Positions 1-64,000 of a DNA stretch of 64,000 bases are shown here, piece by piece. The notes below the pieces were generated by a model. The model did no database searches. It was not told where the DNA came from and worked only from the letters and a program-made list of their open reading frames with translations. The translations under genes and the position numbers were made by a program. Location: positions 158,580-222,579 of the forward strand of contig NW_001799002.1 of NCBI RefSeq assembly GCF_000165425.1. Direction: 5' to 3'. The DNA is from Paramecium tetraurelia. Its lineage: Eukaryota > Ciliophora > Oligohymenophorea > Peniculida > Parameciidae. Positions within the stretch are counted from its first letter, which is position 1, and each line of letters starts with the position of its first letter.

Positions 1-209
1 TTTTATATTAACCTTTTATAATTTGATATATCTATTAAATCAGTTAAAATAAAACCTACTTGAAGCAATACAACATATTTCATAAGAATTTAAGATTAGT
101 AGAAATATCCCCTAAAGTCTATTTTCCGTTAATCAAAAAGCTTTCTATATTTTAATTTAAAACCCACCTTAACTTTGATAAATATCTAATATTTTCTAAA
201 AATAATTAT
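1..209. other. AT-rich upstream region
   Basis: No convincing gene is visible in this stretch. It precedes the ATG of the kinase gene at 210 and probably contains its promoter, but no specific element can be recognised. Confidence 0.4.
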
Positions 210-2902
210 ATGGATCTTTCTTTGGACTCAAATCAAACAGTCACTGTTGATTACTCTCATCTCCTTTAAGTCAAGGATCCTAACCCAAATTTTGTACATT
301 CCTTCTTAGAGACAACCATTTTCTAAATACTAAAAAATCATTCCGATGTATTCACCTTTAATGATTTTGAAATTTATGACATCAAAAGTGGGAGTAGAGC
401 AGTTATGCTAGAAAATGGAGTATTGATAGGGTCAGGGGGACATGGCGATGTTTATTACACTTATAATCCTTAAACACAACAAAAGGCTGCTCTAAAGGTG
501 TAAAAGGATTGCTCTTTTTAAGCTGTCCTTCAATATGCAGAGGAATTCAAAATCCAAAAAATAATTGAGGAAATTTACCCGGAGTGCATCATCAAGGTTT
601 AAGGAAAGGTTTTTATTTCTCAAAATTATGTTGATAGTTACAAAATGCACACTTATTTGGAATTAGGAACGGGGAATTTGAGAAGTTATACAAATAGATT
701 ATCTGAGGTTGAAATTGATAATGTTTTCAATTGCATTCTAGATAGTATTATCAAAATTCATTCAATCAAAATTGCTCATCGAGACATCAAATTAGATAAC
801 ATTCTAAAGACAAAAGAAAATGGGTGGGTCCTATCAGATTTCGGGTGCTCAACTCAATATTAAACACCTTATGGAGAATATCCAATTCTTGGCACTATTC
901 AGTACTACAAAAAATCAATTAGATAGACTTATGCTTAAAATCAAAGAAAATGTAAAATGAATTTATTTAAAAATGATATTTACGCATTCTAATTAGTGAT
1001 GCTCTAAATTATTTATCCTGAGAAATCTATGATAGAATTGAATACTATTCTAGATGAGAAGAAAATGGTGCATCCAAGAATTAATTAACTTTACGATAAA
1101 GATTATTTTATAATTAAGAGAGATTTCAGTAAAATTAAATACACTAGATAATCAACAATCTTAGATGATGATCTTAATATACACTTTGATAAAGCAGCCT
1201 AAGATACTAGATTAGATCCGCTGGCATAATTCGCTTTTAGTTTTTTTTCATTTGCCAAATAATTAAGTGTTTTTCAAAGCATATTCCTAAAACTCTATTT
1301 TGAAGAATATCAACAGGAGAAGCAGGATACTATTCGCACGGCTTATCTAATGAAGAGTTTTGTTTTAAATTATTATTAATTCAAAACAGTTTAAGAAATC
1401 TTTGATCAAATCTAATTTGAAAAGTTATCTAAATTAGAATATGATTTATATTACGATGTTTTTGGAAGAAGAGGCTCAAAAATCCTTCAGTTAATGCTTT
1501 GTCAACGATATTAATAGATTTTGGGTAACAATAACAGCAACTTGCTTCTCTAAGAGGCAGAAATTCTTTATATCATGTGTCTTTGGGATGATGCAAAATC
1601 CATAATTAACAGCATTAAAGATCCATCATTGTTAGAGAGTGACGAAGCAATCCTAAAATATTGTTGTCTTAAGGCTCGTTTAAACAATTTATGGGTTGAA
1701 AATCATGATGATATTATTAAGTACTTAAGAAATTATAAAGAAACCTTTTAAATCCTATTTGAATGGAAATTCCTATTGATAGATTCTATTTGGATGGACA
1801 GATATAAGGGTAAGGTTAATAAAATTTACAAAAAATATTATCGAATAAAGAAAGATATTTTAGAATAAAACACTGATAGCGATTCAATCAAGGAAACATT
1901 TCAGGTCATAAATCTAGTTAAATTTGGTGAAAAGCCACTTGTCGATAATGAAGATCAAAAGTATAAGAATTTTATAAGTTAATTGAAGAAACCCCTTACA
2001 TAAGTGTCGTTAATGAAAGACTATATGAATTATGATAATTATTCAATCTTCTATTATAATTGGACATATCTGGAGGGGGTTGATGTTTATGGTGAGGGGT
2101 TTAGAAATAATATTGAGGATTTCATACAGTTTATAGAAGAGAACCTCTAAGGTTATTATTTCAATTGGGTTATTTTCGATTTATATTCTCAACATCTCAC
2201 ATATAGAAATGAGTTTAAAAAGGCAGAGCTATATAATTAAAAAGCCTTGGACATCGTGAAAAATGATTGTGTCTTTCACTAATTAATAGTGCATCATCAT
2301 CTATTTAGATTAAAATTTAAATAACGAAGTAGAGATATTTATTAGCAGCTTAAGATCGTTTTCCAGATTGCATTAACTTGTTGCCATCTTCGAATTTGAG
2401 ATTCTATTATGCAAGATACATTCAAGAGGAAGAAGGTATATAATGGCCAGAAGGCATAGATATGTAAACTCTATTTAAATGGGAAATAAGTCATTTAAAC
2501 GCAGATGATAGGAAATATCTTGATTTAAATTCTGAATATCTTTCAAATAAGCTAATGATTCTGTAGGATTAAAACTTCCACAAATTCAAATAACATATGA
2601 ATCAATTTTTACCTAACTTGGTTGAATATATAAAATGTATGGTACTTCCAGAATTTTACGAATTGATTAAAGTGGCTTAATAAACAGGCTAACCATATAA
2701 ATTGGTAAGAATACTAATCTAGAGATATCTAACGTTAAAAATAATATACAATCAAATAGGGGGTGCATTAAATTAAGTATCATGTAATTACGATGATGAG
2801 TATTTTGCTTATGTAAGACACTGTATAGAGGATAATGATGAACCTGAATAAGAAGTGATCCCTATTTCTAAGTACTTTTTTTATTGTGAAAGTTAGTTAT
2901 GA
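210..2902 (+). CDS. Protein kinase with long C-terminal helical region
   Basis: With TAA/TAG read as Gln this is an ~890-aa protein. The N-terminal half carries a kinase domain: glycine-rich loop IGSGGHGDVY near residue 71, a VAIK-type lysine in AALKV, catalytic loop HRDIKLDN near residue 190 and DFG in LSDFGCS near residue 210, so the catalytic residues are present. The next ~600 residues resemble no family I can name; parts such as KAELYNQKALDI look helical and TPR-like. One short intron at about 2329-2345 or 2329-2348 (17 or 20 nt; both give the same frame) is needed to join the two halves. TGA at 2900-2902 ends the frame. The substrate is unknown. Confidence 0.8.
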
Positions 2903-3252
2903 GAGACTATGTGAAATTAATAATATTTGTAAAACATAAAATTATTCATTAAATCTTATACAACTGCATTACATCACTTAATATTTTAAGGGATTCATCC
3001 GATTCTTAAATTTTCTGTACTCTAATAATTAAATTTTTATTCTATTTTAAGAATCACAGCATAAATAGGGAAAAGAATTCTCTCCATTTTGAATTCTATA
3101 CAAGGCAGAACTCAATTCTTAAAGTTATATCAGTTATGGATCTCTTATTTTAGGAATTAAAATTATTTTAATAGTGAACTAAGGGGGTGTGGGTTAAAAA
3201 TAGGAGTTGATATTGATTAAAAAAACAATAAAATTTATATTAGCTAAACTAT

Positions 3253-4661
3253 ATGAGTCTAAATCCAAAGCCTTAAGTTTTATGTGAGGGGTATCAATAG
3301 GTTTTTATCGAAAGGTTATAATGCAGGTCTCGATTTCTTTAAAAGCGATGCAATTACTATAAAAAAAGTATAGAACTACTGAGGATCTAATTATATCAAG
3401 CAGAGACTCCTAAGAAATTATCAGAATCTAAGGTTTCTGTAGCTTCTACTGATTCTAATTTCTCAACTTTGGCTGATGAAAACGATTCGACCCCTAATTT
3501 ACAAGAAAAATTGTAATAGAAATAATGTAAAATCTACGAACTTAAAGAGGCCATGTTAACTCTTTAAAGTAAGGTTAATAGTTTGCAAGCATAAAACGAT
3601 GAAATGTAAATTCAATTATCAAAGCAACACAAAGAATTTCTTAGAAATGACAAAGTGACTCATTCTGGTATTTCATTCTACTATCATTAGTGAATCTCCC
3701 AAAATCTACCAGTCAGACAGAAAAGGCAATGGCGGTGATTGACAAATTTATTTAACCATTCACTGTAAACTCATTCAAATCTTAAGATGGCAAACCTCCA
3801 TCGACTGAAGAGAAGAGGAAGATGATAAAGAGAATGAGCATGAATGCAGGGGCATCTGCATTTATGATGGCCATGAAAGGGGATTATACTACATTGTAGA
3901 GTGCTTTCGAGGAGATCTAAAGTAACAACAATCTTGAACAATCCTGAATTAATTAATTTAATATATAAATTTTTGTTGCCGCATACAAAGCATATTGGTT
4001 GGTTAAAACAAAATAAGTTTTATATATATTTATGTAAGAATCAGATATTGAATCTCAATTTTTATATCAATCCATTGCCTAATAATAGGAGAGTGTGGAA
4101 GAGAAGCAAATATTGGTTAGTAGATTGACTGAAACCAATCAGATTTAGGATGAATCAGTTCAAATCAATTTAGATTCTGAGATTATCACTTAGTTAAGGG
4201 AAGAAATTGTAGAGTTGCAGAAAAAAAATCAATATTTAACAGACCAAATTAATGAGAGAGACAATCAGATTGCTTCATTAAAAGAGGAGGTGTAAAGATA
4301 AACACTCTTGTATGAGACATATCTAATTGCTGAAGTGTAACTCAAACAATAAATTGAGGAGTTGAAAAAGAAAGTAATAGAACGCTAAGAGTAAACACCT
4401 CCTCAACTGTAAAATGTATCCAAGCTCAATTTGGATTTCAGTTGGGTCAATCATATGGAAAGAGATCTCTCACAGGATGGTTTATTGGAACGATATGATC
4501 GTTACAAATCCAACAAGCGTCTAGTACCAATTTCAATTAAGCCATATTCAGAAAAATTCAGATACAACAATCAATAAAACAGCCCATACTTTGAGCAATA
4601 GCAATAGACAGCAAGAAACTAAAATATATAGAAGAAGAGAATCAATTAAAATAAATAATGA
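3253..4661 (+). CDS. Coiled-coil protein, reading frame interrupted by one TGA
   Basis: The frame from ATG 3253 encodes a Gln/Lys/Glu-rich coiled-coil protein. A 23-nt intron near 3668-3690 (GTATTTC to CATTAG) restores frame. Both halves are strongly coiled-coil: first ELKEAMLTLQSKVNSLQ, later REEIVELQKKNQYLTDQI. Between them, around 3950, there is an in-frame TGA followed by about 140 AT-rich bases that read poorly. The coding-like frame downstream is the same one, so the total is a whole number of codons. Possible explanations are an unrecognised intron, a retained internal eliminated sequence, a pseudogene, or two adjacent genes. No enzymatic motif is visible. Confidence 0.55.
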
Positions 4662-5423
4662 TTTTGTTTCATCCCTTTTTAATATTGGTGATACTTCACA
4701 ATTGAGATAATCTATATTACTCCAATTACTTAGTTGTTCAATAATAATTATTAATAATTTAATACTCTCCTTCTTATAATTTTTTAATGATATTTAAAAT
4801 AATTAGTCCATCTTCTCAGCAATTTAATTATATAAATAATAACTTATTATAATTATTCAAATTAAACATATATTTTTATATATCAAAATATTGAGCTGTT
4901 TCCTTAAATCAACAATTGAAATTAAAGAATTAAAATCATTAAATCGAAAATATAACTTAGAGGATCATTTAATCATTTAAATAAAATAACTGATACATAA
5001 AAATTATAACAATAAAATACCAAATAATAGGATTGAATTTTCATAATAATATTGTATCTTAGCTTTACATTCCCATTAATTGAATGTTAAATGATCATTT
5101 AATCAAGATATTAAATAGATTTAGTGAAATAAAGTTTGATACTATTCAAATATTGAATTAATAAGAAAACAGCGCTCATCATTCAAATTGGCAAGGACAA
5201 GAATATCTTTATATTTTAGATTCCTTAAATTAATCAAAGTACAGAATTCAATTAATGAGAAAAATATAACTATTGATTTAGTCATTGAATATACACGATA
5301 TAGAACTAGAATTTTTGATAAATTAGTAGATATCATTTAATATGGATAAAAGATTAATAGAAACAAGATAACAATAATAATGTAGTTTATATATAAATAC
5401 AGAATAATTTTACATCAGCCTGA
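4662..5423. other. AT-rich intergenic stretch
   Basis: About 760 bases lie between the 3' end of the coiled-coil gene and the 3' end of the cysteine-rich gene on the other strand. Short open frames occur but none has coding character. This is long for such a compact genome. Confidence 0.4.
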
Positions 5424-8400
5424 TCATCCATATTCATAAAAGTAAAATAAGCATCTAATAGGAGTAGATATGCAATAAAGGAATTAAATAATCGCGTTCA
5501 GTAAAATTGCATTAAATACAACAGTAATGGCAATAAAAGGAACAGCAATCATCAAAATGATATTTTAGTTGATTGGTGAATCAATTTCTGATTTGCAAAT
5601 CATGCCATCTTTACTTAAAAATAAAGAATCTTAGCATTTTGTGCAATTTTCTAGAGATGAGCACTCCAAACATCCTATCGAACAATCAGAGCAAGTTTGT
5701 TCATCTAAATATTTCCCTTTAGGACAATCTGTTACACATTTCGAATCATAAAGAGTTAAGCCATTTTTGCAGACATTGCATAGATCTTAACTTTAACACT
5801 TTTTGCAATTCTCTGGACATGGCTTACAAGTAGAATCTTTAGTTAAGAAGTACTCCATTTCTTCACATTAGAGGCATTTGTCCTTCTAACATATTAAACA
5901 ATGCTTTTATTGACACTTGAAACACTCTCCATTATCTAAATAATATCCATACTAATCGCATTAGGTGCATGAGTCCTTTGTGCATGTTTGACATCCCTAT
6001 TTACACTATTTGCATTCGAAGTTGTCAAGGTAAAAGCGAGTAGGTTAGCATTTAGTGCATTGATCTTTACTCCTGCAGGTTAAGCATGGGGATTAACACT
6101 TCGAGCATTGGTTTTAATTTAGATAAAAGGTGTCATCAATACAGGATTCACATTAATCAGAAGTGCAAAGAGAGCAATTGGGTTGACATTACTTACATTC
6201 TTATTTATCAATGTAATATTTATCTGGACACTAATAACAAAATTCTTTATCGCAAGTTTAGCAATTAGGTTTGCATTATAAACAGTTAATGCCCTCTTGA
6301 TAATACCCTGATTTACATTACAAACATTCCTAATAATTGCATCTCAAACAATTTTAGTTACATGCTATGCATTTCCCTTAATTGAGATAGTAATTAGCTA
6401 AACATTGGACACAGGCTTATTCAAGATTACATCTAATACAACCTTCGCCACAAGTCTAACAAGTCTCAAAATTGCAATTGAATTAACAATATTAGTTTTA
6501 ACATAGCTAACAATTACCATTTTGATCCAAATAATATTTGTCTTAACATATATTGCATTAAGAGTCTGTGCACTACTAACAATTTTCCCATTTGGTAGAA
6601 CAAGAATTACAAGTTATGCCATCAAAGTAATAAGAAACGTTGCAGGATTGACAATCACTTGATGAGGAGCACATATTGCAATTGTCTTAACAACGCTTGC
6701 AATCATGATTTTCAATATAGGTACCTAAAGGACATGATTAGCACCCAGATTGATTACATGCTTAACAGGGTTGATTGCATGATTTACAAATGCCTGAGGA
6801 TAAATACACTTATGTAGTTGATACGCATTTTTGACAAGAGTCTTTTGAATTGCATTCTAGACAATTGGTGGAACAAGGTTCACACAATTGATTTTAATTG
6901 ATGAAGTATCCTGCTTAACATTGAGAACATTAATTATTCAAACACTTTATGCAATTATCGAGTTGACAAGTTTGACAAATACCATTTGGAGAGGCTTAAC
7001 CTTCAATACAAGTCAGACATTTATCAAAGTCTGAACATTATTTGCACGGTGATACACAATTAAAACATCTGTGTCTGTGTTTGTCCAAGTATTGATTGGC
7101 CGCACATTCAGTACAAATATCTGACTATTCATCACAACTTTTACAATTAGGATTGCACCATAAGCATTTAAGTTACTCCCAATCATAGTATTGACCTTTG
7201 GGACAAGTGCAATCCTTACAAAGTATGCATATCTATGTTGCCTGAATTAATTAAAAGATGTATTCATTTACACACGTTTTACATGAATGATCTGGATTTT
7301 CACAACTTTTACAATTTTCTGTTGTTGTGCATTTATAACAATTCACGATGTCAACATTACCAAAACTAATTTCGTAATAATGGCCATCTTTACAACTGAG
7401 ACATTGTGTTTCGGAGTCTCTGCAGGTTCTACAGGGAGATTTACATTCGAGACATTGCCCATCTTTATAAAAGTAACCATCTGCACATCCATCAGGACAT
7501 GTAATTTTCTAATTAATGAATTTACAAGTGCCTTTACAATATTTAGGACATTATTCGCATTTGTTTGGAGAAGGACTGTATGCATTGTTCTTACATTCAG
7601 TACAATATTCATGTGAAATACATTGACTGCATCCAAAAGGACAAACTAAACATGAATTGTTTTATAAGTAGTATTCACTTTAACATTTTAGACAAGTAGT
7701 GCTATTACTGCATTAAGTACAATATTCAATATTCAGTGAACAGTTAACACATTAACTATTGGACAAATAAGAACTATCTTAACAACTAATGCAGATTTCA
7801 GGAGAGTTCTAACATGTCTTACAATTATTACTGCACTTTAAACAATCTCCATCCTTCCTAAAGTAACCTAATGCACATTCAATGCAATTTGAAGATGTAG
7901 TTGTGCAAGTAGCACACTTTAAATCGCATTACTAGCATTATTTCTGAGTTAAATAGAAGCCTAAGAAGCAGTCTGTGCATTCATCACGACCATTTTCACA
8001 AGATTTGCATGTTTTTGAACATGGATGGCATTTATTGTTGTTTAAATACTTACTAATACCACATTTGTCGCATGTGTCCTATTCGTAACAAGTGACACAT
8101 TATTCAACTTTGCAACTTTATGATTGGCATTTCGATTCGTAATTTAAAACGTAAGTGGATTTACATTTCGTGCATTTATCTTAGCTTTCACATTCTGCAC
8201 AATTTGAACGACATTGTGCACATTATCCACTAGACAAATAGTATCCTGAATAACAACTCATGCAAGTAAACTAATTATCTTTACATGTTTAGCAATTACT
8301 GGAACATAATGAACAGTTTGATCCATTCATGAAGTATCCATCTAAACATGATTAACAAGTATGTGTGTTTGTACATTAATTACATGAACCTTAACAATAT

Positions 8401-10376
8401 TAACAGGTGACATTCTATACTAGTTTTTGTTAACATTGAGTACAACATGATGGACAAGATGTTTCACATATCTTACATAATCCTGTTAGATTATCTAATA
8501 CATAGCCTACTTGACATTCCAGACAAAGCTTCTTTGAAGTGCATTTCTTACATGGAGCTTCACATAAAACACATGTGTTTGAATCCAAATAATAGGAATC
8601 ATTGATACATGATGAACATGTACTAGTTGTATTCACACAAGTATAACAAGGTGTTTAGCATGATACGCATTTATTTTGAATTAAGGAGAACCCAGGTTTA
8701 CAACTATAACATTCAGACGCTGATCCAGAGCAAGATGTGCATTGAGAATTACATGCTATACAATTCATTTTATCAACAAAATAACCTGTGTTGCAAACAT
8801 GACATTGAGATGAATTTGGACAAGTCTAACAATTTCCGATGCATTTATTGCATTATCCAATTGATTCATAAAATTCATCAATACATCCAGTGCAAAAAGA
8901 CTCTGAAGTACAACTACTGCATTAGTTTTTACATTATGTACATCCGTAACTCGAATTTACATAATATCCTTTCTGGCTTTCCAAACATTTGCTTGCATTT
9001 TCACATAATTTACAGCCCGGTATGGAAGTGCATGATCGACATTCAGAATTGGTCAGAAAGTAACCATCCAAACAACTAGAACATTGAGTTTCACTTTAGC
9101 ATGTTTTGCATGGAGAAATACATTCCTTACATGTGAAGTTATCTTTGTAGTAATTTCCAATGCAACTCTGGCATTAAGTATCACTCGTACAGGTTGCACA
9201 GGACAGAGGACATTTGAAACACTTTTTATTAGATTCATAATATCCATCATCGCAAACTTCAACAATACTGGTGCATGTAGAATTATCAGGCTGACACAAT
9301 AGACAAACTTCCTCAGTACAACCAATAGCGTTTTGATTCTTGCCTTTATAGTAGCATTGATTTTCAGTACTGAGGTCACCCTTGCAAACACAAGTTTTGG
9401 TTGTTGAATCCCATTCTGTGTGTGGTTTACACACTTTACATGTTTCAATATTGTTGTAGAAACTACAAATTGAGCAAAGTGGGTCCTTGCAAAACCCAAT
9501 TAATCGAATTGCATAGTCTACCAATGTTTCTATAATATTAATGGCAACGAAGTTATTGCTTTCAAAAGTCAAAATGAAGGATATTGCTAAATCCTTCTGA
9601 TTTTACACGTTTAATAGGGTTCTTTTGATCCCCATTAATATAACTAAGGTATTTTATCTTATATATTAATAAACATCAACCGTATATTTATTATTACCAA
9701 ATGTCTTAATACTCATATATTTATCGTATGTTTTATCATTGTATTTGGCAAAATCAAATACAACTATCACACTCTCCTCAATCCGAGTGCCAATTACCAG
9801 CACGTTGTCTACTTTAATTTAAATGATGTGTCGACCCTCAGAGTCAAAAAACTACTAATTGTGTTATTCAACCTTAAGGGGAGTTTTTATATTATCCTAA
9901 AATTGTATGGTTACTGTGTTCATGATATTGGTATCAAAATTTGTTATTTGAGTATTTTAGAAAGGTAGAATATTACTCATATATTTAATAGGCCCATCCT
10001 ATTACCGAGATTTTACAAACACTGTAGCTAAGTCTACATCATATACGCTAAGCATACACTCTTAGGACTGTTTTATTTCTTAATAGGACACATCGCAAAC
10101 GCATTTTCCATCTTTGAGAACTCTATGATTCTCGCTATAACAGCTTAAGCAATAATTTCTTTCATTAAACTTACAATCCTTGCAATTTCTATTACATTCA
10201 TAGCATTGGCTTGATTCAATTCTAGTTAGCTCTTTGTTTGAACTTGAACATTAACACAGTCCATCTACTAAATATCTGGTCGGTTGGCATTAATTACAAT
10301 TGCTTGCCACACATATCTTACAAGTGTTGTCGCAAATACCCATTGCATAATCTAAGAATACAATGAACAAAATCAT
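5424..10376 (-). CDS. Large cysteine-rich (furin-like repeat) membrane protein
   Basis: A single uninterrupted frame of 1,650 codons runs from ATG (complement of 10374-10376) to TGA (complement of 5424-5426), without introns. The N-terminus MILFIVFLDYAMG is a signal peptide. Almost the whole protein consists of CxxC-rich repeats of the furin-like/growth-factor-receptor type, for example CSSCINDSYYLDSNTCVLC. A short non-repetitive region lies near residues 100-240. The C-terminus has one strongly hydrophobic helix (IILMIAVPFIAITVVF) and a short basic tail, so it is a type I membrane protein with a large extracellular part. Paramecium has many such genes; their ligands are not known. It differs from the classical immobilisation antigens, which are usually GPI-anchored. 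Confidence 0.85.
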
Positions 10377-11314
10377 AATTTTATTAATAATATATTCTAC
10401 AGAAGAAATATGAGAATGTACCCCTCAAATTTTTATTGCGAGTAATACATCAACTAGCTAGATATGAAACTATATCTTAATTATATCATACATTCACTTA
10501 TATGTATAAAGTTAAGAATATTAATTATAATTATAAATTTGTATCATCCCATTCTGCTCTAATTCTACTATAAATAAATATTTTCCGGTTCATTTAGTAT
10601 CATACTTTACAACTCCAAAATATTTTTCAACTTTCCCATCAACTATCAGTCAAGTTGAAATCACTATATCATATTCCTGTATTCATCAGTAATTTGCAAA
10701 GTCATTTCAAATTTTATTCTATTTGTCCAAACCAACTTCCCAAACGTTCAACTTAATTCCTATTCTTATTAATCCTTTTGGAATTTCTGGCTTGTATGTA
10801 GATATATCCTATGTCATTTCTTTGCTTTCATTTCAAATACATCAATATTTCAGTCAGGTAATGCACTTTCTCCACCCAAATTCACAATTTCCATACGTTA
10901 ATACAATTATACGAATTCATAGTTGATCATTTTGTATTTGATTAATGGTAGTTGTCTCAAGTTGAATAAAATTTTATCTCAGGACTATAATTACTCAATT
11001 TAATTATAATATTATTTAGCTATTTACTAATATATTTCATACTCTAAATTAGAGTAATTCCTCCCTTACTATGAAATGTCCCTTTATATGTTAAACCTAT
11101 TGTTGCTATGATTCCTTCAATTCAAGTGGATAAAACAAAAGATGAAATAATTTGAATTCGTTTGTTCACTATCAATTCAATTATAATTATTTGTGTATAT
11201 TAAACCACACATAACCATATCTGAATTCCTATATTTCATTTTATCATTTGTCAATTTAAATGAAGAATATAAGCTCGCCACCTTGGAATTCATTTGTTAT
11301 AACTTTAAATTTGG
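10377..11314. other. Intergenic region, possible minus-strand gene remnant
   Basis: Starting at the 5' end of the cysteine-rich gene, no intact gene is seen. On the minus strand between about 10,500 and 11,000, short coding-like pieces (for example GKVEKYFGVVKYDTK and TGKYLFIVELEQNG) fall in one frame but are separated by TGA codons and frame changes. This could be a decayed gene or chance. A perfect 7-base inverted repeat (GATGACT and AGTCATC, 5-base loop) lies at the right edge, spanning the next ATG. Confidence 0.25.
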
Positions 11315-11698
11315 ATGACTTTAGCAGTCATCTAAAAACAGGGCCGAGTTGTGCAATACTCTAAGTGTTCTCCAAGAAATCTTAGAAATACAAATGAAGA
11401 AAGCTCAAATGAAACATATGAGACTGAAAAACTTTATAAAGCATAGTATCAAAATCAGTATTTGAGTATTCCTTTGACAGGAGCCTTCTGTGATGAAGGT
11501 ATATTGCCAGTGTAAAACGTTGAGATGAAATCCACCCTCTGTGTCATCTTAAATTTACAAACTAAGTTTTGGGGTTTAAACTAAACTGAAAAATCTCGAA
11601 TTTGCACATCTTCAATATCTCCTTGGGGTTTGAATGGTTTGTTTAATTGCCATTATGAGTTCATTTGTAATAATATTATTGTTATTTAATTGAAATGA
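11315..11698 (+). CDS. Small hypothetical protein
   Basis: An open frame of 127 codons starts at ATG 11315 and ends at TGA 11696-11698. The composition is protein-like and includes several cysteines (KCSPRNLRNTNE, then GAFCDEGILPV and SRICTSSISPWG). No signal peptide, membrane segment or known domain is recognised. It stands alone in a gene-poor stretch. With TGA as the only stop, ORFs of this size can arise by chance in AT-rich DNA, so confidence is limited. Confidence 0.35.
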
Positions 11699-12935
11699 TA
11701 TTTTACCCATTTTTTAATTAAATTACTCCGATTCATCATACCAAAATAAATGGTTAATTTAATATTATATATTCGATATTCCAAAAGATTAGGATTTATT
11801 TTTTGATATTATCTACTACTGAATTAGGAGAACATCAATTGCACTTTTGCAATTCCATGTAAATTTCATTGCTGAAAGGTGGAATTCTCTAAGAACTAAA
11901 AGTGAGGGATTTATAATTTTAGAAGCAAAATCAGAAAAGTAATTTGTGTTTTTGGCTTGATATCATTTGTAGAGATATATCTAAAGTTGTAACAAAATTT
12001 GATAAATTACATTCTATTTTAATCAAATTCATAAGATATAAAATACATACATCAATAAAATTATTATTATAACTAAGAAACTAATAATAGAATTAGAATT
12101 ATTTTCTAATAATACACACTTAATACATATATTTACAATATAATATTGCATCATATAATTAATCAATTAAGTGCATCCTTCTGGTTTTACATATAAAGGC
12201 CTTGTGAATTGAAAGCAGATTTAATTAGTATTCTTCTTTACCTATTTTTTATGCTATTGATATACCTAAATCATTTCAATCGTATATGAAACTTTAAGAA
12301 TTTTGGCAAACTTATTTAAATGTTGTATAAATAATCTTATTGCTTCATTCTTCAATTTTAGCCAGTATAGCAATATAGCAATATAGCAGTATTAATACAA
12401 TAGATAAAATTGTTGTTTCCTTCATCAATTTGTGAATGTCATATTAAAAAACAAGGTTATTAAATTAACCTTCTCATATAGGCATAGTGTTCTAAATTAT
12501 TTAATAAAATTATTCTATTTTTAAGGAAATAATTTGGAATTCAATTAAATTTTTTAAAATAATTATGAATTATATTATAGTTTTGATTATATATAATTCT
12601 TTTTCAACATTGAAATAATTTCTACTTGGGGTGGTGTAGTTTTTGAGATAGTATACCATTAAATTAAAGAATAAATGGAATTCAGTTTATATTAATTTCC
12701 ATTCCTTAAACTTATTTCAAATACAGAATTAAAACTCTCGCATTTAATAATATTTCAATCTAAAAGAACCTCGCTGACTCAAGATTCTTATTAATGTCAA
12801 ATTTCTAGTTAATCACTTACTTATCTATCATAATGTCACTCAGAATAATCTATTACTTCTGTTAATTCATATTAAGCAATAACATATATTATTATTAAAT
12901 GAGCACAAACATTAAATAAAATATTTAATTAATAA
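11699..12935. other. Gene-poor AT-rich region
   Basis: About 1.2 kb without a supported gene. Near 12,365-12,395 there is a small tandem repeat with the unit AGCAATAT. The rest is AT-rich with scattered stops in all frames under the ciliate code. Confidence 0.4.
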
Positions 12936-13365
12936 ATGAATAGATTGCTTCTGTTTGCTTCAGATTGTGGAAAGGTCGAGTGTCTGTTAAGCAGTTTCGA
13001 AAAGTACTTCAATGTATAGGTCATTGAGGCAAATTACAAACAGATAGTGAATGAAGTATTGAGCAAAGACACTCAATGTGTATTTGTCACAGAGAATAGT
13101 TTGAAATCTTAAATAATATTTAATAAGTTTGATAAAATAAGAGCAGCTATTTGTTACAATTAATACTTTGTGTAAATGTGCAGAGAGGTAGAGTCAATAC
13201 AATATATTATAGCATAATGATGCCAATGTGATTATTATACCATTGGACAATATCGCCTAGAATGTGGCTGTACATTTTGCATAGGGTTTATCACAGGTAG
13301 AATTTGACACCAAAACAACTCCAAATCATTAAAGAAGAGTTAATAAATTAAATTTAATATAATGA
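12936..13365 (+). CDS. RpiB/LacA-family sugar-phosphate isomerase-like protein, catalytic motif missing
   Basis: A 134-aa protein after removal of a 25-nt intron at 13188-13212. The join gives MCREHNDANVIIIP, matching the REHNDANV signature of ribose-5-phosphate isomerase B. NKFDKIRAAICYN also matches the NK..GIRAA segment, and the length is close to the usual ~150 aa. In active RpiB enzymes the segment before NK..GIRAA holds a CGTG loop with the catalytic cysteine. Here that segment reads QCVFVTENSL, and the N-terminal SDHAG motif reads SDCGK. The fold is probably kept but normal isomerase activity is doubtful. It is convergent with the INTS9-like gene, ending 9 bases away. Confidence 0.75.
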
Positions 13366-13374
13366 TATCATTGA

Positions 13375-15353
13375 TCATAATTTGCGTATTGTTAAACATC
13401 TATATACAATATCAGATATTCTCTTAATATCATCTTGAGTTTTAGCATAGACCTTGGTCTCATTTTATAAGATCTCCACCTTGGCACAGATTTAGTTGTC
13501 CACATTGATGAATTCAATATGTTGCAAGGACTAGTATTGTGGGAAGAGACCGAATTGTTTTTGTATTTCTTCTGAAATTCTCCTGATGGTTTCCTCCTGG
13601 ATGTATCCTACTATGTACTAGACATCAGGAGGAGAAGACTTCTGTAGTTCAGCCTCGTTATTGTCAGCGATATTCACTTTGACGTTGCTGAGTTCAATGT
13701 TGCCAAGGATGTTCTTTCCAGATCCTGATAATTTTGGTTAGATTGGGACGGTGATTTAATTGATTCTCAAGGCAATTTTTTAGAGCATCTTGTAATTGAG
13801 TACTAAGGATTTGGTTTGGATAGTGGAGGATTCTGGAATAAGGAATGTTTTAATAGAGGAATCAGGCCAAGGGATGAAATCAGGTTGATTGTTGATTGGT
13901 GTTTTAGCAATGCAAAATTTGTATGAGGACTTGATTTGATGCAATAGTTTTTCGTCGTAGAATTCTGGATCAATCAATTGTAAGCCAAAGGAAAGGTCTG
14001 CATTGCTGACTTTTTGAGTGTAGATAGTCACCATTTAACCGATTTGTTCAAGTAGATCAAATAGAAATACAGCCTGAGCCAATCGAAGACTACTGTCAAA
14101 GATGAAGAAAACACTTGGAGTGATGCCTTTGAGAGTTTCGTTGAGAGAGAATCCTTCGAATTTGATTTTTTCAATGGAAGGAACCACAATAATCTTTTGG
14201 GTTTTAATTAGATAGAGGATTTTGTTGAAAGGGTTCTGTGGGTTTTCTTTCATGATGCTTGCTTACAACTTATTGTTGAGGTATTCCACTAAGGAATTAG
14301 CAATTAGAGTGTAATTGTGGAATTCTGAACTTATGATGAATATCTTAAAGCATTAATGTTATAAATGGTCATCTCTAATTTAGATAATCGTGACATTTAC
14401 ATCTCATCTTGCAAGTCTAGTATTGTCTAGTATGAGTTGAAGGGGATGACAACATTTTGGCTCTACTTTAAGAATTCGTAGGTCTTAGACAGGAAGGAAT
14501 GGTTGATTCTGCTTTACGGCATACCATAGATGAGATAATCAGCCGCCTTGAGTTTCATGGATATTTCCTTGTGAGCGTAGGTCATATTGGTGTTGTTGAG
14601 ATTGGTGGCAACAACAAGTTTGAAGTAATCACCCAGGGATATTATATATGCTGAATCTCCAATGCCGGTTCCACTGGATTGGGCTTCGATGGATATGGCT
14701 TCTTAGATCTTGGTATCATTGCAATAATACTTAGAGCAAGGGAATCTTGACGATCTATCCGTAATTGACGAGGGTGCAATCCAGCTCTTTGAATGGGAAT
14801 GCCTCTGTGAATTCCTAGAAATTGGTGTGATAGAGTTCTTCGAAACATCTGAAAGATTCCTCTTCCTTGCTGTAGTTTTCCTGGAAGGAATAGAAGTGAC
14901 GATTCCTTATCTCAGACCACTGATAAAGTTCTTTGATGAAATGCTAACCCAAAAGGTACGTGGCATTGGTGCATATGATTTAAGGCTTGAATTGCTTCAA
15001 TCTAACCAAGTAATTCAGCAAACACAGATCCATCTAAGTGCATACCAGAAAAACATCAATTTCATTGAAGATGATGTGATTGATGAATTGCAAATCGAAC
15101 CTCACTGTATTGTTCATGAACAAGTATTCCCCTTCCTTGGATGAGTAGTCTTTAGATTCATTCAACTTCACCTTCTTTAGTTTCTATTGAATCGTCAAAT
15201 ACATCAGATCATGAAGAGGGAATCCCTGGCTCCACATCACCTTGATCTAAGAAGGTATTAGCATAACCTTACTCCTGCAATCTCAAGCACGTAGAGATAT
15301 GGAAATTTACGCTCTAGAGAACATAGTGGGTAAAAGAATAATTAATCAGCCAT
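13375..15353 (-). CDS. INTS9: Integrator complex subunit 9-like protein (beta-CASP/MBL fold)
   Basis: Three introns (15247-15272, 14709-14730, 14375-14400; 26, 22 and 26 nt) give a continuous 634-aa protein. The order of segments follows INTS9. NEIDVFLVCTQMDLCLLNYL matches the degenerate metallo-beta-lactamase strand of VDVLLISNYHCMMALPYI in the human protein. YFKLVVATNLNNTNMTY and ADYLIYGMPQS follow, then a beta-CASP-like QNVVIPFNSYQTILDLQ, then SVFFIFDSSLRL (compare VVFTGHPSLRF), and a C-terminal domain. The zinc-binding histidines of the active nuclease INTS11 are not seen, as expected for the inactive partner. Integrator processes snRNAs and other non-coding transcripts with INTS11. The assignment rests on remembered family pattern. 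Confidence 0.65.
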
Positions 15354-15365
15354 TTTATTTATTAA

Positions 15366-16315
15366 TCAAATAGCAATTACAACATTCTGTTTGCAAACAG
15401 GACAATTATTATGCTACAATAACCACGTCTTGATGCATTTTGCATGGTAATGATGATTGCAACCCAAGCGTCGATACTTCTCCCCTATTTCCATGTTGCA
15501 TTGACAGACTGGACAGACTCCTTGGATGTTGTCACTCGCCTAAATCACTTGCTTACGAATTCTCCTGATGTCTTCCCTAGCTATCCCATTGGACACATTG
15601 CTAAGAATTATTAATTAGAGCTTACCCTATCTATTCTCCCAGGGATAGCAATTCTTCATAATTCATATTGTCCACATCGATAATTTGATTTTGATATTGT
15701 CTCAATCTCCACTATTGTTATAGAAGTGGCAACACTTGGGCTGTCAATCTGAATTGCAGCAGAAGTTCCCTCATTTCTACTAAGGATTGAAAGGGATCTT
15801 GCTGCTGTTGCGGGTTCTATTATTATAGAGCTAAGAATTTCATCTTGTAATCCTTCTTCTTGTTTCTCAATTTGGCAATGACTTCCTTCTATTATTTGAT
15901 TTCCTTAATATTATATTCGATCTTATGAATATAATAATGAATATCACTTTCTCTTCTCTTTATTTATTCTTCAAATTTGTAAACTAACTTGGATAAGAAT
16001 ATCAATACCTCGTTCATGATTTAAATTTTCTTATCATAATCCTAAAACTTATTATTAAGCTAGTGTCTTAATTGTTCATTTTCTTACTATAATTTTTTAA
16101 ATTCTTCTTGACTAAAAATACTTAAATCCCAATCAATACGTAAATAGAATTGAATTATTCTCTGGTACTTACGAGTGTAATAGAGGAATTTGTTGAAGAA
16201 CCTTCCCAACAGGTTTCAATGGGACTTGAATGAAATATTCTATTTTACTTGTTTCAGCCTTGGGCTTCTGCACTACATTTGGTCTTCGAATGGCAAACTA
16301 TTTGACTTATTACAT
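15366..16315 (-). CDS. RING-H2 zinc-finger protein (probable E3 ubiquitin ligase)
   Basis: A 298-aa protein with two introns (28 nt ending TTTTTAG after LFT, and 25 nt after EQIG). The centre is coiled coil (EEFKKLQQENEQLRHQL and following) with a Gln-rich stretch. The C-terminus is a RING-H2 finger: CPVC, then GCNHHYHAKCI, then CPVC, in the C3H2C3 order, and the protein stops a few residues later. The coiled coil may allow dimerisation. The end lies 12 bases from the INTS9-like start on the same strand. The start faces the kinase gene at 16396 with only 80 bases between, suggesting a shared promoter. Confidence 0.8.
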
Positions 16316-16395
16316 CGATATATTTATTTATATTCAATTTTTTTGTGCAAAATACATGGATTTATATTCATACATTAAATTACAAATTTACCAAA

Positions 16396-17946
<1,551 letters not shown>

Positions 17947-17971
17947 TAATTATTTAAATTATATATGGAAA

Positions 17972-18986
17972 TCATTATTAATTAGGTAGGATGGTCAGAA
18001 TCACATCTGCAATCTTATTGAACTTTTCCAATTGGTACTTTCTCCTGATTGCTGTCATGTTGAAACTCTTCAAAAGTGAAATCACTGGCAGGAATTCGGA
18101 TAGACACTCCCTCAATTCCTCTTGGTCTTCAATGTAATGCAAGGACGAGGGCAATACCTAAGGAGATCTGAGCAAGTTGATAGCTAGTAATATGGAAGTG
18201 GTGGCTAATAATGAGGAGGAGAACCTAATGAGTTTTAGATCATTATGGTTACTTCAAGCATTTGATATCCAATAGGGACAATTCCAGAATCATGCGGGAG
18301 GCATGGTTGATTTTGTCACAAAGGTTGGCTCCTTGGATCTATCGTTCTAGGAACTTGAGTGGGGAGGTGTAGGTGAGGTTGAATTGGACGGTCAAGAGGA
18401 TTTTGCTCTCCATTTCTAAATTGTTGATAGGGGCTGTACAAATACCTAAGATTTCTTCTTTGGTGTAGGCATTGTCACAAACATGCACGAAATCCTTCAA
18501 TTCAGGTGCATAGATCTCTTCGAATTTGGATGCTATGAATAAAGATGCAATCCCAACCAATTGTAGTTTGTTTCGCATGATTGTATTCTTTGACAAGTAG
18601 CGATCGATTAGGTTGATTGTCAAATAAAGGGTTTCTGGTTGCAACTTAAATTTAAGATGTACATCCACCAGCCAATCTATTAATATTGAACGCATCTGAT
18701 TAGTGATATCCAATTATAAATTCATATAAAATGGAGTCTAACACATGAACTTATGTTGATTGACACATAAGTAATCAAATATATCACCCACATAAGGATT
18801 GACCAATTCTGGAGGCATAGTCTCCTCCTCCATTTTAAGAAGAGGCTTCGAACATATGAATTGAGAAGCAGAACGAGTAGGTATTCTTTAAATGTTTGTG
18901 AGTTCATTTCCAAACTATCTATTACGTGTAGTCATAAAGTTATTATATGACACTCTCACATAATTGTTCTCGTTGTTCTGCTTCAT
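17972..18986 (-). CDS. Mitotic-type cyclin (A/B family)
   Basis: A 328-aa protein with one 28-nt intron. The cyclin box begins with NQMRSILIDWLVDVHLKFKL and continues with LYLTINLIDRYL and LVGIASLFIASKFEEIYAPE, the hallmark segments of A/B cyclins (MRAILVDWL, LVG.ASLFIASKYEE). A C-terminal cyclin fold follows with MILELSLLDIKCLK and LRECLSEFLPV. The N-terminus is short (about 100 residues), and I do not see a clear RxxL destruction box. It should activate a cyclin-dependent kinase. It is convergent with the kinase gene, with 25 bases between their stops. Confidence 0.85.
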
Positions 18987-19036
18987 TAATATTTAAATTA
19001 ACTGTTATAATTAAAAATTTTCATATTTTCATGTAG

Positions 19037-19083
19037 ATTCATAATCAGATCTCTATTCTCAGAATAGCGCTCTGATTATGAAT
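19037..19083. repeat. 47-base near-perfect palindrome upstream of the cyclin gene
   Basis: The outer arms ATTCATAATCAGA (19037-19049) and TCTGATTATGAAT (19071-19083) are perfect reverse complements of 13 bases. Inside, CTATTCT and AGAATAG form a second perfect 7-base stem around a single C. Two 3-base mismatched segments separate the stems. It sits 51-97 bases upstream of the cyclin start codon. It could be a dimeric protein-binding site, a hairpin in the leader RNA, or a hairpin in the 3' region of another transcript. Confidence 0.8.
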
Positions 19084-19091
19084 TACCATCT

Positions 19092-19103
19092 CCCCCCCCC
19101 CCC
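19092..19103. repeat. Run of 12 cytosines
   Basis: Twelve consecutive C residues lie in otherwise very AT-rich non-coding DNA, eight bases beyond the palindrome. Homopolymer length may be imprecise in the assembly. Confidence 0.8.
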
Positions 19104-19541
19104 TTCTTGAAGTTAAAGTTATGCACATCTTACTCTTCGTTTATTTAATCAATGTTCAACCTCCATTATTTAGTATAACCATTAAGGTGATTGGCTGATA
19201 CCTTAACAGCAAAATAATTTTTAGTCCCTGAAACTTTTCATTTAGAGATATCTCTGCATAAAGTGATAATGACCATCAACTAATGGTTGTTACTTTAGTT
19301 ACACAGTTTAATATTCATTAAAATGCTTTTCATTCTTATATTCTGAAAAATCTCATGTTATATCATTTTTATATGATTCCCAACTCACTCTTTTAATGGA
19401 AATATTTATAAATCTATCGATATATCTTATGATATTGCAAGAACTCTATACCATTTTCTAATAAAAGTTTAATTTCGCTCTATCTGAGTATTTATAGTAT
19501 TTATACACATATCTCATTAAAATCTATCAAGAAATGATGTT

Positions 19542-19975
19542 TCATGATTACTTCTAATGATAATGTAATGAAATGTGTTGAATCACATCAAGTTCTAAAA
19601 ATATTTATCCTACCTCCATATCTTTTGTAACTCTTTTGAGCATACATTCAAAAATCTTAGCAAATTTGGATTGTTCTTAAGGAGTCTAAAGTTCCTTTAC
19701 ACTTTCTGGAATAACGAAAGTAGTGTTCTATAAAATAGCTAACCAAATTAAATACAAAAAATAATGAAATATTTACTCTAGGTTGTTTCAGAGATGCTAT
19801 GTTAATAATTCTTCTGAAATATAAATTAACTTCGTAATCGAAACTTGTGAATAAACCCTTATAAAATAAGAAACAACTATATAGTGGACAGTTAATTCTG
19901 TAGGTTTAGTAAGCATTAGAATAACGACATAGTTGTAGATTTGGATTGGATTGGATTTTCAAAGTCTTTTATCAT
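19542..19975 (-). CDS. Small hypothetical protein
   Basis: A coding-like minus-strand frame runs from ATG (complement of 19973-19975) to TGA near 19542. It contains CPLYSCFLFYKGLFTSFDYE, FRRIINIASLKQPRV and, after a 28-nt intron, IPESVKELQTPQEQSKFAKI. A second intron near the start (about 28 nt, ending ACAG) is needed to join MIKDFENPIQSKS to the rest. A second frame is also free of TGA over most of this stretch, so the model is provisional. The C-terminus may be shorter if a 19-nt intron near the end is real. No known domain. Confidence 0.4.
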
Positions 19976-20208
19976 ACATAAATGTGTTTAATAAAAGCAA
20001 TTGGTTGCTATTGGATTTAATATTTATAAAACAAAAAAGATAAAATTAAATAAATTTAATAATTGGTTATTTGCTAAATACAAGATTGGGAATGAAAAGT
20101 GAAGATACAACATAACTCAGATCAATTATAGGGGAGGTTATTGTTTAATTGGAATTATTAAGAATTTGCATGATACCTTAATATAAAAATTATAATTAAT
20201 TAAGTAAG

Positions 20209-20570
20209 TCATTTATAAGCGTCTGCATCTGGCTGAATTTGCTTTAGTTAGACACCTGACTGTTGGAGTTTGAGGAGGTGGTTCCCTCTTTGGGATGTAA
20301 ATCTTTAAGAGAGTTCATATAATTCAATTTTCTTTTGTTCCAGTTGATATTTCAATTATCTTTGGTCGTATTCCAACCTTTCTATCAAGGCATCTCTCTC
20401 TCTTATGATTAATTCGAAAGTGGCATCTGTTATGATGTATTATTGACTGCTCTGTTGAGTATCCTGCATTATTTTGGACTATATTAGAATGGTTGTCTTA
20501 CTTGAGGTTTCTCTTGGTAGTCAGTGTCTCTTTGTTTCGAAGATCTCTTGATAGGTTATGACTTATCCAT
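20209..20570 (-). CDS. Small coiled-coil protein
   Basis: A 112-aa protein with a 23-nt intron (after EKPQ) starting at ATG, complement of 20568-20570. The middle is a charged coiled coil (FELIIRERDALIERLEYDQR, LKYQLEQKKIELYEL). The N-terminus is basic and Gln-rich. No catalytic motif is seen. It is divergent from the RRM gene with only 29 bases between the start codons. Confidence 0.65.
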
Positions 20571-20599
20571 TTAATATATTAATAATTTTTATATATTTA
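20571..20599. promoter_or_regulatory. 29-base bidirectional intergenic spacer
   Basis: This A/T-only spacer is all that separates two divergent start codons (20570 minus and 20600 plus). It must hold the 5' leader of at least one gene or a very short shared promoter. No specific motif is recognised. Confidence 0.45.
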
Positions 20600-21056
20600 A
20601 TGTTCAATAACCCATACCCAAACCCCATGTTCAATAATCAGTATTTCGAATTGATCAGAGACAACCAGCAATTCCAGCCCCAAAAGGAGTCTACGCACTC
20701 TCTCTACGTCGACGGTAAGATCTTCGATAATAAATGCAATAGGAATTCCAAACGATGCACAAGAACGAGAAGTGGCACGTATTAAAGACTTCATATACTG
20801 TAGATATATTTCGTCCTTATCCCGGGTTTCAAAGAGTCCGTCTGATTAAAAAGCAAACTCAAAAGGGAAGAGAATATTTGCTCTGTTTCGTGGATTTCGA
20901 TGATGCCTTGCAAGCTACTATTGTGATGCAAACTCTTCAAGTGAACTTAAACCTTCTTACATTTCTTAGGGATATCGTTTCGATAAAAATGACAAGACAG
21001 GCCTCAAGATTTATTTTGCGAATAACCCGAAACAGGAGAAGCAAAACAAAAAATGA
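20600..21056 (+). CDS. RRM RNA-binding protein, RBPMS/couch-potato-like
   Basis: Three introns (20715-20742, 20779-20803, 20941-20969; 28, 25 and 29 nt) give a 124-aa protein that is essentially one RNA-recognition motif. SLYVDGIPNDAQEREVAHIF is RNP2 plus helix 1, EYLLCFVDFDDALQAT is RNP1 plus helix 2, and GYRFDKNDKTGLKIYFAN ends the domain. The pattern LFRP(F/Y)xGF, with the last strand LKIYFANNPK, fits the RBPMS family, which binds RNA as a dimer. The N-terminal ~25 residues are Asn/Gln/Pro-rich. Its RNA targets are unknown. Confidence 0.8.
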
Positions 21057-21081
21057 CATACTAAAGTATATAAAGAGTAAT

Positions 21082-22781
<1,700 letters not shown>

Positions 22782-23279
22782 TTATTATATTATTATAAAT
22801 CACAAATGTATCGATTTATTATATACTTAGTCTGAATTTAGAAATTAGGTTCTTTTTTTAATCAAATTTCACATTACTTAATGATTTCACCGAAATTCCC
22901 ATCCAAGTTCATCATACATTGTTCAAATATAAACATGTGTGAAAGTAGAACAAACAGACATTATCCCAATAGTTCTCTTTATCATCTATCAATGCATAAA
23001 CTAACTGGATTTCAAAAAAATTAATTAATTGATCACTTTTTCATTTATTTTCTAAATATTTGATACTGATATTAAATTTGTTATAGAAATTACAAGGAGA
23101 AAAATACTGTTAAAAGATAATTATTTTCCATCAAATTAACCACATTAAAAGTGTGGACTTCTAAAGTTGTAACATTCAGTTGAACTAACCAGTGTTTTGG
23201 AATGAAAGTGCTAAGTAGAATTTATTTCTAAATTGAGACTCATAAAATGGAAAAAAGAAAATAAATTTAATTTACATAA
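22782..23279. other. Intergenic region
   Basis: About 500 AT-rich bases between two divergent starts (CDPK and the first member of the multicopy family). No gene or recognised element is seen. Confidence 0.4.
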
Positions 23280-24752
23280 ATGGGAATAATCATAGTATTA
23301 ATCTAATTCATCGTAACTGCCTTAAGCTAAACTAATAATTCAATCGATTGCAATAAATATTTCTATAAATTTGGAACTACTGAGTCACCTCTTGTTTTTA
23401 GTGGAGATGTAGTTTATATTTAGGAATCTCAGCAGGTCTAAATTAATGCGAAATATACTGATGTTCTATTTGAAGATCCAATTTATTTTGGTTTTATTGA
23501 AGAAGATGGAAAGCCTCCAGAAACAACATGTCTAAAACTCGCAGTTCATCGCTTAGATAATACTCCTTAAATAATATAAAGTTTATCTATTATAACTTCA
23601 AATAATATCATTAATTAATGGAGACATTATTCGTTTAAATTACCATTACCAAAATTAAATAATCAAGATGTTTCCACCAAAAATTAAAAAATTCGTGCAT
23701 ATAATGGATCCTATTCAATTAATTTTGAATCAACTCAGCAAAGAGATTTTAAATATGTATTTATCTTTAATTTCATTATCACTGTCGATAGTCAAACTGA
23801 GCTCCTTATCGATACCAAGTTTTAAACTTAAATTGAAATTAATTAATCACTTATCATACTTCCTGTATCTAAACTATTATGGTGTGCTGACCTTGCTTGT
23901 GAAACTCATTTGAATGAATCTCCATTTCTCAAATTGAATGATTTATTTGCTATAAAATAAGTAATCGTAGATAGTCAAATTAGTAATTAAATAATAGAAA
24001 ATATTAAAGTTGAAATTATAGGTAAATCACTTTATCGGAAAGAAAAACCAATGAATTTGAATAATAAAACTCCAGGATAAGTTATAATTTAATTGAAAGT
24101 ACCAATATATTGGAAAAATGTAAGTATCAAGGTTACTTCAGCAATATCAGGAAAACCTTTTATTTATGGTTTTGAAAATACTATTGATACTAGCTTTAAT
24201 TCTCTTGATTAGTCCTGTGTTGATGGAACTCAAATTAAATCAGTTGACTCTGAATTAAGATGGTGCTCTGATATTACATGTTAAAAAATTTTGGAATAAA
24301 CTCCGAGTTTGCACATTAATGATTTTGTTTATATTTAATAATTAGTTAATTGCTCAGCCTGTCAAAACTACTTTTTGACTCATACTGAAGTATGGTTTGC
24401 CAATGGTGGATTAAATAAAAAAACAAATTTAGTTGAAATTATTAATAATACCAAAGGATAAGTTAATATGAAATTAAAAATTGATGTAGTTTGGAATAAA
24501 GTTTCAATTAAAGTTACTTCATTTTTAAGTGAAACCTCAGATCAAGATGAAGACGAAGGGTCAAACTTACTTGACTCTTTATAAGCCACCCTTGAAATCG
24601 AATGTACAAAACCTGAAGGAAAGGAGGTTTGTGCAACTTGCGAAGAATAATGCAACATAAATGGGTATTCCGATGATACTTGCGGATTTTGCAATAGTTA
24701 TGGATTCTTAACATTTTTAAACATGATATTATTGTTTGCCTTAACTATTTGA
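23280..24752 (+). CDS. Multicopy secreted/membrane protein family, member A (divergent, long)
   Basis: Single exon, 490 aa. The N-terminal hydrophobic MGIIIVLIQFIVTALS is a signal peptide. Family hallmarks in order: a short Cys-x-KYFYKFGTT segment, VFSGDVVYI, then DPIYFGFIEEDGKPPETTCL, QWRHYSFKLP, RWCSDITC, TEVWFANGGLN, VVWNKVSIKVTS, a CATCEEQCNINGYSDDTCG cysteine cluster and a C-terminal hydrophobic helix (FLTFLNMILLFALTI) at the very end. It has an extra copy of the VIIQLKVPIYWKNVSIKVTS segment in the middle, so it is about 100 residues longer than the other members. Function is unknown. The architecture fits an extracellular protein held by a C-terminal membrane segment or a GPI signal. 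Confidence 0.75.
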
Positions 24753-25505
24753 TCTATCTATATATCACTATATTATTCATCTTCAAAAGTAAAGCCTAAT
24801 GAATCAATTATATCATTTAACTTTTAAGAAATTTTTAAATTATATTTTCTATTCACAGAATTATTATTTTAATTGATTAACAATCATTTTTATATTAATA
24901 ATTTTACAGATGTCTATGATGTCTATTTAGAATTGCGACTTAGCTTTTCTTTTTGATAAAAGGGTGTATGAACCTAAATTAAGAATCAAATTCATAAAAA
25001 CACTTTGATAAAATAATGTGATGATCTTTAATTAATCATTCTGTAAAATAAAAAGAAAACAAACTTCAAATTGTTTTAAATCTGAAAATTATATTCACTC
25101 TATCACTTGGAATGTTGGATAAATTTAATTATTGAACAATAGCAAATCAAATTATTTGTTTAAGTAAAATAAATAAAAAAAGTTTAATTGAGCTTGAAAA
25201 TAAAGAAATTAATAAATGGCAAACATTATAAGCATAATTAATGCTGGAATACCTATAAAAGTTACAAAGAATACCAACTAGTAAATCACGAATATATATA
25301 TTTAAGTATATAAAAATAAATTCTTTCATGCAAGTATTATAATCAATTTTTATTTGAATCTTCTATTTTTCGTTTGTTTTTTGTTTCATTAAGTTTACCT
25401 TTCAACGTATTGAAATAATTGTTATAGTAAACTAAATAGAATAATTACTAGAAATTTAGTATTTCTAAAGAGTGATAGTAATAAAGTTAAGATTAATTAA
25501 TCTCA
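24753..25505. other. Intergenic region
   Basis: About 750 AT-rich bases between family members A and B. No supported gene is present. Confidence 0.35.
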
Positions 25506-26654
25506 ATGAAAATGCTAGTATTTCTATTTATCTTTTTTGTTATTGGATTAACAAGACTCCCTATAGAAGGTGCAGAATGTAACATATATTTGGAAAAATT
25601 TGGAACTGCTAATAATGAAGATGGATCTGGTGCTACAAAGCTTGCTTTCTCAGGAGATGTTTCCTACGTCCCAGGTACTTCTAATTTGAGGGTAAACTTA
25701 AGATATTCTGATGTTGATCGCTTTAATGATCTATAATACTACGGTCTTGTTTAAGAAGATGGGAAGAAAGCGAATGAAACATGCCTTGACCTTAAACTAT
25801 ATAAATTCACATCAAACTAATATGCTGATGGCATAGAAGTTACTGATTTAACAATAACACCATCAAACAATTTCTAAAAATAATGGAGATATTATACATT
25901 CATAATTCCAGGTGAACAATTCGAGACAAGATTAGTGAAGACGTCTAATTCTAACTAATATATTTACAAAGGATATTACGCAATTGCTTATTATGCTGCT
26001 GGTACCGACGAACTCTAATACACATTCTATTTTGATTTCGCAGTCGTTGTTGATAGAACGACCAATTAAGCAGAAACAGCTTTTACTCCTCTGAGTCGAA
26101 AAGCAACTGCATCATGTAAGCCTAATGAACCTTGTGAGAATTAGGGAGATAGCATTTTAAAATGGTGCACAGATTTAACTTGTACTGCATTCGGATAACA
26201 AGACCTCCATCAAAATGATCTTTTTGTAATATTATAGATAATGAACACAGCTGATAAGAATGACTATTATTTAATTGATACTGAAGTTTGGTTCACTGGT
26301 GATGGAATCCTTTAAAAAGCTACACCAATTGTTGTGAATAACTCAATTAAAGGATAGGCCATCATTTAATTATAAGCTGATATAGCTTGGAATAATCTTT
26401 CTATTTAAGTTTCTTCTATCTTATCGACTAGTTAAACTGGAGGAAGAAGATTGTTAGCCTAAGTGACCTATGACACATATACAGGACTTCTACAAGATAT
26501 AAATTGTATCAAAGCTGAAGGAGCATAAACATGCCCCAATTGTGAATAAGAGTGCATGGTTAATGGATTTGCTCATGATGGATGTGAACCTTGCAACCAA
26601 TCAAATTTAACTGTATTGCTATTATTGGTTACATTTTTATTCATAATGATTTGA
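25506..26654 (+). CDS. Multicopy secreted/membrane protein family, member B
   Basis: Single exon, 382 aa, in frame throughout under the ciliate code. Signal peptide MKMLVFLFIFFVIGLTRLP. The mature part starts with CNIYLEKFGTANNEDGSG, followed by KLAFSGDVSYVPGT, LRYSDVDRFND, YYGLVQEDGKKANETCLDL, TPSNNFQKQWRYYTFIIP, LKWCTDLTC, TEVWFTGDGI, AIIQLQADIAWNNLSIQVSS, a Cys cluster CPNCEQECMVNGFAHDGC and the tail helix LTVLLLLVTFLFIMI ending directly at TGA. This is the cleanest full-length member of the family here. No known domain is recognised. Confidence 0.8.
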
Positions 26655-27326
26655 TTGGTTTTATCTAAATTTTATATATTAAAAACAAATATTTGCAAAT
26701 AATCATTTATCAGTTTATTGTTGAATAAATTATAAAAATAAAATTCTACTTTGAAAGGTACTATTGAAGTTTTTAAAATGCTTGCCAAAATGTGTTAAAA
26801 GATGCTTTTGAGATCATAAAATGGACTAAGTACTTAAAAACGAGGATATAAAGATTAAATCTTTAGTAATTTTTAATTCATTTAAATAATAGAGAAATTT
26901 CATTGAAATATATAGATTTATAACATAATATACATTCATTTATACATATGGTTGTAAATGCAATAAGAATTATGAATAATAAAAAATAATTATGTTTAAG
27001 ATACAATACATTATAAGGTAGATAAAATTATAACAATTCTTGCTTTCTTGAAATGGCTACTATCCTGTAACAATGTCATCTATATTTTGCAAATTTATAA
27101 AATTAACTCAATAGATTTTACTATAGAGAATGACTTATTCAGCTTTATTTTGAATATTAAAACCAGAATATATTTACTAAATAGTTCACCCTTATTTTGA
27201 TTTGAAATTGAATCTTCAGCTACTTTAATTTAATGATATTGAATTTTTTGAAGTAAGAAAGGCTTCTATAAGTTAGGAAGAATAATGAAGATAATAGTAT
27301 GATTTGATATGATATACATAATTGAA
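26655..27326. other. Intergenic region between convergent family members
   Basis: About 670 AT-rich bases between the 3' ends of members B (plus) and C (minus). No gene is supported, although one minus-strand frame is free of TGA for some distance. Confidence 0.35.
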
Positions 27327-28490
27327 TCAAATTGTGAAAATTAATAATAATATTGCAAAGAAAACAAATGCAATCTTATGGGAAAAACAACAGCTTGGAC
27401 AACCATCATGAGCAAATCCATTAGCTTCCCATTCTTATATGCATGTTGGACATGAATCTGATCCTTCTGCTTTAATACACTAAATTTATTAAGTTTCTCC
27501 AAAGACTGGATCAAACTAAGTTTAAAACAATATTCTTCTTCTTCCTGTTTAGAAGGCTGATAAAGTGGAAGTAACTTTAATTGTGACTTCAGTCCATGCA
27601 ATTTCAGCTTTCAATTAAATAATTACTTATCCTAGTATTGTATTATTTATAGAAATTGGTGATGCTTTCTTTAATAATCCATTTCCTGTGTACCAAACTT
27701 CAGTTTCTGTCAAATAAAAGCCCTCCATTCCAGCTGTTGTAACAAATTATTAAAGAACAAATTCATCATTTAAATGAAGATCTGGAATGGCAAATGTAGA
27801 GCATTTCAAATCAGTGCACCAGTTTACTTTTGTATCATAGATTGCATTGCAAGCGCTAGTAATTGTACAATTGAATGTTGATCTCTAACTCAAAGGTTTG
27901 AAAAAAGGGTCATATAAAGGATCTGTTGCCTTATTAATAATAATTGAAAATTCAAAAAAGAATGTATATTGGAGTGAATCTGTACCAGTTGCATAATAAG
28001 CAAGTGCAAAATATCCTGTGTAAATGAATTATTCAGTATTAGATGTTTCAACCAATCTAGTTTTCAATTCAGTTCTTGGAATTGTGAATACATAATATCT
28101 CCAAAATTTTGAGAAGTTGGTTGATGATGTTATTGTTAAATCAGTGACTTAAACTGGATCAGAGTATTTATTGGATGTATATTACCATAATTTAAGATCG
28201 AGACAAACCTCGTCAGCTGATTTACCATCCTCCTTAACAAGACCAAAATATGTTACATCAGTAAAGAGATCATCATCATTATATCTCAAATTAACCTATG
28301 CAATAGTATTTCCTTAGACAAAGGAAACATATCCTGTGAAAGCTAATTTTGAAGTAGCTGTTCTTTCAGCATTAGAAACAGTTCCAAATTTGTTCAAATA
28401 TTTCATACAGTTTGGATCATCGAAAGACAGACCTGATACTTGCCCTAAATAGATTACAACCAGGATTGTATTTACGAATATTGTTTTCAT
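27327..28490 (-). CDS. Multicopy secreted/membrane protein family, member C
   Basis: Single exon, 387 aa, a whole number of codons from ATG (complement of 28488-28490) to TGA (complement of 27327-27329). Signal peptide MKTIFVNTILVVIYLGQVSG, then LSFDDPNCMKYLNKFGT, KLAFTGYVSFV, TYFGLVKEDGKSADEVCLDL, FWRYYVFTIP, VNWCTDLKC, TEVWYTGNGLLKKAS, IAWTEVTIKVTSTLS, CPTC...NGFAHDGCPSC, and the hydrophobic tail IAFVFFAILLLIFTI. Its central and 3' coding parts are almost identical to the truncated copy at 28940-29769 on the other strand. Function is unknown. Confidence 0.8.
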
Positions 28491-28939
28491 ATATTAAATT
28501 AATGCTTTCGCTGCTGAATTTTTCTTTTTTCAACCAAAAATTACAATAAATTCTATATGAAACAATATTGAACAAAATTCATATTTTTTTGATTGAAAAT
28601 TTGTAGCATTCAAAAATATGATGATACCATTATCCTCATACTAACAATCAAATAAATTTCTTCTTTAGCAAGGCATACTTCTTTTTACCTCATTAGAATT
28701 CATTCTATTACTTTTTTTTAATAATGTCCAATTGGTTAATATTAAATATTTAATAATTTTATCCATCATTAACTACTCAATGCTCTTAGAATTTTTTATG
28801 AATTAAATATATTTGTCTTAGATTTACATTTGAAAATGAGTTTATACCAAATCATTATCTTTTAATATTTTTCTGGTAGAATTTGTTCTAATTTTGGGTT
28901 GAAAAATGAAAAATTAGGCAGAATAGACATCCATTTAAA

Positions 28940-29769
28940 ATGAAAAATTCTCTATCTTCGCAATCCTGGTTTTACTTTAATTATAGTATTTATCAAGTCT
29001 GAATTTCGATGATCCAAACTGTATGAAATATTTGAACAAATTTAACAAATTAAATCCTAATGACGGATTAGGTACTTCAAAAATTAGCTTTCACAGGAGA
29101 TATATACCTTGTCACCAACTCTAATAATGCAAAAATTAGCTTGAGATTTATTGATGCTGATCTTTTTAATGATCCAATCTATTTTGGTTTTATTAAGGAG
29201 GATGGTAAAACAGATGATTAGGTTTGTCTAAAACTTAAATTATGGTAATATACATCTAATAAATACTCTGATCCATTGAAAATCACTGATTTAACAATAA
29301 TACCATCAAACAATTCGGAAAAATAATGGAGATATTATTCATTCATATAAGTTCAAAACTAGATTAGTTGAAACATCTAATTCTAATTAATTCATTTACA
29401 CAGGATATTATTCAATCGCTTATTATGCAGCTGGTACAGATTCACTCTAATACACAAATTATTTTTCCTTTTTTATTATTATCGATGAAGTAACAGGTGT
29501 TGTAAGTGAAATTGTTTTCAATCCTTAGAGTTTAGGAGAAATTATACCATCTTAAGGATGTGGCTATTTTAGACCCGATACAAAAGTAAACTGGTGCACT
29601 GATTTGAAATGCTCTACATTTGCCAATCCAGATCTTCATTTAAATGATGAATTTGTTCTTTAATAATTTGTTACAACAGCTGGAATGGAGGGCTTTTATT
29701 TGACAGAAACTGAAGTTTGGTACACAGGAAATGGATTATTAAAGAAAGCATCACCAATTTCTATAAATA
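28940..29769 (+). pseudogene. Truncated, frameshifted copy of the multicopy family (member G)
   Basis: Similarity to the family starts at the ATG 28940 and stops abruptly near 29769, after LLKKASPISI. The C-terminal Cys cluster and membrane helix are missing. The ATG is out of frame with the signal peptide by one base. A further one-base insertion lies in the TSKI(L)AFTG segment, and a deletion lies in the SFIIPQNEFK segment. The 5' part resembles member C (FDDPNCMKYLNKF) and the middle resembles members D and F (YTSNKYSDPLK). The 3' part is nearly identical to C (GMEGFYLTETEVWYTGNG), so it looks like a mosaic. Confidence 0.75.
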
Positions 29770-30181
29770 TTTCTTACTTTAAAAAATATGATACTGTTAA
29801 TAGGTTGCAATAGAGTAGTTTTTACATTCGGTCGCTATTTAGCACCTGATTTACACAACTCATTAGAGTATAAATTATATGCCTATGGATTTGTATGGAT
29901 AGAAATATTTTTATAGTGATAATATTTTCTTTATTGAACCATTTTTATTATAATAATAAATTTCCAAATATATATTTTTTGTATAAATATAAATAAGTTC
30001 ATAATTTATGACAACATTTTCATTTTTCTGGATTAATCACCTTATGAAACTTATTTCTAAATAATTCAATAATTTCTATGGAAATTTATAGATTTAATCA
30101 GTTATGATTTATTATTCAATAAAAAGGTGTATGGGACTATCTTAAATAAAAAAAGTTTATAAAGACCAAAAAAGATTATTT

Positions 30182-30425
30182 ATGTCTAAGATAAACCTAA
30201 CTATTGATAAATTCATTGATTTAACTGCAGAATTGTATGTTAAGAAACTTAGATTTTTAATATCAAAAGATTATTGATAATAAATAATTTGGAGCTTCCA
30301 AAGGCAAACAAAATTACTTAAGAGAAAAATTCTAGCTTGCTAAAAACTACAATCAATTAAGAGATATAACTGTAGGCTATTCAAGATCGATTCCATAAGA
30401 ACCTTTATTAAAATTGTATTCATGA
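30182..30425 (+). CDS. Possible small hypothetical protein
   Basis: ATG 30182 opens MSKINLTIDKFIDLTAEL. After a putative 31-nt intron (GTTAAG to AAAAG) it continues as NKQFGASKGKQNYLREKFQL and DITVGYSRSIPQEPLLKLYS, ending at TGA 30423-30425, about 70 aa. The second part looks coding. The intron is atypical (GTT start) and no homologue is recognised. The flanks 29770-30181 and 30426-30762 hold no supported gene. Confidence 0.35.
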
Positions 30426-30762
30426 TGTTTATATCCAATACTATTAGAATACCATATGAATAGAGAGTGATTTAATTTGGAAATTTTTATGTTATAACTC
30501 TTTTTAATTAAATAATGTTTCAATTTTGCATTTATTAATCTTAAATTAGATGAGAATAGACATATCTTTTGTTGATTGAATTCTTTTATTAATTACAATC
30601 AAATCCATCTTGAAATCATATTAAAATATTTTTTATTTTACTAAATAAACAATCATTTTCATGATGATGAATCAGATTAATTAAAAATCATAGTAAAGGC
30701 ATTTTTGGTAATAAATCGCTAGTGAATCGAATAGCATTTGAAAAACTAAAATTATTTACAAA

Positions 30763-31044
30763 TCAATACTCTCCTTCTATGACTAACTTTTTTCTCATAA
30801 ACAATGTTCTTAAGTTCGTTTATCCCTTAGAAAAGCAAACCATGTCATCATCTTAAATATTGAAAATGGTATCAGCATCTTTACTTGTATCAGGTATTAC
30901 TTTTTTGCCATCAATATCAATTAGCCAAAGTTTATGTTCAGATCCTCTAATTACTTTAAAGCAAATCTTGCCTTTGACCTTCTTTTTTAACTTATCGGAT
31001 AATCCTTTTGATGCCATAAATTCAAAAATTGGATTGGAATGCAT
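30763..31044 (-). CDS. Minimal SCP2-domain (sterol carrier protein 2-like) protein
   Basis: An intronless 93-aa protein consisting only of an SCP2 domain: NPIFEFMASKGLSDKLKKKV, GKICFKVIRGSEHKLWLIDI, then DADTIFNIQDDDMVCFSKGQ and the closing TLFMRKKLVIEGEY. These match the family pattern (LWxIDLK...., adxtixmsDxdfxxlxxGk, fmxGKlkikG). SCP2 domains bind sterols, fatty acyl-CoA and other lipids in a hydrophobic tunnel. I see no PTS1-type C-terminus, so it is probably not peroxisomal. It is an island in the multicopy-family cluster, between members G and D. Confidence 0.75.
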
Positions 31045-31413
31045 TATTTTTATTTATTAATAATAAATAAGAATTCACTCTAACAATTATCTCTTTTAGG
31101 CCATAGTTAAGAAGATTAAAAAATCTAGAAAATATTTGTTTTCCATATATACGTTATCAATCTTTACTAAATCAATATCCTAAATTATCGATTCTATAAC
31201 TAATTGAGAAGCAACAGAAAAAGGATTAATTCACCATTACATGAAATTTATTAAAATTAAATTAAGTATTATTCTTTTCCAACCAATAATGTTATGGAAT
31301 TTCTTTTTACTGTATTAAAAGGAGTTGTATTTATTATGTGTTCCTGCTATTATATGATTTATGAAATGATTCTTTATTTGCAAAATTATTTTGTTGAATT
31401 TAATATTTATTTT

Positions 31414-32470
31414 TAAAGTCTGAGAATGATAGGATGAATGAATATAGAGGATTGAATTTATATTTAAATAAGAAAATAAGATTGATTGTATTTTTGAAAA
31501 TAAAGATTATACTAATTAATAGTAATCTAAATTCTTAGCTATTCTATTTGGATATATTAACACAAATTATTCATAATATGTATGATTTAATTTCGGATAA
31601 ATTAAGGAATATTATTATCAAAATTAAAACTATCCCCCAGAAAATAAATCCCATCTATTCCTAAGATTAGGGAAGTTAACATCCATCATGAGCAAACCCA
31701 TTAATTTCTAATTCTTATTCACATGTTACACATGTATCTGATCCTTATGCTTTTATACACTCAATTTATTAACTTTCTCCAGAAACTTTGTCAAATTCAG
31801 TTTAACCCCTCACTCTTTTTCTTTCTGATTATAATATTGACAAAGTGGAAATAACTTTAATTGTGACTTCAGTCCATACAATTTCAGCCTTCAATGAAAT
31901 AATGACTTATCCTCGAATTTTATTATTTATAGAAATTGGTGATGCTTTCTTTAATAATCCTTTTCCTGTGTACCAAACTTCTGTTTTAGTCAAATAATAA
32001 CCCTATATTCCGGGAGTAGTAGTAACTTATTATAGAATAAACTCATCTTTGAAATGAAGATCTGGGGTAGCATATGCAGTACATTTCAAATCGGTGCACC
32101 ACTTTAATTATGTATCATGCTGGATGCAGTCACTCCTTCCATGACATGCTTAATAAAAAATACTCAAAGGTTTAAATAAAGATTCAAATGCAGTGCCTTT
32201 TGTTCTATCAATAGAAAGAGAAAGTTCAAAAAAGAATGTATATTAGAGTTAATCTGTTCCAGTTGCATAAAATGTAAGTGCATAATATCCTGTGTAAATG
32301 AATTAATCAGAATTAGATGTTTCAACTAATTTGATTTTGAATTCATTTTAAGGAATAATGAATGAATAATATCTCCATTATTTTTCCGAATTGTTTGATG
32401 GTATTATTGTTAAATCAGTGACTTTCAATGGATCAGAGTATTTATTAGATGTATATCTCCATAATTTAAG
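31414..32470 (-). repeat. Arm 1 of a ~1 kb inverted repeat (member D side)
   Basis: The reverse complement of this segment matches 37174-38236. It covers the 3' two thirds of member D plus about 155 bases of downstream non-coding DNA. The match is near-identical from 31414 to about 32130 and again towards 32470. A more diverged patch lies near 32130-32300. Sequence similarity stops sharply at the outer end (TCTCAGACTTT). Confidence 0.85.
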
Positions 32471-32764
32471 ATCAAGACAAACCTAATCCTCTGTTTTACC
32501 ATCCTCTTTAGTAAGACCAAAATAGATTGGATCATTAAAAAGATCAGCATCACTATATCTCAAGCTAACCTTTGCATTATTAGTTCCTGTGATAAAGGAG
32601 ACATCACCTGTGAAAGCAACTTTTAAAGGACCTAATCCCTCACTATAATTGAAATATCCAAACTTCCACAAATATTTCATACAGTCTGGATCATTGATTG
32701 ACAAACCTGATACTATCTCTAATTAGAGTACAGCTATAATAGTGATTATGAACTTTGTTTTCAT
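31571..32764 (-). CDS. Multicopy secreted/membrane protein family, member D
   Basis: Single exon, 397 aa. Signal peptide MKTKFIITIIAVLQLEIVSG, then LSINDPDCMKYLWKFGYF, VAFTGDVSFITGTNNAKVSL, IYFGLTKEDGKTEDQVCLDL, SNNSEKQWRYYSFIIPQNE, LKWCTDLKC, TEVWYTGKGLLKKAS, VWTEVTIKVISTLS, CVTCEQELEINGFAHDGC. The C-terminal helix is different from B and C: FIFWGIVLILIIIFLNL followed by a short tail SEIKSYIL. The gene and its 3' flank share a near-identical segment with member F in inverted orientation. Function is unknown. Confidence 0.8.
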
Positions 32765-33567
32765 TTATTTTATTAATGAGTGTTCTTCTTAAATTATCAT
32801 TTTTATGGATATTAGAATTAATTCTATTAATATTTTGAATTTAAAAGATATAACATTCCCAATCTTGTGGTGAATATATGTTAATAATTTAAATGAAATT
32901 ATATTTTAAACCAAGCCAAGTTGAATTATATTATCTATATTCATTTTATTCATTTAAACAACATTTATAATTTTCTTTGTTATGTAATTTAATTTTATCA
33001 TAATTTTGATTAATTATCTCCTGTTTTGTTATTACTTATAATTATTCAATAATTTTTTACTAAATTACTTTAAATAATTATCATTTCAGCCATCTAATAG
33101 TCAAAGCTAAATATGGCCACAACATTAGCTTTATGAAGGAATAAGTATCCAAAATCTAAGCAAACCAATACATACTTTGTTTGTATAATATTAAATAAAT
33201 ATTATCTTGAATTTCTTCAAATATCTCTTCAGATTTGGCTACTAAGTTAATTAATTTAAAAAAAAGAAATTTACTAAAAATAAAATTTATTAAGAAATCA
33301 AACATATCATTATAATAAGAATTAGAGGATTTTATAGACGAATACAGATTTATCTAATTTTTCAGACTTCTTGATATTATTGTTATTGTAATTTAATTTA
33401 AGGAGCGAGTAATTTAGTTCTCTTTCTATTCCAATTCTAGACTAATATCTGCTTGAAAGTGTTAAAGTATTCCAGAATAGCAATTTGCAATTGCTAAATC
33501 GTATCTATTCGAAAGGATCAGAGAATTTTCCCTCATTTATTTTTGATACATATATGATATTATAAAT

Positions 33568-33846
33568 ATGAATCTTATATAATAGCATCCAGGTTATTGT
33601 TGTAACAAGAAGCTTGAAGGTATTAAATTAAAGTGTAGATTTTTTGAACTTGAGTTGATATAATTTGATTAAGCACAAAATGGATATTATGAAATTATTA
33701 GTAAGTTGTTGCAACATCAATCAATTTACAATTCTTCACATCTTTTCAATGGAGGTATTATTCAGCACTAAGAAAAAAATATTTTCGTCAATATTCTGTT
33801 AAAGCAACCTTAAAAGTTAATTAAAAATTCTTCAAATACATACTGA
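33568..33846 (+). pseudogene. Possible coding remnant
   Basis: A 92-codon open frame from ATG 33568 (HPGYCCNKKLEGIKLKCRFF and on) ends at TGA 33844-33846. The same frame stays coding-like well beyond it (SPKAKFIDVDQYQEIYYKLK, ANDFDSENQGTQQLAFIHVT), with further TGAs near 33,925 and 34,215. This is either a decayed gene of more than 250 codons or chance openness of AT-rich DNA. Confidence 0.25.
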
Positions 33847-35388
33847 TTTACATTTCCGATAAAAATTTATAGCAATAAACCCATCAAACATATAGCACCA
33901 ATTCAATTTTATTTACAGGAATGAAAACTATTTAAATTGTTAGTTTAATGCAACTTTTAAATTTCTCCAAAAGCTAAATTTATCGATGTGGACTAATATT
34001 AAGAAATTTATTATAAACTTAAGATATTTATCTTACAGTGCTTAAGTGTACGACATTATCTTAAGCTGCAAATTTTTCAATCCATAACTTATGCTTTTCC
34101 TCAAATAAAAGCAAATGATTTTGACTCAGAAAATCAGGGCACTCAATAACTTGCTTTTATACATGTCACTAAAAATTCTAAAAAATGTTGCTAATACAAT
34201 TTCTAATTCTGAAGCTATTTTCTTTTACTTGAAAGTTAGTTAAGAGTCAAATACTTCTACTCTCTTATAGTTTGTTAATTTTTCTTTTCATACCTACTTG
34301 TTATAATTTTATGTGCATCTAAAGTAAGCAATTCTTGCATTTTTTATATGAATTTAATGAAATGTTTTTCATAAAAATAAGTTTAATAAAATTATTAACA
34401 TTCTTCATTATATATTTGTCTACATAATACATAATGTAGTTTTTTTGTAAGGCCCATATAGAGAATAATATATTTACAGACAAAAAGAAGCTTATGTTTC
34501 CTATTACATAATTGCTTAAATATGAAAATTATTTGAATTAATTAAGATTGATATTCTAAAACTCATATTATAAAAATTGAATAAAAATATTTTCTCATTT
34601 TATGAAAAAAACATCCAATAAAAATGCTATTTATATTTTTATCTTAATAACAATCATTACCTTTTTTTTATACTCAATTATGGGATAAATTAATTTCAAT
34701 TTGATTAAATTTTTAATTAATTGAGCAAATATTAACAATTCTTTAAGATTTCTAATTAAAAAACAGATTAACCAACTTATTCTATTGAATCTAGCAGTTT
34801 ATTTGCGTGCAATCAGTTCTTTAGATGTAAAAGCTTAGTATTTGCTAGAATTAGAAAAGTTCAAATAGGATTATTGCTGGATCAACAACTAAAGAGAGAA
34901 TTTTACATGAGATAAAAAAGAAACTAAGTGGCTAAGAGCCAGCTTTGATGACGGCCTGATTAAACATGGGCAGTAAATGTTTTTTAAATGATCTCAATCA
35001 TTCTTTATTCAAAAACCCAAAGTGTAGGATTATTATAATCTTACACAAATAATTTAATGTAAAGTTATTCAATTAAAAGTTTATTTCATTAATTAGATAC
35101 ATCTATTGTAAGAAATAAAAAGTTGAAATATTTTCGCAGAACGAAAGAGCAAGTTGAGAAATTAACTAAAGGCAAAAAAAGGCGGGTTAGCAAAGAGCCC
35201 GTTTAAGCAAAAAATTACCAAAATTATCAAAGTAAACAGAAAAGTTGGAACAAATTAATTGAGGTAATAAGCATAGTCATTATAAAGAAGAAATTGAATA
35301 ATTTTTAAAAGGAAAAAAAAGCAAATATATTTATATTTATATCTAATTATACAACTTTTTCATGTTCAATACAATCTTAAGAAAATGA

Positions 35389-35736
35389 TCAAAATATATC
35401 GATATCCATCCTACTCCCTTATGAATTCATTTTTGCAATTTTAGTACTTCCATTTCTCAGCTATTCTCTATACTTCATCAAAATAAAGTTCTGTTTTTTC
35501 TCTTGCTTTATTTTTGATACTATTTCTTCAGCTTATTTTTCTATTTGATATTGCTGGATATAGCAGTTAGTAATTTTTAAATCTAAGTGTTTTTCCTATG
35601 CTTATGAACTTAATTTCTTGATTTCGCGTTAGTAAAAGTTTGCTAAACCTCCTTTCATTGCTTTTTACTTTAAACTTTTTTCCCCTTTGCTTATTTTTTC
35701 CTTAGCCACATTTAATTCTACTTTCAATTTTTTCAT
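35389..35736 (-). CDS. Small basic coiled-coil protein
   Basis: A 115-codon frame from ATG (complement of 35734-35736): MKKLKVELNVAKEKISKGEK, then QREIKKLSSQAQEKHLDLKI and YQIEKQAEEIVSKIKQEKKQ. It is Lys/Glu/Gln-rich with strong helical heptads and no catalytic motif. The reading is intronless. An upstream exon is possible. The surrounding DNA is otherwise non-coding, so it could also be the surviving piece of a larger gene. Confidence 0.45.
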
Positions 35737-36924
35737 TTTCTTTAATACAAATAACACAATGGGTATTGATGTTCAATTACCCAAACTTTATCATGCTATC
35801 AATATTAGTTAGTTAAGTAATTGTTAAGTACTTTTTTAGAAATTTTGAGAAAATAAAAAAAAAAATACCAAAATATTAACACATGTTTTTCAAAATAATT
35901 AATTATCCTAAAAAAATATTTGGGGCGATATAATAAAGTGCACACTGCTTTGCGAAAGCTAAATAAAATTTAATTTTAAAACTCAGATTAAATGATGGTT
36001 GAAATTTGTTTTGACTATACACAGTTATATATGAGCTTATTAAAATTCCTCATATAATCTTAAAAATAAAAAAAACCTCTTATCTCTAAATTAGCCTTAT
36101 ACAAAAATTAGCCAAAATATTAGAAATCTTTATTAAATATATACAAAATGGATTTTATCGATTGTTCTAGTAAATTTAGTAGCATAAATAGACCAAAATT
36201 ATTCTAAAAACTACTAAATTTTGATGAAATTATTATAGAATCTGTATAAAACTTTGGACTTGAAAAAAAATGATATTATAAAATCTTAAGAAGCTTAATA
36301 AGGCTTGCTTTTTCTCTTCAATATATCTTGAAGTATTGCAATTCACAATGAAATCAAAAATTTTGAATATCCACATCGGAAGTTTAAATATCCGATGAAT
36401 GATAATTACCTAGAATTATTCTACCAATTTTTTCAGATTTTAGAAACAATTAGAAAAGGAAAATTACCCTTTATTTTATTGTCAGCATAATTATATCTCA
36501 TCATCAAATCCGCTGAGCAATCTATCAAAGTCAATTAACTCAAAAATTGAATTAATGGGTTGAATTCTTTATTTCATTTCATCTCATAACTCAAATTTAA
36601 GTCAAATTAAATTTTTGTGGGTTTATTAAGATATCCTTAGGATTATGACAGTAATTTAATAGAAAAATGATTGAATAATTATAAACAATAACAAAATTGG
36701 AGATATTAAATCGAAAATAGAATAGAATTAAATTAAACTATGCAACTTAGAGAAATATCAACTTATTTAAATGAATAAAATTAATATATATAAAATAATT
36801 CAACTTTTCTTTGAATTTAAAATAGCATTTCAGTTATATTAATAGCATTGAAATATAGTAAATAGAATAAATTCGAATATATTTAAAAATGATAATTTAA
36901 GCAAAACAATCATTAAAATTATCA

Positions 36925-38079
36925 ATGAAAACTATATTCATAATCAATATCATAGTTGTATTCTCATTAAGGTTAAAATCTGGTTAGTGTTTCTAATGTT
37001 AAGCCGTTAATGATTATTTGGAAAAATTTGGATTACCAGATCATGTTGATGGATCAGGTGCTTCAAAATTAGTTTTCACAGGTGATGTCTCCTTTGTTAC
37101 AGGAACTGTTAATGCAAAGGTTAATTTGAGATATAGTGATGCCGATTTTTTTAATGATTAAATACGTATTGGTCTTAAATTATGGAGATATACATCTAAT
37201 AAATACTCTGATCCATTGAAAGTCACTGATTTAACAATAATACCATCAAACAATTCGGAAAAATAATGGAGATTTTATTCATTCATTATTCCTTAAAATG
37301 AATTCAAAATTAAATTAGTTGAAACATCTAATTCTGATTAATTCATTTACACAGGATATTATGCACTTACATTTTACGGAGCTGGTATAGATTAACTCTA
37401 TTATACATTCTTTTTTGAATTTTCTTATGTTATTGGTAAAGAAAAAGGGCTCGCAATCGACACTTTTTTCAAAACTTTGAGCCAAAAGTCAACTGCAGGT
37501 TGCACAATAAGTAGCGGTTGCAATGTCAAATCTGATACATAATTAAAGTGGTGCACCGATTTGAAATGTACTGCATATGCTACCCCAGATCTTCATTTCA
37601 AAGATGAGTTTATTCTATAATAAGTTACTACTACTCCCGGAATATAGGGTTATTATTTGACTAAAACAGAAGTTTGGTACACAGGAAAAGGATTATTAAA
37701 GAAAGCATCACCAATTTCTATAAATAATAAAATTCGAGGATAAGTCATTATTTCATTGAAGGCTGAAATTGTATGGACTGAAGTCACAATTAAAGTTATT
37801 TCCACTTTGTCAATATTATAATCAGAAAGAAAAAGAGTGAGGGGTTAAACTGAATTTGACAAAGTTTCTGGAGAAAGTTAATAAATTGAGTGTATAAAAG
37901 CATAAGGATCAGATTCATGTGCAACATGTGAATAAGAATTAGAAATTAATGGGTTTGCTCATGATGGATGTTAATTTCCCTAATCTTAGGAATAGATAGG
38001 ATTTGCTTTCTGGGGTATAGTTTTAATTTTGATAATAATATTCCTTAATTTATCCGAAATTAAATCATACATATTATGA
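36925..38079 (+). CDS. Multicopy secreted/membrane protein family, member F (with internal deletion)
   Basis: Single exon, 384 aa, in frame throughout. Signal peptide MKTIFIINIIVVFSLRLKSG, then a cysteine-containing start CFQCQAVNDYLEKFGLP, KLVFTGDVSFVTGTVNAKVN, and IRIGLKLWRYTSNKYSD. Compared with member D it lacks 15 residues (from TKEDG to VCLDL), an in-frame 45-base deletion flanked by the short repeat TCTT. This removes the conserved EDGK motif and one cysteine. From KLWRY on, the DNA is nearly identical to D, including the same tail helix (AFWGIVLILIIIFLNL) and 3' flank. It may still encode a folded protein. Confidence 0.75.
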
Positions 38080-38236
38080 ATAATTTGTGTTAATATATCC
38101 AAATAGAATAGCTAAGAATTTAGATTACTATTAATTAGTATAATCTTTATTTTCAAAAATACAATCAATCTTATTTTCTTATTTAAATATAAATTCAATC
38201 CTCTATATTCATTCATCCTATCATTCTCAGACTTTT
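37174..38236 (+). repeat. Arm 2 of a ~1 kb inverted repeat (member F side)
   Basis: The inverted counterpart of 31414-32470, separated from it by about 4.7 kb. It begins at the point where member F carries its 45-base deletion and extends about 157 bases beyond the stop codon of F. Confidence 0.85.
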
Positions 38237-38652
38237 ATAAATAAACTTATCTTGATTGTATGTAAATTTTCTTACATAATTCAGAAAATTGACTCAAATG
38301 TATCGATAATAATCATTAATATAAAAGTGTTAATAAAATAAGATTATATAGATTCATATGATGAACTAAACTTTACAAATTTTTGGTTACTTAAATGGCT
38401 GATAGTAGATAGGAATATAATCTTGAATCTAGCAATTATCAAAGTTACTATAATAGAAACCTTCATGTCGAAAATATAATTCAGCTGCTTTTGCAATAAA
38501 GCAGAATCTTGGGCACTAAATAATTTATCCCTTCAATTTAAAAAATTAAAAAAAATTTAATACTAAGTTATAATTTATTTTGGTGAAATTTAATTTTTTG
38601 AAGTAGAAAAGGTTATTATTGGTAGGATAAATAATTTAAAAATTTGTATAAT

Positions 38653-39843
38653 TCAATATGATATAAATGAATGAATCAAATTGTGAAAACTAACAATAAG
38701 GCCAAGAAAACAAATGCTAATTATTGGGAAAACTGAACAGCTTGGACATCCATCATGAGCAAATCCATTTGCATCGCATTCTTATGTACAATCTGCACAT
38801 TTTTCGGATCCTTCATCCTTAATACACTCAATTTATTCAGTTTCTCCAGAGACTGGATCAAATTCAGTTTAAACCAACATTCTTCTTCCTCCTGCTTAAG
38901 ATGTTGACAAAGTAGAAGTGACTTTAATTGTAACTGCTCTCCATGCAATTTCAGCCTTCAATTAAATAATTACCTATCCTGGAGTTGAATTATTTAAAGT
39001 AATTTGAGAGGCTTTCTTATTCAATCCACTTCCTGTGTACCAAACTTCAGTTCCAGTCAAATAATAACCACTCATTCCACTAGTTTTAATAACTTATTAG
39101 AGAACAAACTAATCATTTAGATGAAGATCTGGGGTTCCAAATGCAGTGCATGTTAAATCAGTGCACCACTTTAATGTTGTATCTGGTTTGACGTTACAAC
39201 CACTACTTGTTGTGCAACCCAAAGTGGATTAGTAACTTAAAGGCTTGAATGAAGTGTCAAGTGCAGCACCTGTTCCTTTCTCAATTGTAACAGAAAATTC
39301 AAAAAAGAATGTATATTAGAGTTAATCTGTTCCAGCTGCATAATAAGCAAGTGCATAATAACCTTTGTAAATGAATTAATTGGAATTAGATGTTTCAACC
39401 AATCTAGTTTTTAATTCAGTTCCTGGAATTGTGAATGTATAATATCTCCATTATTTTTAGAAGTTGTTTGATGGTGTTATTGTTAAATCAGTGACTTAAA
39501 CTGGATCGGCATATGAATTGGATGTAATATTTCCATACTTTAAGATCAAGACAAACCTAGCTCAGCTGCTTTTACCATCTTCCTTCACAAGACCAAAGTA
39601 TGTTGTATCATTATAAAGTTCAACATCAGAGTATCTCAAGTTAACTTTTACGTTAGCAGTTCCTGAGACAAATGCGACATCTCCTGTGAATGCAATTTTT
39701 GAAGCACCTGATCCATCAGCATTATTTGCAGTTCCAAATTTGTTCAAATATTTAGAACTACATTCGGGATCATTGAATGACAAGCTTGATACCTACCCTA
39801 ATTAGAGTACAACTATGATTGCGATTATGGAGATTGTTTTCAT
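38653..39843 (-). pseudogene. Multicopy family, member E, with internal TGA
   Basis: The frame from ATG (complement of 39841-39843) reads MKTISIIAIIVVLQLGQVSS, LSFNDPECSSKYLNKFGTAN and YFGLVKEDGKSS and then hits TGA (complement of 39562-39564). Relative to member C there are 2 extra bases just before and 1 extra base just after a ~30-base segment. Downstream DNA therefore returns to the original frame and reads NITSNSYADPVQVTDLTITP through VWYTGSGLNKKAS and NGFAHDGCPSC. One further extra base near 38,725 shifts the hydrophobic tail relative to C. Either a pseudogene or a stretch with sequencing errors. Confidence 0.7.
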
Positions 39844-40722
39844 TATTAAATTAATGTATTTTCTGCTAAATTTTTCTTTTTAAAATCCAAAAATTAGCTC
39901 TAATTCTATTTAAAAAACAAACAAAAACATGTTAAGACAAAAGCTAATTTTCAATTTAAATACTGTAGAATTCACAGATATTTGATCAAAAACTTACCTC
40001 CACAGGATAAATCAAATAGAATTTTCAAATCCAAATCGTTCAATATTTCTATATTTTTCTGATTCTAAAAAATTTATTATCTTCTTTTAGTTAAACCAAT
40101 AATCTAATCGAAGAATAAAGTGACGTAATTATAACTTAAAAAGATTAAGAAGAATATTAATGTTAATAGGGGCTCTTGTAATTTATAGTATTAAAGATAA
40201 GGAGCAAATACATGCAGCACTTAAGAATAAGTATATAAAGCTAATCGATTTGAACAATTTTGGCTTAAGTAATAAGAAAAAATGAATTTATGTTCAGTAA
40301 AAAGGAAAAGGGCCATTTTTTAATATATAAAATAAGTAGAATATACGAATTTGTGCTATTTTTGGAAAAGATTTTAAAATAAATTTATCTAAAAATACTA
40401 GCAACCTTAATACCCATTCTATAAAGTGTACCCTCAACTTCATAATGTACTTAAATATATCCATTTCTCCTCTCCAATTATCAAATAAATGCTTTAATAT
40501 CTAATGATTAAGTTAATAAATCAAAGAATTGATATTCTTAAGCCACAAAATCAGTAAGGCCTTAAACTTAGAGCAAAACTAAAGCATGATGATTAATCAT
40601 TTTGCTTATGAAATAGATTTTACTATTTCTGAGATACCACAAATACTTATTTTTGATATGATAAAGGATTACTTTTAATAGAGATGATAGTGAGTTTGTA
40701 ATAGATGATGACGGAAATTGAG
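39844..40722. other. Intergenic region
   Basis: About 880 AT-rich bases between the start of member E and the 3' end of the MORN gene. No supported gene is present. Confidence 0.35.
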
Positions 40723-41788
40723 TCAAAAGTAAGGGAAAGAATATGATAGGGGGGCGGTGGGGGCGAGTGTCTGCTGTCGGCTGTTTAATAATTATCTTGA
40801 GTCAATTTTAATTTTTCGACCATTTTCCCAGATCCCAAGCATTCTTTCTCCAGTTTCAGTAATGACTACACCTTTTCCATGTTATTTTCCCATCACCCAC
40901 TCTCCATCATATGTTCTACCGTTATTCCAATAAAAAACTCCTTAACCGTGTTTTTTATCATCTAAATACTATCCTTTATAACTCTTTCCATCAGGCCAAA
41001 TTGTTTCGCCATAACCATTAATCTTATTATTTAACCAATTTCCATTATAGATTTTTCCATCATACCAAGTGTATTTACCAAATCCATTTATTTCATTATC
41101 CATAAAATCTCCTTCATAAATACTGTTGTCTGCGAATTAGAGTTTTCCCTTTCCATTCTTTTTCCCAAAAGTATACATACCCTTTAGAATTAGTGGATTA
41201 TTTACTTCATATTTGGAACCATCAGGCCAACTTTCAACTCCCTTGCCATGTAAGAGATCATTCATCCATTCTCCCTCATATCTTGCACCTCCAGAATGGA
41301 CATAAATTCCTTCTCCATTAGCCGTGTCATTTATCCATTATCCCTCATAAGTATCTCCATCTCCATGAACTATTGTTGTAGAAGATAATCTAAATACCTA
41401 ATTTCCCTTTGCCCTCTGCTTTATCATTTTTCCATTCCCCTTCGTAATAGCCACCATCAGCCCAAAACTTCTATGAATTTATTAAGCTTACATGCAAGCC
41501 GAAGCCATCCCTTTTACAATTGAACCATTCGCCTTCATAATAACCTCCATTAGCCATGTTGATTCTAGGAAGTTTTTATCGAATTCCTTTTGTTTTCTAA
41601 ACAAGATCTTGATATTCATCATTAGCTGGTTTATTGTCCTCTGAATAAGAAGAATAAAATCAACCATGAGTTAATGATTCTGTTTCTTATTGTTTCTCTT
41701 TATCGATAATTTAATGTTCATTACTACCTTTTTGAGTTTACAATTCTTCTTCTCCTAGATTTTTCGGAATACAATTGCAGCTCCCCAT
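40723..41788 (-). CDS. MORN-repeat protein with acylation-type N-terminus
   Basis: A protein of about 345 aa with one 28-nt intron (41370-41397). The N-terminus MGSCNCIPKN has Gly2, Cys4 and Cys6, fitting myristoylation and palmitoylation. After ~90 polar residues come about nine to ten MORN repeats, for example YYEGEWKNDKAEGKG, YEGQWINDTANGEG, YEGEWMNDLLHGKG, YNGNWLNNKINGYG and YDGEWVMGKQHGKG. MORN repeats often bind phospholipids or scaffold membrane-cytoskeleton links. The C-terminal ~20 codons, rich in Ala/Pro/Ser, create the G-rich island near 40749. Probably a cortical or membrane protein. Confidence 0.85.
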
Positions 41789-42177
41789 ATTTTTATTAAT
41801 ATATTATATAAAGTATATTGCTGTCTATTTATATTATCTATTAATACAAAGCATCAATAAAAGATTTTAAGAAAATGTAGTATCTCTACTTCTATAATGT
41901 AACTGAATGAGTAGTTGATAAGTAATTAAATTGGCAATAAGATGTATTACTGCTGCTAAAACAGTAATTATAATATTTTAAAGAAAATTAAACAATAAAT
42001 TAAGGAATCTAAGTGTGGCAATAGCAGCGAGAAAGTATATTGAGAAAAAACGATCGTAAAGAAGGTGATTATTAAAGGGAAAGATCAAATTAATATTTTT
42101 TAAGGCATTAAAACTTTTTTATTGAGTAAGCTGTATGCTTCATAATGAAATCAAAAATTGTATCGATAATAGCTATA
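41789..42177. other. Intergenic region
   Basis: About 390 bases between the start of the MORN gene and the end of the first PP4 gene. Nothing is recognised. Confidence 0.35.
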
Positions 42178-43165
42178 TCACAGAAAATAATCAGGTACAG
42201 GATGTCTTCCAATCAATCCTCGTTATTCCACATTAGCTGCTAAGAAAATTTTGAATTTTTTTTCTAGATTATCATCTAACTCCAATATTGAAGCTTAATT
42301 TCCTACGCGATAACAGTAATTTGGAGCACTCCAGACTGTTATCAGTTAATCATCAAACATTGTTTTATATCCTTCTAATACAAGTTAATGAGCGCGACAT
42401 ATAAAATCGTAATTATTAGTCCTATTGAATTCTTTAGTAATATCTCCTCCAAATATATATCCAGCTCCTCTGGGGGACACTCCCCAGCCAATGATGTCTT
42501 CAGGATCACTCCATAAAAGATCGCACATTGCTCCTTCATGAGGAACTTCTTACTTTCTATCCAAAGATTTGACCTATAAAATATTACGAAAGATTGGTAC
42601 ATCATCAATTTCAACTATATTTGGAGATAATCCTCCATGTACACAAAATACTCTATTTTCTATGACTGCACTAATCGTCAGATAATCAAAAACATCTGTG
42701 CAATGCCTCCAAATATTTGCAGAACCATATTTACGTTGGCATTCATCATAGAATCCATAAACTTAGGTTGTTTATCTTGACTCATGATTTCCTCTTATTC
42801 TTAAAATGAAATGTAACAATTACATGGTGATTCTATCTGGAAAACGAACTTTGAATGCCAATAATAAAAGAAAGGTTTCTACACTATTGAATCCGCGGTC
42901 AACCAAATCCCCCAAAAAAAGATAATTAGTGTCAGGACAATCTCCTCCCACTTTAAATAACTCAATCAGATCATGAAATTATCCGTGAATATCGCCACAA
43001 ACCTATTGTGATGATAATGTATACAGTGACTGGAGTGTGAACAATTTCGACGTTGCTTTCTGAGATGAGAATTTCTTTTGCTTTAGTACACAACGAAATC
43101 ACTTCCTACTCGGTTAGAAATTGGCAATTCTTTAATTTAGCAATCCATTAATCTAAATCACTCAT
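42178..43165 (-). CDS. PPP4C: PP4-type Ser/Thr protein phosphatase catalytic subunit, copy 1
   Basis: Three introns (22, 24 and 27 nt) give 304 aa, close to the ~307 of PP4 catalytic subunits. All phosphatase signatures are present: [33 protein letters not shown] and HGGLSP, then [35 protein letters not shown] and the C-terminal PDYFL that is carboxymethylated in PP2A-like enzymes. The N-terminus [20 protein letters not shown] and [19 protein letters not shown] are closer to PP4 than to PP2A. One difference from the consensus is GDLVDRG instead of GDFVDRG. It lies 10 bases downstream of copy 2 in tandem. Confidence 0.85.
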
Positions 43166-43175
43166 AAATATTTAT

Positions 43176-44206
43176 TCATAAAAAATAATCAGGAATTGGT
43201 TTCTTGGCTGGTAATCCTTTGTTTTCCTAAGCTGCTTCGAATATCTTGTATTGTTTAGTAAGGTTTTCATCCAACTCTAGAATTGAGGCCACATTACCGC
43301 ATCTAATTCAATGTGAAAATATACCTGTAACAATAGTTTGGAGCACTCCAGACTGTGACTAGTTATTCATTGAACATCACTCGATAACCTTCCATGACCA
43401 ATTGATGAGCTCTGCATATTAATTCAATGTTATTTTTCCTATTGAAATCATCCACAACATCTCCTCCAAATAAATATCCAGCACCTCTTGGAGATAAATT
43501 CCATCCCTCAATTTCTATAATAATCCTAAATTCTAGATACCATCTGGATCACTCCACATCAAATCACACATTGCTCCATCATGAGGTACTTCCTATTTAC
43601 GATCGATTGCTCGTATCTACATAATTAAATTTCTAAAACATCATCCATTGTCTTTATTGAAGGGGATAATCCACCATGTACACAAAATATCTTCTCTTCA
43701 ATTACTGCAGCCAAACTCAAATAATCAAAAATGTCTGTGCAATATCTCCAAACATTTAATGACCCATACTTTCTGAGACACTCATCATAGAAACCATAAA
43801 CTTAAGTAATTTGTCTAGATTCATGATTCCCACGTATCCTACATAACTTATTAATATACAATGTTATCCTGTCCGGATAGCGCACTTTCAAAGCCAATAA
43901 TAATAAAAATGTTTCCACGCTATTGAATCCCCTGTCCACAAAGTCACCCAAGAATAAATAGTTAGTGTCAGGACAATCCCCACCTACCTTAAATAACTCC
44001 ATTAAATCAAAGAACTAGCCATGAATATCTCCGCAGATCTAATATTATAATATTAATACTGTCACTGGAGCGTCAACTCTCTGTACATTGCTCTCTTCTA
44101 CAAGAATTTCCCTTGCCTTCGTACATAAGGCTTTAACTTCCCCTTCTGTTATGTTTTCACAATTTCTAAGTTAAGCTATTTATCTATCTAAATCTGATTG
44201 ACTCAT
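43176..44206 (-). CDS. PPP4C: PP4-type Ser/Thr protein phosphatase catalytic subunit, copy 2
   Basis: Five introns (21, 21, 23, 26 and 22 nt) give 305 aa. It contains [99 protein letters not shown] and C-terminal PDYFL. It is closer to the PP4 consensus than copy 1 and has two more introns. Tandem arrangement and similarity point to local duplication followed by intron gain or loss. Metal-ligand residues are intact. The enzyme normally acts with regulatory subunits, which are not encoded here. Confidence 0.87.
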
Positions 44207-44637
44207 TTATATATTGGAGAAATATAAATTTAAATAATTATTATTGATTAACTTACTAATTACAAATATATTTGGAAATACAAGAGATTATCATTTAATC
44301 TAATAGTTATGGATTCAAAAGATGATAAATAAATGATCTCTTAATCAAAGAATTAAATTTGAACCAGAAAATTATTAAACCGCTATTATATATTCAATTC
44401 ATTCAATTAATTTTTTGTTATATTTTAAAAAAACTGCCTTTTCTACTCAAATTAGACACTAAGTTCAATCTATTAATAATTATATTTGTAATCATTTTAT
44501 CCTCTTAAATCTTTATTATAAACTTAAATTTTGATCAAATTTATTGAGCTTCCTTTAAAGTATTATGGCTTGAGGAAATATTAAAATATAATAGAAATTT
44601 ATTTCTAATTTTTTTATATAAATAAAATTAACTGAAA
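44207..44637. other. Intergenic region
   Basis: About 430 AT-rich bases between two divergent genes. No element is recognised. Confidence 0.35.
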
Positions 44638-45219
44638 ATGTTTCAGATTAAATCAGATAATAGATTAAACAGATATGAATCGATTGAAATTGAACGCCCT
44701 AAGACATCCATGGATCAGAATAGCTTAGAAAGGGAGAATCGCGAATTATAAATTTAGTTATAGAAATTCAAGGAATTATATTAATAACAAAAGCATTATT
44801 TCTAATGCTAATAAGAGCAATTTCTTGATTTGCAAGAGAAGTACGAGGGAAGTGTATCTAAGATAAGTGAATTGGAGGAGTAGTTGTATTAATAAAGTGA
44901 AAATTAAGAGCAAACTTAGCTTTGTGTCTCTTTACTATAAGATCTTCAAGGCTTGGAATATTTAGTCAATAAGATGAAGCTCTTGATACCGAATAAACAA
45001 GCATTAAATTTGATTGGCCAAATCTAGAAAACCTATGAGCAATTAAGAAATAAAGAATCGGTTCCTTGTGAGCAATAGATTTATCACAAGTTGTTAACAG
45101 CTCTCGATAAGAAGTTAAACGATATCATTAACAATGACAAGGAAAATTGCAACATGAATACGAATATTCAGGAGTCACAACCCAAACTGAAAACTTACTT
45201 GTCCTAAAAAATGATGTGA
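44638..45219 (+). CDS. Coiled-coil protein
   Basis: Intronless, 193 aa. Nearly the whole length is a Gln/Glu/Lys-rich coiled coil: SLERENRELQIQLQKFKEL, FLDLQEKYEGSVSKISELEE, then LVNKMKLLIPNKQALNLIG and QIYHKLLTALDKKLNDIINN. No signal peptide or catalytic motif. Probably a structural protein, as many Paramecium coiled-coil proteins are, but the function is unknown. Confidence 0.7.
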
Positions 45220-45327
45220 ACTAGTTATATTTTAGAATTTATTAACATTATTATTTATTATCTTATGACAACATCAAATATGGTTAGAATTTCATTAAGA
45301 CATTCTTGATTGCTATAACATTTATTA

Positions 45328-47150
45328 ATGATAAATTAATTAAATATTTAGCAATTATTCTCTAATTTAGATGAATGGCATTACTCAAAATTGTCAGAAG
45401 TGTATTAGACCCCCATTCTACAATAATATCACATGTTAATTTTACAAATTAAAACTAAATTTCCTATACCCAATAGAATAAATGAGGTTGAATTTCCAAC
45501 TCAAGAAAATGCAGTTCAATTTTTTTAAAACTATAAGCCCATGACCCTCTAAATGAGTTAAGTTAAAGATGTCAAAATAAAATTATATAAAAATGCAGCA
45601 TATTTTGGAAATATAGTTGATGGATATCGATAAGGAAAGGGAATTTTAATAAAATAGACTCTGCACCTATATGAGGGCTAGTTTGAGAAGGATAAAAAGG
45701 AAGGAATAGGGTTCGAAATACTGAAAAGCAATTAATATTATTATGGGAATTATGTAAATGGATTACCACAAGGTGAAGGAATATTTTGGTCAAAAAGTCA
45801 GAAATACATAGGGTAATGGCATTAAGGGAAGAAGGTAATGAATGAAATTTAATATGTTAGCATGGTATTGGATTGTATTAAGGAATTCATCAAGATTACT
45901 ATATGGGTTAATGGGATAATGGAAAATGCTGTGGTTCCTGCTTGCATGTTAATGGATTCATGTAATTCAAATATTTACAATATATTAGATTTGTAGGGGA
46001 AGTAACTAATGATCTGAATTTTGGAGTAGGTAAGAAGTATTTGGAGAATGGGGATTTTTATAGTGGTGAATTTCGAAATGGGAAGCCTAATGGTAAGGGA
46101 GAGTATATTTGGAGTAATGGAAATTGCTATTAAGGAGAATTTGAAAATGGACTGAGAAATGGTTATGGGATTTGGTAAAGTAAGACTTAAAATGGAACAA
46201 ATTGTTATAAAGGATATTATACAAATGATAAAAAATGCGGTGAGGGAAGATTCGAATACTCAAATGGAACTGTGTATGTGGGTAATTTTATGGAAGATAA
46301 ACGATGTGGTTATGGTGAGATTGTTTGGAGTGATAAAGCCATCTATAAAGGATATTGGAGAGATGGTTTAATGGATGGAGAAGGTGTGTATTAGTATGAC
46401 TAGTTGATATTGAAAGGTAATTGGAAATAGAATTAGCTTTAAACTTTTGATAAGGTTAGGATTTCATTAAATGAATTTCCTTAGTAACAGTAAATTAAAG
46501 AAATCTAAGAGAATTAAGAAATTTAATCTGAAATCGCAGATGAACCAGATTTAGATCAAATTGGAGACCAATTCTAAAATGAGATATAAGAATCCAAAGC
46601 AGAAACTGTGATCTAAAACATATCTCACAATACCAGTCACCATGATATGTACTTTCATCCAAAGCAGCCTATTCTTCAAAAATAATTTGATTTGTTGAGT
46701 CTTTTGGATGAAAGTCTCTAATTTCAATCTTTAGAAAGCTCAAAAAGGTAGCATAAATCAAGTGTTGCTATCTAGACAGAATCGAAAAAGAAATTCTTGC
46801 CTAAATTAAGCATGAAAAAGTAACATCCAACTCAATTCAATATTAATCACTCGTTCTAGGAGCAGAGAAATAGAAAAAGTGCTCATTTACAATATGATGT
46901 GTCGTAAGGATCACCTTAGGTTAATGGGAATGGTAGTTTTCATTAAACAGAGGGAATACAGGGGTAGGCAAAGAAAAATGTAAATCGATCTATTTAATAT
47001 GGAAGGAAGAGACATAAACCAATTTTATTATCAACAAAAGAATAAAATGTATGGGCTATCAAGATGAGTAAGTTAAAATTAAGTCCTGCAAAATATTGTA
47101 GATTATGGAACCAAGAAGTATATGTATTAAATATTTAAGGTCGTTAATGA
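45328..47150 (+). CDS. MORN-repeat protein with long polar C-terminal tail
   Basis: A 598-aa protein with one 26-nt intron near 45,835. About nine MORN-like repeats span the first half: YEGQFEKDKKEGIGF, YYGNYVNGLPQGEG, YSGEFRNGKPNGKG, YQGEFENGLRNGYG, YKGYYTNDKKCGEG and YKGYWRDGLMDGEG. The second half is Gln/Ser/Lys-rich and probably disordered, ending in AKYCRLWNQEVYVLNIQG. The start at 45328 is chosen because the frame is open from there. ATG 45433 is a later in-frame alternative. No acylation motif is present, unlike the MORN protein at 40723-41788. Confidence 0.8.
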
Positions 47151-47263
47151 AATTAAACAGTTTCTGTATCCTCCAGTTTGGATGCCTCCTTCATACCTAC
47201 TTTGAGTTGACGTATTCTATATATATTCTACACTATTATTTATTATAAATAAAATTTCATCAA

Positions 47264-50200
47264 ATGCTTTAAGAGTAGACTTTATCAATAGAAGAGCTAA
47301 AGAATAGTTATTTTTCACAGCTTTTTGGAGAAATAATATACATATACAAAAAGCAAGATTTTGGAATCATTAATTTTTTCTATAAAATAATTTTTGATAA
47401 GACTTATTATCAACTTACTAGAATAGCTAAATATTCTGAAGTTGAGTTGAATTATGCAATTGCAAAAATGTTGTTGTATCCAATAGATGGGATTCAAATA
47501 AAGAACACAAATTAGGTAATTTCTTTGATTCCATTATTTTTAATGTTTGTAATAGGGTAAAAGTTGAATATAAATTATTGCATTAAGTTGGAATGTGAAA
47601 ATGAGTGGGATTTCTTTTTAACAGCTGTAGCTAAAACAATTAATCATGAGGAAGATCGAGCCTATGAATATTTAGAAATGTTTCATTAAAAATTAGAAAT
47701 GTAGTCAAAATAATCTCTCGCCTTTGATCTGGAAAAAACGATGAATTTAATTGGTAGTTACACAAAAGGGGAGAAATTGCTCAAATTATTGAACTTAATG
47801 TTTTATTAAGATTGCTCTATATTTGCAGTTAGCTCATAGAAGAGCTAAGATCATTACGTGAGGTTTTAAGCCTAAAAAAAATTTGAAATCATTATCAATA
47901 CTTTTGAATTTATCTAACTTAAACATTAGAAGGAGATTGAAAATACAATAGAAGAATCAAAAATGAAAGTTGCAATCTCTTTCTTAACCAACGACTACAA
48001 TTATGATTACTTAACAGTAAAATTTGATCATTTGCAAGCAGGTATCCTCATTTTTAGCTTAATATAATTGGACTATAAGTAATTTCAAAATTTCTTTAGC
48101 TTGAAACATCCTTCTTTGTAAGAGTAATTGTTGGATCAAATTATGATCATCGCAGGAAGTACTGATAAATTCTTTTTCAATTTAATCTTAGTTGGAAAAT
48201 GCTTGTCCAAATTAAGACTTTGGGAATATGCATTAGACTTTTTTCACAAATTGTACAAATAAATATCAAATCATTTGCACAAAGAAAAATTTAGAGTCTA
48301 TATTTATTTTAAGATGTGCAAAATTCAATTCTTGCAAGGGTAGATTTAAGGATTGTTGAAAAAATTTATCTACTTAGGCGACCTAATGCAATAATATCAA
48401 GAAAAGAATGTAGAGTTCTATTAACCAAGCAACAGGAATCTCTATAATTCTTGTCTATTTTTACAATTATTAATTAGTGCATATACAAAATAGATAGATA
48501 AATTAAAACATATTACAATAAAGATTTCTACACTTCACTTAGTAAGCAATCATCAACATTCTTAGAAAAGACCTTTTAATTTGTTATAGTATGAATTCTT
48601 TAGGCTTGTTTAACAGTAAGGAGTGATATTTTAGGAGAAAGAGGGGATAAATTAGTTGGAACACATTTTACAAGTGATGTAAAAATGTTGTAAGTAAAGA
48701 CACAATATTGAATCGAAAAAGTAGAGTCTGTTAAATAATTTAATATCAATTTTTGATTCAACAAATAAAAAAACTAGTAAATTAATTGAAATTGATTGCT
48801 ACTATAGAGCAATAGAGGAGTTTCTGATTATCAATGTATTGGTTCGCCATAGAGAAATTTACATTTTGTAATACTTAAATCCTAACTTTTATCCTTTATT
48901 AAGAATATTTCTAGGAGAAAAAGACTTCTTCAATAGATAATTGAAATCATAGATCTATTTTTTTATTCATGATTTCAAACAAGCCTATAAAATTGCAATT
49001 GAAACCAATAACCACAAAATGATTGGGTAGGTTTTAGAATATTGGTGTCAATATTCAGACGCTATTGAAAATTATAAGAAGGATATTAGTCCAAGCTGCT
49101 TTTTTAATTGTGCAATGTTGTAGAAAATCCAATCTGATAAAAGTTCATTAGAGAGAGGTTCGTTAGATAAAAGCGGTTTTGAGAAAGTTCAACAATAGCA
49201 AGCATAATAAAATGCGATAAACAGTTTTAGAAATTTAGCACAATCCCAAAATTAGTATAGAATGATCGCTTAAATGTTTTAACAAGTGCTATTAAGACGA
49301 CAAAATTAATACCAAGTAACTGAAAATATGGAAGGGGAATTAGAATATGTCAACACAATTGATTTAGACCCGAGATTGACATAATCAACTAAATTGATGA
49401 ATTCAAATTCAAAATAAGATTAATTAGAGGATCAAAGCATTTAATCAGGTGAATATTCTACAAAATTTAGAAGTGAAAATTCTAGAATCACTGGGTAGTG
49501 TAAGATAGTTTAATCATAAATAGCAGATAATATTGAAAGTGAAACAAGTAGTGTTCTTGAATAATTATCAAATGAAGAGAATATTTTATTGAGAATGTAA
49601 GTGAATTTTAACTTTCCTGTACGAAAGGATATCGAATTTTTTTATCTCAATTTGAAGAGTGATATTATATCTTAAGAAGATGGACATTTAGAAAAAACAT
49701 TAGATGAATTTGTAAAAAAAACTTAGTTTTTGAAATATGAAAGCTCTGAGTTATTTAACGATAATAATTTAAGGGAAAATATTGGTAAAGGAGGAAATAG
49801 TGAAGTTTACAAATTCTATTTTCAGGGGTAAGAATACGCAGCCAAAATTATATAGTTTGAGTATAAAGGATAAGGAGAAACCATAAATGATGATGAGAAA
49901 TTGGAAATTTAAAATAAACTCCTGGAAATCTGTATAGTTTGTGACGTCACTATTTCAAAGATTAAGTATTGTTTAAGAATTGAACACTTAGGATTCAAAT
50001 TTGAAAAATTGTAAGGATAGATTAAAGTATATAAAATAATCCTTATAACAAAATTCTACAATAATTATCATTAGGTATTAAAATGGGAAGAAATTGATAA
50101 AATCAAATATGTTTATAAGTTATCTTTAGGCCTTGCTACTTTACAATTTGACAAAGAATTACTCCATCTCGATTTAAAACCAGACAATGTTTTAGTAGAT

Positions 50201-51376
50201 CCAATAAAAAAAAATCCTGTATTAGCTGATTTTGGGTTATCATAGTATTCTTAAGCCTCTTATTATCTTACTACGGGAGTAAAATAAATGACTATAAAAT
50301 ACATAGATCCGGATTTGGTTGACAAAAGCTATTAAAGTAGGAAAAACGATGTTTATTCTTTTGGGGTTTCATTATTTTAATATTTCTCTGGAAGCATACC
50401 ATTTAAAGAACTTAATTATCAACAAGTTCAAGGAAAAATTAGAGAATTTCAATCGCATCATAAAAATATTATTTCTGAAATTAAAAATGATCTTATAAAA
50501 AATCTAATTTTAGATTGTACAAAACCTTTCCAATAAAGAATTACGTTTATATTGGTTTTGAAAAGACTATTTTTTTATTTGCAATAGATAAATAATCCTA
50601 AAATAAAATAATTAATTGAAATGATGTTTGATCTAATTGAAATCTAACAAAATAAGAGGAAAATTAAAAATCTCTATGCTTACCTGAAAATAATGAAAAG
50701 ATTTATCAAGCACACAAATTATTTCGAACCATTAAAAATAGAAAATAAAGTTCTTTAATCTTACATAATAGTAATTTCTAATGATTCTGGTAAAAGCTTT
50801 TCAGAAATAATATAAAGAATGAAACAATTTATAAACTGGAAAATATTGAATAAGCATGATTTCATATTGAGACTTATAGATTTCACAATAGATATTAACC
50901 AAATCAATCAAGATGAAGCGACAGTCACTTTTCATTTTTGGGTCGAAGATGCATAAAAAATAGAATAAAACAAACTCTCTTAATGGAAACCCTTTTTCAA
51001 AGAGATAGCCACTATCCTAGAATAAATCCACTTTTCTTAAATTTGCCTATTACATATACCGTTATCATAAATATACGAAATGAATGGAAAGATTAAATTG
51101 AACTGTTTGGATTATTCATAGAATCTTAAAATTGATTAAAACTATTTATATGATCTTGATTGCCAATCAATTGACCCTCAGATCAAACAATCAAAGAAAT
51201 TTCACTAATTAAACGATGCCTATGCACTTTGCATATTAATTGAAGAAACAATAAAATCAATTAAATAACTGCTTGATCAAAATGAGCAAGATTAGATTTC
51301 TAACCTAGAGAACTACATTGAGTAAGAAAAGGAAGGAATATCTTTATAATAAATAATTGACAAACTATAAAATTGA
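47264..51376 (+). CDS. 1,370-aa protein with C-terminal kinase domain (non-RD)
   Basis: A single exon of 1,371 codons. The first ~800 residues are helical and unrecognised (ELVYIYKKQ-like start, later many Leu/Gln helices). A kinase domain begins near residue 839 with IGKGGNSEVYKFYF and lysine in YAAKIIQ, followed by HLDLKPDNVLVD near residue 968 and ADFGLSQYS. The Arg of the HRD motif is replaced by Leu (HLD), which makes it a non-RD kinase, but the catalytic Asp, the Asn and the DFG are kept. VYSFGVSLFQYFSG follows. The last ~350 residues are again unrecognised. The overall plan (kinase plus long helical region) resembles the gene at 210-2902, with the order reversed. Confidence 0.8.
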
Positions 51377-51406
51377 TTATTAAAATTAATATAACCATCA
51401 CAAATT

Positions 51407-52334
51407 ATGTCCAAACCTCTAACTTAAACATTGATTGCTTAGAAAGCTAAGACAGAAGCTTTGTACAGCATCAAATCACTGAACTTATGGGGCAACGATC
51501 TTGACGACATCTCCATTATTGAAAGACTCCCTAATCTTGAAGTTCTTTCCTTGTCCGTGAATAGGATTACTACTCTTGCTGATATCGCAAAATGCAAGAA
51601 TATAAAAGAACTCTACTTGAGAAAGAACAATATTTCAAGTATTACAGAATTGCAATTCCTATAACATTTACCGAAATTGAAAGTTTTATGGCTTCAAGGT
51701 ATAATTTAATTAAATAATAGAAAATCCAATTGCTGATCATCCAAATTATAGAGATGCTGTAATTTGCAATTCTTAAACACTTGAAAAATTGGATGATGTT
51801 GTTATTAGTCAACAAGACAGAGCAAATGCTTAGTAATAATTGTAATATGGAATTTCGTAAAGCCCACCAACAAAGATTCAAAAAGTAGAGGAGGAAATGC
51901 CACAATATGTTGAAGTTATTAAACCAAATCAATACTCTCCAAATAATGGCGGAGGGAGATATTCAAATTAACGAGAATAATAATCAAATCAATAACGACA
52001 ATCATTATAGCAATCATATCAGTAGCCACAATAATAGTAACAGTTCTATCAATAACAATAATAGCAATTATAAAGAGAAAGAGAATAATAATATTTGCAA
52101 CAATAATAATATCAATAATAACTGTAGCAATAACAATAATCACAATTATTTCTATAACAATAATAATAACAATAACAAATATCAAGATAAGTCGTGAAAT
52201 CAGATTATGCTGATGAAGAAAGAAATTCAAACATATTATGCGCCATCCTATCTCTTCTAAAAGAATTAGATAAAGCCACATTAGAAGCGGTCTAAAGAGA
52301 AGTATATGATAAATTATAATAATATTAAGAGTGA
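51407..52334 (+). CDS. CFAP410: CFAP410 (C21orf2)-like ciliary leucine-rich-repeat protein
   Basis: A 301-aa protein with a 22-nt intron at 51699-51720. Leucine-rich repeats: SIKSLNLWGNDLDDISI, LPNLEVLSLSVNRITTLADI and IKELYLRKNNISSITEL, then LPKLKVLWLQENPIADHPNY with an LRR cap. This order and sequence (LNLWG, LSVNxIxTL, LYLRxNxI, VLWLxENP) is that of CFAP410, needed for cilia. A long insert of mostly Gln, encoded by CAA mixed with TAA and TAG, separates the LRR part from the conserved C-terminal helical domain (NILCAILSLLKELDKATLEA). It lies 30 bases after the kinase gene. Confidence 0.85.
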
Positions 52335-52535
52335 TTAAGAAAATTTTTTAAATTATACTTTTTTAATATGATATGATTAACTTCCCTTCTACAAAATTTA
52401 TGAATTTGATTAATTTTTAATAGAATGGTTATGTGATTTTTGAGATTATTTGGATGAAAATTCTATTAAGTCAATATTATTAGACCTAAATATAACATAG
52501 ACAAATTCTATTATCAAAGCAGGCTATTAATATTG
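52335..52535. other. Intergenic region
   Basis: About 200 AT-rich bases between the CFAP410-like gene and the repeat-protein gene. An upstream exon of the repeat protein may lie here. Confidence 0.3.
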
Positions 52536-55500
52536 ATGCAAGGTAATTTGATGATAATAATATAAAAAAAGATGTAAGAAGCATAAAATAATTCTTAAGA
52601 TTATATCTATGAAGGATTGTAGAAGAGTATAATGGAAAAGGATTCAACTGAATCAGGTTCAGAAGTTGTTGATACATAAGGAGAATAAAGCAAACATAAT
52701 GATTCAAGTGAAATGCAAGATGATGAGTCTGATCCAATACATTAAGATCAGACGATAATGAGTGATTTATAATAAAATGTGAAAGTTGATGAATTTGATG
52801 ACAATTATAAGAAATAGATGTAGGTGGATATAGAAACTTATTAAGAAATGAACTTTTAGAATAGAAAGAGTTTTGAAGTAATTAATTAGGAGTTATCAAA
52901 TATTTGTAATAATTCTATTAGGTAATAAAATTATAAGACTAAAAACGAAAATAAACTAATAGAAAAAGAAGTATAGATAATAAATGATTATCAAATAAGT
53001 GAAAATATTGATAATGGGATGGAAGATAAATTAATGAGGTATAATGCTGAAAAAATCGAAGTATTAAGTAACGATCAAACCAACTAAATTATGAAAGAGG
53101 AAATGAATAATAAAGTATTGACAAAATAGAATCAAGTACAAAATGTTGTAGAATAATTATAAAATTAGGAAAATGTTATTAATTTATATAAATAATTATT
53201 TGAAAACTATTAAGTAGAAGAGAAATCAGGATTATAGGTTGATATGAATAATGAAGTTAATAAACCAGAAGAATAAGCTTGTATGAATAATGAAGTTAAT
53301 CAACCAGAAGAATAAGATGATATGAATAATGAAGTTAATCAACCAGAAGAATAAGATGATATGAATAATGATGTTAATCAACCAGAAGAATAAGCTTGTA
53401 TGAATAATGAAGTTAATCAACCAGAAGAATAAGCTTGTATGAACAATGAATATAATCAACCAGAAGAATAAGATGATATGAATAATGATGTTAATTAACC
53501 AGAAGAATAAGCTTGTATGAATAATGAAGTTAATCAACCAGAAGAATAAGCTTGTATGAATAATGAAGTTAATCAACCAGAAGAATAAGATGATATGAAT
53601 AATGATGTTAATCAACCAGAAGAATAAGCTTGTATGAATAATGAAGTTAATCAACCAGAAGAATAAGATGATATGAATAATGAAGTTAATCAACCAGAAG
53701 AATAAGATGATATGAATAATGAATTTAATCAACCAGAAGAATAAGCTTGTATGAACAATGAAGTTAATCAACCAGAAGAATAAGATGATATGAATAATGA
53801 TGTTAATCAACCAGAAGAATAAGATGATATGAATAATGAAGTTAATCAACCAGAAGAATAAGCTTGTATGAACAATGAAGTTAATCAACCAGAAGAATAA
53901 GATGATATGAATAACGATGTTAATTAACCAGAAGAATAAGCTTGTATGAATAATGAAGTTAATCAACCAGAAGAATAAGATGATATGAATAATGAAGTTA
54001 ATCAACCAGAAGAATAAGCTTGTATGAATAATGAAGTTAATCAACCAGAAGAATAAGCTTGTATGAATAATGAAGTTAATCAACCAGAAGAATAAGATGA
54101 TATGAATAATGATGTTAATCAACCAGAAGAATAAGCTTGTATGAATAATGAAGTTAATCAACCAGAAGAATAAGATGATATGAATAATGAAGTTAATCAA
54201 CCAGAAGAATAAGATGATATGAATAATGAATTTAATCAACCAGAAGAATAAGCTTGTATGAACAATGAAGTTAATCAACCAGAAGAATAAGATGATATGA
54301 ATAACGATGTTAATTAACCAGAAGAATAAGCTTGTATGAATAATGAAGTTAATCAACCAGAAGAATAAGCTTGTATGAATAATGAAGTTAATCAACCAGA
54401 AGAATAAGATGATATGAATAATGAAGTTAATCAACCAGAAGAATAAGATGATATGAATAATGAATTTAATCAACCAGAAGAATAAGCTTGTATGAACAAT
54501 GAAGTTAATCAACCAGAAGAATAAGATGATATGAATAATGATGTTAATCAACCAGAAGAATAAGATGATATGAATAATGAAGTTAATCAACCAGAAGAAT
54601 AAGCTTGTATGAACAATGAAGTTAATCAACCAGAAGAATAAGCTTGTATGAATAATGAAGTTAATCAACCAGAAGAATAAGCTTGTATGAATAATGAAGT
54701 TAATCAACCAGAAGAATAAGCTTGTATGAATAATGAAGTTAATCAACCAGAAGAATACGATGATATGAATAATGAAGTTAATCAACCAGAAGAATAAGAT
54801 GATATGAATAATGAAGTTAATCAACCAGAAGAATAAGATGATATGAATAACGATGTTAATTAACCAGAAGAATAAGCTTGTATGAATAATGAAGTTAATC
54901 AACCAGAAGAATAAGCTTGTATGAATAATGAAGTTAATCAACCAGAAGAATAAGCTTGTATGAATAATGAAGTTAATCAACCAGAAGAATACGATGATAT
55001 GAATAATGAAGTTAATCAACCAGAAGAATAAGATGATATGAATAACGATGTTAATTAACCAGAAGAATAAGCTTGTATGAATAATGAAGTTAATCAACCA
55101 GAAGAATAAGATGATATGAATAACGATGTTAATTAACCAGAAGAATAAGCTTGTATGAATAATGAAGTTAATCAACCAGAAGAATAAGCTTGTATGAATA
55201 ATGAAGTTAATCAACCAGAAGAATAAGATGATATGAATAATGATGTTAATCAACCAGAAGAATAAGCTTGTATGAATAATGAAGTTAATCAACCAGAAGA
55301 ATAAGATGATATGAATAATGAAGTTAATCAACCAGAAGAATAAGATGATATGAATAATGAATTTAATCAACCAGAAGAATAAGCTTGTATGAACAATGAA
55401 GTTAATCAACCAGAAGAATAAGATGATATGAATAACGATGTTAATTAACCAGAAGAATAAGCTTGTATGAATAATGAAGTTAATCAACCAGAAGAATAAG

Positions 55501-56582
55501 ATGATATGAATAACGATGTTAATTAACCAGAAGAATAAGCTTGTATGAATAATGAAGTTAATCAACCAGAAGAATAAGATGATATGAATAATGAAGTTAA
55601 TCAACCAGAAGAATAAGATGATATGAATAATGAAGTTAATCAACCAGAAGAATAAGATGATATGAAATAAGAAGTTTTATAATCAGATCCTATGTTTGAA
55701 TAAACATAATAGGATATTTAATTAAACCAAATGATTGAAATGAAAAACAAAAATGAATCACCAGAAAACTAGGTTAAATAAAAAACTTAAGAAGAATAGG
55801 ATGAATAGAGTAATGTTAATTCGTAATATGTCTATTTTGCTTAAGAAAATGATTCTTAAAATATTGAAATAGAATAATCTCAATAATTGTTTGTATCCAA
55901 TCAAAAATAAAACAATACATGCCATTACTTTAATAGTTTGCAAGCCAAATATCTAAAAACAAAAAACGAAATTTCTCATTAGTTCAATTATCTTAAAAGG
56001 ATATTAAACCCATTCTTCATTATTTATTTAGTTTTATCCTTTTTTTATACTATATTATCGACTTTGAAGATAAAGGCTACAACAAAAATAGTATCCTCGT
56101 ATTAATATATTAAGAACTTTTTCATAATTAAGTTTTAAAAAATGTGTGAATTTACCTGCTTTTGTCATAATTAAATTTTCGATCTGCATCAAAGAGGAAA
56201 AATTAAAACAATAATCCAATAAATAGAACCTTAATAATACTAAATTACTCTAAGAATAAGGATTATTTAGGAAGTTGGTTTTCAGAAATATGTTATTTTA
56301 ACTTTGAAAAGTATTGCTACTTTTATTTAACAAATGTATTGCTACTTTATTTAACAAATGTATTGCTTCTTTAAGAACGGCAATTTAGGCTACTTATAAT
56401 TTCTTCATAACTATTCTTAAGATTTTTTTCAATAGAGTTTTATATATTCCATTTATTACCTTGCGCATGCTTTGTTACTTCATTGTAATACAAGTAATAA
56501 GTTGCTCCCTTGTTATTAGGATATTCATAAGAATTATGAAATTCTTTTGGCATCTAAAAAAACTACTTGTACAAACTGCTGA
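52536..56582 (+). CDS. Repeat protein with 62 tandem 13-residue units
   Basis: One open frame of 1,349 codons from ATG 52536 to TGA 56580-56582. Residues 1-234 are acidic and Gln/Asn-rich. Residues 235-1040 are 62 tandem 13-residue repeats (for example DDMNNEVNQPEEQ and ACMNNEVNQPEEQ). About 300 residues follow. They include a Gln/Asn-rich part and a hydrophobic segment (NPFFIIYLVLSFFYTILSTL), which could be a membrane helix. The start may be further upstream. A putative 31-nt intron at 56569-56599 would join this frame exactly to that of the next gene. Function is unknown. The repeats suggest a disordered, low-complexity spacer or adhesive. Confidence 0.7.
53238..55655 (+). repeat. 62 tandem copies of a 39-base coding repeat
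   Basis: The array is exactly 2,418 bases, 62 units of 39 bases (13 codons), with no length variation. The first two residues of the unit are mostly Asp-Asp or Ala-Cys. Positions 6-7 vary as Glu-Val, Asp-Val, Glu-Phe and once Glu-Tyr. Position 9 is Gln, encoded by CAA or TAA. Two units end in Tyr (TAC) instead of Gln (TAA), near 54,757 and 54,991. Blocks of several units recur in the same order, a sign of multi-unit duplication. Confidence 0.95.
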
Positions 56583-57207
56583 ACCTGTACAACCTGCAGA
56601 ACCTGTGCAACCACCCCAACCTGCTCAACCTAAAGAATACCCTATTGCCTTAATAATTGGAGAAGCTGGGGTTGGTAAAACAAAATTCTATAATAAAATA
56701 AATGATACGGAAGCCTTGTAATATGAAATTGTAGATACAATCTCATTTGATTTTAAGAATGATATTGAATACAGGGAGTAGCAAATATCAGAATTTTAAA
56801 GTATATTTGATAGCAAACCAAATAAAGTGGCTACATTATTCTTTGTTGTAAAGTTTGAAAGAACTGATTTAATGAAAAGGTCTATACTGAATATTTATCC
56901 CTACTTTAAGAAGTTTTAGAGTTAAATAACCCTTGTGGTTACTCATTTTGATTTAAGTGATGACTAGGAATAAGATAAAATCGATTTATAAAGAGCATTC
57001 AAAATGTTTAAAGCAAAGTCAATTCTATTTGTTGATCAAGAGGCAACTAAAGAAGAATTAATTGATCAAATAAGGGCTTCAGATTGTTTAATTCCTATTG
57101 AAGAAGGCTATTAATTTGATTTAACTGATACGATATTTGAAAAGCATAATGAGTAAGAAGGATAGGAAATGATGAATGCTTTATAACAGATGACTGTAAG
57201 ATCGTGA
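56467..57207 (+). CDS. AIG1/GIMAP-like P-loop GTPase, copy 1
   Basis: The GTP-binding part is clear: LIIGEAGVGKTKFYNKI (Walker A), VDTISFDF in the switch II position, LFFVVKFERTDLMKR, and LVVTHFDLSDD in the position of the G4 motif (TxxD). This layout resembles the AIG1/GIMAP family. A Pro-rich linker (AEPVQPAEPVQPPQPAQP) precedes it. The frame from ATG 56467 gives 246 aa with a hydrophobic start. ATG 56536 is also possible. Alternatively the domain is an exon of the upstream repeat protein. A diverged paralogue lies 735 bases downstream. Confidence 0.7.
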
Positions 57208-57238
57208 GTTTATTATTGATTTGTGCTTATAAATTATT

Positions 57239-57873
57239 ATGTTATATTAAATAATTTCTTTTTGTTTAATTTTTAAAGCAAGGATCTCTTAATAATTGAA
57301 TCTAATTGTTATTTAGTAATTTACTGAACTCTATAGGCTTTTTAATTAAAAAATTGAAGTAGCGTGTAAATGCTATCTAATTGAGAGTAATCCAATAATT
57401 GTTATAAATGGGAAAAAATTTTTTTTAAAGAACAGAATTTATACCAGGAATGCATACAAATATTTAGATCTTTTTGAATTGAGAAAACGAATTATTAAAT
57501 CCCTATCTTAGTCGATGAACTATTTCCTCTAAATAATGATGAATTACAAGTAATTATTTTCAAAAACAAACAAAGAGATGTTAAATCTTAAAAGTTTATT
57601 ATTAAAAAAATTAAATAAAAATTATTAAAATAGAATTTGAATCTATATTGCGAGTTCATAATGCAATATGAATAACAATATTAAAATGTTATGAAAAACG
57701 CTACTACAATAAGAGCAGACATGTATTTAATTATGAACATTCAAATACAATATTTTTCTACCTCAAAAAGTTTATTACCTTTATCATTATATAATTCTAA
57801 TTCTATTAGACTTAAATATATTATGGGTTCTATTACTTTTTGGATTAGATTAAATAAGTTATCTAAAGGATGA
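57239..57873 (+). CDS. Uncharacterised ORF pair, possibly a broken gene
   Basis: From ATG 57239 an open frame of 134 codons runs to TGA 57638-57640 (FTELYRLFNQKIEVACKCYL, VINGKKFFLKNRIYTRNAYK). A second coding-like frame, shifted, continues to TGA near 57,873 (MQYEQQYQNVMKNATTIRAD). No splice sites that join them are obvious. It may be two small genes, or one gene with a frameshift, lying between the two GIMAP-like genes. No domain is recognised. Confidence 0.35.
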
Positions 57874-57941
57874 GGAAGTTAAAGGTGCAAAATTGGATTG
57901 GATATGAAGTATTTTAAAGTAAGAAGCCTTCTTGGGATATC

Positions 57942-58868
57942 ATGGGGACTCAATCTAATCAATATTCGAATTTCAGATCAAACGTATCAACCTGCGCAAC
58001 AAATATAAGCAGCGCTTTTAATTATTCTTCAACATTTAGTTTGGAGAATAAATTTGGTTCTATTTCACCCAATGCACTTAGTATCAAAAAAACTTAAGAA
58101 CCAAAAGAATTATGTATCACTCGGAATTATGAATTAACATCTCAATTAACTCCCTCGATACCTCCATAAGATACGCCATCAATGCCACCTTCGATAACAA
58201 TTCCCAATGAATCTGTTTCTAGTTCAAGTGAAACATCAATGATTAGTTCTGAGAGTTTGTGCGAGGAGAAAATTCCATTGGCTCTAATAATCGGTTAGGT
58301 AGATAATGGGAAAACATTTATAATGAGAAAGATTTTTGATGAGGATACCAAAATAGAACTGTTTTAGCCTATATTATAAAAATAATTGAAATATTACTTT
58401 GTTGATACTTCGTCCTTTGATATTGATTCAGATTATGATTCAAGAGAAGAGCAGATTAATAATTACAAAGAATTGTTCAATAAATACCCGAATAGAGTGA
58501 GATCAATTTTGATAGCTGTTAATTTTGAGAGAACGGATTTAATGAAGAAAAAAGTCTAAAATATTAATAAACTATTTCAAAAATTCAAGAACTTGTATAC
58601 CATAATAGTGACTAAGTTTCATTTCAGCGAAAACGTTGAAAGAGATAAGGAATAACTAAAGAGAAGTTTTTAGTATTTGAATGCATAAGACATCATCTTT
58701 GTTGGTAATGATACAAAAAAAGAGCAATTATTGAGAGATTTAAAATAAAATAGTTTGTAGGCTTTAGAGGATGGTTATGAATTTAATTTAGCTGACACTT
58801 TTTTATAGGAGGAAGATGAGAATGAATAGAATTAAATATTAAATGACTTAAAAAATAGATTTAATTGA
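57942..58868 (+). CDS. AIG1/GIMAP-like P-loop GTPase, copy 2
   Basis: Intronless, 308 aa from ATG 57942. The first ~110 residues are Ser/Thr/Asn/Pro-rich and disordered. The G domain has LIIGQVDNGKTFIMRKIF (P-loop GxxxxGKT), YYFVDTSSFDID, SILIAVNFERTDLMKKKV and TIIVTKFHFSENVERDKEQL. It ends in an acidic tail. It is clearly a paralogue of the domain at 56467-57207 (shared NFERTDLMKK and GYEFNLADTFL versus GYQFDLTDTIF). The G4 Asp seen in copy 1 (THFD) is His-Phe in copy 2 (TKFHF), so guanine specificity may be weaker. Confidence 0.7.
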
Positions 58869-59100
58869 TCTCTGTTATAAATATCATTTTTTTTGGCAGT
58901 ATATTTATTATTGTAAAATTAATAAAAGTATTAATTGGACAATTTTACCAGATCATTAATATATATGAATTATTAACATTTTGGGACAACATTCCCAGAA
59001 TCTATGAATTTGGTTAAATTTGAATTCATGTAGAAAATAATCTGGCTTCACAAAACTACAGAATAATATAATATTGATAAATGCGATTTTATAATTTGTA
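58869..59100. other. Intergenic region
   Basis: About 230 bases between convergent genes. Nothing is recognised. Confidence 0.3.
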
Positions 59101-62100
59101 TCATTTAGAAGCAAACAAAAACTTCTATTGATTGATTGTGCTCTCCAAGATTGTATTTTCTTTAACAGGGAACATCAGATCAAACATTCCTGTTCCTTGA
59201 GGCACATTCTATCCAATGATTACTCGTTGAGATGCACCATTCATCGAATCTTACTTCCCTTGGATGGCAGCATTAAAAAAGACGTCCATTGTTTTTTCAA
59301 AGGAAGCAAGCATCAAGGCTGAATTCTTTAGTTAATCTATTCCTTGTCTGGTGAACCCAAGGATTCTTCCTTAATTGAGTAAAAATTGAATAAATACCTT
59401 TGAATGTCATCAATTCTGCTAACAATAGGATGTGTCTTATATCAATGGAAATGCTGTGACTTTACATGGTAGTGTACACTTCATTGACAATACTCTATCT
59501 GGCAGCTTCAATTCCAAGAGCACTTTGAATTTCCATGATGTGATTACTGACTGTTCGTTTCCAATCAATGTTGTCCAATCGTAGAATTTCTTTGAATCCA
59601 ATACCAGATGCAAACAACCTGGCTTCTCCCTTGACATTCTCCTTATCATCCTTATCTGTAACCTAGATAACAGTTTACTTGATATTTGCACAACCATAAA
59701 TGTGCAACCTCAATAGTTTTCGTTATAGCTCTTTGATCAAAAACAGCAGGTTTTCTGATTGTTTCTTCTTAGAACTCTTTTTAACTGTAATTCTAATAAT
59801 TTTGAGATCATATTTGACATCATCAGGTGACAATTTCAACTCTTTTAAAATCAGAGCACACACGTATTTGGGAGTCACAAATTCTAGTTTCAATCTAGCT
59901 AGACAATGACAATCTAATTCTAATTCTATATAGCAATTATCTGCTGTGTAGATTTCATCCATCTTCTTCAGTATTTACATCAATTTGGTTTACTCTATTT
60001 GTATGTTGACATCTTAGGCTTACTAAGCAGAATGGATGACTGCACGATGAGCATACTCATATTGAGGATCCCCAGACTTGGCGAACTACTTGGCATGATC
60101 CATGACCTGGCGATTGATCAATTTCACATTAATTTAGGGTGTTTTGATTTCCTTACTTGCATTGATGATTTCATTTAGACGAGGAACACCCTAAGTGATG
60201 GACATTCCTGCAACACCAGCAGAGTGGAAAGTCTTCAAAGTCATTTGAGTAGCAGGTTCACCAATGGATTGAGATGTGATGGGTCCCACACTAGTACCAG
60301 GTGCCATAACCATGGTTAAGAATCTTTCCATCCAACTTCTGATGAACCATTACAATTATTTTTCAGAAACCTATTGGTTGGTACTCTTAAACAATGCCTA
60401 GACTCTCTTCTTCTCTTTCTCGTAAGTGGCTTCATAGTTTTCCAAGAATTTCTTGTGTCTCTCCTCAATTATCATAAATAGTTCATCCAATTTGATCAGC
60501 ATGTGTTCTTTATTCAACAATATTTGATTCTTCCTGAGGACAGTAAATGAATTAGTCAAAAGGTTCTATAGCTTGATAACCTCATTTGCATCTTCTACTG
60601 CCAGAGGATCCAATCCATCTTCTCCATACCTAAATTGAACTATCTCTTTGGTGTCACAAGATCGAACTGTAAGATCATAAGCAATATGTAAATCTTCAAG
60701 CATCTTAACCAGCCTACGTTGCATATATCCAGTAGTGGCTGTCTTGACTGCGGTATCTGTCAACCCTTCTCTTCCAGCCATATTATGGAAATAGAACTCA
60801 ATTGCATCCATTCCCGTATAAAAACTATTCTTGACAAACCCTTTGGCTTTCGGGTGCAAGATGTCTAAATTGGGATAGCGATCGCCACAATCTTTGAAGT
60901 GTGGGAGTGTCCTTCCTGTGAATCCTTCTGGGACTCTCTTTCCTGATATGACTTATTGTCCAACACAACCAATCATCTGGGCCACATTGACATTACTACC
61001 CTTGGCACCACACAGATACATAATCAACACCTTATTATCACTCTTCAATTACTCCTGGCACTTTGAACCCACTTACTCTCTCACATCTGATAGAGTCTTA
61101 TTCACCTTAGCTTCCAAGGTCTACTCAACTGTCAACCCAGGATCAGCATCAATTAGACTTCGTTAATAGTGTTTGCATTGCAAGTAACTCTATTCAGTGC
61201 TCTAATGGATCTATTCAATTAAAGATTTGGGTGCCATCACATCACCAATTCCAATAGTCATTCCATAATGCGATATCCATCTGGAAGACAATTTTGCGAA
61301 TCTCTGCATTACTGATGCTGCTATCTAAGTAGAATTATCTCTTATGAGTGCGTAGAACAACCCTAATTTCGATGCTCCCAGCACTTTCTTACCTATATTT
61401 CCACAAACCAATTCGCATTTATCAAATACGACATAGCCATCACCAGGGTCCATCCACAAATAGTCCAACTTTCCTTTAAATGCGTTACTTTCTTTTGCTT
61501 CTAAATTCAACACTAGTCTAGTCTTTCTGTTAGGTACAAGTAATGCATTGATTACTTATTTTCCTGTCCATAATTATTTTGGTTTTAGTATCGTTGGGGC
61601 TGGCAAATCTATTTGTTCATTGGAATCAGAGAAGGCCGCACAAAATTACATAAATTATTCTCTGGAATAAAAGACATCCTTATTTGTTATCAACCAGGCA
61701 GTGGTAAGAAAATCTTACAGTAAACAAACGAGCGATTCACCACTTTTAATAGTTTTGAGATTCTTCTTGACATCCATCAAAATTAATGCTTCTGATCTTG
61801 CTTCGTAGGTTTATGGTAAATGTATGTTCATTTCGTCTCCGTCAAAATCAGCATTGAATGGAGTACACACACATTCATTGAATCGAAGAGTGTGCCACTT
61901 ATCCACCCTAGCTCTGAAGGCCATCATAGAAATTCTATGCAATGACGGCTAACGATTAAAAATGACAATGTCCTCTGATAACAAGTGTCTATCCACCACA
62001 TCTCCAATCTTTAACTTATAGGCTAAATGCGCCCTTCTTGCAAATTACAAATTGTAATTGACTCCTCCCAATTTAACGAATTTGGCTCCTGGATAGATGG

Positions 62101-63290
62101 AGGGTCCATTTTATACGTAGTCTCTCATCTTCTTAATATTCAAGGCGGTGACAGTTTCAGGTACTGTCAAGATGCACGCAATATGCTATGGAATGGTGAC
62201 CTAATCAATAGCCAAATTAGGATCTGGAGAGATGACTGAACGTGCAGTGAATTCTGCTCTCTTACCGGATAGATTACCCCTTAGTCTTCCTCTCTTACCC
62301 TTGAGTCTCTGATAGATGCCACGTATGTCCACCTTTCCATCTTTGCTTGAGAATTGGGGCAAACGAGGTGTCTCACTATTGAAGTAATGAAAATAATGTG
62401 CTTGAGTCAAGAATTACGTTTTGAGGATTGACATGCCATCCTTTCCCTCCTTTATCTACTTCTGCAACAGATCGTTGTGGTAGAGGATGGTTTTCAACTT
62501 CATCGTCAAATCGTCTTCGTCTGCCTTGGTGGTATTGCTTAGCATTTTGCTGGGTCTTATGTTGTTGGGTGGAGCGGGTATGATGGAAGTGAGGAGATCA
62601 GACAAATCGTTTAAGAAAGGGTTGATGCAAAACAGGAATTGATGTTGTTTAGGGATGTTGGAGAATTGATTCCAGGCATACAGTGCATTAATATCCATGG
62701 TGTCCAGGATGATCTTGCCTGCATCCCCCTTGGCTAGTTTTTTGGCTTCTCCGATCTGCTCACAATAGCAATGGGGACACTGTTTGTTTGATCTGCATTT
62801 TTTGAGGACCTTCTTGAATACCTTCAACTGTGCATTGTAGGATCGTGTTTATATGCAATGTACCATCTTTTAGGTTAGTTGATTGATCTCGTCAGGGGTT
62901 AATCTTACTTGACCGCATTTCTAGGACTGTCAATATCAAATCATACATAACAGAGACACTTCAAGCACTTGACCACGTGAGTGAAAAAGCCGAGGTGATA
63001 GATTGGCAATTATAAGGGGATGTATCCGAAATGTCCAGGACATTCATTCAATAGCGTGCAACTGCTGCATTGAGTGTCTCGTAAACTTTGACCCATACGC
63101 AAATCAAGTGGACCATGTTCAATATTCTTCCCAGTCATTTTATCATAATTTTTGTCTCTAAAGATTTTGACTTCCGCCAAATTGATAGCATCTTGTGGGG
63201 ACAATATTGAGTATTGCAATCCTCCTCTATATATATTGTGGATGATAGTGTTTACATCTTCCTCTTAATGTCATTTAATTTGATGTACAT
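59101..63290 (-). CDS. POLR3A: RNA polymerase III largest subunit (RPC1)
   Basis: A protein of roughly 1,370 aa. A 29-nt intron after KRKI, just past the start, and a 28-nt intron before RILGFTRQG near the 3' end are visible. Others may exist. The N-terminus has [18 protein letters not shown], then zinc-clamp cysteines ([16 protein letters not shown]). Further on come [20 protein letters not shown], the catalytic [10 protein letters not shown] with Mg-binding aspartates near 61,846, a bridge-helix region [20 protein letters not shown] and [20 protein letters not shown]. The C-terminus, [19 protein letters not shown] and [12 protein letters not shown], lacks a heptad CTD and matches Pol III rather than Pol II. 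Pol III makes tRNA and 5S rRNA. Confidence 0.92.
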
Positions 63291-63324
63291 CTTTGATGAA
63301 AGAATATATTAATATTAGTAAAAG

Positions 63325-63933
63325 ATGAATTCGGAATTGTAAATGAAGAGAGAACAGTTTATGGTTCAAATCAGAAAGCAGGCTCGCGAGGAGATTTTCT
63401 CTAAGAAAAGACAGACGAGCCTCGGGTAGGAGGGGGAAGTGGTGGAGCGGTGCAATCCCGACGAGATAATCAATTTCATATATCAGACTTATTTGGAGTA
63501 GGATTTCAAACATTTAGCTCGGTTGTTGAAACAATACAATTTGAATTACTTGAAATTGTTGGAGGAGTAGAACATTAATGATCTGCCCATTCTGAATCAA
63601 TTCATCACTCACTTTAGCACCAATGGCAATAGTTTAAAATTATTCTTTGATATAATTCGAATGAGTGGCATTCCCTTAGAAATCAATCTGACATCGGATA
63701 GGTTGATGTGCATAATCCAAGTGTTGGTAATCTTGATCAATTTCACCTATTTGGAGAGGAAGGATATTGTGGAGAATCTCTTGCAAAACGATTTGATCAC
63801 TCTCTTATTGAAGGATTTGATGAGTAGAATGGTATCACCTGATAAAGTTCAGATTCACTTTGATAGATGGTGTGAGATTCTTGAGAGTGTAATCAATCTT
63901 TACTATGAATTTATCAGATTTGCCTAATTTTGA
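63325..63933 (+). CDS. IBB-like/armadillo-type protein (importin-alpha-like), possibly incomplete
   Basis: ATG 63325 opens MNSELQMKREQFMVQIRKQA followed by REEIFSKKRQ, an importin-beta-binding (IBB)-like basic helix. The next ~170 residues are helical and ARM-like (DEIINFIYQTYLEQDFKHLA, LPILNQFITHFSTNGN, MCIIQVLVILINFTYLER). The frame meets TGA at 63931-63933, about 200 aa, much shorter than the ~500 of importin alpha. An intron near the end could extend it beyond the window. It is divergent from RPC1, with 34 bases between the start codons. Confidence 0.6.
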
Positions 63934-64000
63934 TAAACGTCTAATTTGAATTGGATAATCGAAAACTATTGATTTTTAGAGAGGAAACTCTCAGATCTCA

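Follow-up and report, generated by a model that had tools for sequence, protein, structure and literature searches.

A 62-unit coding minisatellite in a Paramecium tetraurelia gene that probably continues into a divergent P-loop GTPase domain

RESULTS

Features of the locus

The window analyzed here, the whole stretch of 64,000 nucleotides from contig C49 of the Paramecium tetraurelia assembly, contains a tandem array of 39-base units in a long open frame, followed on the same strand by a P-loop GTPase domain and by a paralogous GTPase gene, GTPase 2 (Table 1). The genetic code, a low G+C content, CCCAAA/CCCCAAA-type repeats terminating contig C224 and the presence of paralogous blocks are consistent with a macronuclear genome of Paramecium (69 Mb in 231 contigs). 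We classify the array as a coding minisatellite, which lies within the 5' half of a single macronuclear (somatic) gene of this ciliate; the repeat unit falls within the range of about 10 to 100 bp and is a multiple of 3 in length, the frame of the array is open, and its codon usage is that of coding sequence. Codon scores trained on the kinase gene of the window and its paralogue were positive only in plus frame 0 for the N-terminal flank, the array, the post-array region and the GTPase region; the remaining five frames scored negative. This agrees with the plus-strand protein proposed in the initial annotation.

Table 1. Features in and around the array gene, in window coordinates
Feature	Position	Strand	Remarks
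Possible 31-base intron (GTC..TAG)	52470-52500	+	Low confidence; if real, a further exon beginning with ATG at 52373 would lie upstream
Acidic Q/N/E-rich N-terminal region	52536-53237	+	234 codons, starting at the first ATG in the open frame; without TGA; best codon score of six frames
Array	53238-55655	+	62 x 39 bases; consensus DDMNNEVNQPEEQ / ACMNNEVNQPEEQ
Start of degenerate 63rd unit	55656-55676	+	24/39 matching bases along the whole unit; included in the TRF span
Acidic Q/N-rich linker	55677-56000	+	Open frame common to C49 and C136
Hydrophobic segment 1	56001-56057	+	Score 2.07 in a hydropathy scan of the frame read in C136
Stretch discrepant between C49 and C136	56163-56324	+	7 single-base additions in C49, plus 3 substitutions; shifts the array-GTPase frame in C49
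Hydrophobic segment 2	56401-56457	+	Score 1.73; GTPase frame in both contigs
Hydrophobic segment 3	56473-56529	+	Score 2.27; GTPase frame in both contigs
P-loop GTPase domain	56638-57204	+	GEAGVGKT from 56659, ..FERTDLM.., DTIFE; TGA stop at 57205-57207
Paralogous GTPase gene (GTPase 2)	57870-58868	+	No array; 37% identical to the GTPase of the array gene in the aligned domain

The possible intron is the sole frame-joining GT..AG candidate of 19 to 35 bases starting in 52373-52611, and a GTC start is unusual for Paramecium introns. The N-terminal region gave no Pfam match and is single copy, with one match in the genome. Among the matches listed, the N-terminal flank, the post-array region and the hydrophobic middle had no further genome copies besides this locus and the redundant contig C136. 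Upstream, the LRR gene carries a Gln-rich tract at 51960-52182 that is similar at the DNA level to many sites of the genome. Within the window, ARAGORN (run with the bacterial code) found no tRNA genes, and no Rfam genes were found. Two short repeats lie between the array and the GTPase, a 24-base unit present 2.8 times at 56307-56373 (8 codons, CIATLFNK-like) in the GTPase frame and an 18-base unit present 2.5 times at 56568-56612 (VQPAEP-like) directly before the P-loop.

Organization of the array

The 2,418 bases of the array consist of 62 units of 13 codons with zero indels, an earlier observation that we confirmed unit by unit and with TRF. The TRF span was 53240-55676, with 62.5 copies and a score of 3913, compared with 111 for the second-best array of the window; the array is far beyond chance. 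The figure of 62.5 copies arises because a degenerate partial 63rd unit adjoins the array on the right; on the left, three 39-base stretches match at only 19 to 21 of 39 positions and are not units. Across a set of 249,931 bases, which is non-random and counts the overlap of the window and C136 twice, the TRF rows with at least 3.5 copies were this array, a 138-base unit in C185 (3.8 copies), an 18-base unit in C174 (5.1 copies; counted for presence only, reading frame apart), a 13-base unit in C6 (3.7 copies) and the end repeat of C224. Among the matches listed, no copies of the array were found elsewhere in the genome.

Ten unit types were distinguished, present in 21, 13, 7, 6, 6, 4, 2, 1, 1 and 1 copies and arranged in the order HABDAIJAADABFEDBECABAADABFECAABFEDBEAAGBBCAAGBCACAADABFECACABB. 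Codons 1 and 2 specify Asp-Asp in 31 units, Ala-Cys in 30 and Val-Asp in 1; the two classes described in the initial annotation were thus recovered, with the Val-Asp unit in addition, and the cysteines described there as periodic occur in 30 of the 62 units and are missing from the rest. Codon 9 is CAA in 53 units, TAA in 8 and AAA (Lys) in 1, so its earlier description as CAA or TAA fits 61 units and had passed over the lysine unit; codon 13 is TAA in 60 units and TAC in 2, exactly as described.

A block of nine units, AADABFECA, spans units 21-29 and again 50-58; units 8-14 repeat the first seven of the nine. Permutation of the unit order never produced a repeat of nine (0/500; maximum 7). 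First-order Markov simulations gave a repeat of at least nine in 23 of 500 runs, which indicates that much of the unit order reflects nearest-neighbour preferences. The repeated blocks fit duplication of multi-unit blocks, and the ordered modules proposed earlier stand with the proviso that Markov order explains much of the ordering.

We also analyzed the variation within units. The array shows 12 variant states at 10 columns, of which 3 are synonymous and 9 change the amino acid. In the consensus unit, 117 single changes are possible (18 synonymous, 98 residue-changing and 1 stop), and 14 of the 39 transitions are synonymous. With 3 silent states among 12, which are small numbers, there is no visible silent excess and no constraint is shown. 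Moreover, duplication of whole units preserves the 39-base period with or without selection, and therefore exact unit length alone is no sign of frame selection. The strong selection for frame suggested previously, as an alternative to recent multi-unit expansion, is not borne out, given 9 non-synonymous variants among 12 and a silent expectation of 18/117 (14/39 for transitions).

Genetic code

The array is open under the ciliate code (code 6). The kinase, the N-terminal flank, the array and both GTPase frames contain many TAA or TAG codons and no TGA within, as table 6 would have it; in the kinase frame, TAA and TAG account for 92 of 139 Gln codons. The initial annotation held that the CAA/TAA swaps in the array prove the reassignment. 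The eight units with TAA at codon 9 belong to type C (7 units) and type J (1 unit). Types C, J and D all have GAT at codon 6, and type C equals type J with one further change, making C and J nested variants of D. A single C-to-T mutation copied by duplication therefore explains the eight units, and the swaps are weak evidence for the code.

The kinase and LRR genes of the window, compared with their paralogues on contig C77 (45% and 75% amino-acid identity, respectively), supply better evidence. Among 205 aligned codon pairs with TAA or TAG, 45 were TAR-TAR, 32 were TAR-CAR and 128 were other pairs, the last being spread over 17 residues with the highest counts for K (22), E (21) and S (19). 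This comparison supports the ciliate code better than the array swaps do. That TAA encodes glutamine, as the initial annotation concluded, agrees with both the paralogue codon pairs and the open frames lacking TGA. The reassignment of TAA and TAG to Gln in ciliates has been known since the 1980s and is textbook knowledge for Paramecium; the code point from the array is nothing new.

Continuity between the array and the GTPase

In C49 the array frame ends at a TGA at 56580-56582, and the GTPase frame (56308-57207) overlaps it in another phase. The redundant contig C136 (12,755 bases) begins at window position 55666, the right edge of the array, and is 99.86% identical to C49 over 8.3 kb. The two contigs differ at 12 alignment columns, 10 of which fall in the discrepant stretch (Table 1). 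As assembled, C136 has no TGA from its third base to base 1424 and reads through ILNPFFIIYLVLSFFYTIL, FFITILKIFFNRVLYIPFI and CYFIVIQVISCSLVIRIFI into the P-loop GTPase. C136 has an extra base at 57098, which disrupts the GTPase frame (uninterrupted in C49), and another at 61434, inside a minus-strand frame (59297-62866) that is open in C49. Both contigs seem to err by insertion. By analogy with the insertion error of C136 at 57098, the seven extra bases of C49 would be errors, and the array and the GTPase would belong to one gene.

C136 is the one contig that supplies the link. The codon score of the link was neutral, at -0.04 in the joining frame and +0.03 in another, and at the observed per-codon rate chance alone would give a run of about 120 codons without TGA in roughly one case out of ten. 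A shuffle test of the open reading gave 3/2000; this figure includes the GTPase domain and is no test of the link proper. We consider it likely that the array and the GTPase form a single gene of about 1,554 codons from the ATG at 52536. The initial annotation had recognized no family in the protein; this applies to the array, but not to the gene, which probably extends into a GTPase domain that has relatives elsewhere in the genome.

Two genes, one for an array protein ending at or before the TGA at 56580-56582 and an independent GTPase gene starting from about ATG 56467, are what C49 reads as assembled, and the link region is without coding bias. However, with ATG 56467 as the start, 116 bases of one strand would be read in both frames (fewer with a later ATG), C136 gives one frame, and the seven extra bases of C49 are the same kind of insertion that breaks the C136 GTPase at 57098; we regard two genes as unlikely and favor one. 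The copy number comes from a single contig, C49, and it is possible, although we doubt it, that 62 is an assembly product of a real array whose true length is different or variable. The start of C136 at the right edge of the array suggests that the assembler stopped there, and no more than 700 bases separate the array from 10 of the 12 columns at which the contigs differ. Against this, the ten unit types that can be told apart in C49 follow no periodic order, which does not resemble a simple collapse.

The array might instead be non-coding, or coding on the minus strand, where a frame of 1,149 residues is open from an ATG. Open frames across the array are, however, expected of any 39-base unit lacking TGA in a frame, and all three minus-strand frames have negative codon scores in the N-terminal flank, the array and the post-array region, where plus frame 0 is positive. 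On these scores minus-strand coding was rejected, and we consider this whole alternative scarcely credible. Paramecium surface antigens have an N-terminal signal peptide, are Thr/Ser-rich and show dense cysteine periods. A variable surface protein with cysteine-rich repeats, like the Paramecium immobilisation antigens, would match the large repeat protein and the cysteines recurring in 30 of 62 units. In contrast to such antigens, the 234 residues before the array have no hydrophobic stretch (the true first exon being unsure), the array lacks Ser and Thr and has 0 or 1 Cys per 13 residues, and the probable C terminus is a GTPase domain, expected to be cytosolic. We consider a surface antigen very unlikely.

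The GTPase domain and its family

The window GTPase contains a G1 P-loop, and relatives of the domain were found at 16 loci of this genome (20 matches elsewhere in the genome, 13 of them aligned). An arginine in an FERTDLM-like context is invariant in 15 of 15 aligned relatives. Structure prediction from two sequences gave a low-confidence model (pLDDT 54.7) whose fold may be of the GIMAP/Toc34/EngB type, and a Foldseek search with this model gave no match at an E value of 0.001 or better. The C-terminal domain is probably a TRAFAC-type P-loop GTPase.

The window member had no match to Pfam AIG1 (PF04548) at an E value of 1 or better, and 4 of the 15 aligned members matched it at 0.1 (best, 6.8e-5). 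In a genome-wide search, C179 and C153 exceeded the AIG1 cut-off, none of the GTPase-family loci did, and the profile also exceeded its cut-off in 8 of 14 control genomes. Similarly, the window member had no septin (PF00735) match at an E value of 1, 3 of the 15 members matched weakly (best, 6.9e-4), and the septin matches of the genome lie at other places. Hydrophobic segments were called by a simple hydropathy scan, which found none in the relatives on C185, C39 and C48 or in GTPase 2.

Collinear paralogous blocks

The kinase and LRR genes keep their order on contig C77, which also has matches to window positions 59050-59748 and 63307-64000; nothing between the genes and these matches resembles the array gene or GTPase 2. 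Contig C185 has matches to 40777-41795 and 45321-47192, followed in the same orientation by a GTPase gene whose GTPase is directly preceded by 3.8 in-frame copies of an unrelated 138-base (46-residue) unit. A tree groups the C185 GTPase, weakly, with GTPase 2 and that of C39, and the C185 gene may be the counterpart either of the array gene or of GTPase 2. The simplest history would begin with an ancestral GTPase gene at this position; C77 would have lost it, and C49 and C185 would each have gained or replaced repeats independently. Sequence turnover in the repeat preceding the GTPase seems to be rapid.

DISCUSSION

The array protein is 21% Glu, 10% Asp, 23% Asn and 15% Gln, and carries a net charge of -248 over 806 residues, with no Ser, Thr or Arg and one Lys. 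Twenty-one units, predicted alone from sequence, gave a pLDDT of 31.7 and no fold. Our preferred reading, to which we assign a probability of roughly 0.6, is that the array is coding, that the same gene continues through the hydrophobic segments into the GTPase, and that the product is an acidic tether on a membrane switch. The gene would run from the array through three hydrophobic segments into the C-terminal TRAFAC-type P-loop GTPase and specify a membrane-anchored GTPase of about 1,550 residues, with the array as its long, acidic, disordered N-terminal part. The GTPase would switch at the membrane; judging from composition only, the array might be a disordered and strongly acidic tether or brush, spacing partners or keeping them out. 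Unequal exchange or slippage may alter tether length by multiples of 13 residues, leaving the frame unbroken. Three spanning segments could place the array on the far side of the membrane, and two could leave it cytosolic.

The ymf64 gene of the Paramecium caudatum mitochondrial genome has an intragenic minisatellite with a unit that is a multiple of three and strain-variable, length changes leaving the frame intact (PMC3118789). The present array likewise has a unit that is a multiple of three inside an open frame, and unlike the mitochondrial, strain-variable repeat of that account it lies in a nuclear gene, with 62 units of 13 codons known from one genome. Tetrahymena LRR genes contain arrays of 90-bp, intron-flanked exons encoding LRRs, for which unequal crossing over was proposed (PMC6564038); they resemble the array gene as rapidly evolving ciliate genes with tandem units, and differ in that the array is one open frame without LRRs. 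Simple sequence repeats have been surveyed in nine ciliates (PMC7285179).

With the AIG1/GIMAP and Toc34 "paraseptin" GTPases the array gene shares a P-loop, a putative GTPase fold (in a weak model) and probable membrane attachment; unlike AIG1/GIMAP proteins, the window member lacks a Pfam AIG1 match, with weak matches in some relatives as given above. We know of no solved relative with such an array. TOC34/TOC159 and AIG1/GIMAP have arginine fingers (PMC11238149), and the conserved Arg of the array gene family is a putative counterpart. In the accessible open-access literature we found no paper on the array gene or on GIMAP-like GTPases of Paramecium.

The array itself is an ordinary coding minisatellite; less expected are that it is probably fused to a divergent GTPase and that a collinear relative carries a different repeat. 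What had been an unrecognized low-complexity repeat is now probably the variable part of a gene for a membrane GTPase, and the locus illustrates that small insertion errors next to an array can make a single gene appear as two in an assembly. Unrelated repeats before the GTPase in two collinear relatives offer a tractable case of repeat gain or replacement. As a speculation that we hold to be improbable, there may be a ciliate family of membrane-attached, GIMAP-like GTPases that gain and replace their own unrelated coding minisatellites before the GTPase as a length-adjustable, fast-evolving tether.

Seven of the 16 GTPase-family loci lie 20 kb or less from a contig end (C19, C193, C204, C132, C45, C205 and C224). 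Assuming an expectation of 13.4% (2 x 20 kb x 231 contigs of 69 Mb), the binomial probability is 0.003, or 0.010 with the near-identical C193 and C204 blocks counted once. If the family proposed above were real, this excess would fit a fast-evolving, defence-like gene set. C224 is the sole contig of the set for which a telomere-like end repeat (CCCAAA/CCCCAAA-type) was seen. The blocks L043 and L044, at the GTPase-family loci of C193 and C204, are 90% identical over 3.2 kb and represent a recent duplication.
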